Source of the DNA: Ectopseudomonas composti
Lineage (GTDB): Bacteria; Pseudomonadota; Gammaproteobacteria; Pseudomonadales; Pseudomonadaceae
DNA length: 64,000 nt
Assembly: GCF_001567565.1 (NCBI RefSeq)
Contig: NZ_LSSW01000028.1
Span: 248,001-312,000, forward strand
Direction of reading: 5' to 3'
The position numbers and the translations under genes are program-made. The notes under the pieces are model-generated. The model was not told the origin of the DNA, searched no databases, and saw nothing but the letters and a program-made list of their open reading frames with translations. Within the stretch, counting starts at the first letter, position 1. Each line of letters opens with the position of its first letter. Positions 1-64,000 of the stretch are shown piece by piece.

Positions 1-142
<142 letters not shown>

Positions 143-143
<1 letters not shown>

Positions 144-1606
144 TGCCCATGTCGCTCAATCAATTGCTGCCCGCTGCCGAAGGCGGTGTGCTGATTCGTG
201 AGTTGACCCTCGACAGCCGCAAGGTGCGTCCGGGGGATCTGTTCCTGGCCGTGCCTGGCACTCTGCAGGACGGCCGCGTGCATATCGCCGACGCCATCGC
301 CCGCGGTGCGGCGGCGGTCGCCTTCGAGGCCCAGGACGCTCCGCCCATGCACGCAGAGAGTGCCGTGCTGGTTCCGGTAAAAGGTCTGGCCAAGCAGCTT
401 TCCGCCATTGCCGGGCGTTTCTATGGTGAGCCGAGCCGCGCTCTGCATCTGGTCGGGATCACTGGCACCAATGGCAAGACCAGCGTCAGCCAGCTACTGG
501 CGCAGGCGCTGGATCTGCTCGGCCAGCCTTGCGGCATCGTTGGCACGCTGGGCAACGGTTTCCACGGCGCGCTGGAACAGGGCAAGCACACCACGCCCGA
601 TCCGGTTGGCGTGCAGGCGACCCTGGCCTCGCTCAAGCAGGCCGGTGCCCGTGCGGTGGCCATGGAGGTTTCTTCCCATGGTCTGGACCAGGGCCGTGTC
701 GCGGCGCTGGAATTCGATATTGCGGTGTTCACCAACCTGTCGCGTGATCACCTCGACTACCACGGCAGCATGGAAGCCTATGGTGCGGCCAAGGCCAAGC
801 TGTTCGCCTGGCCGAATCTGCGCGGCCGGGTGATCAACCTCGATGACGCCTTCGGTCGTGAGCTGGCCGCGCAGAGGCATGAGTCGCGCCTGATCGGTTA
901 CAGCCTGAACGACGCCAGCGCCTTCCTTTATTGCAGCGAAGCGCACTTCGACGATCACGGCGTGCGTGCACGCCTGGTCACGCCGCGTGGCGAAGGCATG
1001 CTGCGCAGCAATCTGCTCGGCCGCTTCAACCTCAGCAACCTGCTGGCGGTGGTCGGTGCGCTGCTGGGGCTGGACTACGGCCTCGACGAGATTCTCAAGG
1101 TGCTGCCACAACTGCAGGGGCCGGCTGGCCGCATGCAGCGCCTCGGTGGCGGCGACAAGCCGCTGTTGGTGGTCGATTACGCACACACCCCAGATGCGCT
1201 GGAGAAGGTTCTCGAGGCCATGCGCCCGCACGTCGAAGGACGCCTGCTTTGCCTGTTCGGTTGCGGCGGCGACCGTGATCGCGGCAAGCGCCCGCTGATG
1301 GCGGCGGTAGCCGAGCGCCTGGCCGATGCGGTGTGGGTCACCGATGACAACCCTCGCAGCGAGGCGCCGGAGCAGATCGTTGCCGATATCCGCGCTGGCT
1401 TCGTAGCGCCGGAGCAGGTGCAGTTCATTCATGGCCGTGGCGATGCCATCGCGCGGCTGGTCGCCCAGGCCGAGGCCGCCGACGTGCTGGTGCTGGCTGG
1501 CAAGGGGCATGAGGATTACCAGGAAATCATGGGTGTGCGTCAGCCGTTCTCCGACCTGATCGAAGCGAACAAGGCCCTGGCGGCCTGGGAGGCGGCTCAT
1601 GCTTAA
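143..1606 (+). CDS. murE: UDP-MurNAc-L-Ala-D-Glu:meso-DAP ligase MurE
   Basis: 487 aa, the normal length. It adds meso-diaminopimelate to the UDP-MurNAc dipeptide in the cytoplasm. The Mur ligase P-loop GTNGKT is at residues 108-113. DNPR (402-405) is the meso-DAP recognition motif, so the substrate is DAP rather than lysine. An N-terminal uridine-binding domain with SRKV and PGDLFLAVPG precedes the central ATPase domain. The ATG at 143 overlaps the ftsI stop by one base, and the 3' end overlaps murF by 8 bases, consistent with one long dcw transcript. Confidence 0.97.
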
Positions 1607-2969
1607 GCCCTGGTTGCTCAGCGACGTAGCCGCTGACCTGAACGCCCGCGTGATTGGCGCCGATGTGGCGTTCTCCGCCGTGGGCAGCGACAGCCGCACT
1701 ATCGCCGCGGGCCAGTTGTTCGTGGCGCTGACCGGGCCGCGTTTCGACGGTCATGACTACCTGGCCGAGGTCGCCGCCAAGGGCGCCGTAGCGGCGCTGG
1801 TCGAGCGCGAAGTGGCGAATGCGCCGCTGCCGCAGTTGCTGGTGGCCGACACCCGCATGGCGCTTGGTCAGCTGGGCGCACTGAATCGCCAGGCCTTCAG
1901 CGGCCCGCTGGCTGCCGTGACCGGCTCCAGTGGCAAGACCAGCGTCAAGGAAATGCTTGCCGCGATCCTGCGCGCTGGTTTGAACGGCGCGGTACTGGCC
2001 ACCCGTGGCAACCTCAACAACGATCTCGGTGCGCCACTGACCCTGCTGGAACTGGCGCCGGAGCATCGCGCCGGGGTGATCGAGCTGGGGGCCAACCATG
2101 TTGGCGAGATCGCCTACACCGTCAGCCTGACCCGGCCGCAGGTGGCGATCATCACCAATGCCGGTAACGCCCACGTCGGTGAATTCGGTGGTCCGGAAAA
2201 GATTGTCGAGGCCAAGGGCGAGATTCTCGAGGGGCTGCCGCATGAGGGTGTGGCCGTGCTCAACCTGGATGACAAGGCCTTCGTCACCTGGCAGCGCCGT
2301 GTTGATGGGCGCAAGGTGAGCAGCTTCGCCCTGCGCGATACCCGCGCTGACTTCCATGGCAGCGATCTGGCTCGCGACGAGCGCGGCTGTCAGGGCTTCA
2401 CCCTGCGCAGCCCGATGGGTAGCGCGCGCATTCAGCTCAATCTGCTGGGCGAGCACAACGTGGCCAATGCACTGGCTGCCTGCGCGGCGGCTCATGCCCT
2501 GGGCATGCCGTTGGTCGCCATGGTGCAGGGGCTGGAAAACCTGCAGCCGGTCAAGGGCCGCGCCGTAGCGCAGCTGACGGGCAATGGCGTGCGGGTCATC
2601 GATGACAGTTACAACGCCAACCCCGTGTCCATGTGTGCGGCGGTGGATATACTCGCCGGCTTCTCCGGTCGCACCGTTCTGGTGCTGGGGGACATGGGCG
2701 AGCTGGGCGAATGGGCCGAACAGGGCCACCGTGATGTCGGCCGCCACGCGGCAGGCAAGGTGGACGCGCTGTATGCCGTTGGCCCGCTTATGCAGCATGC
2801 GGTCGAGGAGTTCGGCTCAAAAGGCCGTCACTTTGCCGACCAGGCCGAGCTGATCGAAGCGCTTCGCGCCGAGCAGGCCGGCAGCACACTACTAATCAAG
2901 GGTTCACGCAGCGCTGCCATGGACAAGGTCGTGGCGGCGCTGTGCGGCGTATCTGGGGAGAAACACTAA
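1599..2969 (+). CDS. murF: UDP-MurNAc-tripeptide:D-Ala-D-Ala ligase MurF
   Basis: 456 aa. It adds the D-Ala-D-Ala dipeptide to complete UDP-MurNAc-pentapeptide. The P-loop GSSGKT is at residues 109-114. The central domain contains the family pattern [10 protein letters not shown] and the C-terminal domain contains DDSYNANP and [10 protein letters not shown]. The start overlaps the end of murE by 8 bases and the stop lies one base before mraY. Its dipeptide substrate is supplied by the ddlB product encoded downstream. Confidence 0.97.
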
Positions 2970-2970
2970 A

Positions 2971-4053
2971 ATGCTGCTGCTGCTGGCGGAGTACCTGCAA
3001 CAGTTCCACAAGGGCTTCGCGGTCTTTCAGTACCTGACCCTGCGCGGCATCCTCGGCGTGCTCACCGCCCTGGCGCTGTCGCTGTGGCTCGGGCCGTGGA
3101 TGATCCGCACCCTGCAGATACGTCAGATCGGCCAGTCCGTGCGCAACGATGGTCCGCAGTCGCACCTGTCGAAGAAAGGCACGCCGACCATGGGCGGTGC
3201 GCTGATTCTCACCGCCATCGCCGTCAGCACCCTGCTCTGGGCCGACCTGTCCAATCGTTACGTCTGGGTGGTGCTGGCCGTGACCCTGGCATTCGGCGCC
3301 ATCGGCTGGGTCGATGACTACCGCAAGGTGATCGAGAAGAACTCGCGTGGTCTGCCGAGCCGCTGGAAGTACTTCTGGCAGTCGGTATTCGGTCTGGGCG
3401 CCGCCTTCTTCCTTTATATGACTGCGCAAAGCCCGGTGGAGACCACCCTGATCCTGCCGTTGCTCAAGGACGTGAGCATCCCGCTGGGCATCGGCTTCGT
3501 GGTGCTGACCTACTTCGTCATCGTCGGCTCGAGCAACGCGGTCAACCTCACCGACGGCCTCGACGGTCTGGCCATTCTGCCGACCGTGATGGTCGGGGGC
3601 GCGCTGGGCATCTTCTGCTACCTGTCGGGCAACGTGAATTTCGCCGAGTACCTGCTGATCCCCTACGTGCCGGGCGCCGGTGAGCTGATCGTGTTCTGCG
3701 CCGCGCTGGTCGGTGCCGGTCTGGGCTTTCTCTGGTTCAACACCTATCCGGCGCAGGTATTCATGGGGGATGTCGGCGCGCTGGCGCTGGGCGCCGCGCT
3801 GGGCACCATCGCCGTGATCGTCCGTCAGGAAATCGTGCTGTTCATCATGGGTGGCGTGTTCGTCATGGAAACCCTGTCGGTGATCATCCAGGTCGCCAGC
3901 TTCAAGCTGACCGGCAAGCGCGTGTTCCGCATGGCGCCGATCCACCACCACTTCGAACTCAAGGGCTGGCCCGAGCCGCGCGTGATCGTCCGTTTCTGGA
4001 TCATCACCGTGATTCTCGTGTTGATCGGCCTTGCCACCCTGAAACTGAGGTAA
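2971..4053 (+). CDS. mraY: Phospho-MurNAc-pentapeptide transferase MraY
   Basis: 360 aa integral membrane enzyme with about ten hydrophobic segments. It transfers phospho-MurNAc-pentapeptide to undecaprenyl phosphate, making lipid I. Family signatures are present in order: a cytoplasmic loop with KKGTPTMGG, the Asp pair in [16 protein letters not shown], the catalytic-loop FMGDVG, and [10 protein letters not shown] near residue 324. ATG at 2971 is one base after the murF stop, and the stop at 4051-4053 is followed closely by murD. Confidence 0.97.
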
Positions 4054-4059
4054 TTGCGC

Positions 4060-5406
4060 GTGTCGTTGATCGCTTCCGACCAGTTCCGCATCGTTGTCGG
4101 CCTCGGCAAGAGCGGCATGTCCCTGGTGCGCTTTCTGGCGCGCCAGGGCGTGCGCTTTGCCGTGGCCGATACGCGCGCGAACCCGCCGGAGCTGGAAACG
4201 CTGGCGCGCGAGTACCCGCAGGTGGAAGTACGCTGCGGCGAGCTGGACGTGGATTTCCTCTGTCGCGCCTCGGAGCTGCACGTGAGCCCTGGCCTGGCCG
4301 TGGCCACGCCGGCGCTGGCTGAAGCCGCTGCGCGCGGGGTGAAGCTGTCCGGTGATATCGACCTGTTCGCGCGCCATGCCAAGGCGCCGATCATTGCCAT
4401 TACCGGCTCCAACGCCAAGAGCACCGTCACCACCCTGGTGGGCGAGATGGCTGCTGCGGCCGGCAAGCGCGTCGCCGTCGGTGGCAACCTCGGTACCCCG
4501 GCGCTGGATCTGTTGGCCGACGATGTCGAGCTGTACGTGTTGGAACTGTCCAGCTTCCAGCTGGAAACCACTGACCAGCTCAACGCTGAAGTGGCCACCT
4601 GCCTGAACATCAGCGAAGACCACATGGACCGCTACAGCGGCCTGCCGGCCTATCATCTGGCCAAGCACCGGATCTTCCGCGGTGCCCGTCAGGTGGTGAT
4701 CAACCGTGATGACGCACTGTCGCGTCCGCTGATCGCCGACCAGGTGACCAGCTGGGAGTTCGGCCTGGGCAAACCTGATTTCAAGCGCTTCGGCCTGCTC
4801 GACGAGAACGCTGAGAAGTCCCTGGCGTTTCGCTTCGAGGCATTGCTGCCGGTGAGCGAGCTGAAGATTCGCGGTGCGCACAATCAGTCCAACGCTCTGG
4901 CGGCGCTGGCGCTCGGTCACGCCGTCGGCCTGCCGATGGAGGCCATGCTCGCCACCCTGCGTCAGTTCACCGGTTTGCCGCATCGCTGCCAGTGGGTCGG
5001 CGAGCGCGCCGGCGTGAACTATTACGATGATTCCAAGGCCACCAACGTCGGTGCCGCGCTGGCCGCCATCGAAGGCCTCGGCGCGGATATCGCCGGCAAG
5101 CTGGTGCTGATCGCCGGCGGCGATGGCAAGGGTGCCGACTTCTCTGCACTTAAGGCTCCGGTCGCACGATTCTGCCGCGCCGTGGTGCTGCTCGGTCGAG
5201 ATGCCGAGCGCCTGGCCGAGGCTCTGGGCGATGCCACGCCGCTGGTGCGGGTGGCAACGCTCGATGAAGCCGTGCAGCGTTGCAGCGAACTGGCCGAGAG
5301 CGGTGATGCCGTCCTGTTGTCGCCAGCGTGCGCCAGTCTCGACATGTTCAAGAACTTCGAAGAACGCGGGCGCCTGTTCGCCCAGGCTGTGGGAGGGCTG
5401 AACTGA
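4060..5406 (+). CDS. murD: UDP-MurNAc-L-Ala:D-Glu ligase MurD
   Basis: 448 aa from the GTG at 4060, which I prefer over the in-frame TTG at 4054: GAGG at 4047-4050 lies nine bases upstream, and the protein then begins MSLIAS, like the P. aeruginosa enzyme as I remember it. It adds D-glutamate to UDP-MurNAc-L-Ala. The P-loop reads GSNAKST from residue 116; Ala replaces the usual second Gly, which I believe is normal in Pseudomonas. Later signatures are ELSSFQL, NISEDHMDRY, HRCQWV and SKATN. The stop overlaps ftsW by one base. Confidence 0.96.
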   Translation: MSLIASDQFRIVVGLGKSGMSLVRFLARQGVRFAVADTRANPPELETLAREYPQVEVRCGELDVDFLCRASELHVSPGLAVATPALAEAAARGVKLSGDIDLFARHAKAPIIAITGSNAKSTVTTLVGEMAAAAGKRVAVGGNLGTPALDLLADDVELYVLELSSFQLETTDQLNAEVATCLNISEDHMDRYSGLPAYHLAKHRIFRGARQVVINRDDALSRPLIADQVTSWEFGLGKPDFKRFGLLDENAEKSLAFRFEALLPVSELKIRGAHNQSNALAALALGHAVGLPMEAMLATLRQFTGLPHRCQWVGERAGVNYYDDSKATNVGAALAAIEGLGADIAGKLVLIAGGDGKGADFSALKAPVARFCRAVVLLGRDAERLAEALGDATPLVRVATLDEAVQRCSELAESGDAVLLSPACASLDMFKNFEERGRLFAQAVGGLN

Positions 5407-6623
5407 TGCTGGCCTTCTTGCGCGTTCGCCCCTCGCCGTTGTTCGGTCGCGGCCTGGATCTCGACTTCCCGATGCTCGCTGGCTGCCTGGGCCTGCTCGG
5501 TCTGGGGCTGGTGATGATCACCTCGGCGTCGTCGGAAGTGGCTGCGGCGCTGTCCGGCAATCCGCTGTATCACATGATCCGCCATCTGATTTACCTAGTC
5601 ATCGGTCTGGGCGCAGCCGGCGTGGTGCTGATGATTCCGATGAGCTTCTGGCAGCGCTACGGCTGGATCCTGTTGCTGGCGGCCATCGGTTTGCTGGTGC
5701 TGGTGCTGATTCCCGGTATTGGCCGCGAGGTCAACGGTGCGCGGCGCTGGATCGGCTTCGGCGCCTTCAACGTACAGCCATCGGAGATCGCCAAGGTCTT
5801 CGTGGTGGTTTATCTGGCTGGCTACCTGGTGCGTCGCCAGGAAGAAGTGCGCGAGAGCTGGATGGGATTCTTCAAGCCGTTCGTGGTGTTGCTGCCAATG
5901 GCCGGCCTGCTGCTGCTGGAGCCGGACTTCGGTGCCACCGTGGTGATGATGGGCTCGGCCATGGCCATGCTGTTCCTCGGTGGCGTTGGCATGCTGCGTT
6001 TCGGCCTGATGGTGGCGCTGGCAGTCGGTGCGGTGTTCGTGCTGGTGCAGACCCAGGAGTATCGCCTGCAGCGTCTGATCACCTTCACCGACCCCTGGGC
6101 CGACCAGTACGGTTCCGGCTACCAGTTGACCCAGGCGTTGATCGCCTTCGGCCGTGGCGAATGGTTCGGTGTTGGCCTGGGCAACAGCATCCAGAAGCAG
6201 TTCTACCTGCCCGAGGCGCACACCGACTTCGTCTTCTCGGTATTGGCCGAGGAGCTGGGGCTGGTCGGCTCGCTGGCGACCCTGGCGCTGTTCGTGTTCG
6301 TCTGCGTGCGCGGCCTGTACATCGGTTTGTGGGCCGAGAAGGCCAAGCAGTACTTCTCCGCCTACGTGGCGTACGGGCTGTCGTTCCTGTGGATTGGCCA
6401 GTTCTTGATCAATATCGGCGTGAACACCGGCCTGCTGCCGACCAAGGGCCTGACCTTGCCGTTCCTCAGCTATGGCGGTTCGTCGCTGGTGATCTGCTGC
6501 GTCAGTCTGGCAGTGCTGCTGCGTATCGAGTGGGAGCAGCGCAACGTCTTGGGCAACGAGGACATCGAGTTCAGCGAAGACGACTTCGTCGAGCCGAGCC
6601 AGGAGGTCGCCCATGCGCGGTAA
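5406..6623 (+). CDS. ftsW: Septal peptidoglycan glycosyltransferase FtsW
   Basis: 405 aa SEDS-family polytopic inner membrane protein that polymerises lipid II at the septum with FtsI. The start at 5406 (ATG overlapping the murD TGA) is chosen; the frame stays open further upstream but that part lies inside murD. Family signatures include NGARRWI, QPSEIAK, EPDFGATVV, the large periplasmic loop with DQYGSGYQL, PEAHTDFVFSV and the C-terminal GLTLPFLSYGGSS. The last 11 bases overlap murG. Confidence 0.97.
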   Translation: MLAFLRVRPSPLFGRGLDLDFPMLAGCLGLLGLGLVMITSASSEVAAALSGNPLYHMIRHLIYLVIGLGAAGVVLMIPMSFWQRYGWILLLAAIGLLVLVLIPGIGREVNGARRWIGFGAFNVQPSEIAKVFVVVYLAGYLVRRQEEVRESWMGFFKPFVVLLPMAGLLLLEPDFGATVVMMGSAMAMLFLGGVGMLRFGLMVALAVGAVFVLVQTQEYRLQRLITFTDPWADQYGSGYQLTQALIAFGRGEWFGVGLGNSIQKQFYLPEAHTDFVFSVLAEELGLVGSLATLALFVFVCVRGLYIGLWAEKAKQYFSAYVAYGLSFLWIGQFLINIGVNTGLLPTKGLTLPFLSYGGSSLVICCVSLAVLLRIEWEQRNVLGNEDIEFSEDDFVEPSQEVAHAR

Positions 6624-7675
6624 CGTCCTGATCATGGCGGGCGGCACTGGCGGGCACGTGTTCCCGGCGCTGGCCTGCGCGCGCGAATTCCAGGCGCGCG
6701 GTTACAGCGTGCACTGGCTGGGGACGCCGCGTGGTATCGAGAACGAGCTGGTGCCGCAAGCCGGCTTGCCTCTGCACCTGATCAACGTCAGCGGTCTGCG
6801 CGGCAAGAGCAAGCTGTCGCTGCTCAAGGCGCCGTTCCAGCTGCTGCGTTCGCTGCTGCAGGCACGGCGCATCGTGCGTGAGCTGCAGCCGGTCTGTGTG
6901 CTCGGCATGGGCGGTTACGTCACTGGTCCGGGCGGGCTGGCTGCTCACCTGGCGGGTGTGCCGCTGGTGATCCATGAGCAGAACGCCGTCGCCGGCACCG
7001 CCAATCGCCTGTTGTCGCGTATCGCCGCGCGCATCTGCGAGGCCTTCCCGAACACCTTCGCCGCGTCCGACAAGCGGCGCACTACCGGTAACCCGGTGCG
7101 TGAGGAGTTGTTCCTGGAAACGCCGCGCGAACCGCTGGTTGGCCGCAAGCCGAAATTGCTGGTGCTGGGCGGCAGCCTGGGAGCCGAGCCGCTGAACAAA
7201 TTGCTTCCGGCCGCGCTGGGGAAAATTCCCGCTGACATACGTCCGCAAGTGTTTCATCAGGCCGGTAAGCAGCATGCCGAAATCACTGCGGAGCGTTATC
7301 GCGATGTCGCGGTCGAAGCCGAGGTCGCGCCCTTCATCAAGGACATGGCGCGTGCTTATGGCTGGGCCGATCTGGTGGTTTGCCGCGCTGGCGCGCTGAC
7401 TGTCAGCGAACTGGCCGCAGCGGGGCTGCCATCGTTTCTCGTGCCGTTGCCGCACGCGATCGACGACCACCAGAGCCGCAATGCCGAATATCTGGCGAAG
7501 GAGGGCGCAGCTGTCCTTCTTGCGCAACATGCCACTGACGCGGACACGCTTGCCGCGCAGCTCACCGAGGTTCTGATGCACCTGGAAAAACTCAATGTCA
7601 TGGGCGCCACCGCGCGTCGCCTGGCCAAGCCCGATGCAACCCGCACGGTGGTCGACATCTGCCAGGAGGTGGTGC

Positions 7676-7683
<8 letters not shown>
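6613..7683 (+). CDS. murG: Undecaprenyl-PP-MurNAc-pentapeptide GlcNAc transferase MurG
   Basis: 356 aa GT28 glycosyltransferase on the inner face of the membrane; it converts lipid I to lipid II using UDP-GlcNAc. The N-terminal glycine-rich loop [11 protein letters not shown] is at residues ~11-21. [12 protein letters not shown] and the C-terminal UDP-GlcNAc site ([15 protein letters not shown], then [11 protein letters not shown]) are all present. It overlaps ftsW by 11 bases and murC by 8. Confidence 0.97.
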
Positions 7684-10056
<2,373 letters not shown>

Positions 10057-10059
10057 GCG

Positions 10060-10926
10060 ATGAGCATCGCGCTTCGTCATCAGGACTCGCTGAGGGCTCC
10101 GCAACGCGGCAAGCCCGCGCCGCGTGGCGCCAGCCGTCTGGTGGCCAAGGAGCCGATGCGCCTGCGCCTGCCCAAGGCGGATTTCTCCTGGGTCGGTCGC
10201 TTGCTCTGGCCGCTGCTGCTGGTCGGTCTGGGCTTTGCCGCCTACGAAGGCGCGCAGCGTCTGTTGCCTTACGCCGATCGCCCGATTGCGCGCATCAGCG
10301 TGCAGGGGGATCTGGCTTACGTCAGTCAGCAGGCGGTGCAGCGGCGGATCGCCCCATTCATCGAGGCGAGCTTCTTCAGCGTCGATCTGCGCGGCATGCG
10401 CGAAGAGCTGGAGCGCATGCCCTGGATCGCTCACGCCGAAGTGCGTCGCGTCTGGCCGGACCAGATCGACGTGAGCCTGGAAGAACAACTGCCCATCGCC
10501 CGTTGGGGTGACGAGGCTCTGCTCAACAACCAGGGTCAGGCCTTTGCACCGCAGGAAGTCGACAACTACCAGCATCTGCCGCAGCTGTCCGGTCCCAAGC
10601 GTGCGCAGCCCAAGGTAATGCAGCAATACCAGATGCTCAGCCAGTTGCTGCGGCCGATGGGGTTTACCGTGGTCGGCCTGGAGTTGCGTGAGCGCGGCAG
10701 CTGGTTCCTCTCGGCGACCGAGAATGCCAGCGGCCAGCGCATCGACATCCTGCTGGGACGTGATCACGTGGTGGAAAAAATGCGTCGCTTCGCCGCGATC
10801 TACGAGCGGGAACTGAAAGAACAGAGCGCGAATATCGCGCGCATCGACCTGCGTTATGCCAACGGCCTGGCCGTGGGCTGGCGTGAGCCGGTGGAGCCGG
10901 CTGCGGCCGAGCAGAAAGTGAATTGA
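10060..10926 (+). CDS. ftsQ: Cell division protein FtsQ
   Basis: 288 aa bitopic divisome protein. A basic cytoplasmic segment (1-45) is followed by one membrane helix at about 46-64. The periplasmic POTRA domain begins near [14 protein letters not shown], and the FtsQ domain contains EAHV-like [16 protein letters not shown]. It recruits FtsB/FtsL to the septum. The position between ddlB and ftsA is the classical one. The N-terminal cytoplasmic tail is unusually rich in Arg and Pro, which is common in pseudomonads. Confidence 0.95.
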
Positions 10927-10942
10927 GAAGAGGCAGGATGAA

Positions 10943-12190
10943 ATGAGTAGCGCGCAGAGCGGCAAGATGATCGTTGGCCTGGACATCGGCACCTCCAAGG
11001 TGGTGGCGCTGGTGGGCGAGGTGACGGCCGACGGCCAGCTGGAAATCGTCGGCATCGGCACCCATCCGTCGCGCGGGCTGAAGAAGGGCGTGGTGGTCAA
11101 TATCGAGTCGACCGTGGCGTCGATTCAGCGCGCCGTGGAAGAGGCGCAGCTGATGGCCGGTTGCCGTATCCACTCGGCGTTTGTCGGCGTGGCCGGCAAT
11201 CACATCCGCAGCCTGAACAGCCATGGCATCGTCGCCATCCGTGACCGCGAAGTGAGCCCGGCCGATATCGAGCGCGTGCTTGATGCCGCGCAGGCCGTGG
11301 CCATTCCGGCGGATCAACGGGTGCTGCACACCCTGGCGCAGGATTACGTGATCGACAACCAGGAAGGTGTGCGCGAGCCGCTGGGCATGTCTGGCGTGCG
11401 CCTGGAGGCCAAGGTGCACGTGGTCACCTGCGCGGTGAACGCCGCGCAGAACATCGAAAAATGCGTGCGCCGCTGCGGTCTGGAAGTCGACGACATCATC
11501 CTCGAGCAGCTTGCATCCGCGTACTCGGTGCTGACCGAAGACGAGAAGGAATTGGGTGTGTGTCTGGTGGACATCGGCGGTGGCACCACCGATATCGCCA
11601 TCTTCACCGAGGGTGCGATTCGTCACACCGCGGTGATCCCGATTGCCGGTGACCAGGTTACCAACGACATCGCCATGGCCCTGCGCACGCCGACTCAGTA
11701 CGCCGAGGAAATCAAGATCCGCTACGCCTGTGCCCTGGCCAAGCTGGCCGGTGCCGGCGAAACCATCAAGGTACCGAGCGTCGGTGATCGCCCGCCGCGC
11801 GACCTGTCGCGCCAGTCGCTGGCCGAAGTGGTCGAGCCGCGTTACGACGAGTTGTTCACTCTGGTGCAGGCCGAACTGCGCCGCAGTGGCTACGAAGACC
11901 TGATTCCTGCCGGCATCGTCATGACCGGCGGTACGGCGAAGATGGAAGGTGCGGTCGAGCTGGCCGAGGAAATCTTCCATATGCCGGTACGTCTCGGCGT
12001 GCCGCATAGCGTCAAGGGCATGGCTGACGTCGTGCGCAACCCGATTTATTCCACCGGTGTGGGCTTGCTGTTGTACGGGCTGCAGAAGCAGAACGACGGC
12101 ATTTCCATGTCGGTGGGCAGTCCTTACCAGGACGAGAGCAAAACCCCGGTACTCGAACGCATCAAGCGTTGGGTGCAAGGCAATTTCTAA
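10943..12190 (+). CDS. ftsA: Cell division protein FtsA
   Basis: 415 aa actin-like ATPase that tethers FtsZ to the membrane. GLDIGTSKVVALVGE near residue 13 is the phosphate-1 motif. VDIGGGTTDIAIF is phosphate-2, and MTGGTAKMEG is the adenosine motif. The C-terminus (ERIKRWVQGNF) is the amphipathic membrane-targeting helix. An SD-like AGGATGAAATG region lies just before the ATG. ftsZ follows after 42 bases. Confidence 0.97.
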   Translation: MSSAQSGKMIVGLDIGTSKVVALVGEVTADGQLEIVGIGTHPSRGLKKGVVVNIESTVASIQRAVEEAQLMAGCRIHSAFVGVAGNHIRSLNSHGIVAIRDREVSPADIERVLDAAQAVAIPADQRVLHTLAQDYVIDNQEGVREPLGMSGVRLEAKVHVVTCAVNAAQNIEKCVRRCGLEVDDIILEQLASAYSVLTEDEKELGVCLVDIGGGTTDIAIFTEGAIRHTAVIPIAGDQVTNDIAMALRTPTQYAEEIKIRYACALAKLAGAGETIKVPSVGDRPPRDLSRQSLAEVVEPRYDELFTLVQAELRRSGYEDLIPAGIVMTGGTAKMEGAVELAEEIFHMPVRLGVPHSVKGMADVVRNPIYSTGVGLLLYGLQKQNDGISMSVGSPYQDESKTPVLERIKRWVQGNF

Positions 12191-12232
12191 ATTTGCAGTA
12201 GGCGTTACAACTAGAAAGGAAGGAGAGGGATC

Positions 12233-13426
12233 ATGTTCGAACTAGTAGATAACATTCCGCAAAGCGCGGTCATCAAGGTAATCGGTGTCGGTGGTGGCGG
12301 CGGCAACGCAGTCAATCACATGGCGGTCAGCAACATCGAGGGCGTCGAGTTCATCTGCGCCAACACCGATGCGCAGGCGCTGAAGAACATCGGCGCACGT
12401 ACCGTGCTGCAGCTCGGCCCAGGCGTGACCAAGGGCCTGGGCGCTGGCGCCAATCCGGAAGTCGGTCGTCAGGCCGCGCTGGAAGATCGCGAGCGCATCG
12501 CTGAAGTGCTGGCTGGCACCGACATGGTGTTCATCACCACCGGCATGGGCGGTGGTACCGGTACCGGTGCCGCACCGGTCATCGCCGAAGTGGCCAAGGA
12601 GCTGGGCATTCTGACCGTGGCCGTGGTCACTCGCCCGTTCCCGTTCGAAGGCAAGAAGCGCATGGTCATCGCCGATGAGGGCATCCGCGCGCTGTCCGAG
12701 AGCGTCGACTCGCTGATCACCATTCCCAACGAAAAACTGCTGACCATCCTCGGCAAGGATGCCAGCCTGCTGTCCGCCTTCGCCAAGGCTGACGACGTGC
12801 TGGCCGGTGCCGTGCGCGGTATCTCCGACATCATCAAGCGTCCGGGCATGATCAACGTCGACTTCGCCGACGTGAAAACCGTGATGAGCGAAATGGGCAT
12901 GGCGATGATGGGCACTGGCTGCGCCAGCGGTCCGAACCGTGCGCGTGAAGCCACCGAGGCGGCCATCCGCAACCCGCTGCTCGAAGACGTCAACCTGCAG
13001 GGCGCCCGTGGCATCCTGGTGAACATCACTGCCGGTCCTGACCTGTCCCTGGGTGAGTACTCCGACGTGGGTAACATCATCGAGCAGTTCGCCTCCGAGC
13101 ACGCCACCGTCAAGGTCGGCACCGTGATCGACGCCGACATGCGCGACGAACTGCACGTGACTGTCGTCGCCACCGGTCTCGGCGCGCGCATGGAGAAACC
13201 GGTCAAGGTGGTCGACAACACCGTTCAGGTCGCCGTCAGCCAGCCAGTTGCCCAGCAGCCTGCCGCGCAGCCGCGCAGCGAGCAGTCGGTCAACTACAAG
13301 GACTACGAGCGTCCGACCGTACAGCGTCAGAGCCACAGCGGCGCGGCCACTGCAGCCAAGCTCAATACCCAGGACGATCTCGATTACCTGGATATTCCGG
13401 CTTTCCTGCGTCGCCAGGCCGATTGA
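12233..13426 (+). CDS. ftsZ: Cell division GTPase FtsZ
   Basis: 397 aa tubulin homologue forming the Z ring. The GTP-binding signature GGGTGTG is at residues 106-112 and the T7 loop includes NVDFADVK. A flexible Gln/Ala-rich linker (~317-375) precedes the conserved C-terminal peptide DYLDIPAFLRRQAD that binds FtsA and ZipA. A very strong ribosome binding site (AAGGAAGGAGAGG) lies immediately upstream of the ATG, matching the high FtsZ level cells need. Confidence 0.98.
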   Translation: MFELVDNIPQSAVIKVIGVGGGGGNAVNHMAVSNIEGVEFICANTDAQALKNIGARTVLQLGPGVTKGLGAGANPEVGRQAALEDRERIAEVLAGTDMVFITTGMGGGTGTGAAPVIAEVAKELGILTVAVVTRPFPFEGKKRMVIADEGIRALSESVDSLITIPNEKLLTILGKDASLLSAFAKADDVLAGAVRGISDIIKRPGMINVDFADVKTVMSEMGMAMMGTGCASGPNRAREATEAAIRNPLLEDVNLQGARGILVNITAGPDLSLGEYSDVGNIIEQFASEHATVKVGTVIDADMRDELHVTVVATGLGARMEKPVKVVDNTVQVAVSQPVAQQPAAQPRSEQSVNYKDYERPTVQRQSHSGAATAAKLNTQDDLDYLDIPAFLRRQAD

Positions 13427-13468
13427 TGGAATGTATCAGGAGTATATGGGTGATTGGTGTTCAGCAAA

Positions 13469-13509
13469 GGTCGGTTCTGCTATCATTCCCGACCATTGTT
13501 GAAAACAAT
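13469..13509 (+). promoter_or_regulatory. Candidate lpxC promoter with two small hairpins
   Basis: In the 111-base ftsZ-lpxC gap, TATCAT at 13481-13486 is preceded by TG one base upstream (an extended -10, TGCTATCAT); no good -35 is seen. The -10 lies in the loop of an inverted repeat, GGTCGG (13469-13474) and CCGACC (13489-13494). A second stem, ATTGTT/AACAAT, follows at 13495-13509. Neither stem is followed by a T-run, so a terminator is unlikely. The promoter is an inference from sequence only. Confidence 0.4.
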
Positions 13510-13519
13510 TCGCAACTAG

Positions 13520-14449
<930 letters not shown>

Positions 14450-14475
14450 GCGAACTCTCTTTCCAGCTTCAATTG

Positions 14476-14500
14476 AGGCCACCTTCGGGTGGCCTTTTTT
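14476..14500 (+). terminator. Rho-independent terminator after lpxC
   Basis: An 8 bp stem AGGCCACC/GGTGGCCT closed by a TTCG tetraloop and followed by a T-run (the last stem T plus five). It lies 26 bases after the lpxC stop and ends the dcw transcript. The opposing gene dciA ends about 100 bases further on. Confidence 0.92.
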
Positions 14501-14602
14501 ATGGCGTGCCGTTCAACTGCCGGCAAGCATTTGGAAGATTTCTGACGCCATTTGTCTGACGAGTGCGAAAAAATGACGTTTGCCGACGAACGGAGCGAGG
14601 GC

Positions 14603-15058
14603 TTACTCGTCCTTCTGCGTATGACTGGCCAAACGCTCCAGAGCCGCGCGTAGCCTGGGGTCGCTGATGCCTTCGGCCGTCGCCTGGATGCTTTGAGCGG
14701 CGCTATTGGACAAGTGCAGGGTGCGACCGGTTCCGCGATTCTGGCCGGCTTGAGGTTGCACCTTGAACAGGATTTTCGTTAAGGTCGCGAATTCTTCGAG
14801 TGCCTGCAGTTGGCGTTGCAGTCTTCTTTGCTGATAACGCAGGCGTGTTGCCCAGTGGCCATCGGTCACGATCAATAGCAGACAACCTTCACGCCAGGAC
14901 GCTACATGACAGTGTTCTCGGGCGGCAGGTTGTAGCTGGCTTTCTACAAGACGCTGCAGGTGGGTAAGGCGTTGCGCCTGACCGAACAGCGCTTTCAGGG
15001 GCTTTGCTTCGCGTAACAGCTTAGCGGGTGCCTGGGCCGGCAAGGGACGAAACGTCAT
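14603..15058 (-). CDS. dciA: DUF721 helicase-loader DciA
   Basis: 151 aa. The N-terminal DUF721 domain (residues ~10-95) contains ACEHC-like REHCHVASWREGCLLLIVTDGHWATRLR, the typical KH-like core. In bacteria that lack DnaC/DnaI, DciA loads the DnaB helicase; this is family knowledge. The gene lies between lpxC and secA on the opposite strand, as in P. aeruginosa. The C-terminal ~50 residues are low-complexity and probably flexible. It is divergent from the M23 peptidase gene, with a shared 78-base region. Confidence 0.85.
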   Translation of the reverse strand: MTFRPLPAQAPAKLLREAKPLKALFGQAQRLTHLQRLVESQLQPAAREHCHVASWREGCLLLIVTDGHWATRLRYQQRRLQRQLQALEEFATLTKILFKVQPQAGQNRGTGRTLHLSNSAAQSIQATAEGISDPRLRAALERLASHTQKDE

Positions 15059-15136
15059 GGCAGGAAGCCTTAAGTTGCAGAGCCGTCATGGTAGCAGAGC
15101 GTGCTGCCGGCCTGTGTTCTGCGAAAAGGGGAAGCC

Positions 15137-16057
15137 ATGCATATCATCTTGCTCAATAGTCGTCACGGTTCGGCGCGAACGATCCACTTGGACCTGCGTT
15201 GGCTGCTGCTGTCGGCGGCCCTGCTGCTGGTTCTGAGTCTCGGCGCCGGCGCCGCGCTGGGCGCCAAGTGGCTGACCACCGAACCTGTGCTCGACACCTC
15301 GCTGGTCAAGGCGCTGGACCAGCAGCGCGAGCAGGTCGGTGTGGTACGCCAGGACGCTCAGCGTCAGCTCGACGCCTTCGCCGTGCACGTCGCGGAGTTG
15401 CAGGCGCGTCTGACCCGGCTCGATGCCCTGGGTGAGCGTCTCACCGAACTGGCGGAGCTGGATGCGGGCGAATTCGATTTTTCCCTCGGGGTCGGCCAGG
15501 GCGGTGCGGAAGACGCGCTGGGTGCTTCGGCCTATGCGCCGCCACCTTTCATGAGTGCGCTTGACGATCTGGCGCTGCGAGTGGACAGCCGCGAGCAGCA
15601 GTTGGAAGTGCTGGAGCAGTTGCTTGGCGAGCGTCGCCTGAGCGAGGCTGAGACACTTTCCGGTCGTCCGGTTTTGCAGGGCTATGTGTCGTCGCCTTTC
15701 GGCCGTCGGGTACACCCGCTGACCGGTCGCGTCAGCGTCCACAAGGGCATCGATTTTGCCTCCAAGCCCGGTAGCGATGTGGTGTCGGTGGCCGCCGGTG
15801 TGGTCACGTTTTCTGGCAAGAAGAATGGCTATGGCAACGTGGTGGAAATCAGCCATGCCGACGGTTACGTCACCCTCTACGCCCACAACCAGAGCAACAT
15901 CGTGCAGATCGGTGATCTGGTGCAGCGTGGCCAGACCATCGCCAAGGTCGGTCGCAGTGGTCGCTCCACCGGTTATCACGTGCATTTCGAAGTCAGCAAG
16001 GATGGCCGTCAGGTCAATCCAGCGCTGTACATCGCGCGTGCCAACGGCGTCGAGTAA
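15137..16057 (+). CDS. Membrane-anchored M23 family metallopeptidase
   Basis: 306 aa from ATG 15137 (AAAAGGGGAAG just upstream); a longer in-frame start has no such site. One membrane helix near residues 17-38 is followed by a periplasmic heptad-rich segment (~50-185), then an M23 (LytM) domain. Zinc ligands are His202 and Asp206 (HKGID) and His283, with His281 (HVHF), so the domain looks catalytically intact. Such proteins are peptidoglycan endopeptidases or amidase activators. Encoded between dciA and secA as in P. aeruginosa. The exact role is unknown. Confidence 0.85.
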   Translation: MHIILLNSRHGSARTIHLDLRWLLLSAALLLVLSLGAGAALGAKWLTTEPVLDTSLVKALDQQREQVGVVRQDAQRQLDAFAVHVAELQARLTRLDALGERLTELAELDAGEFDFSLGVGQGGAEDALGASAYAPPPFMSALDDLALRVDSREQQLEVLEQLLGERRLSEAETLSGRPVLQGYVSSPFGRRVHPLTGRVSVHKGIDFASKPGSDVVSVAAGVVTFSGKKNGYGNVVEISHADGYVTLYAHNQSNIVQIGDLVQRGQTIAKVGRSGRSTGYHVHFEVSKDGRQVNPALYIARANGVE

Positions 16058-16298
16058 GCATGCCGCTTTCGTGCTGCCCTTGAATTGCCAGCATGCGACC
16101 CTCATATAACGTTTCACGCCGCGCTCCTGATTTGCCGGGGATGCGTGGCCTGCGCCATCACGCGGCAGCAATGGGCTGACAACGTCACTTTCCTCCTCGG
16201 TTTTTCCGAGTAGAATGCCCCCTTCGCCCGCAGCCATGCTGGCTGCCAGGTCGCGATTTGCGCCGACCTCCATCCATTCGCCGGAAGATCCTGTCGAT

Positions 16299-19034
<2,736 letters not shown>

Positions 19035-19060
19035 TAGCAGGCGGCGTCCGGCACGGGCGC

Positions 19061-19088
19061 TTGCAGTAAGGAGGGCTTCGGCTATTCT
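19061..19088 (+). promoter_or_regulatory. Possible sigma70 promoter upstream of argJ
   Basis: TTGCAG (19061-19066) and TATTCT (19083-19088) are separated by 16 bases, 27 bases after the secA stop. It lies upstream of the strong hairpin at 19105-19134, so a transcript from here would have to pass that hairpin to reach argJ. Prediction from sequence only. Confidence 0.3.
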
Positions 19089-19104
19089 GTTGCCGCCCTC
19101 GATG

Positions 19105-19138
19105 ACGCCGCGACGGCTTTGCCGCTCGCGGCGTTTTA
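19105..19138 (+). terminator. Strong hairpin terminator between secA and argJ
   Basis: A stem ACGCCGCGA/TCGCGGCGT continued by CGGC/GCCG around a TTT loop, with one unpaired C, followed by TTTA. It most simply ends the secA transcript. Because a promoter-like pair lies just upstream, it could also act as an attenuator for argJ. Confidence 0.7.
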
Positions 19139-19193
19139 CCATCTCATTTCGGTCGCCCGAGGCGATCACCGCATACTTCAAGGAGCGCATCTC

Positions 19194-20411
19194 ATGGCTG
19201 TTGGTCTTGGCCCGCTGTCTACCCTGCACCCGGTTCCCGGTTTCGAGCTGGGCATCGCCTCGGCCGGCATCAAGCGCCCGGGGCGCAAGGATGTGGTAGT
19301 GATGCGTTGCGCCGAAGGTTCGCGCATCGCCGGTGTGACCACCACCAACGCCTTCTGCGCGGCTCCTGTGCTGATCACTCGCGAGCGCCTGGGCGGCGAA
19401 GTACGCTACCTGCTGACCAATACCGGCAATGCCAACGCCGGCACCGGTGCCGATGGCCTGGCGCGTGCGCGTCGTGCCTGTGCGCGTCTGGCCGAGCTGA
19501 CCGGCGTAACCGAGGGCGCCGTGCTGCCGTTTTCCACTGGTGTGATCGGCGAGCCGCTGCCGGTGGAGAAGATCGAGTCCGCGCTGCAGGCTGCGCTGGA
19601 TGATCTGAAGGAAGACAACTGGGTCACCGCCGCCACCGGCATCATGACCACCGACACTCTGCCCAAGGGCGCCAGCCGTCAGTTCCAGCACGACGGCGTG
19701 ACCATCACCGTCACCGGTATCTCCAAGGGGGCCGGCATGATCCGGCCGAACATGGCCACCATGCTCGGCTACATCGCCACCGACGCCACGGTCGCTCAGG
19801 GTGTGCTGCAGGATCTGGTGCGTGATGCGGCGAACAAGTCGTTCAACCGCATCACCATCGACGGCGACACCTCCACCAACGACTGCTGCATGCTGATTGC
19901 CACCGGCCAGGCCGCGCTGGCGGAAATCACCGAGGCCTCCGGTGAGCTGTTCGCCAAGCTCAAGCAGGCGGTGTTCGAGGTGTTCATGGAAGTGGCTCAG
20001 GCCATCGTCCGTGACGGCGAAGGCGCGACCAAGTTCGTCACCGTGCAGGTCAACGGTGGTGGCACCCATCAGGAGTGCCTGGACGTGGCTTACGCCGTGG
20101 CCCATTCGCCGCTGATCAAGACCGCGCTGTTCGCTTCCGATCCCAACTGGGGGCGAATCCTTGCCGCCGTGGGCTACGCCGGCGTGGCGCAGCTGGACGT
20201 GAGCAAGATCGACGTGTTCCTCGGTGAGGTGTGCATCGCCAGCAAGGGTTGCCGCGCGACCAGCTACACCGAAGAGCAGGGGGCCGCGGTGATGGCTCGT
20301 GAGGAAATCACCATCCGCATCGAGCTGGGTCGCGGTACCTGCAGCGAGACCATCTGGACCACCGACCTGTCCCACGAGTACGTCAAGATCAACGCTGAAT
20401 ACCGCACCTGA
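19194..20411 (+). CDS. argJ: Bifunctional ornithine acetyltransferase / N-acetylglutamate synthase ArgJ
   Basis: 405 aa from ATG 19194 (AAGGAG nearby); the frame is open 25 codons further upstream. It recycles the acetyl group from N-acetylornithine to glutamate in arginine synthesis. The precursor self-cleaves before Thr189 in NMATMLG to give alpha and beta chains; [12 protein letters not shown] is the conserved context. Synteny with secA upstream is as in P. aeruginosa. Confidence 0.96.
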
Positions 20412-20414
20412 TCA

Positions 20415-20522
20415 GGGCTGTTGCCGTTTCAGCGCAAGCCGCATTGCCACGCGCAACGCAAACAGCCCCTGGTTCTGCTGGTCCCTATTCCCGCGCCTCA
20501 TGGCCCCATGACGCGCGGGAAT
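20415..20522. other. Two hairpins in the argJ-GST gap
   Basis: At 20487-20522 a perfect 10 bp stem ATTCCCGCGC/GCGCGGGAAT encloses a second perfect stem TCATGG/CCATGA, separated by a C/C mismatch. Just before it, GGGCTGTT (20416-20423) can pair with AACAGCCC (20461-20468). No T-run follows the larger hairpin, so a classical terminator call is weak. It may end argJ transcription or be a structured leader of the next gene. Confidence 0.5.
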
Positions 20523-20581
20523 TTGCTATTCGCGGGGCGGCCTTTTAACGTCGAGCAACTTCATCCCCGAGGACGCGCGAG

Positions 20582-21214
20582 ATGGCTCTGAAACTGGTGA
20601 TTGGCGACAAGAACTATTCCTCCTGGTCGTTGCGTGCCGCGCTGGCTGTCGAGCTGGCGGGTGTGGAATATGACGAGGTGCTGGTGCGTCTGTATCAGCC
20701 GGACAGCCGGGCGCAGTTGCTGCGTCACTCACCCACCGGCAAGGTGCCGGTGCTGCTTGCCGAGCACGGGCCGGTGTGGGACTCGCTGGCGATTGCCGAG
20801 TATCTCGCCGAGTGCCACCCCGAGGCGCAGCTGTGGCCGCAGCAACGTCAGGCGCGAGCGCTGGCGCGTAGTGTCTGCGCGGAAATGCACAGTGGCTTCA
20901 GCGCCCTGCGCAGCCATCTGCCAATGGATCTGGCGCGCGACCAGGCGCTGAGCGAGTTACCCGATGCGGCGCAGGCCGATATCGATCGGATCTGCGCGAT
21001 CTGGGCCGACTGCCGCGAGCGCTTCGGCAGTACCGGCAACTACCTGTTCGGCCGGCCCTGCATTGCCGATGCCTTCTTCGCACCGGTTGCTGCGCGCCTG
21101 CGCAGTTATCATGTTGCGCTGCCGACGGTGGCAGCAGCCTATGTCGAAACCATCTATCGTTGGCCGGCATTCCAACGCTGGTATCAGGCAGCATTGCAGG
21201 AGGTAAAGAGGTGA
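20582..21214 (+). CDS. Glutathione S-transferase family protein
   Basis: 210 aa. The N-terminal thioredoxin-like domain has NYSSWSLRAALA (catalytic Ser region) and SPTGKVPVLL with the cis-Pro, then WDSLAIAEYL with the glutathione-contacting acidic/Ser pair. An all-helical C-terminal domain follows. It resembles the zeta/YfcF-like cytosolic GSTs found next to mutT in Pseudomonas. The substrate cannot be told. The stop overlaps the GTG of the next gene, suggesting co-translation. Confidence 0.85.
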   Translation: MALKLVIGDKNYSSWSLRAALAVELAGVEYDEVLVRLYQPDSRAQLLRHSPTGKVPVLLAEHGPVWDSLAIAEYLAECHPEAQLWPQQRQARALARSVCAEMHSGFSALRSHLPMDLARDQALSELPDAAQADIDRICAIWADCRERFGSTGNYLFGRPCIADAFFAPVAARLRSYHVALPTVAAAYVETIYRWPAFQRWYQAALQEVKR

Positions 21215-22161
21215 AGCGCGTTCATGTCGCAGCAGCGGTGATTCGGGGTGTGGATGGACGCATCCTGATCGCCAGGCGCCCGCAGGACAAACATCAGGGC
21301 GGTCTGTGGGAGTTTCCCGGCGGCAAGGTGGAAGACGGCGAAGCGGTGCGCGTTGCGCTCGACCGTGAGTTGCAGGAAGAGCTTGGCATCGAGCCGCAGG
21401 CTGCGCGTGCGCTGATCCAGATTCGCCACGACTACCCGGACAAGCAGGTCCTGCTGGATGTCTGGGAGGTCTCGGCTTTCAGCGGCGAGCCCCATGGCGC
21501 AGAAGGCCAGCCACTGGCCTGGGTCAGAGAGCGGCAGCTGCTGGACTATGAATTTCCCGCCGCCAACAAACCCATAGTCGCCGCCGCGCGCCTGCCTGAT
21601 CGTTACCTGATCACTCCAGATGGCCTCGAACCGAGTGAGCTGCTTGCCGGCATCCGTAGCGCCCTGGCGCAGGGCGTGCGGCTGATCCAGTTGCGTGCAC
21701 CGAACATGTTCGACCCGCAGTACCGTGATCTGGCTATCGATGTACAGGGTTTGTGCGCCGGCAAGGCGCAGCTGATGCTCAAGGGGCCTTTGGAGTGGCT
21801 GGGCGATTTTCCCGCGGCCGGCTGGCACCTGACGGCTGAGCAGTTGCGCAAGTACGCTGCGGGCGGCCGCCCGTTCCCTGATGATCGCTGGTTGGCCGCG
21901 TCCTGCCACAGCACTGAAGAACTGGCGCTGGCAACGCAGATGGGCGTGGACTTCGTCACCCTGTCGCCCGTGCAGGCGACCGCAACGCACCCCGAGGCGC
22001 AGCCGCTGGGCTGGGAGGCAGCGAGCGAGATGCTAGCGGGCTTCAACCTGCCGGCTTATCTGCTGGGCGGCGTCGGCCCGGCCGATATCCAGCGCGCCTG
22101 GCAGGTTGGCGCCCAGGGCGTAGCGGGCATCCGCGCGTTCTGGCCAGACGCCGCCCTGTAG
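21211..22161 (+). CDS. Nudix hydrolase (MutT-like) fused to a ThiE-like domain
   Basis: 316 aa from the GTG at 21211, with AGGAGGTAAAG just upstream; it overlaps the GST stop (GTGA). Residues 1-135 are a MutT domain with a full Nudix box (GGKVEDGE... RELQEELG), expected to hydrolyse oxidised dGTP. Residues ~145-316 are a thiamine-phosphate-synthase-like barrel (QLRAP, SCHSTEEL, LGGVG), but the phosphate-binding and catalytic lysine positions of true ThiE look changed (QLRAP rather than QLRxK, and TATH where ThiE has TxTK). The fusion is seen in many gamma-proteobacteria; the role of the second half is unknown. Confidence 0.9.
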   Translation: MKRVHVAAAVIRGVDGRILIARRPQDKHQGGLWEFPGGKVEDGEAVRVALDRELQEELGIEPQAARALIQIRHDYPDKQVLLDVWEVSAFSGEPHGAEGQPLAWVRERQLLDYEFPAANKPIVAAARLPDRYLITPDGLEPSELLAGIRSALAQGVRLIQLRAPNMFDPQYRDLAIDVQGLCAGKAQLMLKGPLEWLGDFPAAGWHLTAEQLRKYAAGGRPFPDDRWLAASCHSTEELALATQMGVDFVTLSPVQATATHPEAQPLGWEAASEMLAGFNLPAYLLGGVGPADIQRAWQVGAQGVAGIRAFWPDAAL

Positions 22162-22168
22162 TCGCGGC

Positions 22169-22744
22169 TCAGGGCTTTTCGGCAGCCTTCCACAGCACTT
22201 CGTCGATGCCCTGGCGCTTGGCGATCACGCGGGCAGCGACGAACAGCAGGTCGGACAGGCGGTTGACATAGGCCAGGCCCTCGGCACGTAGCGGTTCCAC
22301 TGCATTGAGGTGCTGACAGCGGCGTTCGCTGCTGCGCGCCAGGCTGCGGCAAATGTGAGCCTGGGCGATCAGCCTCGAGCCGCCGGGCAGGATGAAGTTT
22401 TCCAGCGGCCCGACCTCTTCGTTCCAGCTGTCGATGGCGGCCTCCAGGCGTTGCACTTCCACCTGCTGCAGAGCCTGATACTCGGGCATCGCCAGTTCGC
22501 CACCAAGGTCGAACAGTCGATGCTGGCAGGGGTTCAGCACTTCGCTGACCTCCTTGAGGCCTGGCCAGGTCGCGGCTGCCTCGTCCAGTTCGGCGAGCAA
22601 CAGACCGAGCTGGCTGTTGAGGGTGTCCAGTTCGCCGATGGCCTCGATACGAGGATGATCCTTGCCGACACGGCGGCCGTCGGCCAGCCCGGTTTCGCCC
22701 TTGTCGCCAGTGCGGGTGTAGATCTTCGAGAGGCGAAAGCCCAT
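22169..22744 (-). CDS. PduO-type ATP:cob(I)alamin adenosyltransferase
   Basis: 191 aa. The N-terminal signature KIYTRTGDKGETGLADG binds ATP; later ELDTLNSQLG, and SRLIAQAHICRSLARSSERR with the conserved acidic/basic helix, match the PduO family. It makes adenosylcobalamin from cob(I)alamin. Its stop is 7 bases from the convergent MutT gene, and its start is 3 bases after the sensor kinase stop, so it is probably co-transcribed with the kinase gene. Confidence 0.9.
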   Translation of the reverse strand: MGFRLSKIYTRTGDKGETGLADGRRVGKDHPRIEAIGELDTLNSQLGLLLAELDEAAATWPGLKEVSEVLNPCQHRLFDLGGELAMPEYQALQQVEVQRLEAAIDSWNEEVGPLENFILPGGSRLIAQAHICRSLARSSERRCQHLNAVEPLRAEGLAYVNRLSDLLFVAARVIAKRQGIDEVLWKAAEKP

Positions 22745-22747
22745 GTC

Positions 22748-24766
22748 TTAGAGTCCTGTTTGGTCGGGCAGGGAGGCCAGCGGCAGGCGTAGGGTGAAGC
22801 AGGTGCCGTGGCCGGGGGTGGAGTGCACCTCCATCTGCCCCTTGTGGTTATTGGTGATGATGAAATAGGAGACCGCCAGGCCCAGCCCGGTGCCCTGGCC
22901 AACCTCCTTGGTCGTGAAGAACGGTTCGAAGATGCGCTTGCGCACCGCCTCGCTCATGCCGATGCCGTTGTCTTCCACCTGAACTTCGGCCCAGCTGCCA
23001 GTTTGCCGCGTGCGCAGGATGATGCGGCCGGGCTCGCTGTCCTCGTCGCGTTGGTGAATGGCCTGGGCTGCGTTCTTCAGCAGGTTCAGCAGGACCTGCT
23101 CCAGCTCGTTGGCAGTGCCGGCCACCGGGCCCAACTGCGGGTCGAACTGGCGCACGATCTCCAGGGTCTTGAAGTCGAAGCTGTCGGCCAGGTCGAAGTC
23201 GTTCCCGGCGATCTCCAGCGCCTGGTCGATCAGCGCCGGCAGATCGCAGGGCGATAGCTGGCGGTCGCTGCGCCGACTGAAACTGAGCATGTGGCTGACG
23301 ATCTTGGCTGCGCGTTGGCCGGCATGCTGGATACCGTCGAGCAGGCGCGGCACTTCGCGGGCCTCCATGTAATGCTCGATGGCGTCCAGGCTGATGCCGG
23401 CCTGCTCGGCCTGCTCCAGGTTCCTTTCCAGCTCTGGAGACAGGCGCCGGCGGATGTTCTGCACGTTGTGCAGGATGGCGCCGAGCGGGTTGTTGATCTC
23501 GTGCGCCATGCCGGCGGCCAGGCCGCCGACGGAGAGCATCTTCTCCGACTGCACCATCATTTCCTCAAGGGCCAGACGCTGGGTGATGTCGTCGATACGA
23601 ATCACCACGCCGCGGCCCGCGCCACCCATCAGTGGGTAGAAGGTCAGTGCGTAGTGGTGGGGTTCCTCGTCCTTGTGCCAGGTCACACGCTCGATCTTTT
23701 CCACCCGGTGTTGCTCGGCGGTGCGCTTGAGCTTTGCGAGAAAGGGTTTCAGTGGCGGGAAGGCGAGGAACACCGGCTGGTTCAGCGCTTCTTCCAGGCG
23801 TGTGCCGGAGAGCGCGCTGGCCTCCTGATTCCACTGCGTGACGTAGAGCTGTTCGTCGAGCGCGATCAGTGCCGAGGGCATGGAGTCGATGATGCTGTTG
23901 AGGTAGTTCTGAAAACCGGTGAGCTTCTTCTCGATCTTGCTGCGCACCTGTACTTCCAGCTCCAGCTTGCGGTTGGAGTGGCGGGTTTCCTCGGCCAGGC
24001 TCTGCGCCTGGTCGAAGGCTTGCTGGGCGTCGTCGCGGGCGCGCTTGAGCTGCTGCTCGCGCGCCTCCATGCGCATCAGCATGGTGTTGAAGGCATCGGC
24101 CAGGCTGCCGATCTCGTCCTGATTGCCTCGGTTGGCGCGCAGCGCATAGTTTTCTTCCCGGGTGACCTGACGCGAGAGCTCCTCCAGACGGCGGATCGGC
24201 TTGGTCACCAGGCGCTTGATCTGCCTGGCGACCAGCATCCACAGCAGCACGCTGAACGCCAGAATGACCAGGCTGGCGGTCAGCGTGCCGGTGTAGAAGG
24301 CGCCAGGGAGCTCGCTGGAGGCCACCAGCAGCAGGGCGCCGGGGCGACCGCTGGGATGTGGCAGGTCGACCAGCAGGTTGGTGCGAAAGGCCGTTTCGCG
24401 CCAGTTGGGCAACTGGCTGAGCTTCTGCGGCAGCTGTAGTTTTTCCCCGCGTTGCAATTGCGCCAGGCTATCGCCGTTGCTGTCGTAGATCACTGCGGCA
24501 CGCAGCGGCGCGTATTCATCCAGGCGTGTGAGCAGGGTTTGCGCCGAGGCTGGCGAGTGCAGCGCCTCCTTGCTGAGTGTCGGGCTGGCGATGAGGCGGC
24601 CCAGGGTGTGCAGGGCTTGTGGCGCCATGCTCTCCTGAGTGATCCAGTAGGCCGCGCTGATGAACGCCAGATTGGCCACCAGCATCACTGCGGCGAGCAA
24701 CACCAGCAGCGCGGCAAGCAGCTTGCGGCCAACCGGCAGGTTTTCGAGGCGCTGACGCAGTCTCAT
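22748..24766 (-). CDS. Membrane sensor histidine kinase (HAMP-PAS-HisKA-HATPase)
   Basis: 672 aa. TM1 lies near residues 17-38, then a ~130 aa periplasmic sensor, TM2 near 160-182, a HAMP linker and coiled coil (~183-290), and a PAS domain (~290-400). The phospho-acceptor His422 is in GMAHEINNP. The ATPase domain has N and G boxes ([21 protein letters not shown]). No response regulator of matching type is adjacent in the same orientation apart from the dead-GGDEF regulator two genes upstream. The ligand is unknown. In P. aeruginosa the same gene is next to panE. Confidence 0.9.
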
Positions 24767-24837
24767 GAGCGTATCGCTGTGGCGAGTGGAAGCGGCAGGT
24801 TAGCGCGCCAGGAGGGTCATTGCCACGGCATGGCGCG

Positions 24838-26708
<1,871 letters not shown>

Positions 26709-26846
26709 GGTGCTGGCTCGCAGGCAAAGAGGAAGGACGCCAAACGGCGTGTATCAGTCTGGTTATAATGGGCCCGCCAAAGTTATCGTCAAGTCAGGCG
26801 CGCTCACTCCGTGAAGAGTATCGCGCCGTCCATCAGGAGCCCACTC

Positions 26847-27326
26847 ATGCCTTCGTTCGACGTCGTGTCCGAACTGGACAAACACGAACTGACCAATGCG
26901 GTCGATAACGCCATCAAGGAGCTCGACCGCCGTTTCGATCTGCGCGGCAAGTGCAGCATCGAAAGCAAGGACAAGGCGCTGACCTTGACCGCCGAAGCCG
27001 AGTTCATGCTCGAGCAGATGCTCGACATCGTGCGCGGCAGCCTGGTCAAGCGCAAGATCGACTGTCAGTGCATGGAAACCAAGGAGCCCTACGCATCGGG
27101 CAAGGTGATGAAGCAGGAGGTCACTTTCCGCGAGGGGATCGACAAGGAGCTGGCGAAGAAGATCGTCGCTCACATCAAGGACGCCAAGCTGAAAGTGCAG
27201 GCGGCCATTCAGGGTGAGCAGGTGCGTGTCACCGGCAAGAAACGCGATGACCTGCAGGAGGCGATCGCCGTGCTGCGCGGTCACGAGTTCGGCATGCCGC
27301 TGCAGTACAACAATTTCCGCGATTGA
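26847..27326 (+). CDS. yajQ: YajQ family nucleotide-binding protein
   Basis: 159 aa from ATG 26847 (CAGGAG upstream); begins [11 protein letters not shown] as in the family. It has two ferredoxin-like folds; conserved RFDLRGK and the C-terminal [13 protein letters not shown] match. Members bind nucleotides, and some bind cyclic-di-GMP and modulate transcription (family knowledge). A TATAAT at 26764-26769 is a likely -10, without a clear -35. It is divergent from the dead-GGDEF regulator and followed by a terminator. Confidence 0.93.
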
Positions 27327-27372
27327 ACCTTTGCGGCGCCAAGGCGTCGCACCCTAGGTTGATAGCATTTTG

Positions 27373-27400
27373 ACCGCCATGGCATGCCATGGCGGTTTTG
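27373..27400 (+). terminator. Perfect 24 bp palindrome and T-run after yajQ
   Basis: 27373-27396 is a perfect 24 bp palindrome (ACCGCCATGGCA and its complement), preceded by an A/T-rich stretch and followed by TTTTGTTT. It sits 46 bases after the yajQ stop and 33 bases before the mscS-type gene, so it most likely terminates yajQ transcription. Confidence 0.8.
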
Positions 27401-27429
27401 TTTCATGTACGGGAAAACAGGAGCCCCCC

Positions 27430-28257
27430 ATGGATATGAACGTCGACGAACTGGTCAAGCTGTCCGAGGCCTGGCTGCCGGTGGTTCTGGAGTACAGCGG
27501 CAAGCTGGCTCTGGCCGTGGTCACGCTGCTGATCGGCTGGTGGCTGATCAGCCGTCTCACCTCCACCATCGGTGGCTTGCTCGAAGCGCGCAAGGTCGAC
27601 CGCGCGCTGAGCAGTTTCATCGGCAGCCTGGTCAGCATCGTGCTGCGCATTCTGCTGTTGATCAGCGTGGCCTCGATGATCGGTGTGGAGACGACTTCCT
27701 TCATCGCCATGATCGGTGCGGCGGGGCTGGCCATCGGTCTGGCGTTGCAGGGCAGCCTGGCCAACTTCGCCGGTGGCGTACTGATCATGTTGTTCCGCCC
27801 ATTTCGCGCCGGCGACTGGATCGAGGCTCAGGGGGTTTCCGGGAGCGTCGACCACATCCAGATCTTCCACACCACGCTGAAGACGGCGGACAACAAGGTG
27901 GTGATCGTGCCCAATGGCAGCCTGTCCAATGGTCATATCACCAACTATTCGCGCGAGCCGCGTCGTCGTGCCGATATCAACATCGGTATCGACTACTCCA
28001 GCGATATCAAGCGGGCACGGGAGGTGTTGCTGGAAATCGCCCAGGATCCGCGAGTGCAGGCCGATCCGGCGCCGGTGGTGTTCGTGACCGGGCTGGGTGA
28101 CAGCGCGGTGAATCTCTCGTTGCGTGTTTGGGTGGCGACCGGCGACTTCTGGCCGGTGACTTTCGCCTTTACCGAGCTGGCCAAGGAGCGTCTGACCGAA
28201 GCCGGGATCGGCATTCCGTTCCCACAGCGCGTGGTGCACCTGGCCAAGGCCGAGTGA
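27430..28257 (+). CDS. mscS: Small-conductance mechanosensitive channel, MscS family
   Basis: 275 aa from ATG 27430 (ACAGGAG upstream). Three membrane helices fall in residues ~20-125. The pore helix TM3 shows the glycine/alanine packing pattern (GAAGLAIGLALQGSLANF), then a beta domain beginning RPFRAGDWIE and an alpha/beta C-terminal vestibule. It releases solutes under low-osmolarity shock. The size equals E. coli MscS (286 aa) within a few residues. Confidence 0.93.
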   Translation: MDMNVDELVKLSEAWLPVVLEYSGKLALAVVTLLIGWWLISRLTSTIGGLLEARKVDRALSSFIGSLVSIVLRILLLISVASMIGVETTSFIAMIGAAGLAIGLALQGSLANFAGGVLIMLFRPFRAGDWIEAQGVSGSVDHIQIFHTTLKTADNKVVIVPNGSLSNGHITNYSREPRRRADINIGIDYSSDIKRAREVLLEIAQDPRVQADPAPVVFVTGLGDSAVNLSLRVWVATGDFWPVTFAFTELAKERLTEAGIGIPFPQRVVHLAKAE

Positions 28258-28271
28258 GACGCGATGCAACG

Positions 28272-28300
28272 AAAAAGCCCCGGTCGATCCGGGGCTTTTT
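28272..28300. terminator. Bidirectional terminator, mscS/ampG
   Basis: A 12 bp stem AAAAAGCCCCGG/CCGGGGCTTTTT with a TCGAT loop. T-runs occur on both strands. It is between the convergent ends of mscS (+) and ampG (-). Confidence 0.93.
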
Positions 28301-28312
28301 TCTGTCTGTCGA

Positions 28313-30109
28313 TCAGGCCTTTTCGGCCGCAGGTGGTGTCGGCTCGAGCAGCGCCTGGCGTTTGTCGCGGCGCCACTGGATGACGATGAGCAGCAGCGTG
28401 GGGATGCCCATCAATGCGGTGGCGAGGAAGAAGTGTGCATAACCGAGGTTTTCCACCATCACGCCGGAGTAGCCGCCAATCAGGCGCGGTAGCAGCAGCA
28501 TGATGGAGCTGAGCAGGGCGTATTGGGTGGCGGAGAACTTCAGGTTGGTCAGGCTCGACAGGTAGGCGACGAACGCCGAGGTGGCCAGGCCTGCGCTGAA
28601 GTTGTCGCAGCTGATGGTGACGACCAGCATGTTCAGATGCGCGCCCATGCCCACCAGGGCCATGAACAGCAGGTTGGTCGCCGCCGAGGCTGCGGCGCCG
28701 ATCAGCAGAATCGGCATGATGCCGAAACGCACGATCAGCAGCCCCCCGGCGCCGGCGCCGAGCAGGGTCATCACCAGGCCGAAGACCTTGCTGACGCTGG
28801 CGATCTGCTCCTTGGTGAAGCCCTGATCGATGTAGAAGACGTTGGCCATCACCCCCATCACGGTATCGGACAGGCGATAGGTGGCGATCAGGCTGAGCAA
28901 CAGCAGCGCCTGCCAGCGATAACGCACGATGAAGTCGTTGATCGGTGTGAGCACCGGCGCCATGCCGCCCCAGAACAGGCTGGATATCGACAGGCTGGTG
29001 AGCAAGGTATAGAGCAATGCGCGCAGGAAGGCGCGGTCGTAGTACAGCAGATCCTGCAGGCTCAGCTGGCCCTGGAAGAACAGGTTGAGGTCGCTTTCGT
29101 AGAACTGGGTGACCATCGCTGGAATGGCGATCAGCAGGATGATCAGCAGCAGTACGGACAACAGCTGATGGAAGAAGCCGTACTTCGCCGCCGCGGTTTT
29201 CAGCACCGGTGCCAGGCCGCCCCAGAACAAGCCGGACGCGCAGACGCAGGCCAGGGTGCTGTAGAGCATGGCGCGCAGGAAGGCGCGATCGTTGTAGAGC
29301 AGCTCCTGCATGCTGACGTCGCCGACCACCATCGCTACCAGATCGCTCTGGTAGAACTGGATGAACATGGTCGGCACGGAGATGACCAGTACGATCACTG
29401 CACTGATCGCCAGCAACTGATGGAAGAATCCGTGCTTGGGTGGGGCGGCCTGAATGTGCGGTGGTGCCGGTGGCTCGCGCATCCAGATCGAGGTGAGCAG
29501 GCCCGGCAGCATCAGCAGCGCGAACACCAGGTAGGTGCCGGCCCAGGCGCTGAACTGGTAGTCCTTGGCGGTCGAACCGAAACCCTCGGCAAAGTACAGC
29601 GCACCGGCGGTGGCCAGCAGTGCGGCGACGCGGTAGCCGGTCATGTAGGCAGCAGCCAGCGCGGCCTGGTGTTCGTCGCCGAGAATCTCCAGGCGATAGG
29701 CGTCGACGGCGATGTCCTGGGTGGCCGAGGCGAACGCCACCAGTACGGCCAGGGCGACCAGCGCGGACAGGTGCGTCTGCGGATCGTAGTTGGCCATGCC
29801 GATCAGGCCGATGGCGACCAGCCCCTGTGACAACACCAGCCACGAGCGGCGCCGGCCGAGCTTGCCCAGCAGCGGCAGGCGCCACTGGTCGAGCATCGGC
29901 GCCCACACCCATTTGAAGGCGTAGGCCAGGCCGATGAGGCTGGCGAAACCGATGGTTTCGCGCGCCACACCGGCTTCGCGCAGCCATACCGAGAGCGTCG
30001 AGAACACCAGCATGTAGGGCAGGCCGGCGGCGAACCCCAGAAGCAGAAGAGCCAGTGTGGCGGGATTGGCATAGGTGGCGAGGGCTTCTCGCCAGGATTT
30101 GCGTGGCAT
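28313..30109 (-). CDS. ampG: Muropeptide permease AmpG with internal duplication
   Basis: 598 aa MFS transporter that imports GlcNAc-anhydroMurNAc-peptides for wall recycling and for AmpC induction signals. The N-terminal half matches AmpG (LPYMLVFSTLSVWL, GFASLIGLAYAFKW, SATQDIAVDAYR). Like the long P. aeruginosa form, it is about 100 residues longer than the E. coli protein. The excess is an 84-codon tandem repeat at 29186-29437 and 28934-29185. Both units run from K(H/Y)GFFHQLL through DRAFLRA to LFWGG(L/M)APVL. Confidence 0.93.
   Translation of the reverse strand: MPRKSWREALATYANPATLALLLLGFAAGLPYMLVFSTLSVWLREAGVARETIGFASLIGLAYAFKWVWAPMLDQWRLPLLGKLGRRRSWLVLSQGLVAIGLIGMANYDPQTHLSALVALAVLVAFASATQDIAVDAYRLEILGDEHQAALAAAYMTGYRVAALLATAGALYFAEGFGSTAKDYQFSAWAGTYLVFALLMLPGLLTSIWMREPPAPPHIQAAPPKHGFFHQLLAISAVIVLVISVPTMFIQFYQSDLVAMVVGDVSMQELLYNDRAFLRAMLYSTLACVCASGLFWGGLAPVLKTAAAKYGFFHQLLSVLLLIILLIAIPAMVTQFYESDLNLFFQGQLSLQDLLYYDRAFLRALLYTLLTSLSISSLFWGGMAPVLTPINDFIVRYRWQALLLLSLIATYRLSDTVMGVMANVFYIDQGFTKEQIASVSKVFGLVMTLLGAGAGGLLIVRFGIMPILLIGAAASAATNLLFMALVGMGAHLNMLVVTISCDNFSAGLATSAFVAYLSSLTNLKFSATQYALLSSIMLLLPRLIGGYSGVMVENLGYAHFFLATALMGIPTLLLIVIQWRRDKRQALLEPTPPAAEKA
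28934..29437 (-). repeat. In-gene tandem duplication in ampG (2 x 252 bp)
   Basis: Unit 1 is 29437-29186 and unit 2 is 29185-28934 (read on the - strand), each 84 codons. Both encode K(H/Y)GFFHQLL, a hydrophobic helix, (Y/E)SDL, the stretch LL.-Y.DRAFLRA, and LFWGG.APVL. Divergence at many codons shows the duplication is old rather than recent. Confidence 0.85.
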
Positions 30110-30148
30110 CAGGCTCGAATCTGGGGTGGAAAATGAATAGCGCGCACT

Positions 30149-30523
30149 CTAACTGCTGTGCTCCATCGGGCGCCAGCCGTGACGACGCATATCCACACGT
30201 TCGTTCAGGATGCTGATGCCCTCTGCGCGCAGGCGCGCCCGTTGTTCGGCGCCGGAAGGGCTACCTGCGGCCAGGCTCAGGCGGCCGCCAGCGGCGATTA
30301 CCCGATGCCAGGGCAGCGTGGTGCCATCCGGCAACTGGCTGAGCGTGCGCCCGACCCAGCGCGCGGCGCGGCCCAGGCCAGCCAGCTGCGCCAGCTCACC
30401 GTAGCTGACGACCTTGCCTGGCGGCACTTGCGCCAGCACCAGATACAGCGCTTCACGGCGTGCCTCGACGCTTGCCGGTGGCGGTGCCGGCCGTGCAGAC
30501 TCTGGCGGTTTCGTCTTGCTCAT
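30149..30523 (-). CDS. MGMT-family alkyltransferase-like protein (ATL)
   Basis: 124 aa from ATG 30523 (AAGGA eight bases upstream). It has the DNA-binding fold of O6-alkylguanine-DNA alkyltransferase: VPPGKVVSYGELAQLAG and the helix-turn-helix GRAARWVGRTLS. The active-site PCHRV is PWHRV here, so Trp replaces the alkyl-accepting cysteine. ATL proteins of this type bind alkylated bases and hand them to nucleotide excision repair (family knowledge). Divergent from the DUF481 gene; the two starts are 17 bases apart. Confidence 0.9.
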   Translation of the reverse strand: MSKTKPPESARPAPPPASVEARREALYLVLAQVPPGKVVSYGELAQLAGLGRAARWVGRTLSQLPDGTTLPWHRVIAAGGRLSLAAGSPSGAEQRARLRAEGISILNERVDMRRHGWRPMEHSS

Positions 30524-30539
30524 AGGATGCATCCTTAAC

Positions 30540-31532
30540 ATGCGCGTACTGGTCGCCTTGTTCCTCATTGCCCTGGCTGTCCCGGTCTGGGCCGATACCG
30601 TCTGGCTGGACAACGGTGATCGTCTCAGCGGTGACATCATTCTGCTCGACGGCGGCAAGCTGGCGCTCAAGACCAAATACGCCGGCCAGGTGCTGATCGA
30701 CTGGAAGGATATCGATACCCTCAGTTCGGACAAGCCCCTGCTGGTGCGCCGCAGCGGTTTCGACAACGAACGCAGCGAAAGGTTGGCCGCCGCCGGCAGC
30801 GGCATGGTCCGGGTTCAGGGTGAGCGCGAGTACACCTTGCCGCTGGCGCAGATCAAGCGGCTGGTGCCGCCACGGCCGTTGCTCGAGGACCGCCTCTGGG
30901 AAGGCAACCTCGACGCCAAGCTGGACATGAAGCGCAACCAGAACGACGTTGACGAGTGGAAGCTCAAGGGCAACACGCGGGTCGAACATGGGCGTTGGCG
31001 GCATGTGCTCAGTGGCGAGCTGGAGCGTGAAACCAAGAACGACAGGAAGGTCGAGGACAACTGGGAGCTGGAGTACGACCTTGATCGCTTTTTCACCGAG
31101 CACTGGTTCTGGCGGGTGGGGGCGCAGCAGGCCGAGGATGAGTTCGAAACCGTCGACCGCCAGCGCATCGTCGGCACCGGGCCCGGGTATCGCTTCTGGG
31201 ACGATGAACTGGGGCGCTTCGATCTGATCGGCCAGTTCAATCGTGTGCGCCTGGAGTCGGACGTCGCCGACCTGGCCTTCAACACCACCTCGCTGGAGCT
31301 GGACTACAAACGCCTGCTGTGGGGCACGCGGCTGGAGTTCTATGCCAACGCCGAATTGCAGGTCCCGCACATCGACGAGATCGATTATGTGCTCGATAGC
31401 GAGTTCGGCCTGCGCTATCGACTCAACCAGTGGGCCCGCCTGTCGCTGCTCTATGAGCTGGATCAGCTGCGCGCGCAGGGGCAGACCGTGTCGGACCGGC
31501 ATTACTTGATCGGTGTGGGCGTCGGCTGGTGA
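30540..31532 (+). CDS. DUF481 family outer membrane-type protein (first of tandem pair)
   Basis: 330 aa from ATG 30540. A signal peptide of ~19 residues ends VWA before DTVWL. An N-terminal ~95-residue domain with DTVWLDNGDRLSG precedes the DUF481 region (~110-330), rich in alternating Trp/Tyr beta strands (RWRHVLSG, NWELEYDLDRFFTEHWFWR, GTGPGYRFWDDELG) and ending with the aromatic GVGVGW, typical of an outer membrane barrel C-terminus. Function unknown. It is a paralogue of the next gene. Confidence 0.85.
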   Translation: MRVLVALFLIALAVPVWADTVWLDNGDRLSGDIILLDGGKLALKTKYAGQVLIDWKDIDTLSSDKPLLVRRSGFDNERSERLAAAGSGMVRVQGEREYTLPLAQIKRLVPPRPLLEDRLWEGNLDAKLDMKRNQNDVDEWKLKGNTRVEHGRWRHVLSGELERETKNDRKVEDNWELEYDLDRFFTEHWFWRVGAQQAEDEFETVDRQRIVGTGPGYRFWDDELGRFDLIGQFNRVRLESDVADLAFNTTSLELDYKRLLWGTRLEFYANAELQVPHIDEIDYVLDSEFGLRYRLNQWARLSLLYELDQLRAQGQTVSDRHYLIGVGVGW

Positions 31533-31562
31533 GCCCCCTCGGCGCAGCAGCATTCGACGGGG

Positions 31563-31592
31563 CGCCGCCCGACGGATCGCCGCCCGACGGAA
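31563..31592. repeat. Two tandem 15 bp units between the DUF481 genes
   Basis: CGCCGCCCGACGGA occurs at 31563-31576 and again at 31578-31591, a 15-base period with one differing last base. The 159-base gap otherwise shows no clear promoter; an AT-rich GGATAATG near 31650 could be a -10. Confidence 0.6.
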
Positions 31593-31691
31593 AAAGCTGA
31601 ACTCTGCGTATCCTGGTCGGTCAGCTGTTGCTCTCGCGCCGGGGTTGCGGATAATGCCCGGCTTTCGCCCACCAACGCCCTTGCCCAACTT

Positions 31692-32705
31692 ATGTCGCGC
31701 TCTACATCGCTGTCCCTGCTAGGCCTGAGCATCGCTCTGTGCAGTTCCGCCGCTTTCGCCGATACCGTCTGGTTGAAGAACGGTGACCGTCTCTCCGGCA
31801 CCATCCGCTTCTTCGATGGCAGCAGACTGCTGCTGGAAACCGACTACGGCGGCTCCATTCCGCTGGACTGGAAGAAAATCGCCACCCTGGAGAGTGACCA
31901 CGAGTTGCTGGTCAAGCTCGGGCCGGTGGAGGGTGAGCGTGCCAAATCGCTGCTGGCCGCCGAGCCTGGCAAGGTCACGCTGGCCAATGGCGAGGCGCCG
32001 AAGACCATCGAGTTGACGCAGATCGAGCAGATCATGAAGCCCAAGCCGCTGGTGGAGGATTTCACCTGGAAGGGCAACATCGACCTGGGGCTGGACTACA
32101 AGCGCGGTGAGCGCGACTCCGATGACTATGACGTCGACATCAAGACCCAGGCCCGTCACGGCCGCTGGCGGCACAACGCGCTCGCCGAGTACAACCGCGA
32201 GCTGAAAGATGACGTGGTCAGCACCGACAACTGGAATGCCGAGTACGCACTCGACCGCTTCCTCACGGAAAAGTGGTTCTGGCAGGGGCGGTTCGAGTAC
32301 AAGCGCGATCGCATCGAGGAGGTGGAGCGTCAGCGCACCCTCGGTACCGGTCCCGGTTATCAGTTCTGGGATGATGAGCTGGGTGCGTTTTCCATCGCCA
32401 CCCTGGCCAACCGCAGCGATTACCGCTACAGCAATGGCGAGCAGGATCGCTTCTACGCCATGAGCGTGAAGTGGGACTACAACCGCTACCTGGTCGGCAA
32501 GACTGTCCAGCTGTTCAGCGTCGGCGAGGTTGGCCGGCCGCTCAGTGGCGCGGCTGACTACAGCCTGGATGCCGAGATCGGCCTGCGCTACAAGGTGACC
32601 GACTGGGCCTCGCTGAACGTGAAGGCCGAGAAGGACATGGTCAGTGGCGCCGAGGGTGATCTGGATGAAACCCGCTACACCCTGGGTTTCGGCGTTGGCT
32701 GGTAA
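31692..32705 (+). CDS. DUF481 family outer membrane-type protein (second of tandem pair)
   Basis: 337 aa. The signal peptide ends AAFA before DTVWLKNGDRLSG; the remainder follows the same layout as its upstream neighbour (RWRHNALAEYNRE, NWNAEYALDRFLTEKWFWQ, GTGPGYQFWDDELG, terminal GFGVGW). The two proteins share domain order and many motifs but differ in length and in charged loops, so the duplication is old. Likely an outer membrane beta-barrel protein of unknown function. A strong terminator follows. Confidence 0.85.
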   Translation: MSRSTSLSLLGLSIALCSSAAFADTVWLKNGDRLSGTIRFFDGSRLLLETDYGGSIPLDWKKIATLESDHELLVKLGPVEGERAKSLLAAEPGKVTLANGEAPKTIELTQIEQIMKPKPLVEDFTWKGNIDLGLDYKRGERDSDDYDVDIKTQARHGRWRHNALAEYNRELKDDVVSTDNWNAEYALDRFLTEKWFWQGRFEYKRDRIEEVERQRTLGTGPGYQFWDDELGAFSIATLANRSDYRYSNGEQDRFYAMSVKWDYNRYLVGKTVQLFSVGEVGRPLSGAADYSLDAEIGLRYKVTDWASLNVKAEKDMVSGAEGDLDETRYTLGFGVGW

Positions 32706-32726
32706 GTTCTGACGTCGTTGCATACG

Positions 32727-32756
32727 AAAAAGCCCTCGATCATCGCGGGCTTTTTC
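32727..32756. terminator. Bidirectional terminator, DUF481/uraA
   Basis: Stem AAAAAGCCC/GGGCTTTTT with an inner CGAT/ATCG pairing; T-runs on both sides. It separates the convergent DUF481 gene and uraA. Confidence 0.9.
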
Positions 32757-32769
32757 TTGGGCGGCGAAA

Positions 32770-34032
32770 TCACGCCTCTTCCGTGTCCCGTTTGCGCCAG
32801 CCGTCGCCGCCTGGCAGTACTAGGTTGAGCAGCAGGGCGCTGATGGCGCACAGGGAAATGCCCGACAGGGCGAATTCCTTGCCGCCGATGACCATGCCGC
32901 CGATGCCGAACACCAGAGTCACCGATACGATGATCAGGTTGCGGGCTTCCGACAGGTCGACCTGATGGCGGATCAGGGTGTTGAGGCCAACCACAGCGAT
33001 GGAGCCGAACAGCAGGCAGAGAATGCCGCCCATCACTGGTACCGGAATGCTTTGCAGGGCGACACCGAATTTGCCGATGAAGGCCAGGGCGATGGCGAAC
33101 ACCGCTGCCCAGGTCATGATCTTCGGGTTGTAGCTCTTGGTCAGCATCACTGCGCCGGTGACTTCGGCGTAGGTGGTGTTGGGTGGGCCGCCGAACAAAC
33201 CGGCTGCCGAGGTGGCCAGACCGTCGCCGAGCAGGGTGCGATGCAGGCCGGGCTGCTTGACGAAGTTCTTGCCGGTGACGTTACCGATCGCCACTACGCC
33301 GCCGATGTGCTCGATGGCCGGTGCCAGGGCTACCGGCACCATATAGAGGATGGCGCCCCAGTGCAGTTCTGGTGCGATGAACTTCGGCACGGCCAGCCAG
33401 GACGCCTGGTGCACGGCGCTGGTGTCGATCACCCCGAGCAGGGCAGCGATGGCGCAACCGACCGCGATACCGGCGAGGATCGGCACCAGGCGGAAGATGC
33501 CGCGCCCCAGCACCGCGACCAGCAGGGTGGTGATCAGTGCCGGCATCGAAATCATCATCGCGGTGCTGTAAGGCACCAGTTCGACGCTGCCGTCCCCGGC
33601 CTTGCCCATGGCCATGTTGACCGCCACGGGCGACAGCGCCAGACCGATGGAGATGATCACGGGGGCGATCACCACTGGCGGCAGCAGGCGGTCGATGAAG
33701 CTCGGGCCGCGTAGTTTGACCACCATCGACAGCAGGATGTAGACCAGGCCTGCCGCGATGATCCCGCCCATTACGGCCGGTAGGCCGAACTCGCCCTTGG
33801 CCGCCAGAATCGGCGCGATGAAGGCGAAGCTGGAGGCCAGGAACACCGGCACCTGACGCTTGGTCACCAGTTGGAACAGGAGGGTGCCGATACCGGCGGT
33901 GAACAGGGCGACGTTAGGGTCCATGCCGGTGATCAGCGGCATCAGCACCAGGGCGCCGAAGGCCACGAACAGCATCTGTGCCCCGGAAATGCCCTGGCGC
34001 CAAAGCGGATCCTTGAATTCCGTCTGCGACAT
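32770..34032 (-). CDS. uraA: Uracil permease UraA
   Basis: 420 aa from ATG 34032, two bases below the upp stop codon. A NAT/NCS2 family transporter with about 14 hydrophobic segments. The conserved TM8 motif appears as APAIEHIGGVVAIGNVTG (Glu-His-Ile-Gly), and TM10 has LFGGPPNTTYAEV. It imports uracil with protons. The pair upp-uraA takes up uracil and converts it to UMP. Confidence 0.94.
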   Translation of the reverse strand: MSQTEFKDPLWRQGISGAQMLFVAFGALVLMPLITGMDPNVALFTAGIGTLLFQLVTKRQVPVFLASSFAFIAPILAAKGEFGLPAVMGGIIAAGLVYILLSMVVKLRGPSFIDRLLPPVVIAPVIISIGLALSPVAVNMAMGKAGDGSVELVPYSTAMMISMPALITTLLVAVLGRGIFRLVPILAGIAVGCAIAALLGVIDTSAVHQASWLAVPKFIAPELHWGAILYMVPVALAPAIEHIGGVVAIGNVTGKNFVKQPGLHRTLLGDGLATSAAGLFGGPPNTTYAEVTGAVMLTKSYNPKIMTWAAVFAIALAFIGKFGVALQSIPVPVMGGILCLLFGSIAVVGLNTLIRHQVDLSEARNLIIVSVTLVFGIGGMVIGGKEFALSGISLCAISALLLNLVLPGGDGWRKRDTEEA

Positions 34033-34033
34033 G

Positions 34034-34672
34034 TCAGGCGTCCTTCTGCTTGGTGCCGAAGATCTTGTCGCCGGCATCGCCCAGGCCCGGAATGATGTAG
34101 CCGTGCTCGTTCAGGCACTGATCGATGGAGGCGGTGAAGATGGTCACGTCCGGGTGAGCCTGCTCGACGGCCTTGATGCCTTCCGGAGCGGCAACCAAGA
34201 CCATGGCGCGGATGTCCTTGCAGCCGGCTTTTTTCAGCAGATCGATGGTGGCGACCATCGAGCCGCCGGTGGCCAGCATCGGGTCGATGATCAGCGCCAG
34301 GCGCGAGTCGATTTCCGGCGCGAGCTTTTCCAGGTAGGTGTGCGCTTCGAGGGTTTCCTCGTTGCGCGCGACACCCACGGCGCTGACCTTGGCGCCGGGG
34401 ATCAGGCTGAGCACGCCGTCGAGCATGCCGATGCCGGCGCGCAGGATGGGCACCACGGTGATTTTCTTGCCGGCGATCTTCTCGACCTGCACGGTGCCTG
34501 CCCAGCCTTCGATGTCGTAGGCTTCCAATGGCAGGTCGTTGGTGGCTTCATAAGTCAGCAGGGCGCCCACTTCCTGGGCCAGCTCACGGAAATTCTTGGT
34601 GCTGATATCGGCGCGGCGCATCAGGCCGATCTTGTGACGGATCAGCGGGTGGCGGATCTCGCGAGTGGGCAT
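34034..34672 (-). CDS. upp: Uracil phosphoribosyltransferase Upp
   Basis: 212 aa from ATG 34672, giving [16 protein letters not shown]; the open frame further upstream does not fit the family. It makes UMP from uracil and PRPP. The PRPP-binding loop is [10 protein letters not shown] and the C-terminal uracil-binding part is [13 protein letters not shown]. Co-transcribed with uraA one base downstream. Confidence 0.96.
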
Positions 34673-34720
34673 GGGCTGGGATCTCCAACGGGGCTCTGGG
34701 AAAAATCGCGTTAGATTAAA

Positions 34721-34736
34721 GCATTGCTCATGCCAA
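34721..34736 (-). promoter_or_regulatory. Candidate sigma54 (-24/-12) promoter for upp-uraA
   Basis: On the - strand, TTGGCATGAGCAATGC has GG and GC separated by exactly ten bases, the spacing required for RpoN promoters (consensus TGGCAC-N5-TTGC). It ends about 49 bases before the upp start. A convincing sigma70 pair is not seen in the same stretch. Prediction only. Confidence 0.35.
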
Positions 34737-34910
34737 GTGGTGGGTGACTGATGAGTCACAGCGTCCTGCGCTGCGCATCGGCTACGCTGGTCAGGCGATA
34801 CTTGGCAAGTGCTGCACGGGTCTGTACCTTTGCCCGCTTTTATTTGACGACTCGATCAGCTTTCAGGCTGTTCGCCGCCATTCATCAGTCCGATCAAGAG
34901 AGAGCTCATC

Positions 34911-35468
34911 ATGTCCGCCGATCTCGCGCACATTCGCCAAATCATGGCGGAAGCCGACTGCCTGTTCACCGAAGCCGAGGTGGAAGCGGCCATCGACAAG
35001 GTCGCCAGCCAGATCAACGCCGAGCTGGCCGAGTGCAATCCGGTGGTGTTCTGCGTAATGAACGGCGGCCTGATCTTCGCCGGCAAGCTGCTGACCAAGC
35101 TGAACTTCCCGCTGGAAGCGTCCTACCTGCACGCCACGCGCTACCGCAATGAAACCAGCGGTGGCGAGCTGTTCTGGAAGGCCAAGCCGGAAGTCTCCTT
35201 CATCGACCGCGACGTGCTGATCATCGACGACATCCTCGACGAAGGGCACACCCTGGGCGCGATCATCGATTTCTGCCGGCACGCTGGCGCACGTGCCGTG
35301 CACACCGCGGTGCTGATCGACAAGGAACATGACCGCAAGGCACGGCCTGATCTGAAGGCCGATTACATGGGCCTGCAGTGCATCGACCGTTACATCTTCG
35401 GTTACGGCATGGACTACAAGGGCTACTGGCGCAACGCCGCTGGCATCTTCGCGGTCAAGGGGCTGTAA
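34911..35468 (+). CDS. hpt: Hypoxanthine-guanine phosphoribosyltransferase
   Basis: 185 aa. The PRPP-binding motif VLIIDDILDEGHTL and the N-terminal VVFCVMNGGLIFAGKL are typical of HPRT. It salvages hypoxanthine and guanine to IMP/GMP. An AGAGAG purine stretch lies before ATG 34911. The 238-base gap to divergent upp contains a weak TTGGCA-17-TACCTT at 34802-34830 as a possible promoter. Together with upp/uraA it forms a small nucleobase-salvage group. Confidence 0.93.
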   Translation: MSADLAHIRQIMAEADCLFTEAEVEAAIDKVASQINAELAECNPVVFCVMNGGLIFAGKLLTKLNFPLEASYLHATRYRNETSGGELFWKAKPEVSFIDRDVLIIDDILDEGHTLGAIIDFCRHAGARAVHTAVLIDKEHDRKARPDLKADYMGLQCIDRYIFGYGMDYKGYWRNAAGIFAVKGL

Positions 35469-35488
35469 GCCTCTTTATCCTGATCCTT

Positions 35489-35512
35489 GGGCGCGGCTAA
35501 TGCGCCCTCTTG
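35489..35512. terminator. Weak hairpin terminator, hpt/SulP
   Basis: GGGCGC (35489-35494) pairs with GCGCCC (35502-35507) around GGCTAAT, followed by TCTTGTT. It lies between the convergent ends of hpt and the SulP gene. Confidence 0.45.
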
Positions 35513-35530
35513 TTCGCTGTCCGGCGTACC

Positions 35531-37270
35531 CTAGTCGGATGGCGTCTCTTGCGCTGCGTCATCCAGCCAGCGCAAGGCTTTCTCCCGCGCCTGCGGCAGA
35601 TCACGCACATAAGCCAGCTGCCCAGCACGTCGGTGAATGCCGGCGCGGCGCAGCTGCAGCCGGACCTGCGCAGTTGGGCCGCTGAGAATCAGGGCGATGC
35701 CCTGTTGGCGATAGTCGCGTAGCACGTTGTCCAGTGCCGCCAGGGCGGTCATGTCCAGCAGTGGCACGGCGCTGATGTCGACGATGACGACCCTTACCCC
35801 CGGGGTGAAACGCCGCAGCACGCTCAGCGCCTTTTCTGCCGCGCCGAAGAACAGCGGGCCGCGAATGGCGTAGGCCAGCACATGTGCGGGCAGGTCACGC
35901 AGGGCTTCTCGCTGTTGGCGGCTCAGTGCTGCGGTATCGGTCAGTTCGCTCATGCGCTTGATGAACAGCCCGGCCGCCAGCAGCAGGCCGACGCCGACGG
36001 CCAGCACCATGTCGAACAGCACCGTCAGCACCAGGCAGGTCAGCAGTACCAGCACGTCGCTGCGTGGAGCGATGCGCAGGGTATGGACCACATGCTGGGG
36101 CTCGCTCATGTTCCACGCCACCATCAGCAGCAGCGCGGCCAGGGCCGCCATGGGCAGATAGCTGAACAATGGGGCGAGCAGCAGAATCGCCGCCAGCACC
36201 ACGCCTGCATGCACCAGTGCCGCCACGGGAGAAAAGGCGCCTGCCCGCACGTTGGCTGCCGTGCGGGCTATGGCGGCGGTGGCGGTAATGCCGCCAAAGA
36301 AAGGAGCGGCCAGGTTGCCCAGGCCCTGGCCGATCAGTTCGGCATTGGGATCATGTTTGCTGCCGGTCATGCCGTCGGCGACGACGGCGCACAGCAGTGA
36401 CTCGATGGCGCCGAGCATGGCGATAGCGAAGGCCGGCGCCAGCAGCTGGCGGATCAGCTCGAATGACAGCACCAGTGGTTGGCCGTCGGCGCCCGGCAGA
36501 TTCCAGGGCAGCGCCAGGTCCGGCAGGAAAGGCGGGATGCCGGGATACTCGATGCCATCGAGCTGATAGCTGAAGCGCTCGCCCAGCGTCGCCACATGCA
36601 GGCCCAGCTGTTCCAGGGCAAGCGCGAGCAGGGCGCCGATCGCCAGGGCGACCAGGTGCGCGGGAATCTTCGGCACCAGGCGCGGCCAGATCAGCAGTGT
36701 TGCCAGGCATGCGACGCCGACCAGGCTGTCGCCAAGCTGCAGGCTGGGCAGGGCGTGAATCAACAGGTTCACCTGCTCCAGCAGGTGCTGGGGAGTGCCG
36801 GCCAGGTGCAGGCCGAACAGGTCCTTGATCTGCAGGACGGCGATGACGATGCCGATACCGGCGGTAAAGCCCAGCGTCACCGGATAAGGCACGAACTCGA
36901 TCAGGCGTCCGGCGCGCAGCAGACCCATGGCGATCAGGATCACGCCGGCCATCAGCGTGCACAGCAGCAATCCGCCGAGGCCGTATTGCTGAGTGATCGG
37001 CAGCAGGATCACCACGAAGGCGGCGGTGGGGCCGGATATGTTGAAGCGCGAGCCGCCGCATAGCGCGATCAGGGGCGCGGCGATCAGCACGGTGTAGAGG
37101 CCGTGCTGCGGCGCCACGCCCACGGCGATGGCCAGCGCCATGGCCAGCGGAATGGCGATGATGCCGACCGTCAGGCCGGCGCTGAGGTCGCCGCGCAGGG
37201 CCTTCCAGGAGTAGCCCGCGCGCAGGGTTTGGCGCCAGGCGGCGAACAGCGGTAACGATGGTCGTGACAT
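35531..37270 (-). CDS. SulP family anion transporter with STAS domain
   Basis: 579 aa. About 12-14 membrane helices in residues ~20-430 with the SulP signatures PLAMALAIAVGVAPQHGLYT, ISGPTAAFV and GGITATAAIARTAANVRAG. A cytoplasmic STAS domain follows (~445-570; VVIVDISAVPLLDMTALAALD). Relatives move sulfate, bicarbonate or C4-dicarboxylates (E. coli DauA/YchM); the substrate here is not determined. A perfect -10 (TATAAT on the - strand at 37295-37300) lies 25 bases upstream, without a good -35. Confidence 0.88.
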   Translation of the reverse strand: MSRPSLPLFAAWRQTLRAGYSWKALRGDLSAGLTVGIIAIPLAMALAIAVGVAPQHGLYTVLIAAPLIALCGGSRFNISGPTAAFVVILLPITQQYGLGGLLLCTLMAGVILIAMGLLRAGRLIEFVPYPVTLGFTAGIGIVIAVLQIKDLFGLHLAGTPQHLLEQVNLLIHALPSLQLGDSLVGVACLATLLIWPRLVPKIPAHLVALAIGALLALALEQLGLHVATLGERFSYQLDGIEYPGIPPFLPDLALPWNLPGADGQPLVLSFELIRQLLAPAFAIAMLGAIESLLCAVVADGMTGSKHDPNAELIGQGLGNLAAPFFGGITATAAIARTAANVRAGAFSPVAALVHAGVVLAAILLLAPLFSYLPMAALAALLLMVAWNMSEPQHVVHTLRIAPRSDVLVLLTCLVLTVLFDMVLAVGVGLLLAAGLFIKRMSELTDTAALSRQQREALRDLPAHVLAYAIRGPLFFGAAEKALSVLRRFTPGVRVVIVDISAVPLLDMTALAALDNVLRDYRQQGIALILSGPTAQVRLQLRRAGIHRRAGQLAYVRDLPQAREKALRWLDDAAQETPSD

Positions 37271-37442
37271 GCTGGCTTCCTAATGGCTTGGCGCATTATA
37301 GGGGCCAGTTTGCACGGCGCGGCATGACCTAGGTCGGCTGTCGTGTCGATTTTTCGCGTGTTAGCCTGCCGGGCTGTGCGTTGAGCCGCGCGCAGCTCGG
37401 CGGTACACTGCCGGCCCTCTGTAATGTTGGCGGGAGCGGGCG

Positions 37443-37730
37443 ATGCGTAAAGACAAGAAGCAGGTGATTGGCGAAGAAATCAGCGATGACTCGGTCAAGC
37501 TGTTCCTTGCGGTGGAACCGGCGGATGCCACGCCGCCTTCGCTGCATAAGCTGGTCAAGGCTTATCGCGGTCTGCGTGTCGATGACTTCGAGCGTTTTGT
37601 GGGTTTCTTCAAAGCCGCAGGCTACGACCTCGCGGCTACTGATGCGCAGGGCCATGACTTTATCGCGTTGATTCAGGATCAGCGCAATGCCGAGCCTTAT
37701 ATCGAAGTGATCAAGGCCGCTCGTGGCTGA
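37443..37730 (+). CDS. PA4642-family small protein, function unknown
   Basis: 95 aa, soluble, acidic N-terminal half; starts MRKDKKQVIGEEISDD. It matches the small conserved pseudomonad protein I know as PA4642 (recognised from memory). No membrane segment, signal or catalytic motif is visible. GGGAGCGGGCG is a weak ribosome binding region before ATG 37443. It is followed by a terminator and then the inverted repeat element. Confidence 0.8.
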   Translation: MRKDKKQVIGEEISDDSVKLFLAVEPADATPPSLHKLVKAYRGLRVDDFERFVGFFKAAGYDLAATDAQGHDFIALIQDQRNAEPYIEVIKAARG

Positions 37731-37745
37731 CCTTCGCCGTATCGA

Positions 37746-37780
37746 AAATGCCTGCTTCCTTGCGGAGGCGGGCATTTTTT
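37746..37780 (+). terminator. Terminator after the PA4642-family gene
   Basis: Stem AATGCCTGC..CC/GG..GCGGGCATT with CTTGCG loop region, followed by six T. It is 16 bases after the stop codon. Confidence 0.85.
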
Positions 37781-37814
37781 ATGGTTCTTCGCGTTCTCGT
37801 GGGGACGATACGCT

Positions 37815-38110
37815 TGACACCGGACTGGCAATTACGTGTTAGCTGTCGATGACCTGGCACTCTCCATTAGCGCACGGCCTGGTCTGATGGGTTTCGCCCC
37901 TTACGGGCGACTTACTTTCTTTGCTTGTGCAAAGAAAGTAAGCAAAGAAACACACCCCTGCATACGGCCCCGGCTGCGCCGGGGTTCCCTCCTTCCATAA
38001 CCGTTCCAGGGGCACGCTGCGAAGGGCCATCCCTGGCTCATCGCAGCTCTCGCGACATCCATGTCGCTCAACCCCTTCCACGGTGATTCCACTCGGCCTC
38101 CTGAAGGGGG
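37815..38110 (+). repeat. Inverted structured repeat, left copy
   Basis: Non-coding. In order: TGACACCGGACTGGCAA (37815-37831), a GTTTCGCCCCTTACGGGCG block (ending 37909), a perfect 14 bp hairpin CTTACTTTCTTTGC with TTGT loop (37911-37942), hairpin CCCCGGC-TGC-GCCGGGG (37968-37984), AAGGGCCATCCCTG near 38020, hairpin GCGACAT-CC-ATGTCGC (38052-38067) and CCACTCGGCCTCCTGAAGGGG in two halves (38089-38109). Short open frames here are not genes. I recognise this type of sequence as a repeat common in Pseudomonas genomes but cannot name it. Confidence 0.85.
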
Positions 38111-38203
38111 ACTTGGGCGTCGTCTGTGAGATCGCACTTCAAGAGCAAAAGCTAAACGCTGCCGACTTTGGTCTTCCGGAGATGTCGCAAGCTCGCGACC
38201 TGG

Positions 38204-38501
38204 TCCCCTTCAGCAGGCCGAGTGGAGGTGTTGCGTAGGGGGCGAGCCGCATGGATGCGGCGAGAGGCTTAAAGGGCAGGGACGGCCCTTGTAAGCCGGC
38301 CCCCGGAGCAGCACTGGAACGAGGGAAGTTTCGCGTAGCGAAACCCGGATGCCGGGGTGCCCTTCTTTGGCACACCTTTCTTGGGCAAGCAAGAAAGGTG
38401 TGGCGCCCGTAAGGGGCGCAACCCAAACGCTCAGTAAACACGGTGACGGATAGTGCTAAGTCAGTAAGCGATCCGCACACAAACTTGCCAGTCCGGTGTC
38501 A
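38204..38501 (-). repeat. Inverted structured repeat, right copy
   Basis: Same block order as the left copy, on the opposite strand: CTCGGCCTGCTGAAGGGG (38205-38222), hairpin GCCGCAT-GG-ATGCGGC (38246-38261), the AAGGGCCGTCCCTG block, hairpin GTTTCGC-GTA-GCGAAAC (38328-38344), 12 bp hairpin ACACCTTTCTTG/CAAGAAAGGTGT (38372-38401), the GCGCCCCTTACGGGCG block (38404-38425) and TGACACCGGACTGGCAA (38485-38501). Stems are kept but with different bases from the left copy. The ~94 bases between the copies (38111-38203) show nothing recognisable. A further 10 bp inverted pair (37783-37792 and 38524-38533) lies outside. Confidence 0.85.
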
Positions 38502-38591
38502 GCCCGCACTTTCCCCAAAATATGCGAAGAACCTTTTTTATGGCCTGTCATCCGTGGCGGCCACCTTTGCGCATACGGAATGCAGGGCAAT

Positions 38592-38619
38592 AAAAAACCG
38601 GCCTCTAGGGCCGGTTTTT
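38592..38619 (-). terminator. Terminator after rpsT
   Basis: Stem AAAAACCGGCC/GGCCGGTTTTT around a TCTAG-type loop, 17 bases beyond the rpsT stop on the - strand; symmetrical, so it may also stop + strand reads. Confidence 0.9.
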
Positions 38620-38635
38620 CAAGAACCTGTCGCGA

Positions 38636-38914
38636 TTAGGCGGCAGCAGCTTCGCCCAGCGCCTTGATGTGCGCGTTCAGGCGGCTCTTGTGACGAGCGG
38701 CTTTGTTCTTGTGGATGATGCCTTTGTCAGCCATGCGGTCGATGACCGGAACAGCTGCGGTGTAAGCGGTTTTGGCAAGATCGAGATCTTTGGCAGCAAT
38801 AGCCTTGACCACGTTCTTGATGTAGGTACGAACCATCGAGCGCAGGCTGGCGTTATGGCTACGGCGCTTCTCAGCCTGTTTGGCGCGTTTTTTGGCAGAA
38901 GGTGAGTTGGCCAC
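38636..38914 (-). CDS. rpsT: 30S ribosomal protein S20
   Basis: 92 aa from the GTG at 38914 (GAGGAG seven bases upstream), giving [27 protein letters not shown] in pieces as in all S20 proteins. It binds 16S rRNA. Rich in Lys, Arg and Ala as expected. The GTG start is consistent with the translational autoregulation through a non-ATG start known for E. coli S20 (UUG there). A good promoter lies upstream at 38963-38991. Confidence 0.97.
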
Positions 38915-38962
38915 CGTCAAGCTCCTCGAAAACTGGGGGGTTTACACAAATTAAGGCCGCGA

Positions 38963-38991
38963 ATCATGCCGACATGACTATCAGCTGTCAA
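38963..38991 (-). promoter_or_regulatory. Sigma70 promoter of rpsT
   Basis: On the - strand TTGACA (38991-38986), a 17-base spacer, then CATGAT (38968-38963). The -35 is perfect and the -10 is 4/6. It is 49 bases upstream of the GTG start, a reasonable leader length. Confidence 0.7.
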
Positions 38992-39105
38992 GTCCGCGGG
39001 TGCTTTTAGCTGCTGGCCTGACCAGCGGTGGCTCGCTACACTCGACGCCCTCGTTGGCGGCGGATTGTCCGCTAATGCACCTCTTTATGGAAGCTGAAAT
39101 ACCCC

Positions 39106-40641
39106 ATGAATCTGCTCAAGTCCCTGGCTGCCGTCAGCTCCCTGACCATGGTGTCTCGCGTGCTGGGGTTCGTGCGCGACACGATCATCGCCCGCACCTT
39201 CGGGGCTGGCGTGGCGTCGGATGCCTTCGTGGTGGCGTTCAAGTTGCCCAATCTGCTTCGCCGCATCTTCGCCGAAGGCGCCTTCTCCCAGGCCTTCGTG
39301 CCCATTCTGGCCGAATACAAGATGCAGCAGGGCGAGGAGGCGACGCGCACCTTCATCGCCTACGTTTGCGGTTTGCTGACCCTGGTGCTGGCGTTGGTCA
39401 CGGCGCTTGGCGTGCTGGCCGCTCCCTGGATCGTCTGGGCCACGGCGCCAGGTTTTGCCGATGAGGCGCAGCGCTTCGAGCTGACGGTCGACCTGCTGCG
39501 GGTGACCTTTCCTTATATATTGCTGATCTCCCTGTCATCGCTGGCTGGCGCCATCCTCAATACCTGGAACCGCTTCTCGGTGCCGGCATTCGTACCGACC
39601 CTGCTCAACGTCAGCATGATCGTCTTCGCGCTGTTCCTGACGCCTTATTTCGACCCACCCATCATGGCCCTGGGGTGGGCGGTGCTGGTCGGCGGTCTGG
39701 CTCAACTGCTCTGGCAGCTGCCACACCTGAAGAAGATCGGCATGCTGGTGCTGCCGAGGCTGAATTTCGGTGACATGGGCGTCTGGCGTGTGCTCAAGCA
39801 GATGGGGCCGGCGATCTTCGGGGTGTCGGTGAGCCAGATTTCGCTGATCATCAACACCATCTTCGCCTCCTTCCTGGTGGCGGGCTCGGTGTCCTGGATG
39901 TATTACGCCGATCGCCTGATGGAGCTGCCATCGGGCGTGCTGGGCGTGGCGCTGGGCACCATCCTGTTGCCGGCTCTTTCCAAGACCTATGCCAGTCGTG
40001 ATCGCGAGGAATATCGCCGTCTGCTCGATTGGGGCCTGCGCCTGTGCTTCTTGCTGGTACTGCCCAGTGCGCTGGCGCTGGCGGTGCTGGCCGAGGCGCT
40101 GACCGTGTCGCTGTTCCAGTACGGCAAGTTCACTGCCACTGATGCCGTGATGACCCAGCAGGCGCTGATCGCCTACTCCATCGGCCTGCTCGGCATCATT
40201 CTGGTGAAGATTCTCGCGCCCGGTTTCTATGCTCAGCAGAACATCAAGACACCGGTGAAGATCGCTGTCGTGACCCTGGTGTTCACCCAACTGATGAACC
40301 TGGTGCTGATCGGTCCGCTGGCTCATGCTGGTCTGGCGCTGGCGATCAGCCTGGCGGCCTGTCTCAACGCCGGCCTGCTCTACTGGCAGCTGCGCCGTGC
40401 CGATATCTTCCAGCCGCTGCCGGGCTGGGGCGTGTTCCTGTTCAAGCTGGCGGTGGCGGTGGTGGTGATGGTCGCCGTGCTGCTGGGCCTGCTGCAGATC
40501 ATGCCGGCCTGGGCGGAAGGGGAGATGTTCGTGCGTCTGCTGCGCCTCGGCGCGCTGGTGGCGGCTGGCCTGGTCGCCTACTTCGGCATGCTGCTGCTGC
40601 TGGGCTTCCGTCCTCGCGACTTTGCCCGTCGGGCTTTGTAG
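39106..40641 (+). CDS. murJ: Lipid II flippase MurJ
   Basis: 511 aa MOP/MviN superfamily membrane protein with about 14 helices. It moves lipid II across the inner membrane for peptidoglycan synthesis. N-terminal signature [22 protein letters not shown] and [22 protein letters not shown] contain the conserved Arg and acidic residues of the central cavity. Usual length (512 in E. coli). It is divergent from rpsT and precedes ribF, as in P. aeruginosa. Confidence 0.96.
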
Positions 40642-40719
40642 GGTTCCTGGCGTCGCGATGCCTGTTGTGCATGGCGCGCTGTGCGTATAATCGGCCACTT
40701 TGTGAACAAGAAGCGTGCT

Positions 40720-41670
40720 ATGCAGCTGGTTCGAGGTCTTCATAACCTGCAGCCCCAGGCGCGGGGCTGTGTGGTCACCATCGGTAATTTCGACGGCGTT
40801 CATCGTGGGCACCAGGCCATTCTGGCGCGCCTGCGTGAGCGCGCCGCGGAATTGGCCGTGCCCAGTTGCGTGGTGATCTTCGAGCCTCAGCCACGTGAGT
40901 TCTTCGGCCCGGACACCGCTCCGGCGCGCCTGACTCGTCTGCGCGACAAGCTTGCTCTGCTGGCTGCCGAAGGCGTCGACATGGTGCTGTGCCTGGCGTT
41001 CAACCGCCGGCTGCGGGAGTTGTCTGCGGCCGAGTTCGTGCAGCGCGTGCTGGTCGATGGGCTCAAGGTCAAGGACCTGGAGATCGGCGACGATTTCCGC
41101 TTCGGTTGCGACCGGGCCGGTGACTTCGAATTTCTCAAGGCGGCTGGAATGCGTCATGGCTTCAGTGTCGATGCCTCGACCACGGTTGAGGTTCGCGGTG
41201 GCCGGGTCAGCAGCACCCGTGTGCGCCAGGCGCTGGCTGATGGCGATTTCGACTTGGCTGAAGCCTTGCTCGGTCGGCCGTTTCGCATCGCCGGGCGCGT
41301 ATTGCACGGGCAGAAGCTCGGCCGCCAGCTCGATGCTCCGACTGCCAATATCCAGCTCAAGCGGCGCAAGGTGCCGCTGACCGGCGTCTACCTGGTGAGC
41401 TGTGAGATCGATGGCGTGATTCAACCGGGCGTCGCCAATATCGGCGTGCGACCCAGCGTTGCCGGTGACGGCAGTGCCCATCTGGAAGTGCACCTTCTGG
41501 ATTTTGCCGGCGACCTGTATGGCCGGCGCCTCTCGGTGGCTTTCCACCACAAGCTGCGTGATGAGCAGCGTTTCGCCTCGCTGGAGGCTTTGAAGGCGGC
41601 GATTGCCGCCGATATTGCAACTGCCCGTGAATATTGGCAGAGCCACTCGCTGATGAAGAGTCCGACATGA
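40720..41670 (+). CDS. ribF: Bifunctional riboflavin kinase / FAD synthetase RibF
   Basis: 316 aa from ATG 40720. The N-terminal nucleotidyl transferase domain carries [10 protein letters not shown] (HxGH type) and SSTRVRQAL; the C-terminal riboflavin kinase domain has GVYLVSC and [10 protein letters not shown], then EVHLLDF. It converts riboflavin to FMN and FAD. The stop overlaps the ileS start (ATGA), forming the ribF-ileS-lspA-fkpB-ispH run. Confidence 0.96.
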
Positions 41671-44501
41671 CCGATTACAAAGCCACGCTGAACCTGCCCG
41701 ATACCCCCTTCCCGATGAAGGCTGGCCTGCCGCAACGCGAGCCGCAGACCCTGCAGCGCTGGATTGATATTGGCCTGTACGAGAAGCTGCGCAAGGCGGG
41801 CGAGGGGCGTCCGAAGTTCATCCTGCACGATGGCCCGCCCTACGCCAACGGCAGCATTCACATCGGCCACGCGCTGAACAAGATCCTCAAGGACATCATC
41901 ACCCGTTCCAAGACCATGGCCGGCTTCGACGCGCCGTACGTGCCGGGTTGGGACTGCCATGGCCTGCCGATCGAGCACAAGGTCGAAACCACCTTCGGCA
42001 AGAACCAGCCGGCGGATCTGACCCGCGAGCGCTGCCGCACCTACGCGGCCGAGCAGGTGGAAGAGCAGAAGGCCAACTTCATCCGTCTCGGTGTGTTGGG
42101 CGACTGGAACAACCCGTACCTGACCATGAACTTCGCCAACGAGGCCGGCGAAATCCGCGCCCTGGCGGAAATGGTCAAGAATGGTTTCGTGTTCAAGGGC
42201 CTCAAGCCGGTCAACTTCTGCTTCGATTGCGGCTCGGCACTGGCCGAGGCCGAAGTCGAGTATATGGACAAGAAGTCCGAAGCCATCGACGTCGCCTTCC
42301 CGGTCGCCGATGCCGACAAGCTGGCCGCTGCCTTCGGTCTGGCCAGCCTGAGCAAGCCGGCCTCCATCGTCATCTGGACCACCACGCCCTGGACCATCCC
42401 GGCCAACCAGGCGCTGAACGTACACCCGGAATTCACCTACGCCCTGGTCGACGTTGGTGATCGCCTGCTGCTGCTGGCCGAAGAGATGGTCGAAAGCTGC
42501 CTGCAGCGCTACGACCTGCTGGGCGAGGTGATTGCCACCGCGCCGGGCGCGTCGCTGGACCTGATCAACTTCCGTCACCCGCTGTATGAGCGGCTGTCGC
42601 CGATCTACCTGGCCGACTACGTCGAGCTGGGTGCTGGTACCGGTATCGTTCACTCCGCGCCGGCCTACGGCGAGGACGACTTCCGTACCTGCAAGGCGTA
42701 CGGCATGAGCAACGACGACATTCTCAATCCGGTGCAGAGCAACGGCGTGTACGCCGAGTCGCTGCCGTTCTTCGGCGGCCAGTTCATCTGGAAGGCCAAC
42801 CCGGCCATCGTCGCCAAGCTCGAAGAAGTCGGAGCGCTGCTCAAGCACGCCACCATCAGCCACAGCTACATGCACTGCTGGCGCCACAAGACGCCGTTGA
42901 TCTACCGCGCCACCGCGCAGTGGTTCGTCGGCATGGACAGCCAGCCGAAGGAGGGCGGCACCCTGCGTGAGCGCTCCCTGGCAGCCATCGAGGAAACCAA
43001 GTTCGTCCCGGCCTGGGGCCAGGCGCGCCTGCACAGCATGATCGCCGGTCGTCCGGACTGGTGCATCTCGCGTCAGCGTAACTGGGGCGTGCCGATCCCG
43101 TTCTTCACTCACAAGGAGAGCGGCGAGCTGCACCCGCGTACCGTCGAGCTGATGGAGGAAGTCGCCAAGCGCGTCGAGCAAGAAGGCATCGAAGCCTGGT
43201 TCAAGCTGGACGCCGCCGAGCTGCTGGGCGCCGAGGCTGACCAGTACGACAAGAGCCGCGACACCCTGGACGTGTGGTTCGATTCCGGTACCACTCACTG
43301 GCACGTGCTGCGCGGCTCACACGCTGACCTGGCGCATAGCAGCGGTCCGGTGGCTGACCTCTATCTGGAAGGCTCCGACCAGCACCGTGGCTGGTTCCAC
43401 TCGTCCCTGCTGACCGGCTGCGCCATCGACGGCCACGCGCCGTACAAGGAACTGCTGACCCACGGCTTCACCGTCGACGAGCAGGGCCGCAAGCAGTCCA
43501 AGTCCCTCGGCAACGTGGTTGCGCCGCAGAAGGTCATCGACAGCATGGGCGCCGACATCCTGCGCCTGTGGGTGGCCTCGACCGACTACTCCGGCGAAAT
43601 GGCCGTCTCCGACCAGATCCTGCAGCGCAGTGCCGACGCCTACCGCCGCATTCGTAACACCGCGCGCTTCATGTTGGCCAACCTCAATGGTTTCAACCCG
43701 GCTACCGACCTGCTGCCGGCCGAGCAGATGCTCGATCTGGACCGCTGGGCCGTCGACGCCACCGCGCGTCTGCAGGACGAGCTGACCGAGGCCTACGGCG
43801 AGTACCGCTTCTGGAACGTGTATTCCAAGGTGCACAACTTCTGCGTGCAGGAGCTGGGCGGCTTCTATCTGGACATCATCAAGGACCGCCAGTACACCAC
43901 CGCGCCGGACAGCATCGCCCGCCGTTCCTGCCAGAGTGCGCTGTTCCACATCTGCGAGGCGCTGGTGCGCTGGGTGGCGCCGATCCTGGCGTTCACCGCC
44001 GAGGAAATCTGGCAGTTCCTGCCGGGTGAGCGCGCCGAGTCGGTGATGCTGGCCACCTGGTACGAAAACCTGGCGCGTCTGCCGCAAGGCTTCGAGCTGG
44101 ACAACGCCTATTGGGAGCGCGTCATGGCGGTCAAGGGCGCGGTCAACAAGGAGCTGGAGGCCATGCGTGCGAGCAAGGCCATCGGTGCCAGCCTGCAGGC
44201 GGAAGTCACCCTGTTCAGTGACGACGCCCTGAGCGGCGATCTGGCCAAGCTCGGTGACGAGCTGCGCTTCGCGCTGATCACCTCGGCTGCTGCCACCGCG
44301 CCCCTGGCGGATGCGCCGGCCGATGCCGTCGCCACCGAGGTGCCGGGTTTGAAGCTGAAGATCGTCAAGTCCGCGCATGCCAAGTGCGGTCGTTGCTGGC
44401 ACCTGCGCGCCGACGTCGGCAGCCACGCCGCGCATCCGGAGCTGTGCAGCCGCTGCGTGAGCAACATCGAGGGTGACGGTGAGGTGCGCAAGCATGCCTG
44501 A
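41667..44501 (+). CDS. ileS: Isoleucyl-tRNA synthetase IleS
   Basis: 944 aa class I synthetase. HIGH is at residues 65-68 ([10 protein letters not shown]). The second signature is KQSKS at 609-613, with Gln in place of the usual Met. The editing CP1 domain is present ([29 protein letters not shown]). A C-terminal zinc finger (CGRCW...CSRC) is intact. This is the eukaryote-unlike, mupirocin-sensitive IleS1 type by its zinc finger and length; drug sensitivity itself is not inferable. It overlaps lspA by 8 bases. Confidence 0.97.
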
Positions 44502-45003
44502 TACCTCGCGCTTCGGGCACTTGCCCTGGCTGTTGCTGAGTGTGCTGATTCTGGTCGTCGACCGCGTCAGCAAGGACTTCTTCGAAGGCAGTTTGAGCAT
44601 GTACCAGCGTATTCAGGTCATCCCTGATTACTTCGACTGGACCCTGGCCTACAACACCGGCGCGGCATTCAGCTTCCTGGCCGATGCCGATGGTTGGCAG
44701 CGTTGGTTCTTCGCCGCCATCGCGGTGGTGGTCAGCGTGGTGCTGGTGGTCTGGCTCAAACGCCTCAAGCGCCACGAGACCCTGTTGGCCGTGGCGTTGG
44801 CCATGGTCCTGGGCGGTGCGTTGGGTAATCTGTACGACCGCGTGGTGCTCGGTCACGTGGTCGATTTCATCCTGGTGCACTGGCAGAACCGTTGGTATTT
44901 CCCGGCGTTCAATCTCGCCGATAGCTTCATCACCATCGGCGCCATCCTGCTGGCGCTGGATATGTTCAAGAGCGACAAGTCCGCGAAGGAGGCTGCGCAA
45001 TGA
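44494..45003 (+). CDS. lspA: Lipoprotein signal peptidase LspA
   Basis: 169 aa, four membrane helices. Catalytic aspartates are Asp124 (GHVVDF) and Asp143 (FNLADS), the same numbering as the P. aeruginosa enzyme. It removes signal peptides from diacylated prolipoproteins, such as BamD encoded in this window. The start at 44494 overlaps ileS by 8 bases; its stop overlaps the fkpB ATG (ATGA). Confidence 0.97.
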
Positions 45004-45437
45004 CAGACGTACGCATCGGTCCGGACAGGGAAGTGACCCTGCATTTCGCCCTCAAGCTGGAGAACGGCGATGTGGTCGACAGTACGTTCGACAAGCAGCC
45101 GGCGACCTTCAAGGTTGGCGATGGCAATCTGCTGCCTGGTTTCGAACAGGCGCTGTATGGCTTCAAGGCCGGCGACAAGCGCAGCGTGCAGGTTCAGCCG
45201 GAGCAGGGCTTCGGCCAGCCCAACCCACAGAACGTGCAGATCATGCCGCGCAGCCAGTTCGAGGGCATGGAGCTTTCCGAAGGGTTGCTGGTGATCTTCA
45301 ACGATGCCGCCAATACCGAGCTACCCGGTGTGGTCAAGGCGTTCGATGACAAGCAGGTCACCATCGACTTCAACCATCCGCTGGCCGGCAAGGTGCTGCA
45401 GTTCGATGTAGAAATCATCGAGGTCAAAGCGCTCTGA
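45000..45437 (+). CDS. fkpB: FKBP-type peptidyl-prolyl isomerase FkpB/SlpA
   Basis: 145 aa. FKBP fold with VTLHFALKLENGDVVDSTF, a SlyD-like insert flap (~65-115) and DFNHPLAGKVLQFDVEIIEV. No metal-binding C-terminal tail, so it is SlpA/FkpB rather than SlyD. Cytoplasmic isomerase/chaperone. Lies between lspA and ispH as in other gamma-proteobacteria. Confidence 0.94.
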   Translation: MTDVRIGPDREVTLHFALKLENGDVVDSTFDKQPATFKVGDGNLLPGFEQALYGFKAGDKRSVQVQPEQGFGQPNPQNVQIMPRSQFEGMELSEGLLVIFNDAANTELPGVVKAFDDKQVTIDFNHPLAGKVLQFDVEIIEVKAL

Positions 45438-45453
45438 CCTGCACCGCCGCTCC

Positions 45454-45475
45454 GTAGGAGCGGCTTCAGCCGCGA
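45454..45475. repeat. Single Pseudomonas REP element
   Basis: The core GTAGGAGCGGCTTCAGCCGC with its imperfect internal palindrome (GCGGCT..AGCCGC) matches the common Pseudomonas REP. It lies 17 bases after the fkpB stop, in the fkpB-ispH gap. Confidence 0.8.
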
Positions 45476-45574
45476 AGCTCTTCTTGCAGCCTGCACTGAT
45501 CCCGCGCAGGCTGTATCTTCCGGGATCGACTCCGCATGTCTTTGCGATCCCCGATCAATACCGAGACAGCCAGC

Positions 45575-46519
45575 ATGCATATCAAACTCGCCAATCCCCG
45601 CGGTTTCTGCGCCGGCGTTGACCGCGCCATCGAAATCGTCAACCGCGCCCTGGAAGTATTCGGCCCGCCCATCTACGTGCGTCATGAAGTGGTGCACAAC
45701 AAGTTCGTGGTCGAGGACCTGCGCGCCCGCGGCGCGGTGTTCGTCGAAGAGCTGGACCAGGTACCGGACGACGTCATCGTCATCTTCAGTGCCCACGGCG
45801 TCTCCAAGGCCGTGCGCGACGAGGCCGAGCGCCGTGGCCTTAAGGTCTTCGACGCCACCTGTCCGCTAGTCACCAAGGTGCATATGGAAGTGGTGCGCTA
45901 CAGCCGCGAGGGGCGTGAGTGCATCCTCATCGGTCACGAAGGCCACCCGGAAGTCGAAGGCACCATGGGCCAGTACGACGCCAGCAATGGCGGCGCTATC
46001 TATCTGGTGGAAGACGAGGCGGACGTCGCCGAGCTGCAGGTGCGCAACCCTGAGAACCTGGCGTTCGTCACCCAGACCACTCTGTCCATGGATGACACCA
46101 GCAAGGTGATCGACGCCCTGCGCGCCAAGTTTCCCGCCATCGGCGGCCCGCGCAAGGACGATATCTGCTACGCCACGCAGAACCGCCAGGACGCGGTCAA
46201 ACAGCTCGCCAGCGAATGCGACGTGCTGCTGGTGGTCGGCAGCCCCAACAGCTCCAACTCCAACCGCCTGCGTGAGCTGGCCGAGCGTATGGGCACGCCG
46301 GCCTATCTGATCGACGGCGCCGAAGACATGCGTGCCGAGTGGTTCGAAGGTATGAAGGGTATTGGCATTACCGCTGGCGCCTCAGCCCCGGAGGTTTTGG
46401 TACGCGGCGTGGTGGAACAGCTGCGTGCGTGGGGGGCGGCGGGGGAGACGGAACTGGATGGGCGGCCGGAGAACATTACGTTCTCGATGCCGAAGGAGTT
46501 GAGGGTTAAGCACGTTTAG
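45575..46519 (+). CDS. ispH: 4-hydroxy-3-methylbut-2-enyl diphosphate reductase IspH
   Basis: 314 aa from ATG 45575. A [4Fe-4S] enzyme performing the last step of the MEP isoprenoid pathway. Cluster cysteines Cys12, Cys96 and Cys198 are present; [10 protein letters not shown] and TQTTLS and [10 protein letters not shown] are the substrate-site motifs. The isoprenoid it makes feeds undecaprenyl phosphate used by MraY. A terminator follows. Confidence 0.97.
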
Positions 46520-46538
46520 ATATTGGTATAGAAACAGC

Positions 46539-46566
46539 AAAAAACCGGCTAGAAGCCGGTTTTTTA
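46539..46566. terminator. Bidirectional terminator, ispH/pilE
   Basis: Stem AAAAAACCGGCT/AGCCGGTTTTTT with an AGA loop between the convergent ispH and pilE. Confidence 0.93.
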
Positions 46567-46576
46567 TTTTGCTTGT

Positions 46577-47017
46577 CTACCAGCAGTTTTCAACTGTACC
46601 AGTGCCTGTTTCGGTCTTTATACCTTGACTGTTAAGCCCAAGGTTACCGCATTGCGCGTCGGCTGCTTGGGGGCCCACTGCAGTGGCAACAAGCCTCACG
46701 CAGCGGGCTAGTGGCGTGCCTGCCGCGCATGCTTCGGCAGCAATACTATACCTCCCTTCATCGCTAACTACTGGAGCGTTAGCTGCAATGCCCGGGAAGG
46801 CTAGCCCACCAACGCCTAGGTTGGTGGTATAGCTTTGATTCTGAGAATAGAAGCGCTCCTGAGCCTGCATGATCTGTGTCAGCTTTGCGTGACCGTCTGA
46901 GCGGCCTGCCTTGAGCAGGTACTGCTGATAGTTGGGGTAGGCGATGGCGGCTAGTACGCCGATTATCGCCACCACAATCATAAGTTCAATCAGTGTGAAG
47001 CCGCGCTGTTGTCGCAT
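46577..47017 (-). CDS. pilE: Type IV minor pilin PilE
   Basis: 146 aa. Prepilin peptidase site [24 protein letters not shown] with Glu5 of the mature protein, then a pilin head containing Cys residues (CAAG, ARCVRL, AQCGN, terminal ENCW) able to form disulfides. It is the last gene of the minor-pilin operon. Its ATG overlaps the pilY1 stop (TGATG), with no pilY2 in between, unlike P. aeruginosa. Confidence 0.9.
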
Positions 47018-50000
47018 CAGTTTTCTCTCCAGTAGGTCGTGGATACTGGTGCGGGATTTTCGCAGAACTCTGTACCCTCCACGCAGCCGTCTGGCCCCGG
47101 TTTGTCGCCACCGCCAGCCCCCAAGCCGCCAATTTCCGAGCCGTTAACAATGTTCGGGGTGCCGTCATCGGAGAACACGATTGCTGGAGAGGGTGGAATC
47201 CCCGAGCGCACCAAGGCATAACTACGAATTGGCACCTCATTCTTGGTAAAGATCGCGCCGGCGTCGATCAGGCTAAGGGCGTAGGCTCGGCCGCGACCGA
47301 CGTCTGGACCGCAGGTGGTGACGGTCTCACCTCGTGGACTGAATGTGTTGAACAGTACCGCGCCACGGAAGGACAAGGACGCAGAGAGTATTTTCTCGCC
47401 CTTTGGTAGGCGAAGGAACCAGCCCTTGCTATTGGCCAGCAACGATCGGTTAGGTACGTAACTGTTTCCAGGGGTCAGTTGAGCATAGAGAGTATTTATC
47501 TGATCGCGCAGTGCCGGCAGGCCATTGGTTTCATCGAGTGTTGCCAGTTGCGCCTGATCAACCAGGAACTGATAGGCTTCGAACTCCGTCAGGTCGTCGC
47601 CGTAGATCTCCTTGGCTGCGGCCAACTGTTCCGGCGTGAGCAACCCTGAGCCTTGGTCATAGGCGGCGCTGGAGATCAGGTTGGCGTTCACCTGCGCTGC
47701 GTCAGACTGGGCGCGAAGGTCGTTGCGGGTGTTCTCCAGCTGTGCAATCAGCGCCACATTGCTGGTCAGGTTGGCCGCGTTATTCGCGAGCGCGGTGTTC
47801 TTGCTCGCCTCGTCGCGGGCCAGTAGGTCGGCCTCGTTTGGTGCCGGGGAGGCCGATCCGGTCAGGGCCTGCAATTCGGACAGTGCTTGGCTTATCGCGG
47901 TGTTGTCCCCTGCACTGATTGCGCTATTGAGCTGCGCTAGAGCGTCTTGCAGGGCAGTGCTGGTTTGGCCGTCATTGAGATCGTTGCGTTGATCCGCCTC
48001 GGGGCTAGCGGCATAGCTCTGGTTCAGGCCGTCCAGGTCGGCTTGTAGGTTGGTGATGGTCTCATCACTAGCAGAGGCCGCCTTGGCGTCGAGAAGCGCC
48101 TGCTCTTTATCGATAATGGCTTGGTAGAGGGTGCTCAGCCCACTTTGCAGACTGATTAGAGCACCGTAGCTTTCGGCTAGCGACTGGCTATAGGTGGACA
48201 GCGCTTGCTGTTTCGCTTCTGACTGATCGCGTGCACTTGAGGCGGCGTCGTAGGCAGTTTGAGCGTCACTAAGCGCCTGCAAGTTCTGTGGAGAGCTATC
48301 TGCGTCATAGGCTGCCTGAGCGGCATTACGATTGGCGAGCGCTGTATCGTAGGCGACTTGCTTGCTGGCCAGGTCGGCTTCGGCATCGGTACGCGCCTGC
48401 TGCATGGCTTTTAGGGTTTGCTGGCTTTCCAGTAGGCCTTGCTGCAACTTGTTCTGCTCAACGCTTTCGACCGCATGGGGTTGCAGGTAGGGGTCGGCGG
48501 CCATGATGGCGTCGATCTGGGCTTGAGTGTCATTGGCGCTACTATTCGCCTGCAGCATCGCGTTGTATGCCGCAGTGAAGCCGGACGAATCCTTGTAGGC
48601 GTTGAACACATCTCGAGCTGAGCCTACGGAAGCATTCAAGGCATTGATCTTGGCCTCGAGCTCCGCAATGTCCTCAAGTATCTTCGCAGCCTGGGCGTCT
48701 GTCAGGTCGACGCTGGATACGTCCACCAAGTCGCTCTCGGTCATGGTGGTGTAGGTGCTCGGTTTGTTGAAAACATTGGCATCTCGCAGCACGTAGAAAC
48801 GATCGATGGTGTCCTCGTTGAGTGGGTGAGCGCGGTAGCCCGAACCGAGGGAGATTGTGAAGTAGGTCTTGCCGCCGCGTTCACGGATTAATGCCACGTC
48901 CGGCGTGCTGAAAAACCTACGATTACTCAGGGCTGTGTCACCGCCAAGGCTGGCGATACGGCCACCGGTTGCCAGGTTGGCTGCACCGGTGTTGGCATTG
49001 TTGATGTCGAAGCGGAAAACCTGCGCCCTGCTATCGGCTGCATACAGAATATCGGCTAGGCCATCTCCGTTGATATCGATGATCACCGGGTCAGCGGGCA
49101 TGCTATGGGTCATGTTGGGCAGTTGCAGATTGGCTCCAGTTTCTGTTGTGTGGCCGGCTCGCCAGATCAACTTGCCGGTTTCAGCGTTGACGATATACAG
49201 GCTGTTGCCATAGCTGTCGTTCGCCAGCGGTGTATTGGGGCTGTCGTTGTCCTGCTGGGGATCGTAGCCGCCGCTGAAGATGAGCACCTTGGTCTTTGTA
49301 CCGTTGACGTTGATGTCGGCCAGTTTGGGGGTGGACCAGGTCTGACCCAATTTTTCGAAGCCGGGAGTAGTGCCACCTTTGATCACCCATTTCATTGCAG
49401 GAGCGCTTATTGTGCCGACATCCAGCGCATAGTAATTGCGGCCCCCGCGGCGCATGCCGGCGTAAAGAATGCTCTTGGCGATATCACGAGTTTTGGTCGC
49501 AGTGTTGAGTGCGCCGTATTCAACCCAGAGGTTGAACTGACCGTCCATACCATAGCGCTTGTTCTCGGAGCCCTTGGGGTCGCGGTAATAGGCATCGAGG
49601 TTGGGCAGCAGCTCTTTCGGAATGAACGCGAACTGTTCTTCGCCAGTCTTGGGGTCGACGGCATGGATGAAGCCCTCATTGGTGCCGAAGAACATATAGA
49701 GCTGTTCGGGGGATGTCGTTTCACCCTTCTTGGCTTTTTCGACGCGCAGGAGGTCCTCATCGGTCTTGTAGGCTACCAGGCGAGGTTCGTTGTGCAGCAC
49801 ATCAGCCAGTTGCTGGCGCGCTTGGTCTCCATCGTCAGGATCCAGACCGCGCCCCCACTTGATGGCGCGCTCTCTTGCGGTGGCGCTAGTGACGCCCATG
49901 AGGGCATTGGTAATGGCGTTATTGCCCGTGGTCAGAGCATACGCGCTAGTGCTCAGTAGCACGCTGCCGGTAACCCCCGCGCTGGCCGTCGGGGAGCGGT

Positions 50001-51363
50001 CGGCAGCTGTCCAGGTGTAGATGTTGCGACTGCTAGGGCTGCTCAGCATACCGGCTACACCGCCCTTGGCCACATCTCTGCCGTCAAGCGATGACCAATA
50101 ACTGGACGCACTTTCTTTGAAGAAGCCCGTTGCTTCGTCGACTGCCGGTTGACCGTTCTTGTCGACGATCTGTGCTGCAACGGTGTTGCCTTGTGCATCG
50201 GTGTTCTCGGGCTTGAGTGTGTAGCGTTTGACGTTGCCGACCCAGCGCGCACCCTCGGCCGGGCGAAACAGCGCGTAATAGAGGTCATTGCGGAAGCCCA
50301 GGTTGTTATATGCACTCACCGCGACACTGGGGGTGGCGAAGGTGGTGTTCTCGGCCAGGATTTCCACCAAGATCGACTTGAGCGCCGATACCAGACCGGA
50401 GGTGTTGTCTGTGGTGAAATAGCGACCGTTGCCAGCAGTGGCAGTATTCTGCAGTAGCGTCTGGTTGGTGGTGAAACCGATGGTGTAGGTACTGATGGTC
50501 TGTTTGCCCGGCTGGCTGCTGCTAACGTCTTGGTTGGCCAGGTGCTCTGCAAGATGAGGCATGCATTGGCCATTACCGCTACCACAGCTGCTCGCGAGAT
50601 ATTGAGAATTCGCTGCGCCAGGAGTGTTGACCAGTGCTCGGATATCCGCGTTGGCAGAGTTATCAGATGTCGGCGCTCCGTCAGTCAGCAGGATGATATT
50701 GCTTTTCTGGCAGGAGTATTCAATGGGGGATTTATAATTGTTTCCATTCTTTGATGCAGCTACGCTCGGGTAGCTAGTTCTGTATCCGCCGCTGCCGTTG
50801 TCATTCTCAAATGCTGCCCATGTGTTATTTCCAAATTTTGGTCGTAGGCCCTTCATGTATAGGGCTGCTTCATAGTAACTTTCAGAAAGAGGTGTGTTTG
50901 AGTATGCGTACAGTCTGTTTAGTTCTGTTTTGAATGCTTGCGCGTTACTGCTGACACGTGCTAGCGGAATAGCAACCATCCCGCCTTCATATGAGTTAGA
51001 GGAGTCGAAGTGCATTAGTCCGATGTTTACATCGTCACTTAAGCGCAGTTCTTCTATGAGCTGATTGGTTACATCTTTTACGACCTGAAGGCGTGTCTGC
51101 TCGTAAGTTCTATTCCTACCACTGCCTTTGGTAACGCAACGGTTTCGAATGTCTCGATCCGCGATGGCACAAGTCGTGCCAGGAACTGCAGAGTCCATGG
51201 ATCCAGAGTTATCGATGACAAACATCAGGTTGGGGCGAACCTGCTGGTCTTCTGGCAGTTTTCGACTAACGTAGATTTCAGTGTCGTCTGCCAATGCAGT
51301 CTGAGCAGTTAGGCCAACATACATGAAGCTGCCGAGGACGAGTGAGAATGAGCGAATGTTCAT
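47017..51363 (-). CDS. pilY1: Type IV pilus tip adhesin/biogenesis factor PilY1 with coiled-coil insertion
   Basis: 1448 aa, exported (signal peptide ends ALA near residue 25). An N-terminal von Willebrand A domain has MIDAS DNSGS at ~48 and LLTDGAP later. The C-terminal PilY1 beta-propeller (~540-880 and ~1300-1448) includes a DxNxDGxxD calcium loop near residue 765 ([10 protein letters not shown]). Residues ~885-1293 are a long Ala/Gln/Leu-rich heptad region that interrupts the propeller. P. aeruginosa PilY1 is 1161 aa without it. It probably caps the pilus and acts in adhesion and surface sensing. The 5' part is AT-richer than neighbouring core genes. Confidence 0.92.
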
Positions 51364-51379
51364 ATTCTATAGTGTCCTG

Positions 51380-51703
51380 TTACTTGGCGACGATTTCATG
51401 GATGGAGTCAATAGGTTTGTTCTGCAGAAAGACGGTCCCTTTCAGGGTTTGGCCATTCTGCAAGCTATCGGCCGTCATTCTTTGACCGTTGATATAAACA
51501 AAAGCGCCCGGTGCGAAGGGTAATAGACGAAGGGGGCATTCCGGGCAGGGGCGTAGTTCGCCGTAGGGGTGGCCGCCTGTCATACGAATGGTGGCTTCAA
51601 TCATCTCTAGTGGGGTATAGCTGTTGATATCTTCCTCAGCATATACGCCAGCGTTCAAGGTCATGCCAATAGGTAGCATAAGAGCGGCTAAAAATTTGTA
51701 CAT
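51380..51703 (-). CDS. Small exported protein between pilX and pilY1, unrecognised
   Basis: 107 aa. A signal peptide of ~22 residues ends VYA before EEDINSY. A CPEC (Cys-X-X-Cys) lies at ~53-56. The C-terminal half (FVYINGQRMTADSLQNGQTLKG... IDSIHEI) looks like a small beta domain as in PilY2-type proteins, but I cannot prove homology. Gaps to pilX and pilY1 are 11 and 16 bases, so it is part of the operon. P. aeruginosa has pilY2 after pilY1; here a small gene is before it. Role in pilus assembly is inferred from context. Confidence 0.6.
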   Translation of the reverse strand: MYKFLAALMLPIGMTLNAGVYAEEDINSYTPLEMIEATIRMTGGHPYGELRPCPECPLRLLPFAPGAFVYINGQRMTADSLQNGQTLKGTVFLQNKPIDSIHEIVAK

Positions 51704-51714
51704 GTTGAGTCTCC

Positions 51715-52248
51715 CTAGCCCTTGGTATTCATGAAGACCAGGCCTTGCGACTGATCCGAATAGGCGCCGTTGTTCAGCTGCGAGCGGGTTTGCAATTCAT
51801 AATCAGTGCATTCGAAGCGTTCGAGGCTTGCACCCGTGCAGAGACTTGGGCGGGTAAACCGCACCACGGTAAAACCGGGGGCGGGGATGGGAGTTTGCGT
51901 GTCTACCCCTCTGCCTGCAGTGCTGGCAGGAAGACCGAGCACCTGCAGCTGGGCGGCGGTAAGCGTTTTCGGATATCCGCCATCACCGTCGGAGTAACGG
52001 CCCGCGTTCAGCGCTTCCAGCAAAGGCATGCGACCAGAAAGGCTGCTATTGAATACCAGAAGTTCGGAGCGAATCTCGTTCTGGGCCAGCTGGAAAGTTT
52101 CGTTACGGAATTGCGAGTTACTGGCCATTCGCTCTTCCAAGGTAGAAAACTGCATGGCGGTAATGCCGGCGATTGTGAGCACGACCAGAAATACCAGTGC
52201 AACGATCAGGGTGGCACCGGTCTGACGGGATGGGGCTGTAATATTCAT
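51715..52248 (-). CDS. pilX: Type IV minor pilin PilX
   Basis: 177 aa from ATG 52248 (GAGG nine bases upstream). N-terminus RQTG-ATLIVALVFLVVLTIAGITAMQ is a prepilin-like site, but the mature residue 5 is Val, not Glu; this is typical of PilX and of the GspK-like tip subunits. A small globular head follows. It is thought to sit with PilV/PilW/FimU and PilY1 at the pilus tip. Confidence 0.87.
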   Translation of the reverse strand: MNITAPSRQTGATLIVALVFLVVLTIAGITAMQFSTLEERMASNSQFRNETFQLAQNEIRSELLVFNSSLSGRMPLLEALNAGRYSDGDGGYPKTLTAAQLQVLGLPASTAGRGVDTQTPIPAPGFTVVRFTRPSLCTGASLERFECTDYELQTRSQLNNGAYSDQSQGLVFMNTKG

Positions 52249-52259
52249 GGCGCCTGACC

Positions 52260-53099
52260 TCAAAGAGTGTTGCGTAACTTGATAGTGGTGGTGAATATCT
52301 GACGGGCTCTGCCGTCATCAAAAACTGCCGTCGGAGCAGCATCCAGCAATACATAGCGGCGCGCCGGGGCGGGCGGGTCTACGCGGTCGATCGAGTTGGC
52401 CAGGACGGCGATACGAACCGCTACGACGTCGTTCCAAGCGTTCAATGCGGTAACGCGGTCGGCAGACACATATTGGTTGACGTTATTGCGATCACCGCTG
52501 GTGCTGATTCCATACTGGATTTGCAGCGCATCCACCCCATCAATCAGCGGTGAAACACCGGGGCCTGCGACCCATTCGCCGGCGCCTTTGGTGAAGTTCC
52601 AAGACCTACAGCCAAGCGCGGAGGGAGCACCGTTGGCTCCAGGGATAATTTCAAAATGGTTGATTATCAGATCCGTATTGGCGGTGGAGCCGGTGAGGGT
52701 ATTGCCCAGGCAATCTCGACGGGCGCCCTCGAGCATTCGTGGCTGCAATGCAAAACCAATGGTATCTGACGCGTTACCTGCCCCCTGAGAGCTGCAGACG
52801 CGTGGAGTATTACAGTTAGCGGCGCCAGGTGTCGCGATAGGGTTAGGTGGCGCGGTTGTTGAGTTGGCTGCTTCTACATAGCCGGCATGGCGTGCACTTT
52901 GAGCGATAAACTCCAGTGCAAAACGTCCGTTTTCTTGTAGGCGCGACGCTGCTTCGTTGCTGGCGTAAGTTTGCTTCGAGGAGAAAAATACCTGAATGAC
53001 GCCAGTCAGCAGCAACATGCTGATGACCACAGCCACCAAGAGTTCGACAATGGAGAAGCCGCACTGCTTGGGGAGCTGAATGGACTCGCGATAGTTCAT
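52260..53099 (-). CDS. pilW: Type IV minor pilin PilW
   Basis: 279 aa, the large minor pilin (GspJ-like). Prepilin site CG-FSIVELLVAVVISMLLLTG with Glu5. Head contains paired Cys (NCNTPRVCSS). It connects the pilus with PilV/FimU. The ATG overlaps the pilV stop (ATGA) and its own stop is 11 bases before pilX. Confidence 0.9.
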   Translation of the reverse strand: MNYRESIQLPKQCGFSIVELLVAVVISMLLLTGVIQVFFSSKQTYASNEAASRLQENGRFALEFIAQSARHAGYVEAANSTTAPPNPIATPGAANCNTPRVCSSQGAGNASDTIGFALQPRMLEGARRDCLGNTLTGSTANTDLIINHFEIIPGANGAPSALGCRSWNFTKGAGEWVAGPGVSPLIDGVDALQIQYGISTSGDRNNVNQYVSADRVTALNAWNDVVAVRIAVLANSIDRVDPPAPARRYVLLDAAPTAVFDDGRARQIFTTTIKLRNTL

Positions 53100-53653
53100 C
53101 GTTCAATCCTCAACTCAGTTGTGGCACCGTCGCTCGTAGCAGCATTGGGGTGGCTTCGGTTGAGCCAGTTCAGGCTCAGGTCGAGGCTGTTTCCGGCAGC
53201 AGTAGCGTCAACCAGATTGCCGACTGCTGGAGGAGTTATGAAGTCTCGGCTATTGAAGCGTGCGTCGATGGTGTTGAAGTTAGCAATTGCGGCATAGCTG
53301 CACTGTGCCTCCCAGGCATCGAAGGCCGCCATCTGAGAGGCATTACACTCGCTGGCGTTGACTTTAGCCCCGGTGCTTGGGTTGTAGTAGTCTGCACACA
53401 TACGAGCGGGCAACACTGCACAGTTTTGCGCGGTGGCATATTCGGCTGCGGTACCATCCGGGTTGGCGCGCATGCGCTCGATGAAGTCTTGCATCAGCCA
53501 GACCGACTGTGAGCGTTGACCGCTGTCGGCAGTGCTTTGCAGCGAGCTAAGCTGCATGGCAGCGAGCCCCAGAAGGCCGACGGTGAATATCAGTAGAGCG
53601 ACCAGTACCTCGATTAGCGAAGCGCCGCGCTGCGTGTATGAAGATGAGTTCAT
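53096..53653 (-). CDS. pilV: Type IV minor pilin PilV
   Basis: 185 aa from ATG 53653, chosen over 53659 because the AAGGA is then six bases away. Prepilin site RG-ASLIEVLVALLIFTVGLLGLAAMQ with Glu5, matching the PilV/GspI family. Cys-rich head (NCAV, MCADYY, SECNAS, QCSY). Four-base overlap with pilW. Confidence 0.9.
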   Translation of the reverse strand: MNSSSYTQRGASLIEVLVALLIFTVGLLGLAAMQLSSLQSTADSGQRSQSVWLMQDFIERMRANPDGTAAEYATAQNCAVLPARMCADYYNPSTGAKVNASECNASQMAAFDAWEAQCSYAAIANFNTIDARFNSRDFITPPAVGNLVDATAAGNSLDLSLNWLNRSHPNAATSDGATTELRIER

Positions 53654-53669
53654 ATGCATTCCTTGACTG

Positions 53670-54185
53670 TCAGCAGGCCGCGTCGCGCGTCGTTTTTTCA
53701 ATTTCCGCTCGGCCGAGTGGGGTCAGCGTAATGCACCGAGCATTGTCGCCAGTAGACTTTAGATTTGGCGATGTCACTTTAAGAAATGCATTAACGTTGT
53801 TTGATGCGGCGCCGTTGCGGCGGAGAATCAGAACTGGTGGGTTGCCGATGCCCGAGCTGGTAATGCTCACGCCGTTGGTTGCGGCGAAGACCCGAATAAC
53901 GTCCGCATGATTACAGTCATTGCCAATGGTGGCGGGGCCTATACACCAGCCATCGCTCCAGCCATTGGCGGTGCCTGTGCGTGGAATGACGCGAACATCT
54001 TGATTGAGCTTGAGTGCCTCGCTTCTGGCAAATGCAAGAGAAAGCATCATTTCATTCGCTTTAGAGCTTACGCGTTGTTTGATAGCGAAATCGGTGATAG
54101 CCGGCATAGCTATAGCCAGAATGATCCCCAGTATCACCAAGGTGATCATCAACTCGATAAGGGTGAATCCGTGTTGTCGCTTCAT
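53670..54185 (-). CDS. fimU: Type IV minor pilin FimU
   Basis: 171 aa from ATG 54185 (AAGGA nine bases upstream); an in-frame TTG at 54203 is less likely. Prepilin site [26 protein letters not shown]; GspH/FimT-type head with DGWCIG and a terminal Cys. It primes pilus assembly with the other minor pilins. Sixteen bases before pilV. Confidence 0.88.
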   Translation of the reverse strand: MKRQHGFTLIELMITLVILGIILAIAMPAITDFAIKQRVSSKANEMMLSLAFARSEALKLNQDVRVIPRTGTANGWSDGWCIGPATIGNDCNHADVIRVFAATNGVSITSSGIGNPPVLILRRNGAASNNVNAFLKVTSPNLKSTGDNARCITLTPLGRAEIEKTTRDAAC

Positions 54186-54295
54186 CTGGCTGAGTCCTTG
54201 CAATGTGCTTCACATCATTGCTGCTCATACCAAGCGCTTCAAGGGCAGTCGGGACGTCTGGTGGCTTTGTGGTGCCGAATGGTCGAGCGGTATGC

Positions 54296-54820
54296 TCATG
54301 GTGGGCAGCGTGCGCCTTCTTCCGATGTTTTTATCCGGCCTTGGCGACTGATTACTAATGCTCCTGCTTTCGCGCCGACTTTGGTCGGGCATAGGCTCAT
54401 CGTGCCGTTACTGACGAACGTGACTCCCTGGCTGCTGAAATGGATTGAGTTATTCGGCAGCATTCCTCGCCAGTGCAGATTGATGCTGCTGGGCAGGTAG
54501 AGTGTGCTGATAATTTCTTCTCCCGGATCCAGGCGACGATTACCATTGCTATCGATAAAAGCGCTGATGCTTCCGCTCCAGCTTTGCCGGCAGATGCCTT
54601 GGTCTGATAGAGGGCAGAGAGTGGCCCGGCTCTGGTTGGTCATTGCCGTATAGCGGGCCTTACTGGTCATATGGAATAGTCCAGTTTTCAGGCTGTGCAT
54701 CTGCTGGCGCTCTCGCCAGGCTGAGGAAGAGGGGACTGCCATGCCCATTAGCAAGCCGAGCACAGCCAGTGTTAGAAGTAGTTCGAGCAGGCTATAGCCC
54801 GCAATCTGGTTGGTTCTCAT
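54296..54820 (-). CDS. fimT: FimT-type minor prepilin
   Basis: 174 aa. Prepilin-like site AG-YSLLELLLTLAVLGLLMGMAVPS with Glu5, and a GspH/FimT head (ATLCPLSDQGICRQSW, FIDSNGNRRLDPGEE; the last resembles a calcium-binding loop). In P. aeruginosa fimT also lies just upstream of fimU. The 110 bases to fimU hold no gene; no clear promoter was found there. Confidence 0.85.
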   Translation of the reverse strand: MRTNQIAGYSLLELLLTLAVLGLLMGMAVPSSSAWRERQQMHSLKTGLFHMTSKARYTAMTNQSRATLCPLSDQGICRQSWSGSISAFIDSNGNRRLDPGEEIISTLYLPSSINLHWRGMLPNNSIHFSSQGVTFVSNGTMSLCPTKVGAKAGALVISRQGRIKTSEEGARCPP

Positions 54821-54905
54821 CCTGAGTCCCTTCTATTGCTGTCCCTGACATTTTTTAGATTAGAACAAACCCTAAGTTTTCCCAGTCGATCTGGAGTAAT
54901 TGAAT

Positions 54906-56003
54906 TTGTTGGATGTAATCGTGCTGGGTGGTGGCGCGCTGGGGCTGTTGTCGGCCCATATGCTGGCTTTGCGCGGTAAACAGGTGCTCCTTCTGGATCG
55001 TCAGGGTGTCGGCCGCGAATCCTCCTGGGCCGGTGGCGGTATCGTGTCGCCGCTCTACCCCTGGCGCTACAGCGCAGCGGTGACGGCGCTGGCGCATTGG
55101 TCGCAGGATTTCTATCCGGGCTTCGGTCGGCGGTTGCTGGATGAGACCGGGATTGATCCCGAGGTGCATGTCACCGGGTTGTACTGGCTGGATCTGGACG
55201 ATGAGGCCGAAGCGCTGGCTTGGGCTGAGCGTGAAGGTCGGCCGCTGTTTTCGGTGGATGTGGCTGAGGCGTATCAGCGCGTGCCCGTTCTGGGGGATGG
55301 TTTTGCGCGTGCCATTCATATGCCGGGTGTGGCCAATGTGCGTAATCCCAGGTTGGTGAAGGCGCTGCGTGCGGCTTTGGCGGCGATGCCGAATGTGGAG
55401 TTGCGTGAGCACTGTCCTGTCACTGGCTTTATTCAGGAGGACGGACAGATCTGTGGTGTAACCACCGCAGAGGGTGAGGTTCGTGCCGAGCGTGTGGTTT
55501 TGGCTGCCGGGGCCTGGAGTGGTGAGTTGCTGGGGACGCTTGGTCTGGAATTACCCGTCGAGCCGGTCAAAGGACAGATGATTCTCTACAAGTGCGCCGA
55601 GGACTTTCTGCCCAGCATGGTGCTCGCCAAAGGTCGTTACGCGATCCCGCGGCGTGACGGGCATATCCTGATTGGCAGCACGCTGGAGTATGCAGGGTTC
55701 GACAAGACGCCGACCGATAATGCGCTGGATAGCTTGAAGGCCTCTGCCGAGGAGCTTTTGCCTGCACTCAAGGATGCCGAAGTGGTGGGGCATTGGGCCG
55801 GTTTGCGCCCTGGTTCGCCGGAGGGCATTCCCTTTATCGGGGAGTTGCCTGCGCATCCCGGCCTATGGCTGAACTGCGGGCATTTCCGTAATGGACTGGT
55901 GCTGGCGCCGGCATCCTGTCAATTGCTGGCCGACCTGATGCTGGGGCGTGAGCCGATCATTGATCCTGCGCCGTACGCGCCGGCCGGGCGGCTGGCGCAA
56001 TAA
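54906..56003 (+). CDS. thiO: Glycine oxidase ThiO
   Basis: About 365 aa FAD-dependent DAO family enzyme that makes the imine precursor for thiazole (thiamine) synthesis. FAD motif VIVLGGGALGLLSAHMLA near the start, SSWAGGGIVSPLYPW, VEPVKGQMI and GHFRNGLVLAP. No ATG is near; of the TTG codons at 54900 and 54906 I prefer 54906, since GGAG (54893-54896) is nine bases away against three for the other. Its stop faces pilR 15 bases away. Confidence 0.9.
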   Translation: MLDVIVLGGGALGLLSAHMLALRGKQVLLLDRQGVGRESSWAGGGIVSPLYPWRYSAAVTALAHWSQDFYPGFGRRLLDETGIDPEVHVTGLYWLDLDDEAEALAWAEREGRPLFSVDVAEAYQRVPVLGDGFARAIHMPGVANVRNPRLVKALRAALAAMPNVELREHCPVTGFIQEDGQICGVTTAEGEVRAERVVLAAGAWSGELLGTLGLELPVEPVKGQMILYKCAEDFLPSMVLAKGRYAIPRRDGHILIGSTLEYAGFDKTPTDNALDSLKASAEELLPALKDAEVVGHWAGLRPGSPEGIPFIGELPAHPGLWLNCGHFRNGLVLAPASCQLLADLMLGREPIIDPAPYAPAGRLAQ

Positions 56004-56018
56004 CTCAGCGGCTGGGCG

Positions 56019-57359
56019 TCAATCGATGCCCAGCTTCTTCAGTCGGTAGCGCATCGAACGGAAGGTCAGGCCGAGGCGCTGGGCGGCGGCCGTGCGGTTC
56101 CAGCGCGTCTCCTCCAGTGCCTGCATGATCAGCTTGCGTTCGATGTCTTCGAGGTAATCCTCCAGATTGTCGATCTGCGCCAGGCTGGCTTCGCCGGCTT
56201 CGCTGTTCGGGCCGCTGGCGTCGGCCAGGCGCAGGTCGCTGGGGGTGATCTGGTCGTCTTCGCACAGGGTGTAGGCGCGTTCGAGCATATTCTCCAGTTC
56301 GCGCACATTGCCCGGAAAACGATAGTTTTTCAGTTTCTCCAGCGCGTCGGGGTGCAGCTTGGCGGCGCAAAGGCCAGTGCCTTCGGCCAGGCGCGCGAGC
56401 ATCACGCTGGCCAGTTGCGCGATGTCTTCGCGCCGCTCGCGCAGCGGCGGAACGCGCAGTTCGATGACGTTGAGGCGGTAGTAGAGGTCCTGGCGGAAAC
56501 GGCCGGCAGCGACTTCGGCGGCGAGGTCCTTGTGGGTGGCGCAGAGAATGCGCACATCGACCACCACCTCCTGCTGGCCGCCGACGGCCCGCACGGCTTT
56601 TTCCTGAATCGCGCGCAGCAGTTTCACCTGCATCGGCAACGGCAGGTCGGCGACTTCGTCGAGGAACAGCGTGCCGCCATTGGCCGCCTGGAACAGGCCC
56701 TGCTTGTCTTCGATGGCGCCGGTGAAGCTGCCTTTCTTGTGGCCGAAGAACTCGCTTTCCATCAGCTCCGAAGGGATCGCGCCGCAGTTGACCGGTACGA
56801 ATGGCTGTTCCACGCGTGGGCCCTGTTCGTGAATCAGACGGGCGACCAGTTCCTTGCCGCTGCCTGACTCACCGCTGATGTAGACCGGTGCCTGGCTGCG
56901 CGAGAGCTTCTGAATCTGTTTGCGCAGCGACTTCATGGGAGGCGAGTCACCCAGCAGACGACTGTCTACCGGGGCTTCTTCCCCTTCGGGTGAGCGAATG
57001 CGCAGGGCGGTGGCGACCAGTTCGCGCAGGCGGCCCAGGTCCACCGGTTTGGTAAGGAAGTCGAAGGCGCCGGCCTTGAGCGAGTGGATCGCGGTATCCA
57101 GGCTGCCGTAGGCAGTGATCATCGCCACGGGAACCTGTGGGTGCCGCTGCTGGATGTGCTGCACCAGGTCCAGGCCAGTGCCGTCGGGCAGGCGCATGTC
57201 GGTCAGGCACAGGTCGAAGGGTTCACGCGCCAGCCATTCGCGCGCTTCCTTGACGTTGCGGGCGCTGCGGGTGTCCAGCTTCATGCGTCCGAGGGTGATT
57301 TCCAGCAGTTCGCGGATATCGGGTTCGTCGTCGACGATCAGGGCTCTCTGACGGTTCAT
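56019..57359 (-). CDS. pilR: Sigma54-dependent response regulator PilR
   Basis: 446 aa. Receiver domain with phospho-acceptor Asp54 (LTDMRLPDG); AAA+ domain with Walker A GESGSGKE, the sigma54-contact loop GSFTGA (Ser variant of GAFTGA) and Walker B GGTLFLDEV; C-terminal Fis-type helix-turn-helix (RTAAAQRLGLTFRSMRYRLKKLGI). It activates the RpoN promoter of pilin gene pilA (family knowledge). Two bases after pilS. Confidence 0.95.
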   Translation of the reverse strand: MNRQRALIVDDEPDIRELLEITLGRMKLDTRSARNVKEAREWLAREPFDLCLTDMRLPDGTGLDLVQHIQQRHPQVPVAMITAYGSLDTAIHSLKAGAFDFLTKPVDLGRLRELVATALRIRSPEGEEAPVDSRLLGDSPPMKSLRKQIQKLSRSQAPVYISGESGSGKELVARLIHEQGPRVEQPFVPVNCGAIPSELMESEFFGHKKGSFTGAIEDKQGLFQAANGGTLFLDEVADLPLPMQVKLLRAIQEKAVRAVGGQQEVVVDVRILCATHKDLAAEVAAGRFRQDLYYRLNVIELRVPPLRERREDIAQLASVMLARLAEGTGLCAAKLHPDALEKLKNYRFPGNVRELENMLERAYTLCEDDQITPSDLRLADASGPNSEAGEASLAQIDNLEDYLEDIERKLIMQALEETRWNRTAAAQRLGLTFRSMRYRLKKLGID

Positions 57360-57361
57360 GT

Positions 57362-58954
57362 TCAGCTCAGTTTGCGCGGATGGGCGAAGGTGATGCGGAA
57401 GCAGCTGCCGCCTCCTTCACGAGGTTTATAGTCGAGGCGGGCCTGGTTGCTCTGGCACAGTTCGCGAGAGATATACAGGCCGAGGCCGGTGCCCTTGTTC
57501 TCGGTGGTGTAGAAGGGCTCGAAGATGTGCTGCTCCTGCTCGGGTGGCACGCCGGGGCCGTCATCGAGAATCTCCAGCACCGGCAGGTCGCTGGCTTCGT
57601 CGCGGAACAGTCGCAGCCAAACCTGGCCGACTCGGTGCTTTTGTGCACTGTAGCGTAGGCCGTTCTGCACCAGGTTGGTCAGTACCTGGGTCAGTTGGTG
57701 TGGGTCCATGCGCGTTTGCAGGCTGCCGCCCTGAGTTTCCAGGTGGATCTGCCGGTCAGACGGTGCCGAGCTGCGGAACTCGCTGGCGAAGCGGTGCAGC
57801 CAGTACTTCAGGTCTAGCAGTTGCGGCTCGGCCTGGCGCCGACGCGAGAGTTGCAGCACGTTCTCGATCACCAGGTTCATGCGCTTGGAGTGGTCCTGAA
57901 TGATCTGCGCCAGGCGTTGATCAGGGCCTTGCAGGTCTTCCGACTCCTGCAGTAACTGGGCGGCGTGGCTGATCGCGCCCAGCGGGTTGCGGATTTCATG
58001 GGCGATGCCGGCAGTCAGGCGGCCGAGCGAGGCCAGTTTGAGCTGCTGCGCCTGCTGGGCGATCTGCGAGATGTCGTCGAGAAACACCAGGGTGTGCTGC
58101 TGGTCGCCGCGCTGCAGGGAAATGAAGCTGGGCTGCAGCATCGGGCCGTCGACCTGCGCTTGCAGGCTGTCCGGGCGCAGGGTCGGGTTGTGCAGCCACT
58201 GTTGCAGGCGTTTGACCAGTTCGGGGCAGTGCGGGTCGATGATCTTGCCGCTGAGTTCGCCGCGCCCGAGCAGTTGCGTCGCCCCCTGGTTGGCCAGTAG
58301 CACGCGATGCTGGGTGTCGAGCACCAGAATGCCGGTGCGCATGCGTTGCAGGATCTGATCGTTGAGTTCTTCCAGGTTGGCGACATCGGCCGCGCGTTGT
58401 TCGGCCAGGCTTTCGCTGACCTGCAGGCGGCGGGTGATGCCCTGGATGAACAGGGCCCCGGCGAAGCACAGGGCACCGAGTGCGCCAGCCTGCACGTACT
58501 GCGCGGCCGCGGCGGGACGGCTCAGGCTGAGATAGAAGGTCAGGTAGATCAGTGCCATCGCGGCGATGGCGGCGATCAGCAGGCCAACGCGCCCACGCAG
58601 CAGGATGTTGGCGATGGCCACCGCCACCACCAGCAGGTTGCCGATGCCGCTGGGCGTGCCGCCAGCGGCGTAGAACAGCGCGGAGAGGAAGATCACGTCG
58701 ACCAGCGCCAGGCTGAACAGCTGCATCAGGTGCTTGGGCCTGTGCACCAGTACGGCGATGAAGATATTGAGGATCAGGTAGACCCAGCTGCCGGTACGAA
58801 ACAGCTCGATGTGCACGACATCCAGCAACTGCGAATCGAGATTGCTGGAAATCAACAGAATCAGCGCCAGGCCGATGCTCAGGCGATAGAAGTGATAGAG
58901 CCTGAGGATGCGCCGTCCCTGAGTACCCGCTTGCAAGCTGAGGTCAGCGGTCAC
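57362..58954 (-). CDS. pilS: Type IV pilus sensor kinase PilS
   Basis: 530 aa. Six hydrophobic segments in the first ~190 residues, a PAS domain (~195-305), then phospho-acceptor His319 (GIAHEIRNPLGAI), the same position as in P. aeruginosa PilS, and an ATPase domain (DDGPGVPPE, TENKGTGLGLYI). It phosphorylates PilR in response to membrane pilin levels. Starts 11 bases inside the upstream small gene. Confidence 0.95.
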   Translation of the reverse strand: MTADLSLQAGTQGRRILRLYHFYRLSIGLALILLISSNLDSQLLDVVHIELFRTGSWVYLILNIFIAVLVHRPKHLMQLFSLALVDVIFLSALFYAAGGTPSGIGNLLVVAVAIANILLRGRVGLLIAAIAAMALIYLTFYLSLSRPAAAAQYVQAGALGALCFAGALFIQGITRRLQVSESLAEQRAADVANLEELNDQILQRMRTGILVLDTQHRVLLANQGATQLLGRGELSGKIIDPHCPELVKRLQQWLHNPTLRPDSLQAQVDGPMLQPSFISLQRGDQQHTLVFLDDISQIAQQAQQLKLASLGRLTAGIAHEIRNPLGAISHAAQLLQESEDLQGPDQRLAQIIQDHSKRMNLVIENVLQLSRRRQAEPQLLDLKYWLHRFASEFRSSAPSDRQIHLETQGGSLQTRMDPHQLTQVLTNLVQNGLRYSAQKHRVGQVWLRLFRDEASDLPVLEILDDGPGVPPEQEQHIFEPFYTTENKGTGLGLYISRELCQSNQARLDYKPREGGGSCFRITFAHPRKLS

Positions 58955-59180
58955 CGGTGTGCGGGCCTTGTTCGAGATGCGCCTGGCTGCAATACCACTG
59001 CTGACCCTGGTTCAGCGCCTGCGGCTTGGGCACGTGCACCCCGCAATGTGCGCAACGCACCATGGGGGCCGCGGCATCCTCGGTGGGGCGAGTGCTTTTG
59101 GGTTTGCTGATGAAGCGGCGCCAGATCCAGATCGCAGCGAAGATGATCGCGATCCAGAACAGCAGGCGAAAAAGACCCAT
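58944..59180 (-). CDS. PP0621-family small membrane protein with zinc-ribbon-like C-terminus
   Basis: 78 aa. A single N-terminal membrane helix (~4-22) then a basic linker and CxxC...C-H-x (RCAHCGVHV, WYCSQAHLEQG), a MYND/zinc-ribbon-like metal site. It overlaps pilS by 11 bases and is conserved directly upstream of pilS in pseudomonads, so I place it in the pilSR operon. Function unknown. Confidence 0.75.
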   Translation of the reverse strand: MGLFRLLFWIAIIFAAIWIWRRFISKPKSTRPTEDAAAPMVRCAHCGVHVPKPQALNQGQQWYCSQAHLEQGPHTGDR

Positions 59181-59315
59181 GTTGTGCTCTTCTGTTCGTT
59201 TAAAGCCGGCAGTTTAGCCAAGCCGAGTGCATCGGCACAGTATCCACATGACAGCCTGTGCGCTGTTTCCTGGCTGCGCGCCTGTACTCGTTGCGATATT
59301 CACTCGAAAACGGGC

Positions 59316-59343
59316 AATAAAAAGGGAGGCCTTGGCCTCCCTT
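59316..59343 (-). terminator. Terminator after bamD
   Basis: On the - strand a perfect 10 bp stem (AAGGGAGGCC and its complement) followed by TTTTTATTG; 18 bases beyond the bamD stop. The 135 bases up to the PP0621-family start at 59180 hold the expected promoter of that operon, but I see no good -35/-10. Confidence 0.88.
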
Positions 59344-59360
59344 GTTTACTGTCACCGCGA

Positions 59361-60353
59361 TCAGTCGAACAGACCGAAGGTCAGGTAGCTCCAGAACGAA
59401 CGCTTCTTGGCGGTTTCGCCGGTCTTGGCGTCCTGCTGCAGTTCGGCAGGAATCTGCTGCTCGGCGTCTTCGTACTGGCGGATCACGTCCTGGCTGGCGC
59501 GGGTTTCGCCCGGTGGCAGCGGCGTGTCGGTTTCGATCAGGCCGAGGGTGGCCTTGGCCAGCCAGGAGCGGTTGTCGGATTCTTCCTCGAGCGGGACGAA
59601 CTCGCCGCTTTCCAGGCTCGGATGATCAGGGTAGTTGAGCTTGAGGGTTTCCAGGCTGGTGGCAGCCAGATCGTCCAGCGACAGGCGCTGATAGGCTTCG
59701 GTCATGATCGCCAGGCCGTCACCGACCGACGGAGTTTCCTGGAAGTTTTCCACCACGTAGCGGCCGCGGTTGGCGGCGGCGACATAGGCCTGGCGGGTCA
59801 GGTAATAGTGACCAACGTGTATTTCGTAGGCGGCCAGCAGGTTGCGCAGGTAGATCATGCGCTGCTTGGCATCGGGCGCGTAGCGGCTGGTCGGGTAGCG
59901 GCTGGTGAGTTGTGCGAACTCGTTGTAGGAGTCGCGCGCGGCGCCGGGGTCACGCTTGGTCATGTCCAGTGGCAGGAAGCGCGCCAATAGGCCACGGTCC
60001 TGGTCGAAGGACGCCAGGCCCTTGAGGTAGTAGGCGTAGTCGACGTTGGCATGCTGTGGATGCAGGCGAATGAAGCGCTCGGCGGACGACTTGGTGGCCT
60101 CCGGCTCTGCATTCTTGTAGTAGGCGTAGATCAGCTCCAGCTGCGCCTGCTCGGCGTAGCGACCGAACGGATAGCGCGACTCCAGCGCCTTCAGTTTGGC
60201 AATGGCCTGGGTGTAGCTGCGGTTGTCCAGGTCGGCCTGGGCCTGCTGGTACAGCTCCACCTCGCTGAGGTTTTCATCGACCTCCGGCTGCTTGGAAGAG
60301 CAGGCGGCGGTAAGGGCGAGGATGGCGATCAGCAGCAGGTGTTTCACTTGCAT
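59361..60353 (-). CDS. bamD: Outer membrane assembly lipoprotein BamD
   Basis: 330 aa. Lipobox LTAAC with lipidated Cys18, then TPR repeats ([31 protein letters not shown] and onward) that hold BamA/BamC partners. It is a core subunit of the BAM complex. The C-terminal ~90 residues (charged, ending [11 protein letters not shown]) extend beyond the E. coli protein (245 aa), as usual in Pseudomonas. Divergent from rluD. Confidence 0.95.
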
Positions 60354-60371
60354 GGCGGCTTGCGTCCCTGT

Positions 60372-60399
60372 GACGGCCGCGCGGCCGTCCTGTTATGAT
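60372..60399 (+). promoter_or_regulatory. Candidate rluD promoter overlapped by an 18 bp palindrome
   Basis: TGTTATGAT at 60391-60399 is an extended -10. GTGACG at 60370-60375 is an acceptable -35 with 18 base spacing. A perfect palindrome GACGGCCGCGCGGCCGTC (60372-60389) fills the -35 to -10 interval, so it could be a regulator site or a cruciform. In the other direction it lies in the bamD 5' region. Confidence 0.45.
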
Positions 60400-60491
60400 G
60401 AGCGCCCCCGGAAAACCCTGGGGCAAAGACGCCGTATTTAACCACAAGCCTGTCGCCGAAACCAAAGGCCAGGCTCCCGCCGTTGCCGAAG

Positions 60492-61466
60492 ATGACTTCT
60501 ATAGATAAACAGCTGATCCAACTCCAGGCCATCGTTCCCTTTGAACAGGGCGGTCAACGCCTCGACCAGGTGGCTGCGCAGCTGTTTGGCGAGTACTCGC
60601 GTTCGCGGCTTTCCACCTGGATCAAGGACGGTCGCCTGACCGTCGATGGTGCCGTGGCACGCCCGCGCGATACCGTGCATGCCGGCTCGACCCTGGTGCT
60701 CGATGCCGAGCAGGAAGCGCAGGGCGAGTGGATCGCGCAGGACATCGAGCTGAACATCGTCTACGAAGACGAACACCTGCTGGTGATCGACAAGCCTGCT
60801 GGGCTGGTCGTGCACCCGGCTGCCGGACACGCCGACGGCACCTTGCTCAATGCGCTGCTGCATCACGTGCCGGACATCATCAATGTGCCGCGTGCCGGCA
60901 TCGTCCATCGTCTGGACAAGGACACCACCGGGCTGATGGTGGTGGCCAAGACCCTGCAGGCGCAGACCAATCTGGTCGAGCAACTGCAGAAGCGCAGCGT
61001 CAGCCGCATTTATGAATGCATCTGCATCGGTGTGATCACCGCCGGTGGCACCATCGACGCGCCCATTGGTCGCAGCTCCAGCCAGCGTCAGCGCATGGCG
61101 GTGACCGACGGCGGCAAGCCGGCGATCAGTCATTACCGCGTACTCGAACGCTATCGCTCGCACACCCATGTGCGGGTCAAGCTGGAAACCGGGCGTACCC
61201 ACCAGATCCGCGTGCACATGAGCCATGTTGGCTATCCGCTGGTGGGCGATCCGGTTTACGCCGGGCGTTTTCGTATTCCGCCAGCGGCCAGCCAGAGCCT
61301 GGTGCAAAGCCTCAAGGAGTTTCCGCGTCAGGCCCTGCATGCGCGCTTTCTCGAGCTGGATCACCCGGCTACCGGTAAGCGCATGAAGTGGGAGTCGGCG
61401 CTGCCGGATGATCTGGTTTGGCTGCTGACCCTGCTGCGTCAGGATCGCGAGGCCTTCGTCGGGTGA
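60492..61466 (+). CDS. rluD: 23S rRNA pseudouridine synthase RluD
   Basis: 324 aa from ATG 60492. An N-terminal S4 RNA-binding domain (SRSRLSTWIKDGRLTVDGA) precedes the RluA/D catalytic domain with the active Asp in GIVHRLDKDTTGLMV. It makes the pseudouridines of helix 69 (1911/1915/1917 in E. coli). The stop overlaps the pgeF GTG. Divergent from bamD as in P. aeruginosa. Confidence 0.95.
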   Translation: MTSIDKQLIQLQAIVPFEQGGQRLDQVAAQLFGEYSRSRLSTWIKDGRLTVDGAVARPRDTVHAGSTLVLDAEQEAQGEWIAQDIELNIVYEDEHLLVIDKPAGLVVHPAAGHADGTLLNALLHHVPDIINVPRAGIVHRLDKDTTGLMVVAKTLQAQTNLVEQLQKRSVSRIYECICIGVITAGGTIDAPIGRSSSQRQRMAVTDGGKPAISHYRVLERYRSHTHVRVKLETGRTHQIRVHMSHVGYPLVGDPVYAGRFRIPPAASQSLVQSLKEFPRQALHARFLELDHPATGKRMKWESALPDDLVWLLTLLRQDREAFVG

Positions 61467-62194
61467 GTGCCCACGACTGGCTGACACCCGACTGGCCTGC
61501 GCCAGCCAATGTGCGTGCCTGCGTCACCACGCGCAGCGGCGGCGTCAGCGCGACGCCGTACGACAGCTTCAACCTGGGCGACCATGTCGAAGACGACCCC
61601 GTTGCCGTGGCAAGCAACCGTCAACAGCTGATCGATGTCCTGGGTTGCCAGCCGGCCTGGCTGCGTCAGGTGCATGGCATCGTCGTGGCGTCAGCGGACC
61701 CGGCGCTGGTCATCGAAGCCGATGGCAACTGGACGGCCACGCCCGGTATCGCCTGCACGGCGATGACTGCCGACTGTCTGCCGGCCTTGTTCTGCGACCG
61801 CGCCGGGACGCGCGTGGCGGCGGCCCATGCCGGCTGGCGCGGGCTAGCCGGTGGCGTACTGGAGGCGACCGTGCAGGCGCTGAACGTGGCGCCGCAGGAG
61901 CTGCTGGTCTGGCTTGGCCCGGCCATCGGCCCGGCCGCGTTCGAGGTGGGCGGCGAAGTGCGTGAAGCCTTTGTGCAACAGCATGCCGAGGCTGCCAGCG
62001 CATTCGTGCCCAGCGTCAATGCCGGCAAGTTCATGGCCGATATCTACCAGCTGGCGCGCCTTCGCCTGGCTGCGATCGGCGTTACCGCCGTCAGTGGTGG
62101 TGGCCTGTGCACCTACAACGACCCGCGTTTCTATTCCTATCGGCGCAGCGCCCGCACTGGGCGTTTCGCCTCGCTGATCTGGCTGCAACCCTGA
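61463..62194 (+). CDS. pgeF: Peptidoglycan editing factor PgeF (YfiH/DUF152)
   Basis: 243 aa from GTG 61463, overlapping the rluD stop (GTGA); the long upstream frame belongs to rluD. Metal-binding residues are in TADCLPALFCD and AAAHAGWRGLAGGV, with the LGPAIGP and NNLSCYR-like CTYNDPRFYSYRR. The YfiH family is reported to edit wrong cytoplasmic wall precursors and also has laccase/nucleosidase-like activities. Translationally coupled to rluD. Confidence 0.92.
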   Translation: MSAHDWLTPDWPAPANVRACVTTRSGGVSATPYDSFNLGDHVEDDPVAVASNRQQLIDVLGCQPAWLRQVHGIVVASADPALVIEADGNWTATPGIACTAMTADCLPALFCDRAGTRVAAAHAGWRGLAGGVLEATVQALNVAPQELLVWLGPAIGPAAFEVGGEVREAFVQQHAEAASAFVPSVNAGKFMADIYQLARLRLAAIGVTAVSGGGLCTYNDPRFYSYRRSARTGRFASLIWLQP

Positions 62195-62290
62195 GCGTAG
62201 GGTGGATCACGCTTTGTCGATCCAGCAGAACAGCATCCCTCCAGTCCTTGTGTTCGTCCGGAAAATAGCTGGCAGAGCGGCCTGGGCGAG

Positions 62291-62344
62291 CTGTAGGACC
62301 GGCTTCAGCCGCGATGCATTTCGCGGCTAAAGCCGCTCCTACAG
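62291..62344. repeat. REP doublet (inverted pair)
   Basis: GTAGGACCGGCTTCAGCCGC (62293-62312) and its inverted partner GCGGCTAAAGCCGCTCCTAC (62323-62342) are separated by CGATGCATTTC, giving a large hairpin flanked by CTGTAGGA/TCCTACAG. This is the typical Pseudomonas BIME-type arrangement. The gap 62195-62521 also holds TGGATC/GATCCA at 62203-62224 in a GTAGGGTGGAT context, another degenerate pseudomonad repeat; the rest shows nothing. Confidence 0.85.
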
Positions 62345-62493
62345 GTTTGTGGTTGCTTCATGTTCTGCGACTGGTTTTTTACCTGGTCGATCACGCCCCA
62401 TGGCTCCCCACCTGGTATCCGCCTCGAAAGATCCGTCCATTCAGGTGTTCCGTTCTAACCCTCAATCACCAATATCAATAGTGCTGTGCCGAG

Positions 62494-62513
62494 CGAGACG
62501 ACCGGTCATATGC
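62494..62513. promoter_or_regulatory. Candidate operator of the NemR-like regulator
   Basis: The palindromic core GACCGGTC at 62500-62507 lies 14 bases before the ATG at 62522 and extends imperfectly on both sides. TetR family members often bind such sites and repress their own operon. Prediction only, with no promoter hexamers located with confidence. Confidence 0.35.
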
Positions 62514-62521
62514 TCGGCGCC

Positions 62522-63112
62522 ATGAACAGCATTCGACTCGACAAGCGCGACCTGATCCTGAGCAAAGGCTCGGCGGTGATGACCCGGCGCGGCTATCACG
62601 GCACCGGCGTGCTGGAGATCGTCCAGGCGGCCGGGATTCCCAAGGGCAGCTTCTATCACTACTTTGCCAGCAAGGAAGACTTCGCCCTGCAGGCGCTGGC
62701 TTTCATCTATCGCCCGCGTCTGGCGCGATACGCCCAGGCGCTGAATGATCCGGCGTCGAGCCCGCGGGCGCGCATCCTTGGCTATTACCGTGAGCTGCTG
62801 GCGCATTTCGCCCGCCAGGAGACGCCGCAGTACCACTGCTTCATCGGCAGCCTGAGTTTCGAGATGAGCGAGATGCTGCCGGCGATCGGCGCTGAAGTCG
62901 CGGCCATCCAGCAGGCATCGGTGGACATCCTGCGCGGCTGCCTGGAGCAGGCGCAGGCAGCCGGTGAACTGCCGGCCGACGAGGACTGCGGCAACCTCGC
63001 CACCTTCATCAGCGATGCCTGGCAGGGCGTGTTGGCCCGCCTCAAGGTCGGCCGCAACCAGCAGCCGCTGCAAGCTTTCGTCACCCGCCTGGAGCGTTTG
63101 CTGCAGGCCTGA
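62522..63112 (+). CDS. TetR family regulator, NemR-like
   Basis: 196 aa if the ATG at 62522 is used (GTG 62486 and ATG 62510 are alternatives; no start has a strong ribosome binding site). N-terminal helix-turn-helix GTGVLEIVQAAGIPKGSFYHYFASKE in pieces is typical TetR. With this start the protein has Cys106 (QYHC) and Lys175 (LARLK), the pair that forms the bleach-sensing sulfenamide in E. coli NemR. It precedes an Old Yellow Enzyme gene by 24 bases, the nemRA order. A reactive electrophile/HOCl-responsive repressor is likely but unproven. Confidence 0.82.
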   Translation: MNSIRLDKRDLILSKGSAVMTRRGYHGTGVLEIVQAAGIPKGSFYHYFASKEDFALQALAFIYRPRLARYAQALNDPASSPRARILGYYRELLAHFARQETPQYHCFIGSLSFEMSEMLPAIGAEVAAIQQASVDILRGCLEQAQAAGELPADEDCGNLATFISDAWQGVLARLKVGRNQQPLQAFVTRLERLLQA

Positions 63113-63136
63113 TTACCCTTCAACCCCAGAGGAAAG

Positions 63137-64000
63137 ATGATGAGCGCTCCCGTTCAAGCCCTGTTCGCCCCGTTCCGCCTCGGTAACCTGGAGCTGCCGA
63201 CCCGTGTGGTCATGGCGCCGATGACCCGTTCGTTCTCTCCCGGTGGCGTACCCAATGCCCAGGTCATCGAGTACTACCGTCGCCGCGCGGCTGCGGGCGT
63301 GGGCCTGATCGTCACCGAAGGCACCACGGTCGGGCACAAGGCCGCCAATGGGTATCCGAACGTGCCGCGTTTCTACGGCGAAGATGCCCTGGCCGGCTGG
63401 AAGCTGGTGGTCGACGCCGTACATGCCGAAGGCGGCAAGATCGTCCCGCAGCTCTGGCATGTCGGCAACGTAAGGCGCCTGGGCACCGAGCCGGATGCCA
63501 GCGTGCCCGGCTATGGGCCGATGGAAAAGCTCAAGGACGGCGAAGTGGTGGTGCATGGCATGACCCAGGCCGATATCGATGAGGTGATCGCCGCCTTCGC
63601 CCAGGCTGCACGCGATGCCAAGGCCATTGGCATGGACGGCGTGGAGATCCACGGCGCCCACGGTTACCTGATCGACCAGTTCTTCTGGGAAGGCAGCAAC
63701 CAGCGCACCGATGGCTACGGTGGCGACCTGGCGGCGCGTTCGCGTTTCGCCATCGAGCTGATCCAGGCGGTGCGCGCGGCGGTCGGCCCGGACTTCCCGA
63801 TCATCCTGCGTTACTCGCAGTGGAAGCAGCAGGACTACACCGCGCGTCTGGTGCAGACCCCGGAGCAGCTGGAAGCCTTCCTCAAGCCGCTGTCCGATGC
63901 TGGCGTGGACATTTTCCATTGCTCGACCCGCCGTTTCTGGGAGCCGGAGTTCGAAGGCAGCGACCTCAACCTGGCCGGCTGGACACGTAAGCTCACCGGC
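63137..64000 (+). CDS. NADH:flavin oxidoreductase, Old Yellow Enzyme family, truncated by window end
   Basis: 288 codons before the window ends, no stop reached. The start is ATG 63137 or 63140 (GAGGAAAG upstream). TIM-barrel FMN enzyme: RVVMAPMTRSFS, the Gln-containing IVPQLWHVGN, and HGAHGYLIDQFFWEGSNQRTDGYGG with the His pair that binds the substrate. These reductases act on electrophiles such as maleimides, nitro compounds and enones. Same operon as the TetR gene. The family relation to NemA/XenB types is by sequence pattern; the subclass is open. Confidence 0.92.
   Translation, partial: MMSAPVQALFAPFRLGNLELPTRVVMAPMTRSFSPGGVPNAQVIEYYRRRAAAGVGLIVTEGTTVGHKAANGYPNVPRFYGEDALAGWKLVVDAVHAEGGKIVPQLWHVGNVRRLGTEPDASVPGYGPMEKLKDGEVVVHGMTQADIDEVIAAFAQAARDAKAIGMDGVEIHGAHGYLIDQFFWEGSNQRTDGYGGDLAARSRFAIELIQAVRAAVGPDFPIILRYSQWKQQDYTARLVQTPEQLEAFLKPLSDAGVDIFHCSTRRFWEPEFEGSDLNLAGWTRKLTG

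Follow-up and report, generated by a model that had tools for sequence, protein, structure and literature searches.

TwoAYGGAY (Rfam RF01731) is an orphan RNA of unknown function, in which a helix encloses two hairpins with AYGGAY-type loops. Rfam gives its type as Cis-reg, the discovery table lists it as RNA 'y', cis-reg 'n' and switch 'n' (PMC2864571), and a 2014 paper proposed that it binds CsrA (PMC4333381). The Pseudomonas Rsm consensus is described as 5'-CANGGANG-3', optimally A/U-flanked (PMC6849547). Several GGA hairpins matching the RsmA/CsrA consensus are found in the sponge RNAs RsmX/RsmY/RsmZ and CsrB/CsrC. In REPINs an inverted doublet, with a spacing given as 71 or 110 bp, is the unit propagated in intergenic DNA (PMC3116915). 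Among the titles and abstract openings that we searched, mostly outside subscription journals, none joins a TwoAYGGAY-related RNA with transposition or with pairing.

In a window of 64,000 nucleotides from Ectopseudomonas composti (the whole stretch of DNA that was analysed), positions 37783-38533 are one complete element of 751 bp, which is a non-autonomous transposable element with ISL3-type ends. The best explanation, to which we give a probability of roughly 0.6, is that it is mobilised by ISL3 and carries mirrored TwoAYGGAY-related modules that are predicted to bind RsmA/CsrA. In the anatomy listed here and in the mobilisation we have high confidence.

37443 to 37730, plus strand: upstream gene, PA4642 family protein (NF038106, 130.6 bits)
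37744 to 37779, plus strand: intrinsic terminator of the upstream gene, with the element inserted in its T-tract (terminator scan; empty site in genomes G012 and G008)
37775 to 37782, no strand: left target-site duplication TTTTTTAT (flank comparison)
37783 to 37831, plus strand: left end, terminal repeat GGTTCTTCGC and subterminal TGACACCGGACTGGCAA at 37815-37831 (same terminal motif in an ISL3-family IS)
37888 to 38109, minus strand: module A, outward-reading, RNA strand minus (cross-genome match limits; covariation)
37894 to 37910, minus strand: module A hairpin P6 (alignment)
37911 to 37942, minus strand: module A hairpin P5 (sequence and alignment)
37968 to 38101, minus strand: module A P1-P4 domain, TwoAYGGAY-like fold (module alignment; RF01731 35.3 bits at 38010-38074, threshold 43)
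38028 to 38035, minus strand: module A predicted RsmA/CsrA site CANGGANG in hairpin P3 (motif count)
38056 to 38063, minus strand: module A predicted RsmA/CsrA site ACATGGATGT in hairpin P2 (motif count)
38110 to 38204, no strand: spacer between the modules (alignment across elements)
38205 to 38425, plus strand: module B, outward-reading, RNA strand plus (cross-genome match limits; alignment)
38213 to 38344, plus strand: module B P1-P4 domain (covariation; RF01731 30.9 bits at 38239-38303, threshold 43)
38250 to 38257, plus strand: module B predicted RsmA/CsrA site in P2 (motif count)
38277 to 38284, plus strand: module B predicted RsmA/CsrA site in P3 (motif count)
38371 to 38402, plus strand: module B hairpin P5 (sequence)
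38403 to 38419, plus strand: module B hairpin P6 (sequence and alignment)
38485 to 38533, minus strand: right end, subterminal TGACACCGGACTGGCAA at 38485-38501 and terminal repeat (end comparison)
38534 to 38541, no strand: right target-site duplication TTTTTTAT (flank comparison)
38636 to 38920, minus strand: downstream convergent ORF, which from its sequence we take to be rpsT, ribosomal protein S20

The two halves of the element are inverted copies, with an opposite-strand self-match of 687 bp at 65% identity; its E value of 2.4e-26 rules out chance similarity. Each half consists of an end region of about 105 bp and a core module of about 222 bp, with a 95-bp spacer common to both; the limits of the core come from matches in other genomes, many of which, among the matches listed, span only about 107-327 or 421-640 of the query. 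The original prediction described two inverted copies with the same block order, and indeed the halves align end to end and the outer coordinates that it gave, 37783 and 38533, are exact. The perfect 17-bp inverted repeat that it placed at the ends does exist (37815-37831 and 38485-38501) but is subterminal, the true ends being GGTTCTTCGC at 37783 and its complement finishing at 38533. We also recovered its three hairpins with different stems in the two halves, at 37911-37942 and 38371-38402, at 37968-37984 (CCCCGGC/GCCGGGG) and 38328-38344 (GTTTCGC/GCGAAAC), and at 38052-38067 (GCGACAT/ATGTCGC) and 38246-38261 (GCCGCAT/ATGCGGC); all three belong to the module structure. Among elements the spacer sequence is shared and its length clusters at 95 and 101 bp; its consensus contains an inverted repeat GGCGTC..GACGCC, seen by eye, that is degenerate in the window copy. 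None of the nine internal ORFs of at least 40 aa (50-113 aa) matched Pfam, leaving the element without a transposase of its own; a coding origin was rejected on this ground and because stems and loops are what is conserved.

The element sits in the T-tract of the terminator of the PA4642-family gene and is flanked by the perfect 8-bp duplication TTTTTTAT, in line with the earlier suggestion to look for target duplications at its flanks. Genomes G012 and G008 provide the empty site, with the same upstream gene, the terminator and a single T-tract, and no element. When the rpsT neighbourhoods of seven relatives were inspected, two shared the upstream gene and the other five had a different upstream sequence. 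A scan of 37600-38700 for sigma-70-like promoters found none.

A transposase elsewhere that shares the ends had also been proposed as something to look for, and we found an ISL3-family IS in related genomes. This IS, present in G201 and G223, is 1305 bp long, shares the terminal motif GGTTCTTCGC (loci L226 and L227) and starts with GGTTCTTCGCA/GGTTCATCGCG. Perfect duplications (CTTTTTTT, GGATTTTT, TAAAAAAT) surround three of the four full copies read; the fourth has the flanks CTTTTTTA/TAAAAAAG, and a degenerate copy in G099 is without duplication. The G201 copy encodes an ISL3 transposase of 400 aa (L227; NF033550, 333.9 bits). The window element thus has the terminal motif GGTTCTTCGC, the 8-bp duplication and the T-rich target of ISL3 IS/MITEs, as in the 1305-bp IS, but it lacks a transposase and carries about 700 bp of RNA-structured cargo, and its subterminal TGACACCGGACTGGCAA is only loosely like TTGACAGTCAGGG of the IS. 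With IS-matching ends, an 8-bp duplication, an empty site and no transposase of its own, we class it as ISL3-type and non-autonomous.

All 18 carrier genomes searched for PF01610 contain at least one match, and five of them (G099, G201, G223, G291, G309) contain more than one. No ISL3 transposase was found in the source genome, whose sole PF01610 match falls in the tail of a DesA desaturase (NF049918, 598 bits; NF049919, 112.6 bits), so that its copies of the element are stranded or moved earlier. Similar weak matches in other carriers are presumably the same DesA gene. This desaturase family, seen at L057 (G000:C10:29711-30061) and in the 18 carriers, has a tail domain common to ISL3 transposases (NF049919), and PF01610 alone therefore overcounts ISL3 elements. 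At two of the seven loci in G015 (L257, L259) there is an ISL3-like end, GGTTCTTCACG, with a different subterminal sequence; at L259 it adjoins T/A-runs.

The subterminal motif was found in 17 of 298 genomes of the genus, the reversed control pattern giving at most one match per genome and strand among the matches listed. A scan of species genomes returned 81 stretches, and of the 80 listed, 77 are from Pseudomonas and three from gammaproteobacterial MAG contigs. The Pseudomonas carriers include composti, guguanensis, indica, mendocina, alcaliphila, oleovorans and others; these cross-genome matches bear out the statement, in the original prediction, that similar sequences are scattered in Pseudomonas. 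We collected 91 distinct elements with both subterminal motifs, of which 90 were testable and 65 had recognisable ends on both sides. Their two flanking 8-mers differ at no position in 15 cases, at one in 10, two in 16, three in 9 and at least four in 15, some of the 65 looking like orthologous insertions in related species and hence not all being independent; at six control offsets (n = 65), 0 or 1 difference never occurred, and 2 differences were seen at two offsets, in a single element each. A flanking 8-mer contains an A4/T4 run in 63 of the 65. A GC stem followed by a T-run abuts an end in 45 of 65; among 3000 sampled T-run positions the count is 351, and among 19698 arbitrary window positions it is 41. 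Intrinsic terminators are thus the usual place of insertion. At 20 of the 65 sites the terminator scan found none, the window copy among them; its terminator was missed there because the stem holds G-T pairs, and it is found by the other scan. Judged from these comparisons of sequences, mobility of the element is well supported. We found no phage match of the whole element and, with module A only as the query, no match in E. coli genomes. Spread by plasmids was rejected, as only fragments of the P5/P6 region were found, in 10 records of Caballeronia, Paraburkholderia, Variovorax, Chitinibacter and Ilyobacter.

On the outward-reading strand, both modules fold into a long helix enclosing two hairpins. 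In an alignment of 45 modules, 36 of 43 consensus pairs show compensated two-sided changes. The P1-P4 domain was then counted in 30 modules against the named structure, 15 of the 45 rows having been left out beforehand, among them two G024 rows (L052) with a deviating P2-P3 part. In these modules 91.6% of the cells are paired, compared with 74.5% after shuffling and 37.0-48.6% in slid versions, over which the structure is favoured since it was derived from the same rows. Two-sided compensatory change was seen in 32 of 41 pairs (shuffled 19.7, sd 2.0) and in 208 cells (shuffled 62.3), with 66 further pair types (shuffled 52.2) and a covariation score of 0.490 (shuffled 0.197); each of these values, the paired share included, was reached in 0 of 500 shuffles. 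The signal is not only the A/B split, because 32 of 41 pairs still covary in the 21 rows outside the B clade (other lineages included), compared with 10 of 41 in the nine B rows. G-U occupies 65 cells on the RNA strand and A-C only 21, which indicates the folding strand: both modules read outward from the spacer. Selection on structure, which the original prediction derived from stems kept despite base changes and for which it proposed a covariation test on aligned copies, is strongly supported, with covariation above every shuffled and slid control and a strand bias.

A full-length transcript is predicted to pair arm against arm (-428 and -445 kcal/mol) in preference to local folds (-332 and -327 kcal/mol), so that the local fold of the RNA would depend on folding during transcription or on shorter transcripts. 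Hairpins P5 and P6 are highly conserved and more widespread than the rest of the module; they have no role in the RsmA/CsrA explanation.

We then considered modules A and B as a pair. A single branch of the module tree divides the partners of 66 among 82 distinct inverted pairs; it was picked as the best of all, a choice that works in its favour. Random labels with the same clade size separated 39.8 pairs on average and 54 at most in 2000 draws. No inverted pair has both members in the 66-module clade, and 12 of the 16 exceptions to the split come from G015, G020, G024 and G030. For the most part, A and B are therefore passed on together as one unit. The A-B difference is 0.291 within the same element and 0.293 between elements, which gives no sign of gene conversion. 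Adjacent modules are oriented > < in 145 cases, > > in 13, < < in 9 and < > in 4, the loci overlapping and the counts thus not being independent. Between A and B of one element, 38% of paired and 14% of unpaired columns differ, compared with 13% and 6% between A modules and 12% and 9% between B modules. Of the pair cells in which A and B differ, 489 are compensated on both sides and 302 are changed on one side with both partners paired; in the other 364, at least one partner is unpaired. The element observed here measures 751 bp, whereas the doublets of REPINs are given with 71- or 110-bp spacing (PMC3116915). REPINs are also made of RAYT-associated REP hairpins, whereas our element has ISL3 ends and duplications, and its partners A and B are distinct lineages. 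We also observed modules in direct tandem repeats or longer arrays at L271 (G010), L255-L256 (G015) and L329 (G375). At L005, L006, L010, L150 and L197, a segment like GCAGTAACAGCCGCAGGCTGGCCCGAAGGGTGAGCGCAGCGAATC replaces the tip of P5 or P4-P5, as if hairpin cassettes had been exchanged.

The loops of the module carry the RsmA/CsrA consensus. On the RNA strand of 164 modules, many of them close relatives, CANGGANG occurs at least twice in 148, once in 12 and never in 4, while the opposite strand has it in one of the 164. This amounts to 1.89 per module, as against 0.12 in dinucleotide shuffles; in 131 of the 148 modules the first and second motifs are spaced by 28 nt. GGA occurs 8.3 times per module on the RNA strand and 0.35 times on the other. 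In the window, all four hairpins have GGA in the loop within the CANGGANG consensus. Outside the family, 31 of 33 module matches, from nine genomes, were considered (two cut-off matches were left out): at least one CANGGANG is present in 31 of 31 and at least two in 16 of 31, with differing stems, but as the model behind these distant matches already contains the loops, their conservation there is partly circular and supportive only. The source genome has one CsrA-family gene. We consider it slightly more probable than an even chance that the cargo is a mirrored pair of RsmA/CsrA-binding RNAs, binding being predicted from the loops. The original prediction knew of no function for the element, which we sharpen to the hypothesis of RsmA/CsrA binding. 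Like RsmX/RsmY/RsmZ and CsrB/CsrC, the cargo has several GGA hairpins; it differs in being mobile, multicopy, mirrored and located at terminators, and an Rfam scan of the window found no match to these sponge families.

The window modules reach 35.3 and 30.9 bits against TwoAYGGAY, below the gathering score of 43, and we therefore describe them as relatives of this RNA, not as members. In the source genome there are 13 matches in eight of the ten loci scanned (30.9-44.6 bits), of which one (44.6 bits) is above threshold. Within the scanned loci, at least one module is above threshold in G360, G492, G189, G379, G175 and G608, matches are sub-threshold only in G500, and none was found in G410 and G535. 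The helix with two AYGGAY-type hairpins is common to both; here, by contrast, it forms a mirrored pair, is extended by P4-P6 and lies within a mobile element. A match to a known IS or Rfam family had been named as what would speak against the original prediction; the element does relate to the ISL3 IS family, and to TwoAYGGAY only below threshold. This double kinship leaves the structural claim standing and helps to identify the element.

A search of 299 genomes of the phylum with a covariance model of the Pseudomonas modules gave matches in 21: 7 belong to the genus, 5 to other genera in the family, 2 to the order and 7 to the class, with none beyond the class among the matches listed. At 47 loci from 17 genomes, searched with this model and partly chosen for close matches, we counted by eye 23 cases of modules with a neighbour at less than 600 bp: 18 are divergent, 4 point in the same direction and 1 is convergent. 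None of the 18 divergent pairs scores 9 or 10 of 10 for GGTTCTTCGC on both sides; two score 9 on one side, and L282 is testable on one side only. Three of four control elements with ISL3 ends score 9 or 10 on both sides. Since it occurs without ISL3 ends, the mirrored pair is probably older than those ends.

An alternative, which we find rather unlikely, is a purely selfish element whose hairpins act in DNA, in a single-stranded intermediate or by binding a transposase or host factor, the RNA being irrelevant. The inverted pair would then be a persistent unit as in REPINs (PMC3116915). The A/B pairs do travel as units (66 of 82 separated, shuffled mean 39.8 and maximum 54), and G-T is also tolerated in single-stranded DNA. 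However, the motif in the loops is one that a protein recognises in RNA, and it lies on one strand; the common fold also persists in genomes whose pairs show no ISL3-type ends. Moreover, ISL3 ends, 8-bp duplications and the DDE-type transposase family require no hairpin. That the module is a trans-acting or cis-regulatory RNA with a partner other than CsrA, its GGA loops being coincidental, is unlikely in our opinion: the P1 to P6 fold goes far beyond what a pair of CsrA hairpins would require, and P5-like hairpins turn up in records of Caballeronia and Ilyobacter that give no convincing match to the P1-P4 model, but the consensus is present in both loops of 148 of 164 modules at regular spacing. 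Very improbable is a transcription insulator, tolerated or selected at terminators, whose inverted hairpin-rich cargo would end or block read-through from both convergent genes; the position at terminators, the convergent neighbours in the window, the long-range duplex strongly predicted for either strand and the Tail-repeat-Tail bias reported for other Pseudomonas repeats (PMC2718517) agree with it, but it predicts neither the conserved GGA loops nor the compensated differences between A and B, whose effect is to weaken the long duplex (paired 38%, unpaired 14%).

According to the preferred explanation, an ISL3-mobilised element with RsmA/CsrA-binding modules, an ISL3-family transposase acting in trans would recognise the GGTTCTTCGC-type ends and place the element in T-tracts, in most cases those of intrinsic terminators, with a duplication of 8 bp; the comparison shows the pattern, from which we infer the act of transposition. 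As the T-tract is duplicated, the original terminator would stay whole at one end and the host gene would be spared. Read-through or local transcription may then yield the element RNA, and insertion at a terminator would allow low read-through transcription without damage to genes. Owing to the inversion, transcripts from the two flanks would, by their sequence, each carry one module in the folding sense. The folded module would present two CANGGANG hairpin loops, mostly 28 nt apart, and further GGA motifs; given that these loops match the RsmA/CsrA recognition element, it most likely binds RsmA/CsrA. The module would then either titrate RsmA/CsrA, as a sponge does, or mark the 3' end of the host transcript for it. 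We propose the sponge-like outcome with reserve. Slightly more tentative is the wider picture of a transposable element family with mirror-paired RsmA/CsrA decoys as cargo, working in either direction of transcription and placed in host 3' ends. The literature offers a parallel in sRNAs reported between dual terminators.

TwoAYGGAY thereby gains a partner protein that can be tested, RsmA/CsrA, and a genomic setting of mirrored pairs, which in at least one lineage are mobile and target terminators. If the prediction is true, mobile DNA would seed decoys for a post-transcriptional master regulator across Pseudomonas; if the decoy reading is true, each new copy would alter how much RsmA/CsrA is free or bring a host transcript under RsmA/CsrA control. 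One of the intergenic repeat families R26/R178/R200 (PMC2718517) or of the P. putida families (PMC2267715), for which sizes are given, may be this element family.

Other RNAs and hairpins were observed along the way. The Rfam terC RNA motif (59.6 bits) lies at 3292-3348 of L006, near another source-genome copy of the element, and sRNA-Xcc1 (67.9 bits) at 20-103 of L320, about 650 bp from a module pair in G379. On a plasmid of Ilyobacter polytropus (Fusobacteriota; L345, about 1490-1550), a hairpin is nearly identical to P5 (TTACTTTCTTTG..CAAAGAAAGTAAC), and the megaplasmid record has a P5-like hairpin in seven places. The P1-P4 model found nothing on the fetched L345 stretch, and model R1 gave no convincing match on four plasmid records (best 12.1 bits, E 0.044). 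On Caballeronia plasmids (L346, L347), P5/P6-like hairpins overlap matches to the Bp1_684 sRNA (33.6-39.2 bits, threshold 44). These sub-threshold matches lie in divergent inverted pairs, possibly an analogous paired element in Burkholderiaceae.
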